This document shows, in pieces, positions 1 to 64,000 of a DNA stretch of 64,000 nucleotides. The position numbers and the translations under genes are program-made. Below the pieces are notes generated by a model that did not search any database, was not told the origin of the DNA, and saw only the letters and a program-made list of their open reading frames with translations. Source of the stretch: Nannochloropsis salina CCMP1776 (Eukaryota; Sar; Eustigmatophyceae; Eustigmatales; Monodopsidaceae); assembly GCA_004565275.1 (NCBI GenBank), contig SDOX01000015.1:37435-101434 (forward strand), in the 5' to 3' direction. Every line of letters begins with the position of its first letter. Position 1 is the stretch's first letter.

Positions 1-3000
1 CCCCCCGTTAGAGCTTACCCTCCCTTTCCCTCCCTGGCATCTTAGCGTGCCCGTCCTCCTCCTCCTCCTCCTCTTCCTCCTCATCTAGGCGGCCAGACAA
101 GCCAGAGAGTAGGTGCGTGGTGCTCTTGAGCGAGGAAAATGACCGAAGCGCGAGCGTGTCCTCCTAGGGTGGGTGGGTGGGGGAGGAATGAGGGAGGGGC
201 GATGTAGTGGACAGAACAGGCAATTAGGAAGGAGAGAGGGAGGAAGCTTTTAACCCTACCTCGACGATCTCGCTCAATTCTAGCGAGCCCATCCGATGCC
301 CGAGCGGGCCGCCTGGTGGACGGAAAGAAGACAAGGAGACTCTCACGGTCAAACGGATTCCTCTCACGTCCGATTGCCTTTGCCCCGCTGTACCCCCCTT
401 CTCCCCGCCCATCCTCACCCACCGGCGCCAAGGAGCTCGTTCTTTTCCTCCTCCTCCTCGATGGAGAAATTCATGGTCGGGGGCGCGAAGGGGGACGAGG
501 AGGGGCGCGGAGAGGCCTTGCTGGTGGTGCGAGGGGCGACAGGGGGGGAGTAAGAGCGATCAGACAGGACAGTGTCCGTCCTCGTGCTTACCTTCCTCGC
601 TCTCTTGCTTTCCTTCCTGCATACCTCCTGCCCTCCCCCCCTCCCTCCCTCCCTCCCTCCCTTCCTACCCTGAGCTGGTTGGCCGAGCCTGGGGCCCTCG
701 CTCGCCCTCCTCGTAGATCCCGAAGGACAAGGGCTTCGCTAGCCTTCCATTCTTGATCCCTCCTTCGCCGGCCTCCGAGAAGATCGGGAAGGAGGACGGT
801 GGGCAGGCAGGGACCGAGGGCAAGGGGGAGGACGTGCGCCCTCCCCTGCTTCCACGCCTGCCTCCTTGCTCCTCCTCGAAGATGGGAAACGCTGGCGTCG
901 TCCCTTTCTTCTTTCCTCTTCCCCTCCCTCCCCCGTCCTCGTTCCCTCCCCCCTCCTCTTTGGCGCAGCTACCCCCACCGACACCGACGCTATCATCGAA
1001 TATTGAGAAGGAGAAAGCACCGCCTCCTCCCCTATTCCCCTCCCCCACGGGGCTCCCCGCTGCGAGTCCTGGCCCTGGTGCCGCGGGAGGGTCGGCATGG
1101 CAGGCGGTGGCAGCGGGGGAGGAGGGGGCAGGCGTTGGCCCCGAGGGGGACATGTCGAACATGCGGGCCACGTCTGCCCGGGGGGGGAGGAGGGAAATGG
1201 AGGGAGACAGGTGGGAATGGGAAGTAAGGCAAGCAGGTGGGTGGGGAAAAGGAAAAAAAGACAAGCACGTGCGAGGAGCTGGGGGCTCCGAGGAAGACAG
1301 AGAGGCTGACGGGATAAAGGACGGGAGAGAAGAGCAGCCTGGAACGCACCGGCCATAGCGAAGCGGGTGTTGATCGTCATGTCCTCCTCCTCCCCCGCCG
1401 CCGGCCCACGCCCCCCCCCGGGGCCTCTGCTGACTCCTCCTTCCCCCCCGTCACCTCCTCTGTGTCCTTTCCCTTGTCCCCCCGACTGGCGCCGACGCGG
1501 GGGCGAGGCCATGGGCCGGCCCTCCTTTTCCTCCCCCTGGCCGCGCCCCCCGCGGTGGCGGCTCTTTTGGCCTGGAGCCGGTGCCTGGGAGGGATCCTTT
1601 TCGTCAGACGGAGGCGGGCGGGCGGTCCTCGGTGCCTGCTTTTTCTTGACCAGTCCTGTGTCGAAATGCCTGCGCGGTGCGAGGATCACGGAGTTGAAGA
1701 AGGGAGGCGATTCCCTCCTGTTTCTCTCCTCCCTCCTTCCCCGCCTTCGTCTCCCCCTTCCCCGCCTTCGTCTCCCCCTTCCCCGCCTTCTCACCTTAAG
1801 GGTGCGGCACAGAGACGCTCCATGTCCTTGGGCCCCCCTTGGCGCAGGCGCAGACCTGTGACGTGTTCGCGGGTCGTCACACACATGGAACCCGCCTTCT
1901 CCCTCCCTCCCTCCCTCCCTCCCTCCCTCCCTCCCTCCCTCCCTCCCGCCCCCCCGCCCGCCCGCTCTGTCTCATTTCCGGCCCTTTACCTGCATCCTCA
2001 TCCCGCCCGCGCTCTCCTCTGGCAGCCCCTGCTCCCTGCTCGCAGTCCTCGTCCACATAAATGTCCAGGGCGGGGGCGGGGGGGGCAGGGACGCGGGGCG
2101 GGCCGCTACCTCGGGCGCGACGGGCCGGGGCCTGGAGGGGGACGAGCAAGGACACAGGGTGTCGGTGAGGGCGACAAAGGAGGGAAGGGAGGCTACAGGA
2201 CCCGATTGCCAGGGGGCGGGTGCGTGTTTTGAGACGGATTGTATCAAGCTTTCCCCCGCCCTCCTCCCCTCTATTCCCTTCTTTTTCTCTCCCGCCCACC
2301 TGAGAGGCGAGCGGCCCGGCGGACCACTGGGTCTTGGCCAGCTCGTTTTCTTTGCGCCGCTCTCGCTCCGAGCCCACGTCCGCCCAGGCGCTGGGGTGCT
2401 GGGAGGCCTGGGGAGAGGGTGGGGGAGGAGAGGGAGTGGGGGGGACGCGGAAAGGAGGGAAGAGCGATCATTGCCTTTACCACGCGCGGCGTCCTGATCC
2501 TCCACAACAACGTCATGCCCTCCTTCCCTCCCTCCCTCCCTCCCTCCCTCCCTCCCTCTCCTCGGCACCTCTGCTTCTTCATGGTCCAAGAATGTGTGCT
2601 GACCCTGCAGACGAGATCGAGCGCGGGCAGTAGAGTCCTGTGGGGGCGGGCGCCAGAGGGAGGAGAAGGAGGGTGTCGGGTGAGAAAGCGAGCAAAGAGA
2701 AAAAGCAATCGCGTCAGAGTACGCGAGTGGAAGGCGTACCTCTCGCAGGCCGGCATCGACGAAGATCGGCACGCCGCTGGCGGGAGAGTGGGACGAGACA
2801 GGGAGGTTGTTAAGGTATCTTCCATCCCGACGCGCGGAGGAGGAGGCAGCAGAGGGGGGCCGAGACGCGCCGTTGACGGTGCTGAGCGTGGAAGAGTTTT
2901 TAAAATTAAATAAAGAAAGGGATGAGAAGGGAGGAGCCAGGAGGGACTGTGTGGGCTGTCTCGCCTTCTCCTTGCCCGCCCTTCACGCCCGTCTTCCTTT

Positions 3001-4710
3001 CCCGTCCCGGTTTCTATCGTATGCAGCACCCGCCCAGTGACCGGCCGATCCCCCTCCCCATGAGACTGGACTGGCTTACCGCCTCTTCTCTTTCTTCGTC
3101 GCCAGTGCGCTTCTCCCTCCCCTGCCCTCCGGCCCGCCTTCATCTCCGCCCTCGAACGCCGCCGCGCGTCCTTCCTCGTTCAATCTCAGCCAGTGCCGCG
3201 ACATGCGCCTTTGGAAGTGATGCCTGTGGAGGGGATGAGATGGAAGGGCGAGGTAGCGCAAAAGCACGGTTGTAGAGTAGCGTAAACGGAGGATAAAGCG
3301 AGGTGCTCAGGGGGAGAGCAGAGAGAAGAGAGAAGGAGGGGTTGCGACCATGGCGCCGCTAGGAAAACGGGAGGGCCCGAGGAATGGAAGGAGGGGGAAG
3401 GAACGCGGGGGGGAGACGGATTGCGATCAGGACCTACCGACGCTCTGCCAGCAGCTCGATGGGCAGCGCGTGGAGCTCGATGCCCTGTGGATGGAAAATG
3501 TGAGGCAGAGCCACGACGCGCCTGTCTCCTCTCGCGTCCTCCCGCTCTACCTTGGTGTACAGCTTGTCTGCGAGGGAAAAGTTCCCCGACTTCTCCGCCA
3601 CAAAAGCCCAGGCGGCCCAGAAGAGGGCTTGCGTCGTTCCGATCTTCTTCTTGTGCAGAAACTGGGAGGAAAGGATAAGGCCGGAGGGGAAGCGCGTAGG
3701 TGGGGGAAGACTGCGAGGTGGCTGGGAAAAGTGTGCGTACGAAGGGGGGAAGGGACTCTTCTATTACCTTGAAAATTTCTCCGGGACTGCTCAATCGGTC
3801 GGCGTAGCTGATCCAAATCTACGAGTCATTCGTGAGACAGAGAGATAAAGAGCGAGTAAGTGAGCATCCGCTTCTTCTTCCATGCCGCACCCGTTCCCGC
3901 CCATCTTATGACCCACCTTCAGATACCGGGGATCCTGTTTGTACAGAACTTCTTCTTGAAAGCGGCGGGCACAGCTTAACAGAAATGAAGGGCATAAATG
4001 CCATGTCAGGTATCAGAACATGACTTCCTTCAAATCCAGCCGAGGTGCTATCGGCACGTCCCACCCGTCTATCCTCTCTGTCCCCTTCCGTACCGTTCCA
4101 ACACGAGAGTCGCCTCCTGACTGTCGGATGGCATGGCCTCTTGTAGCCAATTGATGTACCTGGCGCAAAAGGAGGGGCAGCGCGCTTCAAGCGTGAGCAA
4201 GCAGCTTCCGTTTTGATTCCCCTCCGCCAAATGCCCCTCCAAGCAGCTCCGCTCACGCATGTTGGATATTTTCCATGCGTAGGATTTTCAACACGCGCCC
4301 GACCACTCACCTCACCCACTCCCTCAAGGGATCCTCCCCCTCCTTATTCTGCAGGAAGCGCTCTTCCACTTCCTGCAATCGGTTTTCGAAGTCTTGTCTT
4401 TCTGTTTCCAGGTCAGCTCTTCTCTCGCGCATACCTTTCGGTCTTTAATATTGAATTAGGAAAATTATCCAGAAAATATACGATCAAAAACGCATGTGTA
4501 CCGCGTAGTAAGAATGAAGACGAGAATAGACGGATGGAGAGGATCGAGACTTGGCTAATTTTGCGAATTGGCCTAGGTTTAAAGACTTGTGTAACCCGAG
4601 TCTCAGCGTACTTACTTTTCCAACAAACTTGCATTGAGCTTGCTGACATTGCGCCCATGCTTCAAAGGCATCACATTCTCCTTGCTAATTTCCCATTCTG
4701 CCGCTTCCAT
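1..4710 (-). CDS. BUB1/BUBR1/Mad3-family spindle checkpoint protein (3' end beyond window)
   Basis: This is a spindle assembly checkpoint protein of the MadBub family, which inhibits APC/C-Cdc20 at kinetochores. The ATG at 4710 starts a KEN-box leader (WEISKENVMPLKHGR). A TPR domain follows over exons 4311-4397, 4094-4159, 3917-3974, 3768-3818, 3551-3661, 3438-3484 and 3080-3223, with DPRYLKIWISYADRLSSPGE and FH/FQRRMSRHW signatures. Then come ABBA motif VPIFVDAG (2740-2776), a second KEN box RRKENELAKTQW (near 2340), ABBA motif LDIYVDED (1990-2131), KDMERLCAAPLRHFDTG (1795-1855 into 1350-1669) and TINTRFAMADVARMFDM (1350-1669 into 1173). Exon 669-1173 carries FSIFDD, FPIFEE, FPIFSE and FGIYEE. 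Exons 423-520, 260-312 and about 19-87 continue leftward. Phases agree for all listed exons; boundaries between 2400 and 2740 are unresolved. Whether a C-terminal kinase exists cannot be seen. The family call is strong, BUB1 versus BUBR1 is open. Confidence 0.9.
1733..1795. repeat. 20-bp tandem repeat in intron
   Basis: About three copies of a unit containing CCTTCCCCGCCTTCGTCTCC inside an intron of the checkpoint gene, next to the splice donor at 1795 on the minus strand. Confidence 0.75.
1900..1947. repeat. (CCCT)n microsatellite
   Basis: Around eleven CCCT units on the plus strand, intronic in the minus-strand checkpoint gene, where the transcript carries (GGGA)n. Confidence 0.9.
2519..2558. 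repeat. (CCCT)n microsatellite
   Basis: Around nine CCCT units on the plus strand in an intronic part of the checkpoint gene. Confidence 0.9.
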
Positions 4711-5350
4711 ACTTCCGTAATGATCCTGTCCTTTGGACGATTGATTTAGTTGTGGACTCGGTACGACAAACAAACGAGTAATTGTCAACGACACATTCGT
4801 CGGAAAGTAAACCCTTAAGTTCTTCTAGGAGGCAGTGTACCTCCATCATGCTTATTGAATGGCCCTTTCACTTGCGTCAAGTGAGTGGTCGGTCCTGTTG
4901 CAGCAAGAGTTACCCTCCTCGCTGTCTTGTTTGAGCGAGCACCCAGCAACCGACTTATAAGTGGACGGTTTGATTGCATCCAAAATCGCACGCCTTTGCG
5001 TTTTACAGCTTATCCGCCTGTTGTGCAACAGAATGCAGCTATCGAGTGTCCTTATGATACGCATAAACTTCGCAGCCTCAGCCTTCGGCCACCTTAGCTA
5101 GGCTCGGAGAGTACGATGACGTCAGGCGACAGCTGATGCTTCTGTCTAGTAGGGAGGTCCGCGTAGGCCTGCCTGTCCTCCATTATTCGTAGAGGCAAGA
5201 TGCAAATGCACTCTTTTTTATTCGGGAAGCTCAGTGTTTTATGCTCATGCTGTACGATGTTTTCACAGATTCGGTTGGCCTGCATCTTTGTGGGTCTGTC
5301 TCTTCGCATGGACCTCTCATCTCTTTCTCCTCCTTCCCAATCCATCACGT
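4711..5350. promoter_or_regulatory. Divergent intergenic region
   Basis: About 640 bases between two head-to-head start codons, so it probably holds both promoters. It is AT-richer than the flanking genes. No TATA box, RNA gene or repeat could be identified with confidence. Confidence 0.4.
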
Positions 5351-7176
5351 ATGGAATCTAGACAAAAGGACAATTGTTTTAATAAAACACAAGAAATGAC
5401 CAATTTGACAGTATTTTCGCAGGAGCCGGCATTCGATTCTCAGGTCATGTTTCCCGAAACTCAAATTTTCACATTCCCAACGTCACCTTCAAGTCAAGTT
5501 CCCCTTCTACCACCCACCCACGTTTCGCAAGAGCAGCGTGCACAATCAAAAGCGCAGCAATCTTTTTTTCGTTGGAATGGTCGTTATCTTAAAAAAGCTG
5601 CAGCGGCAAATGGTAACGAGAAGGAGGAGGAAAGTGATTGGCAGGCGCATCGCCGACCCCACATTCTCTCCCTCGCCGCACTTAATACACTGAACCCCCG
5701 CATCGACGTCATCTTTGAAATTGAGTCGATATCTGCGCCTAAAAAGAGAATTCACCAGGTGCGGTCAGCAAGATTGTGTGATTGAGGGGAATAATCAAAA
5801 AGAGGAAAGAGAGAGAAGGGTATGCCAAGCGGGGAAAAAAACTCCTCATGCCTCACCTGTTTTTTCCCCTTTCGAATTCGTCTGATTCTCAGGTTGGATT
5901 TCCCCTCTTCCTGGACGACATTCAAACTCTGCGATACATCCGCTTTCCATGTGCTCGTCTGTTCTTCGATATGCGGGACCGCAAGCTTCCCCCTGAGCCG
6001 AACGGAGAAAAGGGAGAAAGCAGCGCGACTGTCGTAGCTTTCGAATTTACCGGCGGGGAGGAGGCTCTTCAAAGCTGTCTCTCATCAATTCAAAATACAC
6101 GCACAGATATTTCCGTCGAAGAAGGCCTCCCTCCTCCTCTCTCTTGCCCTCCTCCTCCCCCTCCTTCATCTCCCATTTCGCCTCCCGAAATCGCACCTGA
6201 TACTTGTGGCTCCCGGCCTGATGACCTTCGGACAACCCGCCCTCTTACAATCCAACCCCCGCCCCTCCCTCCATACACTCCTTCGAACAATTTGATTGCA
6301 AAGGTTCCTGTCCGACCTCCTGCTCTGCCAACATTCAAGAGTAATGTCGTTCTGACCCCAGCCCCCATTCTTCCCTGTGATTCATCTCTCCCACCTGGCG
6401 TCAACATTTCCTCTTGCCTTGACTTTCAGGCGAAGAGCAGAAGTGGCAATGCTTCATCGACAATAGCCCCTTCTCCGTCAATTCCTGCTCCCCATACACC
6501 GAGCGTCCCTCCTTCTCGCGCTGCGTCGACGTCCTTGGGGGCCCTCGGTGCTGCGACAACTGCTGGTGTGGTGCCCAAAGCGGGGAGAGGCACCAAGAAA
6601 GCAGTCACCAGCGACGTGGCCGGGCCGCGGCTTGCTTCGCTTGGCTCGGAGCCTTCCAAGAGGAAACGGCACAGGTCCAGCGCGACCGGACGGGTGGGAG
6701 GCTCTACGGCGGCAGCATCGGAGGCGCCGGACAGGGTCCTTTCAGGAGGAGTGGCTGGCATGGAAGCGATTTTCGCCGGGTTAGGGGGAGCGGCGGAACC
6801 CTCCTCCGCCAGTGCCTCCTTGCTCTACATGCTACGGAATGCCAAGCCCATGGTGCAGCAGCAGGTGATGAGGTGAGGAACAGCTCCGGGTTGGGGGAAG
6901 GACAGGGCAGTGACAAGGGGGGCTGAAGTCGATGAGTGACAAGGGGGGCTGAAGTCGATGTGAGACAAGGGGGGGCCACATCATTTGGGGGGGGAATGAT
7001 GATGTTTCTGGGTTTCGTTCACGTTGACAGCTTACCGTTTGCGGCCTTCACGTGATAGCACGCTTTCGGACCCACATTTCCCGGCGCTGGTGACCGAGAT
7101 GGAAGAGATGTTGGCGCCGCACATGAAGCTCTTCCTCTCCCCCTTGTCGGAGGACGACGAAGAAGACACCTCGTGA
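5351..7176 (+). CDS. Possible Rec114/PHS1-like protein
   Basis: Three exons join in phase: from ATG 5351 to a donor after residue Gln of KKRIHQ (near 5758), an acceptor near 5892 to 6872, and 7059-7176. Residues about 70-230 look like a single globular domain rich in strands, ending in VVAFEFTGGEEALQSCLSSI, which resembles the last strand and helix of a PH fold. A long Pro/Ser-rich linker follows, then a basic patch (SKRKRHR) and an amphipathic C-terminus, LSDPHFPALVTEMEEML. A PH domain, disordered linker and short C-terminal helix is the layout of Rec114/PHS1 meiotic double-strand-break proteins, and the C-terminal motif looks similar to theirs from memory. The gene structure is well supported; the functional name is tentative. 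An upstream in-frame ATG at 5234 could extend the N-terminus, but that stretch looks non-coding. Confidence 0.6.
6909..6975. repeat. Intronic direct repeat, 26 bp x 2 plus partial copy
   Basis: Two identical adjacent 26-base copies (6909-6934 and 6935-6960) begin AGTGACAAGGGG, followed by a degenerate third start. They lie in intron 2 of the preceding gene. Confidence 0.8.
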
Positions 7177-7758
7177 GAATGGCCTTGGGAAGCGAGGAAG
7201 GAGGCAAGAGCCAGGCGAGAGACCTCGGGGTGGGGGGCATGTGGGCCATTAGGAGCCTCACCAGCGAGGAGGGTGCGACCGCGAAGGGAGATGGAGAGAA
7301 AGTGCGTAAGCTGATGTATCGCACACCCCGGAAACATTAATCCAAAAGAATAACAGCCAGACAAATCCTCAAGAGTGCATTCTCATCCTCGAGGCATTTG
7401 TATCGCAAAGTGCCGTCTTTCTTTCTACGGGTGACAAACTTCTTCTCACATCGGAGACCGCCTTGATATCCAAATCAAGCCTACGCGTGGGGCAGCAGGT
7501 GTCAGATACTTTCAAGGGCACTGCATCCACTCAGAAGCAAAGGAAAGCGCGCTCAGACACCTCAATTACGACACAAACCTGCCTTCGCATGCCCGACTTT
7601 GCTGCAATTAATAACACATTTGGGCACTTGGTGCGGCCTTCTACTTTTGATGTCAATTCAGGACCTATGTCATGCTTCCTCTCTCATCGTCCTTCCCCTC
7701 CCTTCCCCTGCATCACCACCTCCACACGACCGCACTGCCTACCCCCCCTGTCCCTCGC
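7177..7758. other. Convergent intergenic region
   Basis: Roughly 580 bases between two converging stop codons, holding both 3' untranslated regions. Only short low-complexity open frames are present; none has a splice pattern or recognisable motif. Confidence 0.4.
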
Positions 7759-8934
7759 TCACACTCTCTTCACCTCCCGAAACTCAAAGTGACCCATGAA
7801 CTTGTAAGGGTCAGTAAACTGCGCTCGGTGGGAGGAGAGGGAGGGAGGGGTAAGGGATAGGGGGGCGAAGGTAAGTATTCAAGCATACGCCCCTGGCCCT
7901 CCTCGCCCTCCCTCCCCCCTCCACCCCTCCACTCCCCTTCCATCCCTCTAGCCCCACCCCCCACCGCCGCCCCCGGTGCCTCTCGACCCCTTAGAGCCTT
8001 GCCTCCTCCCCCTCTTTGCCCACCTTAACAACTACCGGCCTGTTCGCCGAACAAGTGACGCCATTCCTGGCCGTAAACTTCAACATGGTCACGGTCCCTT
8101 GAAAGCCTGAGGCGGGCGGGGGAGGAGGGCTGAGAGGCGAGCAGGGAGAGCTCCTGCGAAGGAGGAAGGACACAGGACCTCGACACAGAGTACGACCGAG
8201 AAAGAGGAGGAGAACGAGGGCAGGGGAGGGGGGAAGGAGGTTACCTTTGGGGTTGACGCCCTCCTTGGGAGCCTTTGGGATGGAGTAGAAGGTGCTGTCT
8301 GCGATGATCTCCACCAGCTCGCCTGCGCAAGCCGGGGAGGACGAGGGTGAGTGAAGATAAGCCCAATCCCTTCCTCCCTGAGCAACTACACCACTCGCGG
8401 ACAGTTTGTCTTCTGCAACTCTCACTCGCCCCTCTCTCCGTTCTAAGCTTCCTCCCTCCCCCTCACCTTCCTTGATCCCATCCGGATTATAAAAATCCCC
8501 TCCTTCTTCCTCGGCCCCAAAGCCCAGATCCAATTGCAGCTGCAACCTCACCAATGGAGGAGCCGCTGAAGCCCCTGAGGGATGAGGATGTGAAGGAATT
8601 CGGCCAGGGGAAGGTTAGCTTGAGTCAAAGGGATGCTGAGCGATTTTGTTTGGGTCATGAAAATACAAGCTTTCCAAAAACAGATCTTTGTAAGCATTCG
8701 ACTTTTTAGAATCCCCCGTACATCCATGTATAGCTCACCTGCTCTTATTCTTCTTCGTCCCTCCTCTTCGCGCAAGCCGCCTACTCTCAACCCCTCCGTC
8801 CTCTTCAATCCCCTCGCTGCCCCCGTCGTCAACACGAAACCCTGCGCACAGGGCGTCAACCAACAAGCGACGACCGAGGCCAAAAGAACAGCCAATACTA
8901 TCGTGACCTCTCTCCTGCCTAGAGCGGACAGCAT
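7759..8934 (-). CDS. Plastid ferredoxin-thioredoxin reductase variable-chain-like protein
   Basis: Five exons join in phase: 8739-8934, 8467-8574, 8245-8322, 8024-8106 and 7759-7818. The first exon encodes a signal peptide (IVLAVLLASVVACWL) followed by CAQGFVL, with a Phe right after the probable cleavage site and then a basic stretch. That is the bipartite leader of secondary plastids. The mature part has the small SH3-like barrel pattern of the FTR variable (alpha) subunit: GELVEIIADSTFYSIP, GFQGTVTML, CSANRPVVVKF and the end KFMGHFEFREVKRV. In plants and cyanobacteria this subunit pairs with the catalytic FeS subunit to pass electrons from ferredoxin to thioredoxins in the stroma. The partner gene is not in this window. 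Start chosen as the ATG that places the signal peptide at the N-terminus; upstream open frame is ignored. Confidence 0.75.
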
Positions 8935-9740
8935 GAGTGTAGAGGGCGGGTCTGACGAAGAGGTCGAAGACGTGTTACCGTGGACGTTCCCCTCACCTAA
9001 TCGACGGGAATGGGAGGCATGGAAGAGAGCATCGGGAGTGTTGACAAATGGCATTTGCATGATTGGAAAAGCCTCTCCTACAGCTGGCGACCTTTTGGTC
9101 AGAGAGGCTCGAGAAGATCGTCTCCTTGTCATCCGCCCTGCACCCTCATGAGGCGAAGATCCAGCCAATACCCCGTGTCCCCTTGCCCGTTCCCCTCCGC
9201 AACTATTGCGTTACTTTCTTTCTGTTTCAACACGCCTCGAGTAAGACGTGGACGAGACAAGGCCAATCAGACACCGCCCCCGAGCGTCTGAGACTTCGCG
9301 TGTCCTTCTCTTGCGCCAGAGCCTGGTATCTTGTTGCTAGCGAGACGGCGAGGCGCCGGCGGCGTGCAAGGAAGAAACGAGTTCCTGCAGGCTTGAGCGC
9401 ATTGACTGCCCCATTGACCATTCTTTGGTTAAAAAAAGATGTCGAGAGATTGTGATCCTTATCCCTCGGTAACTTGCTCTTCCCGACCACCGGGATTCGC
9501 ACTAATGCTGTACGATTCTCACCCCCCCCTTACCCCCCCGTTTCTCCTCGCTGTCGCTCCGCCTACCCCAGTTAGCCTTATTGAATTCTTGCCGTAGCTT
9601 GAGTCCACTAAACCCTACGCGCTTGTTGAACACTGTGGAATGGACTCCTTGCGATTGCCAGCGGTCTCCGCCGTGAATGAAAGTTTCTTTGACCCTCCCT
9701 CCTTCCCTTATCCGGCGTTTTCCCGCATCAGGTGCTCGCA
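8935..9740. promoter_or_regulatory. Divergent intergenic region
   Basis: About 800 bases between head-to-head genes. Open frames of 70-130 codons occur on both strands, but they lack homology-like motifs or consistent splice sites. I see no RNA gene. It probably carries both promoters and 5' leaders. Confidence 0.35.
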
Positions 9741-11384
9741 ATGGAGATGCTAATTGAAGCCACCGTGGGTCTTGCAGGTGCCGCTTCTTCCGTTGCCCTG
9801 TTTAGGGGTATCAAACGTAGGCTGTATCCGTCTCAGGAAGAAAGGGATTTCTACGCGATGGACGGCAGTATGGCGGGGCGTACGGTCCTGGTAACAGGCG
9901 CGAACAGCGGGGTGGGACGGGCAGCAGCGGAGATCTTGACACGCAAGGTTCGTGAAATTGGGGAGGCATTCCTTTAACTTTTGTTAAGACCGAGGCTTTA
10001 TGGAGGGGGCATAGGAGCCGGGAGTGTCCCGGGCTGGACGTGGTCAGGTTCAGGAGGAATGCCGCTAACGCAGGCCGAGTTCTCTCTCACGCATTCCCCC
10101 GCTCCTCTTCCTCCCCTTTCTCCTCACTCTAGGGGGCCCACGTCATGTGCGCCTGTCGAGACATGCCTAAAGCGGAGGCCACCGCCTCTGCCATCAACCG
10201 ACGCCTTCCCCGCACCGTGCCCCCCTCCTCTTCCCCCTGTGGCCGTGCATCTCCGGCCCCTGCGCCGCTGGACCTGGCCTCTTTGGCCAGCGTACGGGCG
10301 TTCGTGGACGCTTTTGAGAGAGAGCAAGGGGAAGAAGGGGAGGAGGAGCAAAAGGGGAACGAGGACAGGAGGTTGCGGCGAAGAGAGCCGCGATTGCACG
10401 TGCTCGTGAACAATGCGGGGGCGCTCTTTCCGAAGCGAGAGCTCGTGGACGTTTGGAAAAGGGAGGAGCAGGAGGGGAGGGGGGAGGGAGAGGGCAAGCG
10501 AGAGAGCCTGCTGGTGGAGAGGACGATGGCCACGAACCACCTGGGGCCCTTCCTCCTCACTGCCCTCCTCCTTCCCACCCTCAAAGAGACGGGCCGGGCG
10601 GAGGGGCGCCCTTCGAGGGTGGTCGTGGTCTCCTCCAGGTTGGAGAAGGGGAAGGGCGAATACCTGGACTGCTGGGTCCGAGATCCCACCCTCACTCCCG
10701 CGGAGGACCAGGGCCCGAAGGAGGAAGGGGAAGAGGAAGGGGAAGAGGAAGGGGGCCCCGTGGCTTGTCCTCCGTACCGACCCTTTTTGGCCTACGGGGC
10801 GAGCAAGCTGGCCAATCTGCTGGCGGTGCGTGAGATCTACCTGCCTTTTTGCCCAACACCCTTCATCATGATCTTATCTTTCCCTCCTTCCCTCACTGCT
10901 CGCGCCCTTTCAGGTGACTTACTTGCACCGGCAGCAGCAAGGATGGTCGCTGCCCGACGCCACGCACCAACCACCGACGACCACCACCACCCCGTCGCTT
11001 CCCCTCGGCCCGTCCACGCACCGATGGGACCCGTCCGACCAGCACGTCTCTGTCTATGGATGCACGCCCGGCATGGTGCACACGGCCCTTAATCGATCCC
11101 TGCTGCCTGGCTTTGTTCGCTTCCTTTTCTGGCCTCTTGGCTATTCTCTGCTGCAGACGCCCTTCGAGGGCGCGCGGCCTGTGGTCTTTTTAGCCGCGTC
11201 CGACAGGGTCGAGGGGAGGGGGGGAGGATTCTGGGCGCTGGAAGCGGGGAAGGAGGAAGAAAGACGGGAGAAGGGGAGGGACGTGGTGGAGGTAGCTTCG
11301 AGCCCGGAGGCAGAAGACATCGTGCTGGCTCATAAGGTATGGGTTCGGTGTGAAGAGATGGTGGCCCCCTTTTCCAAGACGTAG
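9741..11384 (+). CDS. Short-chain dehydrogenase/reductase, retinol-dehydrogenase-like
   Basis: Three exons join in phase 0: 9741-9947, 10133-10825 and 10914-11384. The Rossmann glycine motif TGANSGVG is near residue 50, NNAG near 160, and the catalytic YGASK near 290. A MATNHLGPFLL stretch and the late CTPGMVHTALNR segment are typical of the RDH/WWOX/DHRS branch of classical SDRs. Such enzymes use NAD(P)H to reduce or oxidise alcohols, aldehydes or ketones; the substrate cannot be read from sequence. A hydrophobic N-terminus (residues 4-20) may anchor it in a membrane. Low-complexity acidic inserts (EEGEEEGEEEGG) and a Thr-rich insert enlarge loops compared with the usual 300-residue family. 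Donor 1 (GTTCGT) is weak but fits phase and homology. Confidence 0.85.
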
Positions 11385-12223
11385 GCACTCAGGCCACATG
11401 GAATCGAGTACGAGAGCTGCGATGAAGGAGTAGAAAGGATATTCAAATATTTGCATGTACAGTCCATTGCATTGTCTTTTCAAAGAAAAATCTCTTTTCT
11501 ATTCAGCCATCGCACTAGTCATGTATTGAAATATAAGAAAAATCCATTGGTATCCGTATATTGAGACCATAGATAATTCATGGTTCATCCTTGTTGGGCC
11601 ATTTATATGTAGTAACCGTCTTACGAGCTGCAAACATATACAACCCTGTTACTGCTCCATAGTACATTCTATACTTTTTATGATACGTATTCGTCCAATC
11701 CTCGCAATTGCAGACGAATGGATGTCAAGGTTGTGCTCCAAAAGGGACACACGACGAATTTTCAAAAATCAGTTTGAATTTTTGATTTTGAAAAAATCTC
11801 TTGTTCAACGCTTTTGCAAATAATGAAAGCTCAAGTTGCGTCCAATACCATAGTTTCAAATTTTCATACACATAAGGAGCAACCGATATCATATTCGTGT
11901 CTTTGTTTGTCGTCAAATACTTTGGCAGGCTTCCATGGTTTTCTTGCGTGAGCTGGATCCGGTGCACGACAACGGAGCGCGGAGAACGCGTCTTATGCTG
12001 ATGTTGTTATCTAATCAGGGCAGCCTTGACATCGTCATATACACCCTTAAATCTCAAACATCTGTCACAGGTATAATAAAAGAAAAGTTGGGAGATTGGC
12101 GTCTTAAGTGAAGAAGCAGAGTACACCGGAGTGGCGTTTCCTCGCCAACACCATCTCAACGTCTGCGGTGTTTCTCAACGGTCGCGTCAAAGAGTCCCAA
12201 AATCACAAAATCACACATAGGAA
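11385..12223. other. Intergenic region
   Basis: About 840 AT-rich bases between two genes of the same orientation. I see no splice-consistent open frame, tRNA-like or repeat structure. It probably holds the 3' end of the upstream transcript and the promoter of the ankyrin gene. Confidence 0.35.
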
Positions 12224-13766
12224 ATGGCTACCTCGACTGAATTCATGGATACTGCTAACAATCATATTACTATGCCTTTGGTTGCTGCTCCGCATCAGCT
12301 TGCTGGGGCGATGGCGATTCACGAAGCAACGCGCAATAAAGACTTTGTCGCCTTAGACCGCCTTTTAAATGAAAACAAAAGCCTGATCCATGCCCCTGAC
12401 GTAGTAGGACGCTCACCTTTGATGATGAGTAGCTTACGGGGCCATGTAGATGTTTGTGAATGGCTTCTCGACCACGGAGCGCCATTGAATGCTGTAGACA
12501 TCAACAGACGCTCAGCTATGTATAACGCTGCCTCGTACGGGTTTGTGCAAGTCGTCAAATTGCTGATGGAGCGGGGTGCAGATCCTAAAATTGGAGACTG
12601 TGAAGGAAATGTACCTATAATTGCAGGTAAGAAAAGACAAATGCCAGTGCACTGGCCACGCGTCATTGCAAAATTGATTTGGAAAGTGCGTCACCAGCCC
12701 AAAAGCTTTTCACCAATATTATGTTTTTCTTTGGCATGACCCTCTTGATACTTCATGATACCAATTGCTATACCATATCCTTGATTTAGCTGCCTATTAT
12801 GGGTACGAGGACGTGGTACGCTACCTATTAGATTCCAAGCATGGGCAAGACCCTGACGACCTCGACCGGAAGGGCGAGCGACGGTGGACTGGACTCTACC
12901 TTTCTTGTGAGGCAGGCTACGTAAAAATCGCCCGAATGTTCCTTCAGGTAGGGGCAGACCCAACGATTGCCGACAATCACGGTTTCACGCCTCTGGAGGT
13001 TGCGCGAAAGATGAGCAACTGGCGGTGTGCTCGCCTTTTGGAACGGGCTCTGCGGGAGCCAGCGCGGGTAGCGTGTTTGGTCAAGGCCCATGCCCTTATG
13101 GAATCCAAGTACGTGATGAAAGAAGGTGTTAAGGCGATGGACGGAAGGAGGGGAGACAATATTTTTAGAATGAAGACCAGGATGACGCAAAAAAATAAGT
13201 ATTTGGAGGTGACTCCTCCTTTCTTACGCAGGAGAGTAGAGAATAAGCAGCCCTTACCCGTTGTAGATATTGGAGGTGTAAAGGTCATATCAAGTACTTT
13301 GCAGCTAGAAAAGAAAAGAAGGACTAAGAAGCGGGCTGGCTCCCTCCGCTCGACGAAACGAAGAAGGGGAGAGCTAAGAGAAGGAAAAATCGACCTTGGG
13401 AAAAAAATTCTGCTTCAAGAACAAGCAGCAAATCAAAGCAAGTGCAGTGATACTGGGTATGAAGGAAGACAGCCGATATTAATCCATGAAAGTAGGCAGA
13501 AGGTGGCGCGCTATCATACAGATGAAGAGCACTACGGAAGTGGAGCGGGCTTAGGGAGCAGGACCGATGCCATCTCCTCCATATTTTTGTCGTCGATATT
13601 TTTTCAGACATTACAAGATGGGAAAAATACAACGATAGGGGACGCTGAGAAAGAGGAAGAAGAAGATGAGGTGGTAGCTGTGACAAGATATCTGGTACAA
13701 GGAAGACTGCCTCGGGAGCTTTTCAATGAAGTAATTGAGATGATGACCCCCCGTTGGATGAGCTGA
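12224..13766 (+). CDS. Ankyrin-repeat protein
   Basis: Two exons, 12224-12626 and 12790-13766, join in phase after a one-base overhang. At least five ankyrin repeats are visible in the first 270 residues: GRSPLMMSSLRGHVDVCEWLL, NRRSAMYNAASYGFVQVVKLL, a repeat spanning the intron (YYGYEDVVRYLL), GLYLSCEAGYVKIARMFL and GFTPLEVARKMSNWRCARLL. The C-terminal half is basic and charged, without a domain I recognise, and ends in a hydrophobic stretch LPRELFNEVIEMM that looks like an amphipathic helix. Ankyrin arrays mediate protein binding, so a scaffold or adaptor role is likely, but no partner is suggested by context. Confidence 0.85.
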
Positions 13767-15611
13767 GTTGTAAAAGTGATTCTCATACAGACAGTGAGCG
13801 TTACTCATGATGAGTCCCCTTTCAAGATGCACAGAAGATAAAGCAAAAGCAGAACACAAGTAAAATAAGGGACAAAGTTGTAATGATTTTCGAGGTAATT
13901 GGATGTGAGACAGACAGTAAAGTCGCAAAATAAGTTACTCCTTCCAGCTGATCTGAAAGGCGAATGTAATGCCAAACGAATGATGAAAAACCAAAACTGA
14001 GCACTCCATAAAATTTTGAATGTAGTTTTCTTTTTCGTTGAGAGAGATGGTGAATTTATATGTCTTTGCGGTTCGCATGCCTTCCGGAGTAGATGTCCTA
14101 CAAATTCCATCTCCGTCCCTTTCCTCGCCCAAGAGAAAGAACGACACACACCTTTACGGGTTAAACCCTGCTTCTTAGTTGTTTGCATAGTCATGATGAA
14201 GATATTTTGTTTCCCCATGCTACCCTTTACTCGTCACATTATCCATACCGTCATTCGCCCTTCATCCGGACCGACTTCAGTCGCGGACCTCTCTCTGCTC
14301 TTTCAAATTCCTGATTGACGGGCTCATTAATGGTTTCATATTACTCTTGCACGAGACGCAATCAAGCTACCCATTTGCTCCTCTAATCGCTGCATCAGTA
14401 GTCGTTACTATGATTGCTTGTCATGAATTTATTCTTGTCCCGGTGAAAGTGTGGTGAAAGGTTGCTGTATTGTTTCCCTTCCGTTCCATATATTATGTCA
14501 TCTTCTAGGTTTTAAGAGGCATCTTCATTGCAGCACAATTATCTCTGCTCTCTTCACTCTTCCACTTTCTCTTTCTCAATCCTTTTAACCCATCGAGCCC
14601 CTTTTCTGATCCTCTTTTGTCTAGGTCTTCCCTCTGTCAAGTCCACATTCCAAAGGTTGAGACTTCTTTCAACATCAAACCAAACGACTTTAAATTCTTG
14701 CACCGCCTACATTCACGCCGCTGCAGTTCTTCTGCCACAACGACAGCGGATTACGCAAATCTACTATCTTATTTGTTTTGTCCCTCGTATAACCATCTGA
14801 TGCCTGGGTTGTTTCCGACCATCCAAACGCCCGACCCTGCTTGCAAAATTGATTAACGTCTTAAATCATCATATTTTACCCGTCTCCTGTCTTTTGAGCC
14901 TCCTTTCATATTCGTTTCATTTCCTCAGACCGATCCAGGAAATCGTAGTCTTTCAATAAAAGTAGACCGTGACCTTGATATCTTGTCTCACGTCCTTCCT
15001 CTTTGCTTCCGCCACCCGTCTCCACGCTCTTGCGGCTTTTCTAAAACCTAAGTCAGTTGACTGCATGTACACTTACATAGTCCGTTCGCTGGTACTATTC
15101 TTACGTTACTCGCTGTCAGGTAGAGATAGACAGATTCACTTTTCTTTCTTCGGTTCTTTTCCCGCCTTCCTTATCTCTCCTTTCCGCCTCGACCTCCTAA
15201 CAATGAAAAAGTTGGAGTGAGGAGACCTGTCCATCAAAATATTCAATGGGATTTATCATCCCCATGCACGCACAAAAGTCACTAGTTCGTCACAAGTCGA
15301 AAATCTTTGAAGCGTCTTACTCGAGCATAACTTCGAAGGCCTACCGCTCCCGCTTTTGGTTCATCTCCAGTCATGGATCACACCTTCCCCCCCTGCCGTC
15401 GTTGCGGGCTCTTGATGGTAGTATCAAACCCTTCATCGGAGACAATGCTTAGTGTGAGGACAGTCCTCGTCAAACATGCCTCTATGCTGTAAGCCGGTCC
15501 GTGAGGAGGCGCATCTGTGACACATTTCATTCCAATTTCCTCACAATTTTGTGTCTTTCCCTAACATTTTCGAATCCTTGTCGACCATCCTATCCTCGAG
15601 AAACCTCGACT
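13767..15611. other. Intergenic region
   Basis: About 1.8 kb of AT-richer sequence between two converging genes. Many short open frames occur on both strands, rich in Phe, Ser and Leu from T-rich DNA, but none has motifs or consistent splice sites. I see no RNA gene. Confidence 0.35.
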
Positions 15612-18600
15612 CTACAAAGGTCGCCAGGACGCTGGTAGCTGAATCCTGGGCGGGATTCCTCCACCGAACGGAGGCAAGTGCAGCGCGCTGCTCGGGCTAT
15701 TTCCGAGCACACCTGGAGCCAAGTTGGGGATCATGCAGAGATTATCATCAGAAATGTAAATTGAGAGGCATCAAAAGGAGGCGAGAGGCGTTTCTAGGGC
15801 CCATCTACGACAAAACACATGACGGCGAGGTCAAGAACGCAAGCAGGCAATTATACCTTGTTCCCCAGGTCGTGCCTGCAGCTGCTGTTGCGTATGTTGA
15901 TCTTGCTGCTGCATATGCGCGTGCTGTAGGAGCTGCTGTCGTTGTGATGGTTGCTGCTGTTGCTGCTGCTGCTGCTGGTGGTGGTGGTGCTGAGAACCGA
16001 CGGATAGATGGGACAGGGAGGGAGAAAGTCCCAGCCTCCGCGGGGGGGAAAGACCTGCAACGCGAAACGGACGCCCGGTTTGGAAGGTCAAGGGAGGGCA
16101 GTGAGCAAGTCGTCGTCCATGACTTCGAACGACACGCACAGAGAGACGACAGAAAGGGGGAGGTGGAAGGAGAAAGGCAGGAGGAGGCAGGTCGCGAACC
16201 TTCTAGAAAGCCCTTGTTCACGACCGCCCCGGTTGAAGTCCCGCTCATTGAGGACACGATGCTGCTACTGCTGCTACTGCTGGTGGTGGACGAGGACCTG
16301 CTGCCGTGGAAAGGTGAGGGAAACGACCGAGGATCAGAGGGAGGGCGCCGTATGCAAGCAAGCGTTAAGAGCGCTGCCCCCCAACCGGACCACTACCCCC
16401 TGCTCGACGCCCTTACCCGTTGAGCAGCCCCCTGCCCCCGATGCCTCCCAGTAAAAGACGACTCTGCTGCTGCTGCTGCTGCTGCTTTTGCTGGAGGTGC
16501 ATGGTGGCCAGGGAGGGAAGACTCCGATACCCTGCGCCTGGGCTGTTTGACTCGGTCGACGCCAGGCTCGTGGACGCACTCGTCGACCCTGTGCTCTCCA
16601 GGGACAGCCCCCGCTCCCGTCCTCTCTCCTTCCCGCTCGGCCCCCGTAGAAGCGGGAGGAAGGAGGACGAGGACGAGGTCGAGGAGTAGGAGGAGAGGAA
16701 GGTCGGAGTGGAGGGGGGGAGGAAGAGAGGAAGGGCCTTGGCACGGCTGGCGAGCAATGTAGCAAGGCGTTGTGTCTGTCCCGAGGGTCGGTCAAAAGGG
16801 TAAATGAAGTATGAGCATCATCTCGGAAGGACAGACCGGAGAAACGAGGTCTCTTCACACCAGAGAGTCCATTTTGCATATCACCCATCCGTTTACTCTA
16901 TATCCTCCTTCCCCTTCTCCTCAGCAGGTGTGCGCGCCATTACCTGGTTCTCACTCAAGGGACCGGCGCGACCGAGCGGGCTCGAAGCGGGGAGCGGGCC
17001 CAGAATAGATCGAACGTCCGGGTCGGATTCCGTGAGCGGGGGGGCTTCCAACAGGCACCGGATGCGGACCTGAGGCCGGGAGGGAGGTAGGTAGGTTAGA
17101 CGGGACGGCAACGTTGGATCGATTTTGAGAAGACGAGACATACAAAGAGAGGAGAGAGCCGTGGCACGGTCAAGAGAGAGGGAATGGAGGGGCCTCTACC
17201 TGCAAGGGGTACATGGTACTGGTGCTGGTTCGCTCCAAATTGTAGGCGACGGGGCAGGCGGCTTCGAAAATGCCGAAGAGAGTCCTGTCGGTGGCGTTGG
17301 CGAGAAAGAGGGTCGAGCCGGGGAGGACCACCTACAGGAACGAGGCAGCGGAGGGTAGAGAGTGAGATGCTGACCAGAGGATGCGGCGGCCCCCCCCCGC
17401 CCTGGCGTCGGCGCTTTTCATCCATCCCACAATGTCGCACCTCCTTCGCATAGGTCTCCAAGGCACCGCCCGCAGGCAAGGAGAAGAGCCCGCGGCCCAG
17501 ACACTCATCCAGAGTTTCCTGATAGCGGCGGAGCGGGCGCACAGAGAGGTGAGAAAAGCATGTGGCATCGCGTCCCCGCCCCCTCCCCCCTTTCCCGCCA
17601 GTACAGGCGGACATGAGAGAGATCCTCCCGCCTACTGCCACGTTTTGCCTTGACCTCTACGGGCCGCCTCGACGTACCTCGGTGCAAGGAAAGATGAAGC
17701 CTTGCCCCGAAATGACGGGGAAGGTCTGTCCGATCCCTTCCCCTCCCTCTCCCTGCTGAGGTCCCCCCCCTTCCCCTCCTCGCGGAAGAGGGTGCTGGTC
17801 TTGCTGAGCGCCTCCTCCTCCTCCATTCCCTCCTCCCCCGTCCAGCACCCCTCCTCCACCCCCTCCTCCTCCCCGACCTCCCCCAGAGGCCCCAAATGAG
17901 CCATAGGGTCCTCCTCCCCCACCGAAGCCACCGCCCTGGGAAGAAAAGCACAAGGTAAGTCAGGACGCTTAATGTAAGTTCACATGTCTTTCGATCGCGA
18001 GACGATCAAGAAGGCCAAAAGAGGCTCCGACGGAAAAACTGCGGTGGAGTGACGAAGATGGAATGAAGGGGCGAAGAGGAAAACGGAAAAGGGAGACTTA
18101 CAGGTAGACTGGCCTCAGCCCCCCCCAAGGCGAGAGAGACTTCGGAGGAAGAGTAAATGAGGTAGAGCAGCTGACGACCGATTTCAGGCGTCAATTCCTG
18201 GCAATCGCTGAAAGGAAGGAAGAGAGGGAGGGGGGGAAAGAAGGCAAGAAAGGTTTCAAGGGGAGGGACATCGTCTCACAAATAAAGCTGGTTGACCCTA
18301 ACGGAAAGGGGGGAGGAAAGTGGGCCCGTGCCGCTGTGGAATGCGTACCGAGAGCGGGAGATGGGTAGATTGTCGTTCAGGGGGTTGCGGAGAGGACGCG
18401 TGTGCGGGAACGGGAGGGACACGAGCCGGAGCCACTCCAATGAAAACTCCGCCGTCCATCCTGGCAGGAAGGAGGGAAGGAGGGAGGGAGGGAGGGAGGG
18501 ATAGAGGGCGTGAGGGGGGTATGCGTAATGGGTTTCAATTCGGACGAAAGGAGGGCGGGGAGGAAAAAAGAAGAAATGTGAGGGCGTACCGTCTTGATGG

Positions 18601-21556
18601 TGCTGGAGCATCTGGAGGGGCGGGAGGTGGGGAGGTTGTTGCTGGGACCGTATGGGGGAAGTCATGACCGCTGCCCCCTGCCAATGCCCCGACTCGTTCA
18701 CCGAGTAGAAGAGCACGACCTTGTCACAGGTGCGGAAGGCCTGGGGAGGGCGCACGGAGGGAGGGAAGAATACTCAGGAATCAGGGGCGGGCGACATAAG
18801 CCGGGAAAGACCGACATTTGCAGGGGGGGTTAGGAGGAGAGGAGGGGGGGAGGGAGGGAGGAAGGGAGGGTGGGAGGGAGGGAGGAAAGACAGCTCAAGA
18901 CTCACCTCGTTGAGGGTCCGCTCGTTGTTCCGGTGGGTGCGCCACACACCCCTGCGGACGGACTGGGCGAGGTTTTTATAGTTGAGCGATTTGATGACGA
19001 AGAATCGCACGCGGGCTTGATCCGGCCAGGGTAAACCCAAGTCGGGGAAGCGGATCTACGCGGGTAATGAGACGAGGCGGAAGGGAGATGGGGAGAAGAT
19101 GGGTGGGTATGGTCATCCAGGTCACCTCCCTTTGCCTCCCCGCCCGGCCGCCCTTGCCCTTCGCCCTGTCCCGTCCCTCCCCCCCTACCTCCTGCGGCGG
19201 CGGTATCATCGGGCCCGACACCACGCTCCCGCTGCCCGCCCCCAGGCTTATCCCACCACCGACTCCCCCCGGGCCTCCTCCGTTCACACCCGCGTACATG
19301 CCTGAGTGGCAACAAGTGGATGAAACGGTCAGTCCAGAGGAAGAAGAGGATCAGCTTGTGTACCACACCCACCCTTCATCTTCCTTCCCAACCCTCCTTC
19401 TCTCCCATCAGTCTCACCGCGCCCTCCCCCGGCCCTGTGCGCCTGCTGCTGCTCCCTTGCAATGGCAAGCGGGTGCTTCCGAAGCTCCGTCTCTCCGTGC
19501 GCAAACACACAGTCATCGCCAAACGGACAGAGGCCCTGAGAGGGAGGGGGGGAAGCAGGGAGAGCGTGAGAAAACCTCTGCACAAAGAAATTGTTTATTC
19601 CTCCCACGCCCCTTTATGCGTGCAAGTCACGAGCTACTCCGACAAATGTTCCCCTCTTTTGCCTCCCCCTTCCTTGCCAGACCTTGTTACTGAGCCAGTG
19701 GTTGCATAGCGTCGTCTTGTAATTCTCGTTCCGCTCAAGCGCCCCGCCTGGCCGCCGGTCCCTCCCCCCTTCCCGTCCTCCCTCCCGCCCTCCACCCATC
19801 CCCGTCCCAGAGGCCAACCCAAAGGGAGAGGCGGCCCCATTCTGGGGCTGCGATTGCTGCTGGTGCATCGACAAAAGCTGCAGCTGCTGTGGCACCACCA
19901 CCCCTGCTCGCCCTCCCCGCGCCCCTACCATCTCCCCCACTCTGCCCCCTCCGAAGCCACCCACCACATTGCCGGGGAGTCCTGGATGTCCCAAAGATGA
20001 TGTTCAGAGAAAAAAGATAAAAATGCGAAGCTTTGGCCTACATTTGTGCGACATGAACCCCCTCTGACACCTCCCAACTGTCCCTTCGGAAGACAGCACA
20101 CCGACAACGCAAGACGTGGAAAGTGTGAGGCTTTAAGGAGTATTTTGCGTACCTGATGACGCTCCAGGTGGATAGCTGTTGCCCTCTCCGCTCACATTCC
20201 CCCCCTCAGCCGCGGCGGCGGCGGCCTCGTCTGCCGCTTTTTGTGAGGATATATTGAACTCGCCTTGCTCGGGAGCGTCTTCTGGGTTGCGGTGGACATG
20301 CTTGTAGCTATATATAGGATGACAGGCCAGGGATGGAGGCACCAGGAGGGGAAAATAGTTCAGAAATGAGGAGAGGAAAGTGAGCCGGAGCTGGGTCGAG
20401 ACGGCTGGTAGTCGCCCGTGCTTTGGGACAGGCAAGAAATGACTGGAAGACAACAATTTTGACAAGTCTAAGGCATCGAAAGCCTGAAGTAGGGGTCCAT
20501 GAGACTGGGAAGAGGATGCTCGCGATGCGTCATGCGCCGAGGAGACAGGGCCTGCGGGGCTCGTGGGGATCCTCCCGACACGGGACTCAGGAAGCTGCCT
20601 TCCCTTACAGGCGTCCCATATCCATCCCTCCATACCACAGGATCGACATTCCTTTGCCTATTGAAACGATTCTCATGGCCAGGTATCCACTCCTCAGTTT
20701 CCTCTTATGTTCGATTCCTCCCTCCCCTCCCCCCTGCCTTCCTTCCTCTCCCCCCCCAGACAGCTTACCGGCAGAAAGGGCCGTACATGCAAAAACCCTG
20801 TCGATAAAAAACACATTCCGTCTTGTCCTCCTGCATCCATATAGGAAACCAAGGAGAAGGGTGCGTTGAACGGAATGAGAACAGGTCCAGAGATGCGTAT
20901 GGTGAATATTGCCGCTCTTTCACCCCTTTATGTGCCGCGCCCCCCTACCAGCCCGGGCTCCCACTGCACACTTCAACCTTCTTACAAGCGCATGCCCTTT
21001 AATTACTATTTTGATATTTCACATGCATTCAGCACGTTGACGGACTTATCCCCTCTGCGGTGGCCTACTGGGCAGTGAATCAATTCTACCCCTCTCCGAA
21101 GGGGAGGAGATTCCCTCGGCCAATCCCATTCTCCTCCCACGCTCCCGCCCACTCCATTTCCCTCACCTCTGTCACGTGCTTGAAAGGGCAGTCGTCGTCT
21201 CGTACACATTTACTTCCGAATCTATGGAGAAGGGGGATATAATCCGATGGGGTAAGAAACCACTATCACCCACATGGTACAACCCTTTTTTCCTCTAGTA
21301 CGTACGGGCAAATTGGCACACGGTCCAAGTCGTACTGGTGCAAGTATGGACAATCCTTGTCTAAGGCACACATGCCCACCAAATAATGGATGCACACGAC
21401 ATTTTTGCTCCCAGGCGCCATTGAACGCCCGCCCCCACGGCGTGGAACAAGGCCAGCATCCCCCCTCCCGTCCTGCCCGTCGCTGTTGCTGCTGGCTTCG
21501 ATCTCAAAGCTGAGGGCTGCCAGCTCGTCGTCCAGACTGCTCTCACCAGCTGCCAT
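15612..21556 (-). CDS. CPSF30-like CCCH zinc-finger protein fused to YTH and DCD domains
   Basis: Nineteen exons splice in one frame without a stop (sum 2,913 bases, 970 residues): 21306-21556, 21167-21221, 20769-20821, 20153-20307, 19683-19981, 19418-19535, 19189-19301, 18906-19055, 18590-18740, 18349-18460, 18102-18207, 17678-17935, 17441-17518, 17200-17331, 16944-17069, 16417-16775, 16200-16297, 15857-16054, 15612-15712. Three CPSF30-type CCCH fingers occupy residues about 55-122 (CIHYLVGMCALDKDCPYLH, CPFGSKCVRDDDCPFKH, CVFYRQGFCMYGPFCRYKH). A TIS11-like finger lies near 260-283 (YKTTLCNHW, CPFGDDCVFAH). The YTH domain spans about 349-521 (RFFVIKSLNYKNL, GVWRTHRNNERTLNE, VVLFYSVNESGHWQG, RDCQELTPEIGRQLL). 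A Gly-rich linker leads to a DCD domain about 598-720 (GFIFPCTEETLDECLGRGLF, RTLFGIFEA). The tail is Ser- and Gln-rich. CPSF30 acts in pre-mRNA 3' processing and the YTH domain reads m6A; the DCD role is unknown. Confidence 0.9.
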
Positions 21557-23795
21557 GACTGTGAGACGTACATGGGATAAAATGATCGGGTGGAAATGGG
21601 GTGAGATACAGACTCCTCAAGGATCTTTGACAAAGGCATGTGAATGAAGCTTCGGGAGTGCGTGGTGCTCAACGAATGAATAAATCGCACACAGCTGGGA
21701 CAAATTATAAAATGTCACGCTCCGCCGAAAAAAGCGCTATCACTCTATCATGTGCACCATATTTCAATGGCTTGCCATCAATGTGAGCCTTGGAATTTTA
21801 AATTGACGCGTGTGGGTCCTTGCATGTCCCATTTGTATGTTGGGCACATCGTGAGGAAATTCGGTCGGCATTCGTGCGTTCTCGCACATGCGTGGGGCGC
21901 CGCATATGCAACTCCACGCTACACAGACGACAAAATTACTGCATGGTGCCTGAGCTGGGGTGGTCAGCTGAAACATTACGTGCAAGTCCACCAGGATGTG
22001 CTGCATGTACTGGTGTGCATGTTTGAGGTGCGATGGCGGCAGTTGCTATTACATTACCCTCAGCGAGGCTCACTGCCCTGGGGCGTGCTGGAAACGATTT
22101 TCCGACGATCCTTCGTCTGGGAAAATCAAACGGGAACCCAACTCCCCCACGTGATCGAAGGAAAGAAAACCACTTTCCAGTCATCATGCTGGCATGTACG
22201 ACGGGCATTTCACCCTTAAAAAAACATGAAAAAATGGCCTGGGGACTCACGCGGGGCAGGAAGGGCCGATCGAATGTCGGGACAGCGCTCATTCGGTCCC
22301 CCCGAGGGGAGAAAATTTTAGACCTTCGTATGGGCCAGGCATCTCCGGCAAGAAAAATTCCCCCAAAAAGGAAAAAGCCCCGATGAGACCACAGGAAAAG
22401 AATAACAGTAAGGAGAGGTTGATTCTGTACGCCGTACGCGCGGTGTTTTGACAAATTGAATCTTAGTCCAGGTGCTCTCGGGTGATTCAACACCATCCCG
22501 GAAGACGAAGTTGCAGATGCAACACGATAGATTCCTAGAATATCAACAATTTTATCTGATGTAGGCCTTAATTTGGTCCCCCAATAATCTGTTTGAAAGA
22601 ATTCTCCTCAAATCCTCTGAATTGAGGGGGAAAAACAAATTTAGGTTGACAATTGAAGGCGATAACAAGTAATTGAGGAAGGAAATACATGAACTCAAGT
22701 CATCTGAGAGTGTCATATCCATAGGTCCTGGTCTCCTTCATATGTTACCACCTTCGTCAGGAAACATCAGAAAGGCTGAGGGTTACATTTACCTTCCGTT
22801 CGATAAAACGACCATTTAAATAGAGGAATGTCAACCAAGGTTGCCCTCTATGAAATTTATTACGTGCCAGCAACTGAGGTTTAGCTACCAGCATACTCAG
22901 GCCACGTAAAGCAAGCTGAAAATCAGTGATTATAAAGACCAATGTTTTTTGTGAGCACAGCTGGAGTTCCTTTTTCAAATTTAGAGCAAAGATCGAGGAT
23001 TGGTCGTAAGTATTGCGCATATTGTAAGAATAATCCTCATTTATGACTCTTTGATTCCGCCGTGAGAAGTTATATTCTTGTGAGGACGTCAATTTTAAGA
23101 TATCTTTTCCCGAAAGGCCAGAAAAAAAGTAATTTAACAAAAAGTCCCCAAGGATGTCAGTTTCTTCAAGAATTATAGATTATATCTCTCGGTGACGATT
23201 ATGCTGCGGATATGAAAGGCTTTTCAACCTTTCCACCTCGTTACTTTGCTAGCCTCTTCTTCCGGATTTCCGGCAAACACCATGGGATAAAAGAAACCAG
23301 CCATCGATAGACATCGATTCGTATATTGAAGATAAGACGTATAGGGTGCAAGGCAAGGTTGGACCTCGAAAGCACTTGCATTTGATTTAGAGACAAAGTT
23401 CTCAGCCGTTGGCTATGCGTCCGCTCGGTGACCGTTACGGGCCCCTGGCAACGCATGATAAGATAGCTAAACTTCACAGGTTAAAGTTACGCGCGACAGA
23501 TCATTGAACGCCTGTAGCATTTTATTAGATTATGTATTTCGTAAGAGCATTGCAATGAGACGCCTTACACCTTGAGCAGCGCGTTAGGTCAACCTCCCTG
23601 CTCGCATCCTGTGAAGATACCCTGGCGTTGTACAACCTCTTATGCAATTTCTTTCTTGTCACATAGATGAACAAAGATTATGAAGCCAGAGAAGAAAATA
23701 CACAAAGGAAGTGGAGATTGCACATCTGTAGCCGTGGTTGTCCCTATGTCTCCAATTTGGGCCCTGTTCTCCTCATTTCCCGCTGCGCCTCCTCC
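21557..23795. promoter_or_regulatory. Divergent intergenic region
   Basis: About 2.2 kb between head-to-head genes, AT-rich from about 22500. Open frames of 187 codons (21936-22496, minus) and 127 codons (22757-23140, minus) exist, but they show no family motif or signal, so I do not call them genes. Both flanking promoters must lie here. Confidence 0.35.
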
Positions 23796-26700
23796 ATGTC
23801 CTTGATCTCGCCGCCCGTCGAGCACGGAGAGCAGGTTTGCATTTACCCTTCACTGTCAGACGAATTTATAGAAATCTTTTTGTTGGCTCGGATAGAAGTT
23901 ATAGGATTCGCAGATCCTGAAGCAGATAGCGACGAGAAAATTGGCAAGGTGACTAGAGGAGGTTGGTGGCCTTACTGCCGATGCCCCCGGGCAGACGCGG
24001 ACAATGAGCCCTCGCTCCTCCTACCTTTGGCCCTCCTCGTCGCCTCCACGTCCTTTCGTTCTTCCGTTTCATCCCCTGACGCACGCGTGAAGGCACCCAT
24101 TGAGGACGAATGGAGGCAGAAGAAGGTACTCGATATGGCAAGGCAGCTTTCCGCCCTCGGCAGTGTCGAGGCTCGGATCCTGCCAGTGGAAGCCGCGAGA
24201 ATGAGCCCGTAAGTGACACGTAGGCAGATACAATTATGTTGAAAGCATGACGATTCACGCCACGAAGGCCCCTTCCTTGACCTGAAATTTGCAGTCTGCC
24301 TTATTCCATCCCTGTGGTCATTGATCCTGGCTTTTCCCACCACAGGGGATTGCCTAGAGTGGAATCTCATCCACAAGAATTCCCCCTCGCTGCTTCCATT
24401 GCTCTCAATCCGTATGGTCGGAGTCAAGAGAGCAGACCTTGCCCTTCCACCCCGCCTTCCAGCGTACCTGCCTTCTCCTCTGCCTCTTCCCTCATCTCCG
24501 CTGACTCCTTCTCCTTCTCCCCTCCATCCCCCGCGTCACCACTGTCCACTGCAACCCTCCCTCTCCTACGTATTCTCCTCTCTCGTGCCCTTATCCCTGG
24601 CCCCATCCGCATTTCCAAATCATCCTTGTCGAGCTTCTCCTCGTCCTCCCTCTCTTCCCTTCCCTCCTCCTTCCTTCTCCTCCGCCTCAGTGACTATCCT
24701 CCCTGGCCGCCTCCTCCCTATTCACCCTTTGCTCTCTTTACCATAGCCCGTCTCACGCCCTCTCAGTACCCCTACCTACGGGTAGGAAAGGCAACCCATC
24801 TGTATTGCCTGCCTCCACCACCTCCTCCTCCTTGCCCTCCTCCTCCATCAGCACCACTACTAGAACCTTCCTCCTCCTCCTCCCCGCCCCAGAGCCCATC
24901 CAGTGCCCCAGCTCCTGATATTCCCTTATCTACGTCGTTCTCCACCCTTGTCAAGAGCATCCACGAGCTCCTGCAAGCCCACTTCCGTTTCGCTTGCCGC
25001 TCCTCCCCCCCTCCCTCCTTCCCTCCCTCCCTTCTCCCGCACGCTCTCCTCCTCTCGGGACCACCGGGCGTGGGCAAGACCTACGCAGTGCGGCGGGCGG
25101 TCAGTCTCTTCCAGGACGGGGGCGAGGAAGGGAGGGAGGGCGGGGGGGAGGAAGGGCCTGGAGGGCAGGGCAAGGTGCACGTGTACCTGGTGTCCGGGGG
25201 GGAGTTTGCGGAGGAAGGAGGAGGGGCGGATGGCTTGGAAGGTCGTTTGCGGGCCCTCTTTCGGCGAGCAGAAGACGCCACGCTTAGTGTTCGTGGGGAT
25301 CGGGGGGAGGTATGTCTTTCTGACTGTTTCGGAGGTGTCGGCGCCTACGATGTCTAGCTCCTTCCTCCTCGCTCTCCTCTCCCCTCCATCCGCCTCTTCC
25401 CTCCTTGTTTTCCGTATGAAATGCTTCGTCCTTCACTCTAATCTCCCTCCCTTCCGCCAGTCGGCTGCCTTGTCCCTCATCTTTTTGGACGAGGTGGAGG
25501 CACTCTGCCCTTCCAGCGCCTCCGACAGTGGAGCAGAGGTGAGGGAGGGAGGGAGCGAGCGAGGGCGGGCAGGAGGGAAGGAGGGAAGGAAGGAGGAAGG
25601 AAGAGAGGGAGAAAGGGCAAGAAGGAGGGAGGGAGGAAGGGAGGGAGGGAGAAGGAAATAAGGTGAGCCACTTGAGTTGTTCAATGCCCCGATGTGATCA
25701 GAATTTTTCAGCCCGAGTGTATCCGACCTTCTTCCTCCCCTCCCTCCCTCCCTCCCTCCCTCCCATCCAGGCCTCTCGCGGCGCCGCCCAGCTCGGGAGC
25801 TGCTTGGACTCCCTCCCTCCCTCCGTCTTGGTCGTGGGCGCCACCAACAGACCTCATGAGGTGCATCCCTCCCTGCGACGGCCGGGGCGCTTTGACTTGG
25901 AGGTGGGGGGGGAGGGAAGGGGATCGCATGGGGGGTTATCCTGGCATGGTCTGGATCCACAAGGGGAGAGGATATTATAGGGAAAAGGGAGGAGAGGAGG
26001 GTATGGGGACAACGCCCGGCCTGCTCATCGCCTCTTTTCTCCCTCCCGCCCCATCACCTCTTCCCTCCTCGCCAATCATGCCCTGTCCCCTCCTAGCTCC
26101 TCGTTGCTCCTCCCACGGCGGATGAACGCCTCGCCGTCCTCCTCGCACTCCTCCCTCCCTCCCTCTCCGCCTGTCCATCTTTCTCTCTGGGTAATGTGGC
26201 GCGTGAGTGCGTTGGCTATGTGGCTGCAGACTTGGCGGCGCTCGTAAAGGAGGCCGTGGGGGAGGCCTTGAGGGAGGGAGGGAGGGAGGGAGGGAGGGAG
26301 GGAGGGTGGGAGGGTGGGAGGGTCCCGAAAAGAGAGGAGGCGGTTGGAGCGATGGTGGAGAAGCGACATTGGAGGGCCGCCATGGAGAAGGTGGGGGCGT
26401 CGGTGCTCCGGGGCCACGGGAGTTGAGGTAGGGAGGGAGGGCGGGAGGGAGGACGGGAGGAAGGGCGGGAGGGAGGGAAAGAGGGCGGGGGGGGGGGGAT
26501 CTGATGGAGAAGACGACTCGTGCTTATCGCCCTTCCCCTCTCTCTTCCCCCCTTCTTCCCTCCCCGCCCTCCCCTTGCTTCATGTCTCCCAGCGGCCTTC
26601 GCTTTCCTTCGCGTGCATTGGGGGCCAGACCGAGGCGAAGCGGAGGCTCCGGCAGGCCGTCCTCTACCCCTTCCTCTACCCCTCCCTCATGCGCTCCTTC

Positions 26701-28723
26701 AATCTCACCGGACAAGGTGGACTCTTGCTGTGTGGGCCCCCGGGGAGCGGGAAGACTTGTTTAGGTAACATAGAGGGAGGCCGAGTGGGGTAGGGGAAGG
26801 AGGGAGGGAGGGAGGGAGGGAGGGAGGGAGGGAGGGAGGAGGGGGCAAAAGGATGGAGAAAAGTTCGAAAAGGGAATTTATATCAAGCATCTGACGTTGG
26901 GTATATCTCTGCAGTCAAAGCCGCCGCGGCCTCGGTGCCAGGTCTTTCTTTTCTCTCCTATGCGGCAAGTGATATATACAGCATGTACTTAGGGGAAGCG
27001 GAGGCAGCAGTGCGGGGGGCCTTCGCCCTGGCCCGCCAGGTGGGAAGGAGGGAGGGAGGGAAGGAGGGAAGGAAAGAGGGAGGGAAGGAGGGAGAGAAAG
27101 GTGGGAAGAAGTGGAAGGGCGGAAGAGATGAGGGAATGGATGGTGAGGTGGTAGCACGCCCACAGTCGTTGTCGGCGCGATGGTATAGGCTGGATCTTCC
27201 GCTTGACTCTCGCCTCCTACCCTCCCTTCCTTCCCCCCGCTCTCCCTCACAGGCCTCCCCCTGCCTCCTCTTCTTCGATGAGCTTGACGCCATCGTGGGC
27301 GGGAGTGCCGGTGAGACGCGAGGAGGGAAGGGATATGCGGCAGAAGCTCGGGTAAGGCCAGGCCCCGCGCTTATTGAATGCTCTCTTTCGCTTGGCTGTG
27401 CCTCCTCCATTTCCCCCCAATTTACGCAATAACTTATTCGGCTTTCGTCGTCTATTCATGCTCTCCTCCTTCTTTTCCTCTCAGTCTTTTCTTTTTTTGG
27501 GGGGTGTCCTCCATTGCCCCCCACCGCTCCCTTTGTGGATACAGACACAGTTTGTCGTGCTATGCGAGTCTCGTTACCTCCTCCCTCCCTTTTCTGCTAC
27601 ACTCTCGCTTATCCTCCTCGTTACTGCTTTCGTTGCACTTCCTCCTTCATCTCTTCTCGGCTTGGTCCTCACATTCCTCCGCCCGTATCTCCTGCTTCCT
27701 CCCGCTCCCTTGAACCACACCTCTTGTTCCCGCCCTGCTCCTTGTAGGTTCTCTCCACCTTCCTGAACGAGCTTGATGGGGTGGAAGTTGCGGCGGGACA
27801 AGAGGGAGTCCTGGTGGTGGGAGCCACGAACCTACCGGAGGTAGGTAGGGAGGGAGGAGGGGAGGAGGAGAAAGCGGGACAGAGGGAGGGCGAGAGGAGG
27901 TGTCTGATGTAGATTGAAAAAGAGCACGCTTCCCTCTTCTGTGTTGTGAGTGCGCGAGAGTCACTTCCCACTCTACCCCCCTCCCTCCACCTCGCCCTCC
28001 ACCAGTCCCTCGACCCCGCCCTCCTTCGACCAGGCCGGCTTTCCCATGTCATACATGTCCTGCCGCCTCGATCATCCGAAGAACGGGAAGAAATACTGCG
28101 GATACACACGAGAAAGGTAAGAAAGAAAAAGGAGGGTAATGGGCGGAGGGGGAGAGGGAACGCGAACAAATGCCAGACCGAAAAACACAAAGTGCAGCGC
28201 TACTGAAGAGACTCGCACAAATCGATTGAATTCATTCTCAAATTTTCCTTTTCCCCCGTGGCTCAGATGCCTCTGGCTGCCCGTGCAGAGGAGGAAAGAG
28301 AGGCCCTATTGGAGCGGGTTGCTGAGGCGACAGAAGGCTATTCAGGGGCGGAGCTCGAAGGACTCTGTCGGTGCGTACCTCGTACATCTACACTGGCCCA
28401 TATGATACTCGAGAATCAGACCCATTAGTTCGTAGTCGCTAGTTGATATTCGAGAATGGTCACTACTAGGATGCTTTGTCCAAGCTCCATGCTCTCTCGC
28501 GTGGCTTTCGCCCGGCCCCTGTCTCTTTTCACCCGTTTCTGTTCTCCCATCTTCCCTCATTCACGTCCTTTCTCATTCAAACTGCGATAGTGAGGCGGCG
28601 TTGCTGTGTCTGCGTGAAGAGGAAGCGAACATCGAGCCCACGGTGGATGGCAAAGAGACGGTGGAGAGGAGAGGGCGGATTGCGTGGCGTCATTTTAAGG
28701 CTGCTTTGTCCGATGAAAAATAG
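23796..28723 (+). CDS. AFG2/SPATA5-like tandem AAA ATPase (Cdc48 family)
   Basis: Twelve exons: 23796-24208, 24295-25309, 25461-25538, 25771-25902, 26097 to about 26405, 26593-26764, 26915-27039, 27253-27351, 27748-27840, 28006-28116, 28267-28370, 28591-28723. The first AAA module has Walker A GPPGVGKT, Walker B LIFLDEVEAL, sensor GATNRP and Arg fingers RRPGRFD. The second has GPPGSGKT, LLFFDELDAI, GATNLP and RPGR, plus the lid EATEGYSGAELEGLCREAAL. Two complete AAA modules with YLGEAEAAVRGAF in the second fit the AFG2/Drg1/SPATA5 branch, which strips shuttling factors from pre-60S ribosomes in the cytoplasm. The N-terminal region is divergent and Ser/Pro-rich. Phases agree except at the exon 5 to 6 join, where the frame meets a TGA after LRGHGS; the donor is uncertain. 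An upstream ATG at 23667 is possible. Confidence 0.87.
25738..25767. repeat. (CCCT)n polypyrimidine tract before an acceptor
   Basis: CCCT units directly precede the acceptor CATCCAG at 25770 in the AAA ATPase gene and serve as its pyrimidine tract. The same intron begins with GTGAGGGAGGGAGGG. Confidence 0.85.
26271..26325. repeat. (GGGA)n repeat inside a coding exon
   Basis: About ten GGGA units read in frame as Arg-Glu-Gly-Gly repeats in exon 5 of the AAA ATPase gene, between the first AAA module and the linker. Confidence 0.75.
26799..26838. repeat. (GGGA)n microsatellite
   Basis: About ten GGGA units in the intron of the AAA ATPase gene that follows exon 26593-26764. Confidence 0.9.
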
Positions 28724-30903
28724 AAGATATAAAATTAAAAAGGCACAGTTCTTAAGTGCATCACTCCTGACAATTTTAGGTCGTTGTCGCTCGGGGAAGT
28801 GGAAAGAGCAAGATAGGAGATGAAAGGCCAATTGAATTTTGTGCATACAATATCGCATATAAGAGTGATTTTAAGCATATTTCAAGACAAGATTTAGCAC
28901 TTCTTGTCAGTATACTTTGTTAATTCGATCATTGTACCCTTTCAAGCACCATATTTATGTGCAAAAAGTGATGCTACATTTATAAAAAGCTCATAGCAAG
29001 GGTGGGGCTTAGATTCTGCCTAACGAACTTCCCGCATTGAAGAAAAGTACTTGTGCAAGCTAAGCGATGAACACCGTCTAAAAGATGTCAGAACTCTATT
29101 TTCCCCATTTCTTTATGAGCATGAATTTGAAAATCGTAAGTTTGATATCTCCAGTCGAAAGCTTCCATAAAGCAAGTCAGGAGGTACTCTCCCGATTAGA
29201 AACGTGAGGTAGCTTACCCAGGCCGACATTTACAGGACCCATGTCACTTTATTTTGGAGCTTTTCAATCTGCAATAATGAAGTACCTGTAGCACAGCTGC
29301 CTCAGGTAAGATAAAGGGCAGTGGTTTTTAATGGCACTGGCGCGGCAGTGTGCGGTCTCGCCAAGCCAACTTCAACTGCGGAAGAGGCAGGCGACAGATC
29401 GGCGCAAGGCCGAATATGACGACCGCGAGTCGATCGTGTGGAAGTGACACCGCAGGATTGGTCGTGTGTATGGAAGTTAATTAGGTCGGTCGAATCGTTC
29501 TTGTCAAATTGTTCTGGTAGAGTGCACTTTGCATTTCACTGGCGAGTAGACCCTTTTCTAATCGTACATGCTGCTTGCGCGAGCCCCTATTGACATCAAC
29601 TCTGAGAACCTGTAGAGGCATGTATTTGCTACAAGGAAAGACAAGATTGGTAATTGACGTATTTTCTACGTGCCGAAAATTCTGTCGTTTGTATGCTTAT
29701 AAAAATGAAGGCCTATACGGCAAGGGCCGCCTCAGTGCTGTGACCGCCCCGCCACTGTGGTGGAGAAAGACCGGGACTACTTGGAGGAACTCGAGGTTCT
29801 CCACGCGGCCCTGCGGCAAATCCGCCGGGCCTGTTGCCCCGGGTGCTTGAGTGCATTGCTCCATTTGGCGACGAAGAGCATTTTGACACTGGCAGACGTG
29901 GTGTCCATGATGGACGAAACCGTGTGAAATAGCGTCGGGGGGAGAGGGGGAAGATTGCAATCGTGTGCACTCTGCACTTCCAATTCGACGGGCAGACATT
30001 GCTAATTTGAAAGATGTGAAGCCTTCTCCTTGAGCGAGAAGACAACGCGAACTGGGGCACCTTTCCAAAGAGAAAAGGGCCTACGTTTGGCTTGGGTGAA
30101 AAGTTGGGTATTTGATAGTGCCACGATTGAGTGCTTGAGTCACAGAGGCAAGTAAATTTAGGTTTAGGGATTGAAATTGTTTAGAAGAAAGTCGAAAGCG
30201 TGGGTGGTGAAACATTCAAAACGGTGTATCTTGCGTGTACTCGTCTTGGCCTCTTGCCACAAAATGGGGGCGAGAAGGACAAGGTCTTAACTGAAGCTTA
30301 CGGTCTGCCATAGACAAATAATATAGCAAAAGGAAGACTAGTATCGCAAGTAATGATTTAATTGTTGTGATAGCTTGCCGGAGCTTACAAAAATTGCCAT
30401 GCATTCCTTCGGTCGCGTAAACAAAGTTTCCTGTCCCTGCAGAAAGCTCCGCTCGCGACAGTGTTACTTTCATAACTGCGTTGTCTTTATAATAAGAACT
30501 TTCATTCTTTCGACGGACTGCACATTGGTTCACTGTAGGGGACGCTATAAGAGACATTTAATCAATATGAGCCTTCTAGGGCGCTAGTTTCGGCACGTAC
30601 AGTGTTCAGCATGTAAACGAAGTCGACTTTTGGCACTGTTCATCACAACTTCACTAAACCTCTGCACAAGCCAGGCGAAAATGATACTTGAGTTGCATTC
30701 GATGACGCGTGAGTTGATTGCTCGGGATGAGGAGTGTTTGGTGGTCATTTACTTTGTGCTCCAATCGGTGTGTTTACCACCCAACACTATCCGCCCCCTC
30801 AAGCTTCAAGCAGCTAGCCTCCTTCCTCCACGCCATCTCCCTCTTTTTATGCCATAACTTGAAAAATTTGTCTCATCTCAACCACATAGGGTAATCAAAG
30901 CTG
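28724..30903. other. Intergenic region with one possible small gene
   Basis: About 2.2 kb between genes of the same orientation, AT-rich up to 29300. The only coding-like stretch is the candidate at 29331-29927, listed separately. The remainder holds no recognisable RNA gene or repeat. Confidence 0.35.
29331..29927 (+). CDS. Possible small two-exon gene, unknown product
   Basis: An ATG at 29331 opens a charged stretch (MALARQCAVSPSQLQLRKRQ, then DRRKAEYDDRESI). A second stretch begins after an AG near 29736 and reads VEKDRDYLEELEVLHAALRQ to a TGA at about 29927, with a Cys-containing helix-like end (RRACCPGC). Joining ATC/GTGTGG near 29438 to CTCAG/TGC near 29736 keeps one frame, about 100 residues. 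Both stretches look like real protein, unlike other frames nearby, but the donor is weak and I recognise no family. It could be two fragments of a decayed gene. Confidence 0.3.
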
Positions 30904-32612
30904 ATGCATCGCCTCGTACAGGATTCATTGCACTGCCTGCGTCAGCCGCGTTCTCTTTTCGGAGCTCTCTACCGCTGGCGTCACCTGTCCCCTCCTCCCC
31001 TCTCCTCCTCCACTCGACAAAACGACGGCACAAGTCCATCCGATGAAACCCATCCCCAAGACAATGACGCAAACCCTTTGCCTTCATCCTCTTTCAATAT
31101 TGTCGCTGCCGACGCCGCAAGTCACAGACCGACTCGTCGGTTTAATGTCAGCACTGGAGGGACAGGGAAAAATAAGGAGGACGGCGGGCAGCCCAAAGTA
31201 CAAATTTTTCGCGATTTGACCCGCAATCGTGATCCTTCATGGGAACGTGTGATGGAGCACACCACCTTCGTCAGCCATTTACCGAAACAGCTTCAACAGT
31301 ACGAGGCGGAACAGGTGAACAATCCATTAGTCCGAGACCAGTCTCGTTTGATCATCCGCAAGGACGATCCTGCCAACCGGCAATGGCTCAGTCTGCCGGA
31401 ATTCGATGGTGGGGACGCGGATGGCCATTCTACCGCGAGCTATTTCGAGAGGGAGGTGGCAGCACGCAAAGCACGCTTGAATCGGGCCGAGCGCGCGGTT
31501 TTCCGGCGGAGGGTGCGCCGTGAGGAAGGGGCGGAGGGAGGGACGGAGGGTACACCTGAAGAGGGGATGAGCGTGGAGGAGAAGATTCAGTTGGCGATGG
31601 CACAGGGGTATTTCGACGATTTGGAGGGAAAGGGCAAGCCCCTGGAGCGATTGGAAGGTGAGGGTCGGTGTGTGAGGGGACCAAGAGCAGACAAGTGAGA
31701 CCGCAAGAGAGGGATAGGTGGCTTGTCATGGGAGAAAGGGCTTGGAAGTGGAGGAAGCATTCTGAATAGGGTGTTGTTGTGTACGACGGTGTGTGTGAGG
31801 ACGGCTTACGGAGAGCAGGCGACGGTAGCATGCTAAGACAGGGAGAGCCTCACGAGCGATGGGAACCTGGATAAGGCTTTAAGCCATGTTGATCATCATG
31901 TATCCTTGCCTATCCCCCCGACCTCTTCTCCTCCACTCCAGGGCATCTCTACGCCACAGACAAGACATCCGCCACATACATGGACGTGCTATCCAAGTCC
32001 GGCGTGAAGCCAGTGTGGGTGGAGAGGTCAAGCAGGATCCGAGAAGCGGAACGACGGCTTGTGCACAGGCTAGAGGCGGAATGGGCCAAGGTGGTGCTTG
32101 AAACGTGGGAGCAGGGGGAGGGAGCAGAGAAAGCAGGGAAGGAAGGAGCGGCGGCACGATGGAAATCGCGGGTGGTCGGCTTGGCGGGTCTGAGAGAAGA
32201 CGTGGCCTGGATCAATGCCGAGATCGATTTGTATAATTTGCAAGTCCCTTCCATGTCTCTGCAGCGAATGAGGATGACGCTGGAGGAAGTGTGCGATGTG
32301 GTGCAGGGGGGAGAAAAGGAGGGAGGAGCGTGGATGGAGAGAGGTACAGCACGAGCCGTGGTCAGGGCCGCTGAGAAAGAAGGCGTGTTCAGTACGGTCA
32401 CGGCGCTGGGATCGCTGCGACTGGACGCGGAGGAGATGAAAAAAGGAAGAGGACAACGGAGGAGAACGGAAGAGGAAGATGTAGGTAGAAGTGCAAGCCC
32501 CGAAAACGGTGGAAAGGGTTGGGGCAAGGAGGGAGAGCATAAGGGGAGTTTGCTGGACTCTCTGGCTTCCTGGTTGTCGAGTGGGGCTCGAACAGGGCCA
32601 GGACGGATGTAA
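30904..32612 (+). CDS. DNAJC28-like (DUF1992) protein, probably mitochondrial
   Basis: Two exons, 30904-31657 and 31942-32612, join in phase to give 474 residues. The N-terminus is Arg/Leu-rich without acidic residues for about 30 positions, like a mitochondrial presequence. The DUF1992 hallmark spans the region from residue 220: SVEEKIQLAMAQGYFDDLEG then GKGKPLERLEG, continued in exon 2 by a second conserved block with IREAERRL, AWINAEIDLYNLQVPS and a charged helix. Animal DNAJC28 has a J domain before this block; none is visible here, so only the DUF1992 part is shared. The function of the domain is not established. The C-terminal 80 residues are low complexity. Confidence 0.8.
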
Positions 32613-33007
32613 AAAGGCGGACAAGAATGTAATTATGCAAAAAGGAAAGATGCAGTCCCAAAAGTGGATCAGGCAGATTAAACGAGGAGTTAATTTATAG
32701 GATTGTGCTTCAGAGGAGGGTCGATGACATCCTGTACTCTACTTCAACTTTCGAATCGTTTGTTTTTCAGGTTTTTGAATTGCCCAACAGTGCTTTATGT
32801 GGGGAAAACTCGACTCTAAGGTGGCGTCGGTCAGAGGAGCTATTCTCATGTCTTTCTTTTTCATTTCGTACGCAAACCTCCTTTCATAGAGTTGACTCCG
32901 CTGATTTTTTTAAGCGAGCGGGAAGCTTCCTCTCATCCCCTCGATTGCGCCTGAGGCATCTCCTTACCTGCCACAATTAATCACGCCCTACCGTCACAGA
33001 AACAACC

Positions 33008-35147
33008 ATGGCATCCCCGGAGGTATTGGCAGAGGCATTGTCGGCAGCTGAAGGTGGCGCTATCTCAACTGCTGTCTTGTATCCACTTGAGGTAAGGGGT
33101 CACCAGGGAGCAAGCGAGGGGTGAGATGTGTGACAGTCGGCTAAGGATCAAACGAATGCCACACTGGTCCAGGCTTTGGTATGTCAGACTGTGTTCCGTT
33201 TGAAACTCACGTCTTCACGGAGACCGCACTTTTGCTGGTCTGCAACGGAGAGAATGTAATCAGCACGTTGCTCTGTAGTCCTCGCCCTGACGCTCTCTCC
33301 TCCCATGTCTGCAGGTCATCAAAACCGTTATTCAGGCCTCTAAAACGAAGGAACAAAAGCAGTCAAGGCAAGCTACGACAACTGCTGCCACGGAAGATGA
33401 ACAAACTTCCAGTGCAGAGGGAGAAAGAAACGTAGCTGCCGCCGCTGCCGCTGTGGCCGCAAGTGCAGCCGACCCTCTCTCTGGGGAACCTGCTCCGGAA
33501 GAAGGTGATGAGGGCTCAGATGAAGATAGCTCGGTGCTGACGACACAGGACGTGGCCAAGGAAATCTATCGCCGTGCGGGCCTGGGAGGATTTTTCGGCG
33601 GGGTCCAATATTCCTCTCTACAAAGCTCTTTGGAGAAGTCGATCTATTTCTACGCCTACAGCACAATGAAAGGCGTCGTCAAGGTCCTGAACGGGGGGAG
33701 GTGAGCGGGAGGGGAAACAATCGAAGCAATGGTCACGCGAGGGAGGAGGGCTCGGGAGGAAAAAGACTCATTCCTTCCCCCCTTTGGGAGATACAGGTTC
33801 GGGGTGCGGGAGAATCTCCTTGTTGGGTACTTGAGCGAGGTGGTTCATCTGCCAGTCACGGGTAAGTGCCCCAAGCTTTGCAAGTCTCCCCCGTCTTTAT
33901 CTGTAGAACATGCGTACATTGCTGGATCTTGAGGTCTTTTCTGGCCGATGGTTGCAAGCGTTCATGGACCACGTCATTGCCTTCTTCTCCCTCCCCTCCT
34001 CTGCGTCCGCCCCTCCCTCCCCTCTCTCCCCTCCCTCCTCCCTCCCCTCCCTCCTTCACCTTCCGCCAAATTCTCACGCCTTCTCTCTGACCACTTTTCC
34101 TCCCTTTCTTTGGCGCAGTGCCCATAGAGGTGGTTGTCACGCGCATCATCACCAGCCAAGGTCGTCTTAAGTCGTGGACCGAGGCGGCGAAGGAGGTGCT
34201 GAAGGAGGGCGGGCCAAGCGGGCTCTACAAGGGCATTCCCGCCTATGTGAGGAAGGGGAGGGAGGGGAAGAGGCAGAGAGGAAGAAGGGAGGGAGGGGGG
34301 AAGGAACGACGCATATTCGTCTTTTTCAAGCACCGCCGCGCGTACGATGCAACTCCCTCTGCTACTGTTTCCTCATCGGTTCCTCATCCTTTTCCTTCCT
34401 CCCTTCCCCCCTCCCCCCCTCCTTCCTTTCCCAGGGTGTCTTGTGCCTGAAACCCGCGATCCAATACACGCTCTTCGAGCAGCTCCGCCGAGGGATCCTC
34501 TCCCTGCTCTCCCGTCGTCGAGGGGGTAAGGAGAGGATGAGGGAATGGACCTCGGACCAGGCCGTCCTCCCCGTGAAGTTCCCTCCCCCTTCATGCACTG
34601 TGCCCCTCATATCTCGTTGTCCCTCTCTCCCTCCCTCCCTCCCTCCCTCCCTCCCTCCCTCCCTCCCTCTTAGTCCCGGTCAGAGCCTTGAGTGCCTGGC
34701 AAGCCTTCCTTCTCGGCGCCCTCTCCCGCGCCTTGGCCACCCTCATCATCTTCCCATGGATCCGTGTCCGGAAGATGCTCATGGCGCAGGGCAAGGGCGT
34801 CCGAGAGGGAGAAGAGGGAGGGAGGGAGGGAGGGAAGGAGGCAACGGTCTTGTTCACGTTGCAGAAGACATTAAGGGACGAGGGTGTTCCAGGGCTGTAC
34901 AGAGGTCAGGACGTTCTGCCCCCCTTCCCCATTTTGTCTGCTCGGTTTGAATCCTCTCAACCTTCCCTCCCTCGTGTTCTGCCCCCATACTCACCAGTCT
35001 CCCCCCTCTTCCCTCCCTCGCTGGGCCCGTTCAGGCATGGCGCCAGAGCTCACCCGCGGAGTCCTTTCTGCGGCCTTAATGCTCATGATCAAAGAGCGGC
35101 TCTATGACTTCAATAAGCGGATGCTGCTGAGGACGATGAGGACGTAA
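33008..35147 (+). CDS. Mitochondrial carrier family protein, peroxisomal adenine-nucleotide-carrier-like
   Basis: Seven exons join in phase: 33008-33091, 33315-33700, 33797-33861, 34119-34246, 34435-34525, 34674-34904 and 35035-35147. Three carrier repeats are visible, each starting with a transmembrane helix that ends in a PxExxK-like signature: YPLEVIKT in repeat 1, VPIEVVVTR in repeat 2 and FPWIRVRK in repeat 3. Repeat halves close with GGFFGGVQYSSLQSSLEKSI, GLYKGIPAY and GLYRGMAPELTRG. The degenerate second and third signatures and the short N-terminus resemble the SLC25A17/PMP34 group that moves ATP, AMP or cofactors across peroxisomal membranes; a mitochondrial or other organelle role is not excluded. 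An Ala/Glu-rich matrix-loop insert in exon 2 and a GGGA-encoded REGG insert in exon 6 lengthen the protein. Confidence 0.82.
34629..34670. repeat. (CCCT)n polypyrimidine tract before an acceptor
   Basis: About ten CCCT units run up to the acceptor CTCTTAG at 34673 in the carrier gene. Confidence 0.9.
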
Positions 35148-35401
35148 GGGAAGGGGAAGGGAAAAGGAATGGGGATTCGCGTGCACGGATGCACAAGGCG
35201 AAGGACGGAGGGTGGAGATTGAGAAGGAAACGTAACAAGACGGCAAATTTAAAGAAATAAACGGTGACATGGCTACCCAACAGGCGACACGCGACACAGC
35301 GCTCAAGGAATCTGTAAGCACCCTTTGTTCTTTTCCTTCCGAGAACGTCTCTGTTAACTTTTGATGGTCGCATCCCCCCAACCTCTTGTCCGCCTCGAGA
35401 C

Positions 35402-37044
35402 TCACACGGCATCTCCATCCTCGAACAAGTCCGCGTCGTCCTCCTCCAAAGTTTTCTGCGACGATGAACCTGTCCGTATATCCCACATCAGTACAAGAAG
35501 GCTCACTTTACCTCCCCCTTACGTCTGCTTCCTCCCGCCCTCCTTCCCGCCCTCCCTCCCTACCTGTGGAGGTCGCTTTCTTGTCTTCTTCCTCGATGAC
35601 CGGTGCTTCCACAGCAGCAGGAGCACTCTCCGCCTGGTGCGAAGCGAGCCAAGGGAAAAAGAGAGGGCAGCAAGGGAGAGGATAGGGGGGGAGTAAGGCA
35701 AGAGCGGCCAGAGGAAGACAGGGACAAGGCATAGGAAAGAACAAACACGAGAGAAGCATGAGTGTGGAAGGAGAAAGGGGAATTCGCAGGCGGTAAACAA
35801 GGCGCCCTACCACCACCCCCCAAAAAGAGAGAGCTCAAGGTAGCTCTCTGAGAAGACAGATAAATACGACGACCGAAAACGCTCGACGTCGATTGGGCTT
35901 GCGGTACGAGAACCACCGTGGGCAAGGGGGGGGGGGAGGAGGCGGAGGGAAGTCTTCCTACCTGGTAGTCCACCACAAAATCCCTCCCGACGATCTTCCC
36001 TTCGCCTTTCAGCGTGTTGTACTGCTCTTCGGTGAGCAGGACGTATTGTCCGTCCCTTTTCATGACGGGGATGAACCTGAAGGGAGAGGAGACGAAGCAG
36101 GGAGGGAGAGAGGAAGGGAGGATGAGCGAAAGATAGGTAAATGTGTGCATGAAAACCCTATGGGCATTCATGGGTATCTGATCCCAGCACTATGGGCCTG
36201 TACACCAGCCTTCTCCCCTGCGATATCTGCTTATTTTTGCTCCCACCTGCGATCCATCCTGCCCTTATCCTCCTCTTCCTTTCCAATTCCCCTCGCCTTC
36301 CTCCCCCCCCCGTCTCACTTGTCGAATGGTCCGTAGATGCCCGCCTCCGAGTTCAAAAACGTCTTTTCCATCAATATTCGGTCGTTTTTCGCTTTATTTT
36401 GGATAGTTCTGCGTGACATGAAAAGGAAGAAGATTGGCTGGAGGAGGCGAGCGTGTCACATCATAGATGCACTCCATGACCTCTTTTTAAAGAAGCCTTC
36501 GCTATAAGGCGAGCGTGACCCTTAACATTACGCACGTGCCTCTTAGTACTTATTCTCCCTACCCTCGTCCCACCTCCCCACCTTCTCTCCTTTCCCTCCT
36601 TCCCTCCCCCTCCTCTAAACTCACCGCCTCTTCAGGGTCTCCACCAAGTCCATGCCGTCCTCCGTGTACTTCTTCGTCGTGTCCTCGTTCAAAGATTTTT
36701 GAACCTACAGGGAGATTCATGAAGATGATCGCTCAGCTATGTGTTAAAAAGCTAACCGTGCAACGTTCCCCTTTTTGTACCCCTGTCCTCTAACTGACCT
36801 TGGCCGCGATGTCTTCACCGAACGCATTCGCCGGCTGGAGAGGCACTGCACCAAAACATAAGGCTGCCGATGGTAGGACGACTGCCAATAAATGATGAAA
36901 AACTTCGTGGAAATAAGGCTTAAATTGCGTGACTTTTGGAGGAGGATTTGGGGGCGTGGGAGGAGGCAGGAAGGCGAAAACTGAGCTGAAGAGAGCTGCG
37001 GCAACGATGAAGGAGAGGGCGGCGCAGTAGCTTCTGATGAGCAT
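35402..37044 (-). CDS. Plastid-targeted, probable thylakoid-lumen protein of unknown function
   Basis: Six exons join in phase: 36799-37044, 36625-36704, 36319-36408, 35962-36076, 35564-35633 and 35402-35469, about 222 residues. The leader is tripartite. A signal peptide (CAALSFIVAAALFSSVFA) is followed by FLPPP, with Phe at +1, which is the secondary-plastid transit motif. Then a second hydrophobic segment (HHLLAVVLPSAALCFGAVPL) ends in ANA before FGEDIAAK, like a lumen-targeting cleavage site. The mature protein is charged and helical, with GIYGPFDKFIPVMKRDGQ and LLTEEQYNTLKGEGKIVGRD, and ends in an acidic tail. I do not recognise a family. Location follows from the leader; function is unknown. 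Confidence 0.75.
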
Positions 37045-37380
37045 GGTGTATCACTAGTAGTACTTCGATATATGCGAAAGGATCGAGTGCGGGAATGGTG
37101 AATACGGTGAAAGGGCACGTGTCGCATGGCGGGAGGGGGGCAGATACCTCTCAGACGAGGATGCCTTGACTAGTCAAGTCGTGCGCAACATTTTTACCAT
37201 TATTCAAAAAACTCGCGATGCAGACACGGCTACTGTCTAACCAAGCCGCAAGAATCTTGTTTCATGCCCATTATGGCACAAAAACGCCCCTCACCAATGG
37301 CAAAGGCAAAATCGTCCCTTTCCTCGTCTCGTATCACACTCGCCGATGCAACTTGAGCCCTGTTCCGTGAATTCACCTCT
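37045..37380. promoter_or_regulatory. Short divergent promoter region
   Basis: Only 336 bases separate the start codons of a plastid-protein gene and a glutathione S-transferase gene, so promoter elements may be shared. No individual element could be identified. Confidence 0.4.
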
Positions 37381-39341
37381 ATGCCCTTATCACACAATCA
37401 GACCGGTACTGTCGACCAAGACAAACTGATGTCAAAGAACGAGAATAATCACACGGTCCTTTTTGCGGTGGCGGCCACGGCGGCGACGGCTGGAGCTCTG
37501 GCTGGCCCCTTGTCCTCCATGGTCCATCGCGCTTACAAACGGCATCGACACAGGAAACACACGCACTTCACACTCGGTACGGCCATGTTGAGAACGGATA
37601 AAGGGCTTGTCCAGGAAAGGAAATGCATTTGACAGATAATTAGCCGAGAACGATGGAAAATTACGTGGCCACAGCGGATAGGAAGGCAGATATCACGACG
37701 CCTCACTTTTTACAATGGGAACGGGGGTGCCCTTCTATCGGATGCACACGCGCATATCCCCACACGTGTACCAACAATTCGAGAAAATTTAAATTGGGCG
37801 TGCGCTCTCACTTGTACAGGGTCGTGGCGATCGCGGGAATACGGGCAGGCTGTGCGTTACTTGCTTGCCTACCTGGAGCTACCCTGGAAGGTAAGCCACT
37901 GAAAGGGAATGAGGTCGGTCACCGCTCCCTCTTCTCCCTTCTATTCGTATGCTATAATGTCTGATGCCACTGTGTTATCGTCGCCCACGTCCCCATTTCC
38001 CTCTGTTGCGTGCTAGGACCGATTCTTCGACATGGGCCCGGGACCCGACTGCCACCAGTTGGCGTGGGTGGACGCGAAAGACGAGGCAGCCCACGACAAG
38101 GTAATGCCTCGCTCGCCCACGCCTCTTGCCTCCCTGTCCTCGGCTCATTTCTTCTTTGTCCACGCAGGCGGTGGTCCCCTTCAGCGCACAGGGCTTGACG
38201 ACTTACCTGGTGGTGGAAGAGCGTGGCTGGTGTCAGATGGGGAGGGAGGGAAAGAGAAAGGGGGTGAAACACGCCAGGACGATCATGCGCTACTTGGGTC
38301 GCCAGTACAAATTGATCGGTGGGTGGGGAGGCAGGAGGGGGGATAGACGAGAGGGTGCTCGGGGAGAGATGTTGCAGCGGAGGGATGGGCGGGGAGGGAT
38401 GGAAGGAGGGAGGGAGGGAGGGGGGGAAGGGATGTTCTCACGGAAACAGTAACTTGACAGGGCGGAATGTGAAAGAGATGGAAGCAGTCGATCTGCTGCT
38501 GGATGAATTGCAGGTTCGTGTCGGCAGGCTTGGTCCTCAGCCCTCCTTTCAGCCCCTCACTCGGCCCTCCCTCGCTCCCTCCTTCCCTCCTGTCCTCCTT
38601 CCCTCCCTTCCTCTCTTTTTCCTACAGGATTTCACCCTCGCCCTCCACCGGCTTGTTCATAGTCCCTCGTACGCTAGGGAGAAGGAACGTTTCTTCACCA
38701 CCGCCCTGGCGTCCCGCCTCGGTGGCTTCGAAGACTGGCTCCTGAACGAGAAGAAGACGCACAAAAAAGAGCTCGCCCACAGGTAGGGAGGGAGGGAGGG
38801 AGGGAAGGAGGGAAGGAAGGAAGCAGGGAGGGAGGGCTGTTGGTTCACATTTCTACACCATTTGCTCCACAGGCGGCTTGTGGCTGGTGGGAGGACGCAT
38901 GACGGTGGCTGATTTTGTCCTGTAAGCCCTCCCTGCCTCTTTCTCCCTCCCTCCTTCCCTCCCCGTTACCTCCCCTTCCCTTCCCTCCCTCCATCCTTCT
39001 GTTTCCTCCCTCCGTACCTCCCCCCCTTTCTTTCCCTCCCTCCCTTTCTCCTTACCCATCTGCCTGCTTTTCCATGATGGAGGCATTTATGAACTTCGTG
39101 ATATCCTTATCCATGCCCGCTCACGCATCCCCCCCCCCCCACCCCGCCCTCCCTCCCGCCTTCCCTCTTGTACAGGTACGACCTTCTGTCCCAAGCCCGG
39201 ACCCTCTATCCCCCGGCGCTCTCCTCGCACCGGGAGCTCCAAGACTTTACTTATCGATTCGAAGCACTCCCGTCTATCGCTCAGTACTTGGGTGCAGAAG
39301 CCTGCCAGCTCTTGCCCCTCTTTACGGTCAAGGTGGTGTGA
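37381..39341 (+). CDS. Mu-like glutathione S-transferase with apparent frameshift
   Basis: Eight exons: 37381-37576, 37820-37890, 38017-38100, 38168-38318, 38461-38513, 38628-38782, 38873-38921 and 39176-39341. The N-terminal thioredoxin-like domain reads FTLGSWRSREYGQAVRYLL, LELPWKDRFFDMGPGPD and ARTIMRYLGRQYKLIG, matching the Mu-class layout. The C-terminal helical domain follows (LLLDELQDFTLALHRL, LASRLGGFEDWLL, WLVGGRMTVADFVLYDLL). The enzyme would conjugate glutathione to electrophiles in the cytosol; the Mu Tyr is replaced by Ser in the GSW position. Exons 6 and 7 do not join in frame: the phase is off by one base, and the A6 run at 38763-38768 is the likely cause. An N-terminal hydrophobic Ala-rich segment (VLFAVAATAATAGALAG) precedes the domain and may anchor it. 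Confidence 0.8.
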
Positions 39342-39674
39342 AGGACGTAGGGAGGGGAAGCGAATCACGAGTCCACAGAATGTGTGGTAAATGGCGCGGA
39401 CGGAGAAGAAGAGGAAGACGATGTTGAGTTTTGTACGCGAATGCGGTGGTGGAGAGTGAGAGGAAAGGGGGGGGGGTAATGAAATAGGGTAGCGAGAAGA
39501 CATGGGGCCTCAGGAGCCCTGCACATTCCTGCCGTGCTTCGAAAACAAACAAGCGTGGTCACTTACTTCATAAATCCATCGCTTCGTACTTGATAAATAT
39601 AGATCAACACATGTATATATAGCATACTTTCCATCCCCTTTCTGTTCCCCCCATTCACTCCTTCCCCCCCTTCC
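39342..39674. other. Convergent intergenic region
   Basis: About 330 bases between two converging stop codons. It includes an AT-rich block near 39580-39640 suitable for 3' end formation. No open frame of interest. Confidence 0.4.
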
Positions 39675-42600
39675 TCACGCCTGCGCTTCTCCCCCGCGCT
39701 CCTCCCCTCGGCGTTTGCCCATCCCCCCCAACCCCCCCTCCCGCGTGGGGGCGTGGAACGGCTTCTCTGTCACCCGGCAGCGCAATGACAACAAGACTGT
39801 CTGCGGCTGTGCCCCTAAGGAGAGGGGCACGTACAGGTGCACCCCCGGGGCCGAAGAGGAGGAAGAAAGGAGGGAGGAAGGGAGGGCGGGAGGGAGGGAG
39901 ATGACCCCCTGGCCGATGTCGCGGCCCTTGTAGTCCGTCAGCTTGATCAGGAGGTGGCGGGTGAAGGCGGGCGCGACGATGGCATGCACGGTCATGGACA
40001 GGCCTTGGGAGGTGGGGGACTGAGAGGAGGACCAGGGGGAGGACGGGAGGGAGGAGAGGGGGAGTGCGAAGGCGTCAAGGGGTGGGGTATCAGTGGAAGG
40101 GAGGAAAAGAGGAGCTTCTGCTTCTGCTTGTCGAATTGAGACCCGAACGCTTGCCCCCACGACATGTGCCACACGAAGGACAGCATTGAGCCCCGTTTTC
40201 TTCATCTCCCCTCCCCTGCTGGTTTCTATTCCGCACCCCTCCTTACTCCAGTACCTGTTCATGGGCATGCTGCAAGGACCTGTGAGAAATCCGATGCACG
40301 CTGTGGACGAGATGAGTGATCGTTTCTTCCTGACTATCTCCGTCTTTCTGCCGAATCGGGCTCGACTCCCCGCCTGCACTGGAGGCTGAAGGGAAGCGTG
40401 GAGGGAGGGAGGGAGGGAGGGAGGGAGGGAAGGAGGTGGGCGGTTGAGGGAACCAAAAATCGTGCACAAACGTGCTAATCATAACATTGTACTTATCATA
40501 ACATAGTCCTCATCTCGGGAAGGCGCCTGTTTCCTCTCCTGATCCTTTTGCACGACTCATTGGTCTCTCCGTCCACGCTTTCCTTCCTTTTCCCCTCCCT
40601 TCTTACCACTATGGCCGCTGCCCGCCCTCCGGGTCATACGAGGCATGTCCAGGAAGGATTCATCGAGAGCGATGCTCTTTCTATCCCAGGCGAAGGGGTC
40701 TTCGGCCGAGACGGGGAACAGGACCTGGAGTGAGGATATGGGGGGGGGGCAGGGAAGAGGAGAAAAGGTTGGCACGCCCGATGCTCGGCTTCCCCTCGCC
40801 CTCCTTCCTTTCCTCCCGCCGGACCGTCATCTCGTCATATTCGGGCACGTCGATGTCGTTGTCGTCGCTGTCCCCAACGAGCAACAGGTGCGTGAGCTCG
40901 ACCGTCCAGATGGCCAGGGGGCCCGTGTAGGGCTTGAAGACGGGGCGGAGGTGGGAGTTCGATGCCTGCAGCGGACGTGACAGGCAATGGGTGGGGGGCG
41001 TGTGGGGCGCGGACAACAAGGTCGGAGGGGATGGTGAATTCTTACGGCAGTGAGTAATAGAAAATGCTGGAAAGCAATTGAGACGCGAAACTGGAAAAGG
41101 ACACGGGAACCATGGAGAGCAAAAGGGAGTGGAGAAAAAAGAAGACGGGCTGCCCCTCACACCCACCTGCAACAGCGGCGAAGCTCTTGGACCGGCCAGG
41201 ACCGCGTGATACCGCGGCGAGGAAGAGGGAGGACGGGCTCTTTTCAGGTATGCGCTTTGAAAATGCGAGGCGACTGTGGAGAGGAAAGAACTAGAATAGG
41301 AGGTGGAAGAGGTGTCCAGGGGGGCGGGACGCGCGGGGCCGTTCGCAGGGATCGCCTCCTCACGACGCGGGAGCAGGCTGGTCTCACAGGCTCTGTCCCT
41401 TCTTTTCCCCCTCTCGTGTCCCCCACCCTCCCCACCACCCACTGGCTCCGCTGCTTCAATGGCCGCTGCGTCTTGCCCTCCCTCCGTCCCCACCTCCCGC
41501 CCGGGCGCTGGGGGATCCCTCCCCTGCCAGGCCAACGCGGACCGAGGGGGCAGTCCCTGTGGACCCTGATGCTGCGGCGGTACAGGCTTGCTGTCATGGC
41601 TGCGAGGCTTCCTCCTCTCGACCTCCTCGTCTCCGGTCGTCTCGTGTCGGAGTCGGGACAAGGCGCGAGAAGGCTTTACACGACCCGGCGAGATTTCGTG
41701 GCTGGCGGACGAAGGGGAGAGGGGCACGGAAGGAAGGGAGGAGGAGGAGGAGGAGCGATGGGATAGCGAGGGAATGTGGGAGGAGACCTGGGGCACGGTG
41801 TTGAAGCCGATGATGTCGGTGTTTAATTTCAGGTCCACGCGGCAGACGACGGGTCGGTGGTCACTGTCGAAGAGAGGTGGGGGTGGGAGGAAAGGGCAGA
41901 AGAAGCTCAGTCCGGTGGGGGCTCGAGTCTTGGTCCGCCATCCGCGACACCATTCAGTCACGCCTCTTGGTTCGAGCGCTCCCTTCCCTCCTTCCTTTCC
42001 GCCCGTCTTCCTTTCCCTCCGCCGGACCTGCCCGTGATGGCGTCACACATGTCGTAGCCCTGGATAAAGACCCGGGGGACGACGTCGGGCAGGGCATGGA
42101 AGAGGATACGATCTAGACAGGGAAAGTATAATATATATATATATATATTATATAAGGGGGGGAAAGGGGAAAGGAAGGGAGACCAAAAAAGGCGATAAGC
42201 GGACAAGGCTTTTGAGACCTCCGGCCAAGTCTCTCAGCTTCTTCCCCCCGTTGGTGCTACCTGTGTAGGAGGGCGGACGCGGCGTCCACCCGCTTTTCTT
42301 CGAGAAGGCCTTCAGAGTAAAGCATTTCTCCAGAAGGGAAAGCTGGGTGAAATCCCCCGCGCTCGCCCCGGAGACCCATCGAAAGGAGGGCGGGAAGCGA
42401 ATGGGTGCCTGACACGGTGGGGGGAGGGAGGCGGGAAACAGAAGGAGAGAGGATTACTACGTTGTCAGGGTCTTGTATCCGGATACATACTGATAGCACC
42501 ATCAGCTAATATGGCCAGATGCTCGGCTTTGCCTTCCCTCGACCGCTTCCCTCCTCCCTCGTGCTCCGTGCTCCGCTCTGTCTCGCGACCACACATCGTT

Positions 42601-45600
42601 TTACCGCCATACAACCCTCCTGTACCCTTCCTTCCTTTCGTCCTCCCCATCTTTCCCTCTCCGTCTCAGCTACCTCGTGGAAACCGAAGAGCAGATCGCC
42701 CGTCTCCATAGCCCGAGAGAGCTCGTCGCACTTCCCGATCCACGACCAGGCGTCCATCAATTGCCTCTCCTTCCTCCCTCCTTTCCTTCCTCCCTTGCTC
42801 CTTCCTTCCCTCCCTTCCCCCTCGCTCGCTTCTCTGGACAGGTAAGGGGCCTCGGCGGCCGTGAAACTGATGTGGCGCTGGCGCATGTTCGCGAGCCTAG
42901 ACGGGGCAGGGAGCATGGACGATGGAGAATCGGAGGGGTAAGCGGAGGGAGCGAGGTCGGGGCCAACGGGAGAGGAGGATGCTTCCTGCTTCTCGGCGTC
43001 GGCTGCCTGCGTCTCGCTTGGGAGGGAAGTGACGTGGTGGGGAAGGGAGGCGGGGGGTACGTCCACGGGAAGAAGATGGTTAGGTTGGCGGGCGGAGTGC
43101 ACGCTGCTATGATTGCAAGTGCATCCCAATACATCCGCAGGCTGGCCTTGCTCATGCTGGCAATGTGATTCCTCTTTTCCCGGCTTTGGAGAGCTTGGCT
43201 CCAGGAAAGCCTCCTGTTTGGAATCTGCCACATCCCTTGCGGGAGAGGTTGGTGCCTCGACCCCGTCTCTGTCGCTGCCCGCGCGCTCCTTTTCCTCTTT
43301 CCCGCCCTCCTGCCACTCGCTTTCTTCCTCCGCTTCCCCGAACATTAAGCTGCGGTACCGACATTCGCGCCAAGTCCGATCCCTCTCTGTGCCTATCCCT
43401 CGGCCTTCATCCCCCCCCCTGTCAAGCGCTACCGCCCTGGGCCTTTCCCGGTCGCGTCCTGTTGGCGACGCCGTCTGGCTCTGCCACCAGGCGGCCTCCA
43501 CGGCGGCGGACTCGCTCACGCGTCGAAGGATGTCCTGAGGATGGAAGGGAAGCCAGCAGGGAAGGAGGTGAGAAAAAGAGGTGAGAAAAAGAGGTGAGAC
43601 ATACCCCCAAAGAGGCTGGGACTACATGGCTTGTCTGAACATAAAGCGGTCTTAAACGCTGACATGGATCCTACCAGAGGCTTGGCCGTGAGCCGGTAAT
43701 TCAGATCGCCGAGGAGGATGGCGACATCGTGTTGCAAGTGCGCGTCGAAGTCTTCGTTATCGTAGGTCAGAGAGAGCTGCTCGTGCGACAGGGGAGGGGA
43801 AAGGGGAGAGGGGCCAAAGAAAGGGGCTGTCAGTTGAAAGAAGGGTAGAAAGACCTAGCTGCGCTACCACTATTTGGCTTTTCCAAATAAGGAACTGTTA
43901 CAAGATTCTATGACAGCTTAACAATTGAGGATCAGACCTGAATGTACACGTTTTATTTCTGTTTTCCCTCACATACCCTTCCATTCCCCTCAGCTATCCA
44001 CTCCCTTGCCCCCAAGGGCCTCACCTCTCGAAGCGTCTGCACGGCGTCTTGATTCCGCTTTGTCACGCAAGAATGGCCGTGCTTGTCGGCGGCGAAATGA
44101 GCCGTGATGCAGGCGATGGACAGGTCATGGTACCTGCAAGGGGAGCAAAGAAAAGGAGTAAGACGAGGCGGCGAAGGATGTGGGATAGACGCCTTACGTG
44201 TCATCCAAGAAATGAGACACGTGGAGATGGAACGAGATCTGTCTGTGTACGTTCCTCCCCTTGTTCTTGGTCCACATTCGCCGCTCGCCAACCTGGCTCC
44301 GATGTGATACCCTTCCCTCCTTTCCCCCTTCGTCCCCCCGCTTATTCCTTCCCTCACTCCCTCCCTCCCTGCATACCTGACTGACAAGCCAACCGTGCCC
44401 TTATTTGCCGCGCGGCCCATAATGCCGAGACTCATTCCTGTATTGACGGTTCCTGAAGCTGAACGAGCGACCACCACGGCGCCTAATGAGCAGGTAGGGA
44501 AGGAGGGAGGGTTAAAGGGACGAGGAGGAAGCATGGAGTGTCGACTCAAGATTTCTTGTGCCGTGAGGAGGAAGGGAAAGGGGGAAAAAAAGGAGGGGTT
44601 CAGATGGTATACCCCGTTGAATGTCGACCGTGCGGGCAAATATTGTGATGGCAATCATTCCTGTCCGAGAGACGGGCGAGACGGGACCGTCAGGTGAGCA
44701 TAGTCAGCCTTCTTCCTGCGCATTCACAAATGTGCATAGCAACATCCTGCCTTCCTTGGCATGCCGGTGACGCGAGACGATCGACGTGCTCATGACTGAT
44801 AGGCCGAGTCTAGCCAGCGCCCGCGTCAGTCGTCCTCTTCCCCTCCACATAACCCGCCCTACCGTTCAGGATGGTGGCGTCTCCAATCTCCCGGCAGAAC
44901 ATTTCGTAGACGGCGGGCCCGCCCAAGTGGTCGTGGAGGGCGATGCGCAAAGAATCGAGGATGAGGGCCTCCTGAACGAGGGTAGGCGAGGTAGCGAGGG
45001 GGGGAAGGACGGAGATTGAGTAAGGAGAATCGCATGGATGAGATATTGTATCGGCAGGGATACAAAGCTTGAACGACAGATAAACATTAAGTCATGCAGT
45101 CGTAGCCAACATACTTTTACCACCCTATCTCTAACCCTTCCTCCCCCCCTCCCTCCCTCCCTTTCTCCCTCCCTCCCTCTGCGCTTTCCGACCTGAAAGC
45201 CCAATATGTATAGATCGTAGCCAAGGGGAACCCAAGCAGGAATAGAGCCAAAAGACCGCACATCCGAGCAACCCCCTACGTTGCAGGTGCTGATGAAGAC
45301 CTTTCCCCTCGCGAAGGAGGGAGAAGGAACAGGGACGGGGGGAGGGGGCGGAGAGAGAGCGCCGTCTTGAGAGATGTCGGGGCTTTGAGAAAGGCTGTCG
45401 AGGGAGGGAGGGAGGGGAGAGTGGACCGAGCGCGACGGAGTTCGGGTCAGGGGACTCAGGGCTTGGTCTTTGGGAGGGAGAGGGACCTGGGAGGAAGATA
45501 AGATAGGGAAAAAGCTACGGGTAAGGCGAACGAGCAAGAGATGAGGGGAAGGATCGCGGTTCCCCGATGCCCTTCTTGTCCCATCGTCCTCCTTGCTTGG

Positions 45601-48600
45601 CCAGACCTCCCTCTCGATTCAATGCTAAGCTCTTTAACCCTAACCCTATCCTCCGCCATATTCCTTTCCAACCCCACACTCCACTGATCTAGACTCGGTC
45701 ATCGTACACGTTCCTTTCCCTCCCTCCCTCTAATCACCTCCTCCATACCCTCTTCTTCGCCCGACGGCTCTGCGCGATCTTCCCGGAGGCACCCCCATGC
45801 GCGCCCCCTATCACTCCAGGTCGTTCTATATCCTCCCCTGTGTCTTCCTCCTCTTCGTGCATCCTCTCTCCTCCAAGCTGCGATGTGCTTCGACGGTCCA
45901 GGCGCCGAGCACGTGAGAACAACCTGCCAGAAGAGCAATGTCAGCAGATACAAGCACGAGAGGAAGTGAAAAAGGAGGAAAGGGAGACATGGCAAAAAGA
46001 CGACCACACGTACCCAGAGCCCACATTGCTCATGCTCTTCTTCAAATTGCCGTCCAAGCAGACATCGAAGGCCCCCCTGTGGACATGGGAGAAAAGCATG
46101 GGGTACACGCACATGGTCCCGATGAGCAGGGGACTCCTTGTGTGGACGTCGGTCACTCCTTCCCCTCCTCGCTTCTTTTCGCTCCCACCTTCCCCTTCTA
46201 AGCCGATGGTATCTTTTTTTTCTTCCTGTCCTGCCCTCCCCCTCTTTCGATTGTTCTTCTTATTTCCTGACGATTCTTTCCCCTCACCCGAAGATTAACG
46301 CGTCCAATAGCCCAATCGAACGAAAGGCCGCCAGGCGGATGAAGGTCACGATGATGCTCGTTTGCCCATGGCCCTCTTGCTGCATCCACAGCGACCTAAA
46401 GAGGGGTATCAGGGGGGGTGGGGAAAGAATGCGTCAGCAGCATGTAGGTGCCTTTTACCCTCTCCCTTTCTTGCCTATCGACGCATCCGTTCTGAGTCCC
46501 CATGAGCATCGTGTCCCCATATACGTCTCCTCCCCTCTCGCCCTTGCTTTTATTGTAAAGTCTTCAGTCAGCTGGAGTCTTCTACCGGGTTAAGTCTCCG
46601 CTCCGCCTCTTTCTAAATTGTCTGCCATCTCTCCATTTTCATCACAAAAGCTTTTCTGTTACTTAGATCCCTAAGGCTCCTCACAGATCTCCATCTCCTG
46701 CCTCCCTCAATACCAGTGGACGAAATCCATCGCCGATCCGATTGACAGAGCTGAAGGTATAACAATAGCCACAAGCATGAGCTTCCGGCGAATTCGAGCA
46801 TAACGACCTGAGAGGAAGGAATTAGGATCATCCGACGTAGCGCGCCTGGTGTTGAAGGAGGAGGGAGAGGAAGGCAGGCAACGAATAGGGAGCAGGACAA
46901 CAGAATATGAGATGGAAGTTGTGGATTCAGAGCCGTCATACGAAGGCATATGGTATCTGATAATATTCGAACCTCTGTCCTGATCCCGTCCTGAGACACC
47001 ACCCCTCCCTCTCTCCCTCCGTCGCTCCCTCTCCGCACCCCTTGAGCGCCCGCCACGTCAGCCAGTACATGATCAGCATGAAGACAATCGCCGGGGGAAA
47101 GGCCAACAGGTCCACAGCGAAGCCAGCGATGAATATGTGCCTGTCGATGATCCGAAAAGCGCGAGGGAGGGCAGGAAATGAGAACGCATCCTGTTTCCGG
47201 GAAGGAGAAAGCGACTCTGGGAAAAGGGCCACACGCCCTGCCCCTCAAAGGTTTCGTGCACACGAGGTAGAAGGAAGGAAGGTTGCTGGGAGGGACGACA
47301 GGTACCTGAAGGAGTTGTGGGCAACGGCGTATTTCCACAAGACAGTCCAGAAGACCCCGTACAAAACGACTCCCAGACAGGCAATAGCCAGCATCTGTGG
47401 GGGGGGGGAGAAGAGAAGGAGGGATGGCGTGAAAGGGAGGAGGTAACGAGATAGAGGGAATAAAATGGATATCGCCAAGAACTCTCGGGCGCTCTCAGCG
47501 ACTGCCCACGACCTTCGCCTTATCCCCACCGTCCTCCATCGGCACCTTTCCGATGCCCCTAGCTTGGTCACATGTATGATCACCCATCCCCTCCCAGTCC
47601 CCGAGCCTCGAACCTTCTTGGGGGGCGCGTCCCGTTTCAGGCGCGAAAGAGAACGGCGCCGGCCGATGAAGGAATACATGATGTAGGAGATGTAGCAATG
47701 GGCGAAGGCATTGAACATACACTGGGCCTCCAAGAGCTCCACGTACAGAATGGTGTTGACCGGGCCTGCCGGAGGGGTTGGGAGAGTCCAAAGAGAGGAT
47801 GGCGTCACACAAGAGGCATCCAACCCGACCTCCTTTGCGAAAACCAGGAGCAATGACGGGCCAAGCGTAGCATGTCTCTCCCTATTCGCGCAATTTTACA
47901 TCCTTCCCTTCGTGGTTTCTCATTCCCTCCCCTTCCTCTCCCCACCTCGCCGCTCAGGGTCCCAATACTTGAGAGGGAAAGCATTAGTGTCAAAGACGTA
48001 TATATACTCAATCAGAGAGCCGATGAAGTCGATGATAAAGAGAATGATCACCTAAAAGTGTCGAAAGAGATTGATGAATTGCGATTTGTAGGGATAGAGA
48101 GGCAGCAACCTGCAAAGCCCCTCAATTTTGTCATGAGTCCTATCCCTTCATCTTAATCCTTGCCACATCTCTCGAGCCACGTTCTCCATCAGCACTATGA
48201 GAGGGTCAAAGGTTTCAGGCAGGGTACGTAAAAATACCAGTTTGTCGAAGAAGTCAGCTAAAGTCCGCGTCCGACGGGGATCCTCCTTATTGAGTCTTCG
48301 TCGCTTTCGCCAGATCCATGTACCCACCACGGCCGAGGCAACCACGCTGCCCAGAAGAGAAGAAAGGATACAACACTTGAGTCAACGAAATTTGCTAGGG
48401 AAGAAACGAATTCAATATCCAAAACGGAGAAAACAGCCGAAAACGACGGATGGAGCCTCAGACCTACCTAGGTGTCGTCACAAGCATCTTAAATGTATTG
48501 TAGAGGCACCAATTCTCGCCTCCACCCTCCTCTAGAGGAGGACCAGGACAGAACCAGGACGCTGAAAACGTCATGATTGGGTTTCAGTACGGAAATGAAA

Positions 48601-48696
48601 AATGCTACCGTCTCCCAGAACGGCGTTCAGTGACCGGCCTGCGGTTAAAGCGGCATCCCTCTCAGACAGCAGACGAAGCCATGAAGGCCTACTCAT
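39675..48696 (-). CDS. Seven-transmembrane receptor fused to inositol polyphosphate 5-phosphatase
   Basis: Twenty-three exons splice in one frame (1,478 residues): 48609-48696, 48468-48561, 48181-48346, 47946-48051, 47614-47765, 47306-47394, 47039-47140, 46714-46845, 46288-46395, 46014-46136, 45749-45923, 45193-45486, 44863-44971, 44377-44482, 44025-44133, 43675-43779, 42674-43534, 42261-42408, 42028-42112, 41167-41863, 40825-40965, 40607-40724, 39675-40003. Seven hydrophobic helices fill residues about 55-345 (SVVASAVVGTWIW, VIILFIIDFIGSLI, MLAIACLGVVLYGVFW, LMLVAIVIPSALSIG, GLLDALIFGSPLLIG). The 5-phosphatase domain follows: VFISTCNVGG, ITAHFAADKHG, LLGDLNYR, APIRFPPSFRW, RPPSYTDRIL and SDHRPV, all catalytic motifs intact. 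A 230-residue Ser/Glu-rich insert (exon 17) interrupts it. A C2-like tail ends the protein. It would remove 5-phosphates from phosphoinositides at a membrane. An upstream N-terminal exon could be missing. Confidence 0.9.
40399..40430. repeat. (GGGA)n microsatellite
   Basis: About eight GGGA units on the plus strand in the last intron of the receptor-phosphatase gene, CCCT in the sense direction. Confidence 0.9.
42129..42152. repeat. (AT)n dinucleotide repeat
   Basis: An alternating AT run of about 24 bases in an intron of the receptor-phosphatase gene, just 3' of the exon at 42028-42112 on the plus-strand map. Confidence 0.8.
43566..43598. repeat. 13-bp tandem repeat, three copies
   Basis: GAGGTGAGAAAAA repeated in tandem, the third copy partial, in the intron upstream of the large exon 17. 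Each unit contains GAG/GTGAGA, which on the plus strand looks like a splice donor but is on the wrong strand for this gene. Confidence 0.75.
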
Positions 48697-48872
48697 GATC
48701 CTAGGTCAGCAACCGCGCCGACCGCACATGTTGCCTGCATCCTGTGAGACTGTTGAGGCGCGACGCGCGTTGATAGATGGGGTATTAGACACTGTCCTAG
48801 CCGTACGAGAATAGCTCGATCCGTGGAAAACCGTTGCTGGTAGCGAGGAGAGGGGGAGGGGAGGTTAGCGGA

Positions 48873-49214
48873 GAGATGCAGGAGACTGCACATGCGTCAT
48901 TATCACGAGGAAAAACACAACAATTGCCCAGTTACGTGGCCGTGAGATCTGTACATGTGATGGAACGATGCCTCGCTACAATCATGGCCAGGTGCTGTAC
49001 CAGCGGGGACGGTTGCATGTACTTCCTGGACACGATCTTCCACGCCGGAGCGCGTATCATGCCAGTGTATCATGGCGACAAAGGAATGATGAATCTCGCG
49101 GGTCGAGGTCTTATTTCATTTCACCTCACTATCATGGAGATTATCGGCAAAGTACCAACCTTAGCTATCGCATTTCAAATGTTTGCGGAAGGAGGGAGGA
49201 TTTATTTGCGCCAG
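48873..49214 (+). CDS. Possible exon of an unknown gene
   Basis: An ATG at 48873 opens 114 codons that end at a good donor (CGCCAG/GTAAGG). The stretch includes hydrophobic segments (RGLISFHLTIMEIIGK, VPTLAIAFQMF) that could be membrane helices. It starts 177 bases from the start codon of the oppositely oriented receptor gene. I recognise no family and could not extend the model convincingly to the frame at 49518-49778, so this may be chance. Confidence 0.25.
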
Positions 49215-50284
49215 GTAAGGTTCAGAGTAAAGTGGGTGCCACCCTTCAACGCATTATGACCAAATGCATGATGGTGATACCCCAGAAAAGGCTTCTAAGA
49301 CGTTTCCGCACGACTAGCATGATGAACAAATGTAGATGGCAGATTGCTAAATCGTCTTAGACGCTTTATGCGCACAACAACTACCTAAACTTACCGCGCC
49401 GCGAGGCCGGCATAGTTGTCTGACCGTGCTCAAATTGATACTCTTTAATGACCTTATGTTCCCTCAAATTGTTCTCAATCTTTCATGTGAAAATAACTCA
49501 CTTATTTCCTTTTTCGAATGGAAAGCTGGTCAGATGTGTCCTTCCGCAGGTTTATGTCCTACACTATGAAACAGCCGCCGGGTAGTCGCGGGAAGTCCGT
49601 AGCTCAACGCACGATCGGCGGCGCGCATCTACCAATAAAGGGAGAGGAACGGGTGACGTATTTGAAGGATCTGGAAAAAGAGAAGGAGCGAGGAAGACTA
49701 GTGGACCGTAAAACACAGAAGGATGTTTGCGTTGGGAATGGAACTTACCCAGTGCCCGGATCAAACCTGAGATTCTAAAAAAAGCTTGTCACCTTTACTG
49801 TTAGACAGAACTTACACCGAAAATTAAATATAAACATAATCGAGTCTCACTGCTTCCTTATTGTGTCCAGTTACCATTACAAACTGGAAGATCAGGTACT
49901 AATTAGGCATTGTTCGTCTCGATAGCAAGCCATTCTTTGTAGTCCGTATGGGACACGACAAATGAGTCAAGGCAAAGATCGCAAGGTATTGTACTTGCAA
50001 TAATATAGCCTTCCGAATAGTCTACGTAAAGTTTTGAACAGGGGATCTCCATACCGAAGTCCATTCATGGAAATGAAAGAAATGATTTCGAAAAAATGGT
50101 CGAGCCCATGGCAAGCCATGACTAGAATGGAAGAGAAACTATACTAGATCGGCAACGAACTTACCAACCAAGCGTAGCGAGAAAACTTTTGTGAACGGAA
50201 GGATCGTCCAAACAGATAAGAATTTATCAGGGAATATACGAATGAATCGACATCCTTTAGGCTCGGCCAAGGGGGTTGTTAGCC

Positions 50285-50512
50285 GAGGGTGGCTTACGGT
50301 AAGCGAGTGGGGACCTGTTAAAAATGTCCTTCCAGCTAAAAGAGAGAGACTGATGTTCCTCGATAGATGGATGTAAAGGCATACTTTGGGCACCTGCCTA
50401 GGGCGCCTGCCTAACCGAGCCTTCATCTATATGTATCGAGGAACATCAATCTCTCTCTTTTAGCCGACACAATATTTTAACAGATCCCCCTTCGCTGGGC
50501 GTAAGCCGCCCT
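50285..50512. repeat. Imperfect inverted repeat (foldback element)
   Basis: Two arms of about 88 bases, 50285-50373 and 50423-50512, are reverse complements with scattered mismatches. Shared blocks include GGCTTACG, ACCTGTTAAAA, AGCTAAAAGAGAGAGA and TGATGTTCCTCGATA. The 49-base loop holds a short imperfect duplication of CACCTGCCTAGG/CGCCTGCCTAAC. No open reading frame is inside. It could be a MITE-like element, a foldback transposon remnant or a structured RNA precursor; no target-site duplication is obvious. Confidence 0.75.
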
Positions 50513-51490
50513 TCACTCCCTATGCCCCCAATTGAAGTCTAATTTGATCGGTCGCTCCTTCTTAGGGTTCTCACACTAAAAAATCTTGCGTTCATGAAAG
50601 AAGTTATAGCTACACTAAAATACTGATTTCATAGCCGATCTAGTGAAAATTCTTTTTATTCTGGTCATGGCATGCCTCAAGCACGCCCATTTCTTCGATT
50701 TTCGGGAGTGGACTTCGGTGCGGAGACTTCTTCTTTCCAAATTGCACTTAGACTCCTCTAGAGGCTGAATAGTTGCAAGGTCGAAACCTTGCGATCTTAA
50801 CCTTCAATATTTTGTCACCTGGGTTACTTCTCCCGATTCTTCGGGTAGCCCAACTCCGTATTGAATTCGCAAGGTGACTCCTCGCCCCAACAGAGGGTCT
50901 GGATCGTGGAAGCGAGGGCTTATCCGGATAGCTTACTGAAAACTCTTCTGACTGCAGCGATTTGAGGGACCCAAATCCTCAAGATGTTCGAAAGCAGCCA
51001 TTCGTCCGTCAGCTGCTCTGCTGGCACTTGTAGAGGACCGGCCAGAGCCTGCTTGTACCTTCCAACTAGCTAGCTAGCACGAGATAAAATAAAGTACCCA
51101 AAAAAATGGTGAGATGCGAGGTCATCTGCCTGTGCCTTTGTCTACGGGAATTGGTGAAGGAAGACCTCCCTCCCGGCATTCATTTATTACTCAGCCGTTT
51201 CATCTCAAATTTGAATTCATCTCACCAAAAAAAACGGAAATCCGGAGTGAAACAATGAGCAATATCATTGATCACCAACATTTGATTGATTTATGACTTA
51301 CAGATGGAAAAAAAGAGATACTAATCTTGGAATGCTGATTTCGATCGTAGCCATACCCCTTATGTCTGCAAATTATCAATCATTTAGTACTGACATCAAG
51401 AAATTTGTTCCATCTTTAACAACACCACCATTCTTTTCATACTATCGTACCGCAAGACAGCCCATCCACGGCGACATTTAGGGGGATTCC

Positions 51491-53382
51491 ATGCGGCCCC
51501 CACCGCACTTTATACCTGATACCCCACATCGACGGAGACGGTCTGCAGTTTTCACCTCAGTAGCATTATGCTTCATTGCTCCATTATTCTACATCGTCTG
51601 TCTCATATCGTACCACATGGAGGGCCAAGACGACGTCCTCAGGTTCTCTATTTCCAATCCCTTTGCTTCTCCGATACCAAAGAAAGAGAGCTTGATTATC
51701 AAAACTGCAATTTCGAAAGGCGGAATAGGAATCCCCCTTCTACAAAGCAAGGAGAACCATCGTACCTTCAGCACTATAATTCGGCATGCCCTCAAACCTT
51801 TAGTACCGGGTCTTATGATCGCTGCGTCCCTTGATGAAGAAAGTATGAGTGTACCTTCATCCCAAGGACGGGCACTAACAAGGATGCAGAGCTCGGAGAG
51901 CCCAATGCCAGGAAAGGGAGAAGAGAAACGTTCCTCTGACTACTTCAGGCGGCTTGTCTCGGCCCCGGGGGGAATCAAGCTACAAAGTATCTCTGACGCG
52001 CAATACGTTGGGATGGTAGGTCTTGGCACACCTCCTCAATACTTCCGCGTCCTGTTTGATACAGGATCAACGGATGTTTGGGTCCCCGCAGCGAATTGTC
52101 CGTCGTGCGGTCCGGGCCGGCGGGGATTTCATCCTGGGGCTTCTCGTACGTATCGGGACGTGCTGGAAAAGGATGACGATATGGAGGACGACGATGGAGT
52201 CCTGCCTCGGCTGTTCGAGGCGATGTATGCCGATGGCATTGTTGCGGGAAAGAAGGGCGAGGATACATTAAGAATTGGAGATGTTGCCATTGACGGCATA
52301 AAATTTGGTCAGGCAATCTATGAAGATGGAGAGCTTACATTAGCGTCCTGGGACGGTGTGGTGGGCCTAGGCCTCGGTAAAGCGGGGGAGATTAGCAAGC
52401 CGACGGTGCTGGAGGCGTTGCGGGAGCAGCATCCCGATCTGCCTTTCCATTTCTCTGTCTTCTTGGCAGCAGACGACCGGGGATTGGTCGAAGAATCATG
52501 CTCGGAGCTACGCTTGGGAGGCTACGACCTAGACAAGGTAGGGCAAAACGCTTCCTGGCACTTTGCTCCACTAGTTCTGGACGAAGAAGGGGGTGCAGGG
52601 AAGAGCTGGGGAGGGAACGGGGAAGAAGAGGAGTCGATAAGCATAATGAGACAAGGCAGGTGGTCCGTCGGCGTGAATGGCGTGGAGGTCCGTGCACGCA
52701 ACCACCAGCAGCCGGGCCGAGGCGAAATTTTGCGACTTGAAGAAATGAAGGAGCTGAACGAAGGCGGTACAAATGAAGCGGGATGGGGTCATGGCATCGC
52801 CATTCTAGACACAGGCGCCTCCCTCTTCATTCCTCCATCGACGGAATATCCCCGCCTACTTTCTCTCGTCACGCAGGGCCTTCACTGCACGGGGTCAAGT
52901 ACGTATAGCTCCACGAAAACGCCCTCGTCTGGGTGGCTTCCGACTTGCTACGGCGTTTCCGTCTCCGATTTTCCGGATTTGGTCGTTCGTTTCCAAGATG
53001 GGCCCTCCCTGCCCCTCCGCGCGGAAGACTATGTCTCGTGCTCCCTCAGCATCTGTATCCTGCTCCTACAAGACGTCGCTGACAATCCCTTTTGGGTCCT
53101 GGGCGAGGTTTGGCTCGAGGCCTACTACACGCTCTTTGACATTGCAAACCAAAGGCTTGGCTTTGCCTGCCCTCGGGAAGGTTGCGCAGGAGGGTCCTGG
53201 CATGGAGAACGGCATGCATATGGGCCGTTCGCCTGGGCGAAATTGGCGCCGTTCCTTGCGATCTTGCTGGGGATTGTGGGATGGCAGTGTTGGGGTCTCA
53301 TTTTTGAGGTGGTGGAATTCATCTTTCTCGAGGAAAGACGGGTAAGAAGCGTCGAAGGGAGGGAAGAAGAAGGGGTGGAAAG

Positions 53383-53413
<31 letters not shown>

Positions 53414-53989
53414 GAGGAGGAGGAGGAGGAGGAAGAGGAGGGGGAAGCCCCTGGATTTTTGTTCAATTTACTCAATAGGCATGACAGTCGGGGCACAGAG
53501 CATTTGGAAGAGGAATCTGAGGATGAGGAGGTTAGCTTTGCTATCCTTGATTCGAGAGCTGTTCACCGCGCGGTGTCGGCTTTAACGAGCGTGCCACAGC
53601 GAGGATTTCGGTGGATGTGGGGTGAGAGAGACTCGATGTGGACGTCCTCCTTTGTTCATAGATGGTGGCCTTCAGCAAGGCGGTCGTCGCAAGAGCGTCG
53701 GGGCCGGACCATGTCTCTGGTGACGTTTCAATCCGGTGCAGGCGGAGAGAACGGGGGCTCAAAGGACGAGGATGAGCTGCTCCGTCACGATAAAGAGGAA
53801 GATGTTATATTTAAGGGAATAATGGACAAAGGAGGAGGAAACAGATGTCATGGAGGCCAGCGGCATCGTGGGTGGTCGTTAGAAGGTCTCTATCCCCGCC
53901 CGCGGGGTCGGACGTCGAGCAACAGCCTTACTGTTATACCAGCTTCAGAGACTTTCAATGGAGAGGAGATAGGTATAGGTAGATCTTAA
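51491..53989 (+). CDS. Membrane-anchored pepsin-like aspartic protease (A1 family)
   Basis: A single-exon gene of 832 residues. A short basic N-terminus precedes a signal anchor (FTSVALCFIAPLFYIVCLI, residues about 20-40). After a linker, the catalytic domain opens with YVGMVGLGTPPQYFRVLFDT. The first active-site motif is FDTGSTDVW (about residue 188), the second LDTGASLFI (about 438), and FWVLGEVWLEAYYTLFDIAN marks the end of the fold. The spacing between the two aspartates, about 250 residues, exceeds the usual 180 because of acidic inserts. A second membrane helix (FLAILLGIVGWQCWGLIF, about 590-610) follows, then an uninterrupted Glu run and a long charged tail. Both ends are thus membrane-linked, with the protease in the lumen or outside. 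Substrate unknown. Confidence 0.9.
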
Positions 53990-54878
53990 TGAAAAAACGT
54001 TACTGAGGACCGCCTCTCATGTATATTTCAATCATAATTTTTGGGGTGTACGCCTCGTATCGTGATCATGCCGGTACTTTAAATGTAAAAAAAAATTACT
54101 TGGAAATATGGTGATTTATTGATATAAAAAGAGGTCGTGCTCGTGATCGCCTTGTATGAACTTTACTCGTGGCTGATGCCTATCTTCAGACAGGAGTGTT
54201 GAGAGCCTTGGTCTGTCTAGGAGCGTGGGTTTTCATATCGAATGGAGTGTGTGAAGGGAGTGTTTTCTTTGTTAGTTTGAAAGTTTTGCGAGAGCGGGAA
54301 AAGGGGATGAGGGTCGCCTTGAAACTATGGGAGTCACGGCCTACTATGTTCCTTTAATCGTGTTGGAAGCCTTTCATACTTTCACAGTTAGAACATAAAT
54401 GGTGTCTTGATGGCAACATCTCATTTCAGTTCTCGACTCGCGACTCGTTTTTTTTTTCCATATCTTTATATTTCCTTACCCAAGCACAAATACGTGAGCT
54501 TAAAAGCCAAATGTTGTTTCAATTAAAGTTTCTCTGAACTGGAAGGAGAAGAAAATAAAAAAAAGAAAATCCCATAATGTTTTAGAAAAAGTCCGGACTC
54601 ACACGGATAGGAGACAATAAGTAAGCGGGGTCCTCTCACGAAGGAGCGCCTCGCCGCTCAAAAGGCAAACACGCTAGCAGAGCGCCCAGGAGTCCACCAA
54701 GTCAAACTCTCATATCTTAAACTCACTGGTTCATTTGTTGCCACAGATTTGCTTGATTTTGCGGTGTCAGTTGAGGAGCAATGTCTGAACCTCCTGGCGC
54801 TTGATCTTAGCCTGAGGATGCCCAGACTGAACGAGTACTACCTTGGATCGAAATCTCAAGCCGACTATCCGATAAACA
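53990..54878. other. Intergenic region
   Basis: About 890 AT-rich bases between two same-strand single-exon genes. Short frames at 54169-54357 and 54749-54931 lack features; the second overlaps the next start in another frame. I see no RNA gene. Confidence 0.35.
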
Positions 54879-56717
54879 ATGTATTCCATATCATGTTTCA
54901 AATGTGCGGGGACGGGTCACGTGCAAATTAAGCGAAAGGTCAAACGATCTCATTGTGCTCCGGACAGTCCCGACGACACTCCTCAGTCGTTGACGCCCTT
55001 ACCAAAGTTACAACTGGCTGCGGACGAAGCCCTTGTAACTAAAGGCAACCGCACAGCCCAAATCACTCGAACGTGTCATGTTTGTCAGGGTCGAGGAGAA
55101 ATCGTCTCGACTAAAAAGCGGCGGGGGATGGATACGACCGGTGTCGTCACGATCCCTCGCCGTCCACCTGACTTCAAATTACGCGGCCCCTTACGTCCTT
55201 CGTCTATGACAAGCCCGCATCCTCAAGCAGGGGAAGCTCTATGTTGTCTCTCAGGAGATTGGCGGATCTTTCAGCCCGTGGGAGGTCATCGGTACTCCAC
55301 GGACGATGTAGTTACCGCCTGGATCGCGGGTGAAGAGATGAGACGAGGCTGGGGACGTGAACTGTTGCGAGGCGTAGAGTCAGACAAGGCTGATGGAGAA
55401 TGCACGGGCCTCTTGCTGATCCATGGTGGAGGAGAGAAGGAAGCAGATAGTAGAAGAGAGGAAGTCGTTCGGGGGGCCCAGGAGCAGGGCGAGGGCCTTC
55501 GGGGATTGGACTTGGGCTGTGGGCTGGGCAGCGTCCTGATGATGGTGTGCTGGCAGCTCCCTCGCCTTCACGCTGTCGGGATTGAGGCACAAGCAAGCTC
55601 GGTGGAGCGTGCGCGCCGCTCATTACTGGTCAACGGCTGTGCCGATCGCGCGTGTGTCCGTCATGGAGATTTTCGAAATTTCTTCCCTTTGCCGTCGTCA
55701 GGCAGCGCTGCCGCCAAAATCCGAACATCCCTCCCTGCGTCCCCTCCACCTCTTTCTCCTTTTATATCCTCGCCCTTGTCTCCCTCTTCTCCTGAATCGA
55801 GGGCTTTCGAGGCCCGCACTTTTCATCTCATCACAGGCACCCCACCCTACTTCGACGGCCATGGTGCCCCTGCTCCCTCCCACCCCGCAGATCCACCTAT
55901 TTCTGCCACCTCGCTTTCTTCCTGTACCTCCTCCACGTCCTCCCTGGCCCTCCACTCTTCTCCTTCCACGACCTCGACCGTCCTCAAAACCAAGAGTGGA
56001 AAAGCCCGCCTTCGTCCCTCTTTGTTGCCTGCCGCGGAAGACCAACGACCATGCAACTTCGAACTGCGAGGCGGTGTCGAAGCATACATTCAGACGGCCG
56101 CGGTCGCTTTGAGCGGCAGAGGGATGTTTGTCATGTGTGCCTCGGATCTACCGGGCGTCGAGGCCCGTGTCTTGCGAGCAGCAGCGGCGGAAGATCTCAC
56201 AGTTTTGAGGAAAGTTGAGGTGGAACCGAAGGAGGGGCAGCCGAACTTGTTTGCCGTCTATACGATGTGCCATGCGAATGTATCGCCCATGGCGACAGAA
56301 AAGAAGAGGAGAGGTCAAGATGGGAAGGACGGAAGTGTCGAGAGGGGGGAAAGCATGACGCATACACTCAAGGGAAGAGAAGAGGATGAGGAAAATGGAA
56401 ATGGAGCTACGCTAAGCACGGGACACGAATGTGGATTTGATGTGGTCGCGTCAAAACCAGGTATGGAGGGGCAGAGTGTGAAAATTTTAGGAGGTGTGGA
56501 GACTGGCAGTGTGGGTTTGGAGGGAGATGCACGAAAGCATGTATCACAGCAAAGAGAGCATGCGACGCGCTCATCTATTGTAATACGAGAGCGTTTGCCA
56601 GTTCGGAAAGCGATGCCTTCGACTTTACAATCAAACCCCAAAGCATCTATCAATCGAAGGACGTATGCCTATCGGCGGGTCCTTCATGACATGTGCATGC
56701 CTGACAACGAAATATGA
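54879..56717 (+). CDS. TrmN6-like methyltransferase with N-terminal CxxCxGxG zinc motifs
   Basis: A single-exon gene of 612 residues. Two CxxCxGxG motifs, CFKCAGTG (residue 6) and CHVCQGRG (about 67), resemble half of a DnaJ-type zinc domain. A COG4123/TrmN6-type Rossmann methyltransferase follows: GGHRYSTDDVVTAWIAGEE, the SAM-binding LDLGCGLGSVLMM (about 210), VGIEAQASSVERARRSLLVN and the substrate-loop motif ITGTPPYF (about 305), then FELRGGVEAYIQTAAVAL and GMFVMCASDLPG. The bacterial enzyme methylates A37 of tRNA-Val at N6; here the NPPY asparagine is Thr. Low-complexity Ser/Pro inserts sit beside the catalytic loop, and the last 150 residues look disordered. Fold is confident, substrate is not. 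Confidence 0.82.
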   Translation: MYSISCFKCAGTGHVQIKRKVKRSHCAPDSPDDTPQSLTPLPKLQLAADEALVTKGNRTAQITRTCHVCQGRGEIVSTKKRRGMDTTGVVTIPRRPPDFKLRGPLRPSSMTSPHPQAGEALCCLSGDWRIFQPVGGHRYSTDDVVTAWIAGEEMRRGWGRELLRGVESDKADGECTGLLLIHGGGEKEADSRREEVVRGAQEQGEGLRGLDLGCGLGSVLMMVCWQLPRLHAVGIEAQASSVERARRSLLVNGCADRACVRHGDFRNFFPLPSSGSAAAKIRTSLPASPPPLSPFISSPLSPSSPESRAFEARTFHLITGTPPYFDGHGAPAPSHPADPPISATSLSSCTSSTSSLALHSSPSTTSTVLKTKSGKARLRPSLLPAAEDQRPCNFELRGGVEAYIQTAAVALSGRGMFVMCASDLPGVEARVLRAAAAEDLTVLRKVEVEPKEGQPNLFAVYTMCHANVSPMATEKKRRGQDGKDGSVERGESMTHTLKGREEDEENGNGATLSTGHECGFDVVASKPGMEGQSVKILGGVETGSVGLEGDARKHVSQQREHATRSSIVIRERLPVRKAMPSTLQSNPKASINRRTYAYRRVLHDMCMPDNEI

Positions 56718-57977
56718 TTTTGTGACCCTCTCGTGCTGAGATAATAATTTTTAATTTGGTGGGTTAGATTCAATCTATATTCTGTTGATGCTAATCTACA
56801 TATGTATATCGTGCATGGATCTTGGAGATAATTCATCAGGGTTATCACTCTTGGATTAAATTTCTTCTTTATCATTAATTTGATCCGTGAGCGAAAGCCT
56901 TCCGTTATTCTCCTCATTTACGCAGGCTTTGAGCTCTCTTATTCTACAATTTTGTCATGTATAATCAACCGCAAAATCGATGACAAAAGACGTTTCTTAA
57001 TCTTTGCATGTCCTATAAATTACCGCTAGCCTGCGAGCACGGAACTATCTTCCGCAAAATGCCGTATATGCGAACATGAAATCGCAGCATACAGGATGCG
57101 TCCACCAATCAAAAAATTGACGAATAAAAGGAACATTTACTGCCGGCACAGTATGAGCCCTAGCGTCACACAGAGGGACATATCTTTCGTTCAATATAAT
57201 TCAGTCGTCCTGCTTGATGTCAAATGGGATCCCGTTCTTAAGTGATGGTAGCTGGTCTGCGCCAGAGAAAGAAGTTACTATAAATAACGAAATTATGTGA
57301 CCTCATGGACCGTGAAAATATTATTGGTTCAAAAAGAGGTACCTATCGAAAGATATGGTCGATCGATTGCGCTTTTCTCGCAGCCATGCATTCTTACAAG
57401 ACTTTTCTGCATGACCAGGAAAATATTCTGCGAGGTTTTTGAACACAAAAGATGTGCAATGCTGGAGCATTAAATCATCAATATAAGACAAAACATACAA
57501 GTCAGTTAGAATCTGGTCCTCTGCGGTGATTTGACTGCTCTGAAAACAGGAATCCTTGTGATGATACTTTGAATTAGGAATAAACGGTATTTCAAAATTC
57601 AAGAACCAGTGCTTACCGAAGATGCGAAAAGGCAGTCTCCTTTTCAGATCTGTCCAAACTTTTGGTATGGTAATTCAAGACACGAAAGACAGAAATTTTA
57701 GAACACATTAAATCCTGCAGCAGGTGACCCTATAGTATTGAATGGTAGCGTATGGATACACAAGTATTTCATCTCTGGATCTGTTTGTCGTCCCTCGCCA
57801 AAAAAAGTTAGCGAGGAGTCCCTGGACCGCAGTTTCTCATTGAAAACCATTTGTTTTTTATCACGCGAAGGATATTATGGATTAAGTCGTCGTAGAATAA
57901 ATCTACAAAGTGCATGACTTTTCAAGTTGGCCTGAGAAACGATTAATATTTATCACAAATCGGGCTCTCAGGGCGCT
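56718..57977. other. Intergenic region
   Basis: About 1.26 kb, AT-rich. A 93-codon minus-strand frame at 57321-57602 has no recognisable motif. No RNA gene or repeat seen; the promoter of the downstream LRR gene should be at its right end. Confidence 0.35.
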
Positions 57978-60900
57978 ATGACACTGGGAGGCAACAATTC
58001 TACCCCTTTCCCGGACGGATATGATTGGGCGAAGCATTCTGCAAATCTTTCCAGGTTCTCATCAAGAGCGGAGTTTCTTCAACCTATTTGTATGATTGAT
58101 GAAAGTAGGAAGCGTACCGCGACTCCTGCAACGATGTCGATCAGCAGTGGGGCTATCAGTACGACGAGCATGCCTTGGACACCTTTATCCTCACCTTTAT
58201 CCTCATCACCCAACGCCTTGAACAAGACAAACACGATGCACTTATTCCCAGGCTCAAATGCATCGTTTTTGTCATCAAGCGCTATTCCTATTAAAGCATT
58301 CTCCTCCGGCGTCGATTGGGAGCAGCACGGCCCCGCCTTTAGTACTACACCGATGGGCTCGACAAGGCCCGCTTCAGAGCTAAATCTTCCCCCAACTTGT
58401 CACCAAAATATAAATCCCAAAACTATACGTACGACCGCAACTGCTTTAATACCTTTCCTCCTTCCCCGACTCACAAACTTTCTCAGCCTTGTGGAGGTGA
58501 ACATCTTCCTGCAAGTTTCCAAACGGCATCTCGCGGCTATGGCTTGCTCTGATGCAGTTCAAGGAATCGCTGTCCGTCATCCTCGAGATGGATGCACCAG
58601 CTCTCATTCCTATCAGTGGTTTCAAAACATAAGCAAAGTGACAGATGTCGAAAAAATTGAGGGAGGTGGACGTGATATGGATTCACTCACGATCGCTACA
58701 GGACAGTGGGAAATCCATGATCCAACAAGCGAGATCGAGACGGCACATCCCCTGCTTGCCCTCATTTCTCGTTACCAGAAAGGGCTAAGGTCTCTTCGAG
58801 TCGCTGATCTCAGGGTGTTTGCCCCTACACTTGTCGCCGCAGGGCAGGGTTTTCTATCTAATTTGACGCATTTGAGTCTCGCGTATGCAAACATTCAAGA
58901 CAAGGAGCTTACAGACTTTTCTATTCTTCTTGGACGTAATGATGGGCTTTTCCATGACGGAAATATCACTCAAGGAGCTTCCTCTTGGTCCACTTCCTCC
59001 TCCATCCTCTCGAGCCGCTGCCTTCCTTCTCTCCTCCCTTTCCTTGAGTATCTCACCCTAGCAGGAAACCGCTTCGGCGATCCAGGTGTTATGGCTTTTG
59101 CTGACCTTGCCTTAGGCCAGGGTGCATTACCGTGTCTTCAATCGCTTAATTTGGGCGCAAATGGATTCACCCCGTCGGGACGAGCCCTGGTAGCTCTGGC
59201 AAGGGCGTTCGGAAACAGACGAACGAGATACCAGGGGGGCAATGACACGAATGGGACAATGTGTCTTGGCTTGAAGAAGCTTGTGATGGGCACCTGGATG
59301 TGGGACCGTCTAGCGTCGCATGCTCGTCTCTCGTCCCTTGCCATCTCTCCCTCATCAATCACCACTGCCTACTATCAAAAGCCCCATCAGCCCCGCCTTC
59401 ACGAGCATCCTTTATACCACCTTTTCCTTTCCTTAGCTCCCACGTTGGAGGAGCTCGATCTCACGGACGTCTCTCTTCTGCCCAATGAAGTCGACGCGCT
59501 CGTGAATGCATGCCGGCGGGTCGCTCTCCCAGCTATACCCTCGTCCATCCCGCATGTGCCTCTACAAACTCTCTGTTTTTCATTAAGCTCTGGAAATCAG
59601 GACAACGTCGGAGAGATTTCTGGGAGTTGTAGGCCAGAGGACGGCCTTCGTGGCATGATATCCGCCTTTCAAGATGGTGTATTCCTTTCCGTGGAGAAAC
59701 TCGACCTCTCCAACGGCAATTTAAGCGGACCTTTTCCTTTGTCCCTCGTACAAGCCCTGCGGGGCGATGTTCTACCGTATCTTCAGCACCTGCGTCTCGC
59801 GCATATGGGACTGACGTCTCAAAGTTTATCGAGCCTCTTATGTGCCCTGCGCATGGACACGCCTCCTCGTCTATCTTCCCACTCGTCTCTGGTGGGCAAT
59901 GGGAATGCTCTTAAAGTCCTTTCTCTGGAAGGTAATGCCTTGCTGGGTCCAACTGGCGCAAGAATCCTGGCCACGTATGTGCAAGAAGGTCGTCTTGGCG
60001 GCTTACAAAGCTTGAATTTGAACGGTTCCAAATGTAGGTCTCGGCGTGGAAATTCACCGGTAGAAAGGATGCAGGCAGGGGGGAACTTCTCGTTGTCCGA
60101 TTCTATGTCATTTCCTTGCTTGTGCCAGCATTATTCTCTTTTACATTTCTTCTGCACGATATAGCCTAACACTGGTCATCTTGGCGTGTGTTTCAGTCGA
60201 CCTCCTTTTCTTTCACATCTTGACGCCAGTTTCGTCCAACCCTCTCTTGTCCTAGGCGCTGATAACGGTTTGCGGGAGCTCATCCAAGCCTTTGACGGCA
60301 GGGAAACATCGTTACCTTGCTTATTAGAACACTTACACATGGACGATTGCGATATAACCGCTCAAGGAGTCGCCTGTCTAGGGGGTAGCTTAAGGAATGG
60401 ACGCTTCCCTGAGCTCGAGACGCTCTCTCTGGCCCTAAATTCGGGCGTGAGGGAGGAAGGAGTGCGATGTCTGGTAACCGCATTGGAAGACATGGGCGGT
60501 GCCTGCAAGTTGAAGACGCTTGACTTATCTTGGACGAACATGACTGCAAGAAGTGCCGGTACGCATGGCAATGTGATCCCTGCTTTGACTTGCTTCGCTT
60601 TCTCCCCCCCTTCAACCTTCCCTTGGCTCCCTTTCCAACCAACGGGTTCCCCATAATGTGCTCTGTAGAGGATATGCAAGAAGCTTTGTCTAGTCACCCC
60701 CCTCCTCCCCCCCCCCCCCCCAACACGTCATACGTAGAACTCCTTGCGAAAGCCTTCCGACGGGGATGCGGTCGTAATTTGTCTTTGGTAAAGCTCGCGC
60801 AAGGAGGGCCTAGCAACATCCCTTGGTCCTTGGAGACCCGCCAGGCTTTCCACCACGTTCGGAACGTGGTGCTGGCGCGAACGAAAAGGGAGAACGAGTG

Positions 60901-61123
60901 CGAGGAGAGGATTGCAGGAGCAGGACGCGACCGCGGAAGGGCTGATGTCAGGGAATTGTCTGATGGAGACCATGAAGCCGGTATGAGAGAGGGAGGGAAA
61001 GAGGGAGGGAAAGAGGGAGGGAAAGGAAGCGGGCTCGGTATACTACAAACAGAGAAGGAGAATCGGCGACAGCGGCGGATGATGCAACACTCTTCCAGTA
61101 TGCCTCGTGTACTTTGCATATGA
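57978..61123 (+). CDS. Leucine-rich-repeat protein (ribonuclease-inhibitor type)
   Basis: Three exons, 57978-60033, 60256-60558 and 60669-61123, join in phase to give 937 residues. The first 200 residues are Ser/Thr-rich, followed by a hydrophobic segment (ALIPFLLPRLTNFLSLVEVN, F-box-like in character but not assignable). From about residue 290 LRR units recur: LSNLTHLSLAYANIQDKEL, LEYLTLAGNRFGDPGVMAF, LQSLNLGANGFTPSGRAL, LEELDLTDVSLLPNEVDAL, VEKLDLSNGNLSGPFPLSL, LQHLRLAHMGLTSQSLSSL, LKVLSLEGNALLGPTGARIL, LETLSLALNSGVREEGVRCL. The 28-residue-like spacing with LxxLxLxxN fits the ribonuclease-inhibitor class. A proline run and GGKE repeats precede the basic C-terminus. A protein-binding scaffold is likely; no partner is suggested. 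Confidence 0.85.
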
Positions 61124-61576
61124 TGTGATTAAGGAAACTGCTGAGAGGAAAAGGCTTTAGGGGCGTTTATCCACATAGCTGCGGAGAGAGCAGGCCCAGG
61201 GAAGAGAGCATCTGGACAGAAACGCACCCGTAAGAGGGTTAAAAGCATGCACAAAATGTGCGCGTTATCTCGGTATAGTTCATGTCCGTATAAGCGTGGC
61301 TGCTTAGGTAAAATTTCGCAGGGTTTGATAGCTGCTACATGCGTATAATGATGTCTTAGAGAATAAGTATTTTTGACTGATGCGTCTTCTGCATGATATG
61401 TGCGTGTCTGGTCGCATGGTAGACTTCAAAGAGCAGCCGCCTTTCCAAAATAAGGATGCATATTTTGCGAATGAAAAACTCAGGACAAATATTGCTCAGC
61501 ATCTGTCAATTTTTTTGTCTAACCTACTTTCACCCTTTTCGGTCATATAATACCACTCCTTTCCCCCCTCCATTCT
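61124..61576. other. Convergent intergenic region
   Basis: About 450 AT-rich bases between converging stop codons, holding the 3' ends of both transcripts. Nothing else seen. Confidence 0.4.
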
Positions 61577-63988
61577 CTAGGCAGCTACCTTCCGAAGGGC
61601 CACTTTCTGTCGCGCCCAGCAGTTAGCCAGCACACCCCGCAGGTTCCAGTACGCTTCGATGCTCTCGGGTTGCACGTTGTACGAGGTGTCAGTCGCCTTG
61701 ACGCAAATGTCCGCTTCGGTGAGGCCTTCAAGTTTCTCTTCGGGCACAAAATGCTCCCAGAGGGCCCACGTCCAGGAACGCGAGTAGTCACCTGGTCGCA
61801 CAATAGAAGAGACATTGAAATAAGCACCTTCTCAGGCCACAATATGAAGGCACACTACACCATTCAACATATAAAGGCACACGACACCATTCAACAAGAA
61901 TTTCGTCGAGAGCATAGAGCCCAGAGTGAATCAATCAATGCGAGAACTGAATCGCACGTGGGAGATTCCGCCAAAGAAGGAAAAAAGGTGGCCCCATTGG
62001 GCACTCGACGCACTCCTGCTCCTTCCATTCCAAACTCAGGCAATCCCTCTCTGACTCACCGTGCTTCCATCCTCCTTCTTTAATAGTGGCAGGCTCCCAG
62101 GTCTTCCCTCCGTCGATCGACACGTCCACGCGCGCGACCCCCCGCCCTCCTCCACTGTAAGCGTAGCCCTTGATAGTCAGGGGGCCGCCCTCCTCTTCTC
62201 CCTCCAAGCCGCCCTCCACAGTAGCGATGGCGCTTTGGATAGGCATGTCCTGCCATACAGAGAAATGTAGAGGTATGTATAGAGTCAAGCGGGGTACAGG
62301 AAGGCAGAGGCTTGCCACACGAATACGGGCTAGCGCGGTATCTCCACAGCACGTCGATCCTCCATCACTTTCTCCCTCTCGGCGTTTTCTCATGCCCACT
62401 TCCCTTATTTCCACCTCTCCCACCTGGATGGCGGGCGCCGAGTCGAAGTCCACATTATCCCAGTCCGTTGAGGGGCTGAAGTTCTTGTAGTCGCGCTGCT
62501 GCCAAAATCCTTGAGACTCACTGCAGGGGCGCGGAAAAGGAGGGGAGGAAGAGGAGGGGAGAGAGCAGGGAAGGAAGGGATTTTTCAGTCTTCCGCGGAA
62601 AACATTCTCAGACGGCTGTGATGGAGGGCTGCCAATAAAAGTAATGCCAATGATATCAAGGAGACAAAGACGGGACCAGGAGAACGGGAGAAAGAGCAGA
62701 GCAAGGGGAGGAAGGGAGGGAGGGAGGGAGGGGGGTAGCGAGGGGAGAGCGTACCTCTTGCTGGCCACCACCTTCCCGACCCATTTCACGTTCCGAGCCC
62801 CGACTATGCCGGGAACGACGGCGCGAACGGGGTATCCATGATCACTGCACGGCCAGGGAGGAGGGGGGCATCAGGGAGAGGAAGGGAAGGAGGTTTAGGG
62901 AGGAAAAAGCAAAGAACAAGTGACCGAGCGATTCAAAGTTTGTGCCCACCCGAACTGTCCCCCTCTCCTCCTCGGCCATGTCCTCCTCCTCGCCCTCCTC
63001 CTCGACGCTCACGCCCCACCCCGACAAGGAGGACCGTCCAGATTCCCGGAGGCGGCAAAGGAGAACCTCCACCGGCGAAGCAAACCAGCGACACAAACCC
63101 TGTCAACCCTAACCCTAGCCCTCCTCTTCCAGATCCACGCAGGCGACACCGCGCCTCCAAACACTCGAGCCCTGACCCCGACTCGAACCCCCTCCCCTCC
63201 CCGGGCAGCTCACCGAGGGATGGGCTGTCCGTTCATGGCGAAGGCGAGCAGGACGTCTCCCCGCGGGTCGACGGCTTTGTTGATGGGGATGGAGGCTTCG
63301 TAGGTCTGGTTCGAGATGTCCTTGTCGAGCCCAATGAAGTGGACGTGGGCCAGGCCCAGCCGCTCGTACTCCTCGGGCACGCCTGAGGAGGGAGGGAGGG
63401 AAGGGAGGGAGGGAGGGAGGGAGGGAGGGAGGGGGGGACACGAGAAGAGGTTCGTTTATTGGCGCTTGGGACGACAACAAATTGTAATACTGTCGCCAAT
63501 GCTCCAGCTGAGGAAGCGAAGGATCGAGAAATGGGGAAAGTGGAAATAAAGAGGAGGGAGGGAGGGATGGAGGGAGGGATGGAGGGAGGGAGCGTTCGGG
63601 TCACCTGCCCAGAGGAGGACGTCTCGGAGCTTCACTCCGGTCCATTCGGCGTTGGAGATGGCAAATCCCGTCCAGGAAAGACCTTTTACCTGGCACGAGG
63701 GGAGGGAGGGAGGGAGGGAGGGAGGGAAGTAGGTAGGTAGGTAGGTAGGGAGGGAGGGAGGAAGGGGGGGGAAGCAGGATGGCCGGGCTTCAGGAGGAAG
63801 GAATCGAGGGAGGGAAGCAGGGAGGGAGGGGGCGAGGGCGGGAGACAGAAAGAGAAGGGAAAAGAATCTGAGAGGACGTACATGTTTGACCTCATGGATG
63901 AGGGTGCGGCGATTTCCTGCGCATTGCATCGTGGCCGTGACCGTATGCTGTCCGAGGCGGGAATAAAATTGACGCGCCATGAGCCGAC
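61577..63988 (-). CDS. Sulfite oxidase, molybdenum cofactor enzyme (5' end beyond window)
   Basis: Seven exons are visible and all join in phase: 63882-63988, 63605-63689, 63214-63382, 62755-62844, 62424-62520, 62060-62249 and 61577-61791. The Mo-ligand cysteine is in TATMQCAGNRRTLIHEVKH. Next come GLSWTGFAISNAEWTGVKLR, FIGLDKDISNQTYEASIP, GDVLLAFAMNGQPIPRDHGY, VVPGIVGARNVKWVGKV and FWQQRDYKNFSPSTDWDNVD. The dimerisation domain ends with GYAYSGGGRGVARVDVSIDG, TWALWEHFVPEE and YNVQPESIEAYWNLRGVLAN. The enzyme oxidises sulfite to sulfate. Nitrate reductase shares this fold, but the protein stops right after the dimerisation domain with no heme or flavin domain downstream, so sulfite oxidase is favoured. 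Any N-terminal cytochrome b5 domain or targeting peptide lies outside the window. Confidence 0.92.
63393..63434. repeat. (GGGA)n microsatellite
   Basis: About ten GGGA units on the plus strand; in the sense direction of the sulfite oxidase gene this is a CCCT tract shortly before the acceptor at 63383. Confidence 0.9.
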
Positions 63989-64000
63989 CTGCCCTGTCAT

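Follow-up and report, generated by a model that had tools for sequence, protein, structure and literature searches.

A Nannochloropsis salina reading frame that joins CPSF30-type CCCH fingers, a YTH domain and a DCD domain

A locus on contig SDOX01000015.1 of Nannochloropsis salina CCMP1776 combines a putative mRNA 3′-end cutting subunit with two domains, each of a type that reads chemical marks on RNA. This architecture raises two questions: whether the CCCH fingers, the YTH domain and the DCD domain belong to one gene, and whether its product would read m6A. We addressed both within the window, the stretch of 64,000 nucleotides that was analysed as a whole. All positions below refer to the window, and all features of the gene lie on the minus strand.

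The exons were rebuilt from anchors in the window. The coding region (15612–21556) starts with an ATG at 21556 and closes with a TAG stop ending at 15612. It comprises 19 exons with a combined length of 2925 nt, corresponding to 974 codons plus the stop and a protein of 974 residues, in agreement with the first-pass annotation, which had described phase-matched exons and a total divisible by three. All 18 introns are GT-AG and range from 84 to 461 nt. Matching phase alone is little proof of the model, since the exons were chosen for it, and third-position G+C, which varies between 0.52 and 0.84 per exon, was not counted as proof of exons. Independent support for the joins comes from domain continuity: the YTH profile spans exons 8–11 and the DCD profile exons 12–15, and joining the exons lifts the DCD match from 30.3 bits (one genomic frame) to 57.3 bits. 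The two joins between the YTH and DCD parts (18102 to 17935 and 17678 to 17518) are both phase 0 and GT-AG and keep the frame open, as had been proposed. A Pfam search of the joined protein confirms one frame joining CCCH fingers, YTH and DCD.

Several other open frames occur in the window. On the plus strand, these include an 832-residue frame with an aspartyl protease domain (51491–53989; Pfam Asp, E = 4.9e-35), a 728-residue frame with leucine-rich repeats (57978–60164) and, past the 3′ end of the gene, a 333-residue frame with ankyrin repeats (12765–13766). No RNA families were found within the window.

In a motif scan of the joined protein, CCCH fingers begin at residues 55, 83, 108 and 267, four in all. 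Finger 1 (residues 55–73; 21338–21394), finger 2 (residues 83–99; 21176–21310, split by intron 1) and finger 3 (residues 108–126; 20298–20815, split by intron 3) match human CPSF4 chains (best E = 1.3e-21) and yeast Yth1 (E = 3.3e-14), forming an array related to the human CPSF4 fingers. Finger 4 (residues 267–287; 19497–19706, split by intron 5), which is absent from the first-pass annotation, is located between finger 3 and the YTH domain. It has the lead-in YKTTLC, its best Pfam matches are zf-CCCH and UNK-like CCCH, and it may resemble TTP-type fingers.

To place the gene in its genome, 26.5 Mb on 103 contigs were searched; these searches score the best candidates only and ignore introns, and absences hold at that sensitivity. 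The finger region gave seven matches at E ≤ 1, six of them in this gene and the seventh on contig C2 (E = 0.019). The zf-CCCH profile gave 18 matches, to which this gene contributes finger 4 alone; a search with that profile by itself would thus miss genes of this kind. The DCD domain matched this gene only. At the sensitivity used, there is a single CPSF30 orthologue, with no second CPSF30-like gene and no second DCD gene, and the present gene appears to be the organism's only CPSF30. YTH matches were obtained at two loci, this gene and a gene on contig C69 (L002, 1259–2376, plus strand) that belongs to the YTHDF type (YTHDF1, E = 1.1e-42). The genome also encodes one Fip1 homologue and two MT-A70 genes, homologues of m6A writers, both with DPPW. 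The second of these (L014, C15:676883–677506, minus strand) is METTL14-like in its EEY context and carries DPPW, while the METTL14 motif is EPPL; the catalytic motif is perhaps preserved in both homologues. Light-harvesting genes are numerous in the genome (34 matches). No relatives were confirmed when viral contigs were scanned for the YTH and DCD parts, or prokaryote genomes for the DCD part.

The YTH domain (residues 368–505; 18159–19007, exons 8–11) is readily recognized by its Pfam profile (E = 1.1e-41). Among solved structures, its closest match is Arabidopsis CPSF30 (5zuu, E = 3.4e-35), followed by YTHDC2 (E = 8e-26), a CCCH-type zinc finger protein (7ng2, E = 2.3e-22) and then by YTHDC1 and YTHDF chains. 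In human YTH domains, the cage around m6A consists of W, W and W/L/Y, and its first two tryptophans are called absolutely conserved in PMC6112328. We compared the present domain with those of Arabidopsis CPSF30, YTHDC2, YTHDF1 and the YTHDF-type protein of the same genome (five sequences in all). Cage positions 1 and 3 are tryptophans (W389 and W453), and position 2 is without an aromatic residue, such that the W-W-(W/L/Y) pattern is not present.

This difference maps to the loop before strand 5, most of which is encoded by the 3′ end of exon 9 (18590–18740). The third cage position precedes a phenylalanine by 4 residues in all five sequences. The second cage tryptophan, found 9 to 13 residues ahead of the same phenylalanine in each of the other four, is absent here. 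The loop itself is full length and, with 25 residues, the longest of the five compared. A missed exon as the source of the tryptophan was considered and rejected: from the codon that follows MTSPI (18650) to W453, the TGG of W453 itself is the sole TGG on the coding strand. No further TGG besides this codon occurs in the loop DNA after MTSPI through intron 9, and therefore no frame in that stretch yields another tryptophan. By an ungapped count from W389, using the YTHDC1 residue numbering given in PMC6112328, the position of N367 is an asparagine, while those of N363 and S378 are a leucine and an arginine, respectively.

In ECT2, replacement of all three cage tryptophans blocks RNA binding, according to the mutant data described in PMC11404569. 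For the present protein, we infer the effect of losing the second tryptophan alone: since this residue is missing, the YTH domain is expected to bind m6A weakly, in an altered way or not at all. Thus, m6A reading by this CPSF30 should not be assumed, and the earlier suggestion that the protein couples m6A reading to 3′-end processing is doubtful for a YTH domain that lacks the second cage tryptophan. The YTHDF-type paralogue on C69 keeps all three.

The DCD domain (residues 603–696; 17022–17701, exons 12–15; E = 1.8e-15) scores well above the curated cut-off of PF10539 (57.3 bits vs 27.8). The match covers profile positions 2–95 of 126, leaving the last 31 unmatched. The domain starts in exon 12 (17678–17935), which encodes a Gly-rich linker followed by the DCD start (GFIFPCTE) and contains no in-frame ATG. 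Searched against solved structures, the DCD domain gave one chance-level match only (E = 1.3), and an NCBIfam search returned nothing of use. Exons 16–19 (15612–16775), which are predicted from their splice sites and the absence of stops only, encode a low-complexity Ser/Gln-rich tail without any Pfam match, KH included. On the opposite strand of these exons runs a stop-free stretch of 300 codons (15521–16423, plus strand), whose 290-residue open frame has no Pfam match and is probably a side effect of repetitive sequence on the coding strand.

Pfam searches detected no KH domain over the full protein (E up to 1) or in the DCD part and the 252-residue tail (E up to 10, where filters drop most matches above 0.1). 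The rest of the gene's contig, C31, likewise contains none; the 30 KH_1 matches of the genome all lie on other contigs. In this protein, DCD thus comes after YTH in the same frame, with no KH detected alongside.

The first-pass annotation knew of no protein with all three domains, a statement overturned by the literature, since the same order has been published for heterokont CPSF30 (PMC7641849). In that paper, Bell et al. 2020 found DCD in many chromists, often fused to YTH, in proteins with an additional KH and an array of CCCH fingers, the CPSF30 orthologues of many heterokonts. It is the only paper among the matches listed in which CPSF30, YTH and "DCD domain" occur together. The present protein is a further member of this CPSF30-YTH-DCD group. 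In common with the heterokont CPSF30-YTH-DCD-KH proteins (e.g. of Saprolegnia diclina), which we compared by their description only, it holds CPSF30-type CCCH fingers, YTH and DCD in one chain. It differs from them, as they are described in PMC7641849, in the absence of KH, in an additional CCCH finger (finger 4, located after finger 3 and before YTH), and in its long Gly-rich and Ser/Gln-rich stretches.

Two further groups are related in part. Plant CPSF30-L and Toxoplasma CPSF4 also have three CPSF30 fingers followed by YTH; no DCD is described for them in the relevant passages of PMC7641849 and PMC8313237. The accounts in PMC8313237 and PMC6545605 have the Arabidopsis and Toxoplasma CPSF30-YTH proteins binding m6A and restraining read-through, whereas the present YTH is without the second cage tryptophan. 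Plant DCD proteins share the DCD domain (Pfam PF10539) and, in the summary of Bell et al. 2020, are known from development, the hypersensitive response and stress (PMC7641849). The view of DCD as a stress or development module, adopted at first pass, follows the name given to DCD in plants; in the published reading (PMC7641849), the domain is EVE/PUA-like and a likely binder of modified bases, being placed in the PUA-like superfamily with m5C suggested as the mark. To our knowledge, the plant DCD proteins stand apart from CPSF30.

We consider it probable (roughly 0.8) that the protein acts as a CPSF30 in which YTH and DCD steer the complex to suitable pre-mRNA, as a member of the heterokont group. 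The gene product would be the working CPSF30 (CPSF4) of the cell, with fingers 1–3 recognizing the poly(A) signal within the CPSF complex. YTH and DCD could then serve as two PUA-like modules on Gly-rich linkers that help to position the complex on, or keep it at, suitable pre-mRNA that is probably modified. The two modules may thereby bias CPSF30 to marked or otherwise suitable transcripts, in a manner comparable to plant CPSF30-L and Toxoplasma CPSF4 as these are portrayed in the papers cited above. The m6A step would be the weakest link, given the cage change. Because the YTH domain is expected to be impaired or altered in m6A binding, DCD may take a larger share of the reading. The finger matches to CPSF4 and Yth1, the proximity of the YTH domain to that of Arabidopsis CPSF30, the Fip1 and MT-A70 homologues, and the published heterokont CPSF30 with the same domain order speak for this explanation. 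The missing second cage tryptophan, the changes at the N363 and S378 positions, the absence of KH and a weak donor at intron 11 speak against it. Binding by the domains and an influence on 3′-end choice are inferred.

The locus might give rise to more than one product, a long YTH-DCD form and a shorter one made by intron retention or early polyadenylation. Such a pair has a precedent in CPSF30-S and CPSF30-L of Arabidopsis, in the account of PMC8313237; the same account reports Toxoplasma without two forms. Retention would bring in an in-frame stop for 14 of the 18 introns. Introns 7, 9, 13 and 17 are without one, and intron 9 (129 nt) would also preserve the reading frame when retained, so that isoforms are conceivable. 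The longest introns, 2 (336 nt) and 3 (461 nt), both fall among the finger exons, and poly(A)-like words are present in intron 2 (ATTAAA at 21003, TGTAA at 20986), intron 3 (TGTAA at 20609) and intron 5 (AATAAA at 19599). Retention of intron 11 would leave a CPSF30-YTH form without DCD. However, retained intron 3 introduces a stop inside finger 3, ahead of its histidine. The poly(A)-like words also carry little weight: AATAAA, ATTAAA and TGTAA are all absent from the 500 nt after the real stop, and such words were therefore dropped as evidence of a gene end, either way. A short form like Arabidopsis CPSF30-S is possible by analogy, and overall we regard the production of two forms as unlikely.

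Another alternative concerns the YTH domain, which may no longer read m6A at all, being either a relic or a binder of unmodified RNA, with DCD as the working reader of modified bases. Such a change has a parallel in the YTH domain of fission yeast Mmi1, which binds an unmodified RNA motif (as summarized in PMC6112328). It would fit a loop of full length in which cage position 2, held by tryptophan in all four other sequences and described as invariant in human YTH domains, is not aromatic, and a genome that has a separate YTHDF-type gene with an intact cage. However, the remainder of the domain is well conserved, including W389, W453 and the asparagine at the N367 position, and another residue of the loop might serve in place of the tryptophan. 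The argument is one from sequence, with four comparison sequences only. Nor is the cage alone decisive, as no m6A binding is seen for an archaeal protein of YTH-like fold whose cage reads W-F-F (again in the summary of PMC6112328). This alternative is, in our view, unlikely. Less likely still would be the fuller scenario in which the CPSF30-bound YTH has lost m6A reading, DCD has turned into a reader of a modified base (perhaps m5C) and finger 4 replaces KH as an RNA contact; if true, this would be a switch of mark within one 3′-end factor.

Between the YTH and DCD parts lies intron 11 (17936–18101, 166 nt), the sole YTH-DCD join, from YTH to exon 12, that is not pinned by domain continuity. 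Splice sites were ranked by a leave-one-out score over the gene's own GT and AG sites. The intron 11 donor is 33rd of 292 GT sites and the third weakest among the 18 introns, and the acceptor is 13th of 378 AG sites and the fifth strongest. Both lie inside the spread of the other introns of the gene, and the earlier description of the sites as good is fair, though not a strong one. The frame of exon 12 opens only at 17959, just after an in-frame stop. A CPSF30-YTH gene ending near 18006 beside a separate DCD gene would agree with the weak donor, with the TGTAA that overlaps it at 18102 (the only such word at intron 11, none being inside it) and with the 31 residues that reading through the intron adds before a stop, leaving YTH intact, but it is very improbable, because the exon encoding the DCD start lacks an in-frame ATG and is closely preceded by an in-frame stop, the single ATG of intron 11 (17985) is out of frame, a start at the in-frame ATG of intron 12 (17614) would omit the DCD start, and published heterokont proteins hold YTH and DCD in a single chain, as described in PMC7641849. 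The YTH and DCD parts almost certainly form one gene, presumably transcribed as a single mRNA.

Here, a compact genome encodes a CPSF30-YTH-DCD protein that is apparently its sole CPSF30. If the cage is truly broken, the protein would separate the need of CPSF30 for m6A reading from the question of what DCD reads, two questions that stay tied together in plants and Toxoplasma.
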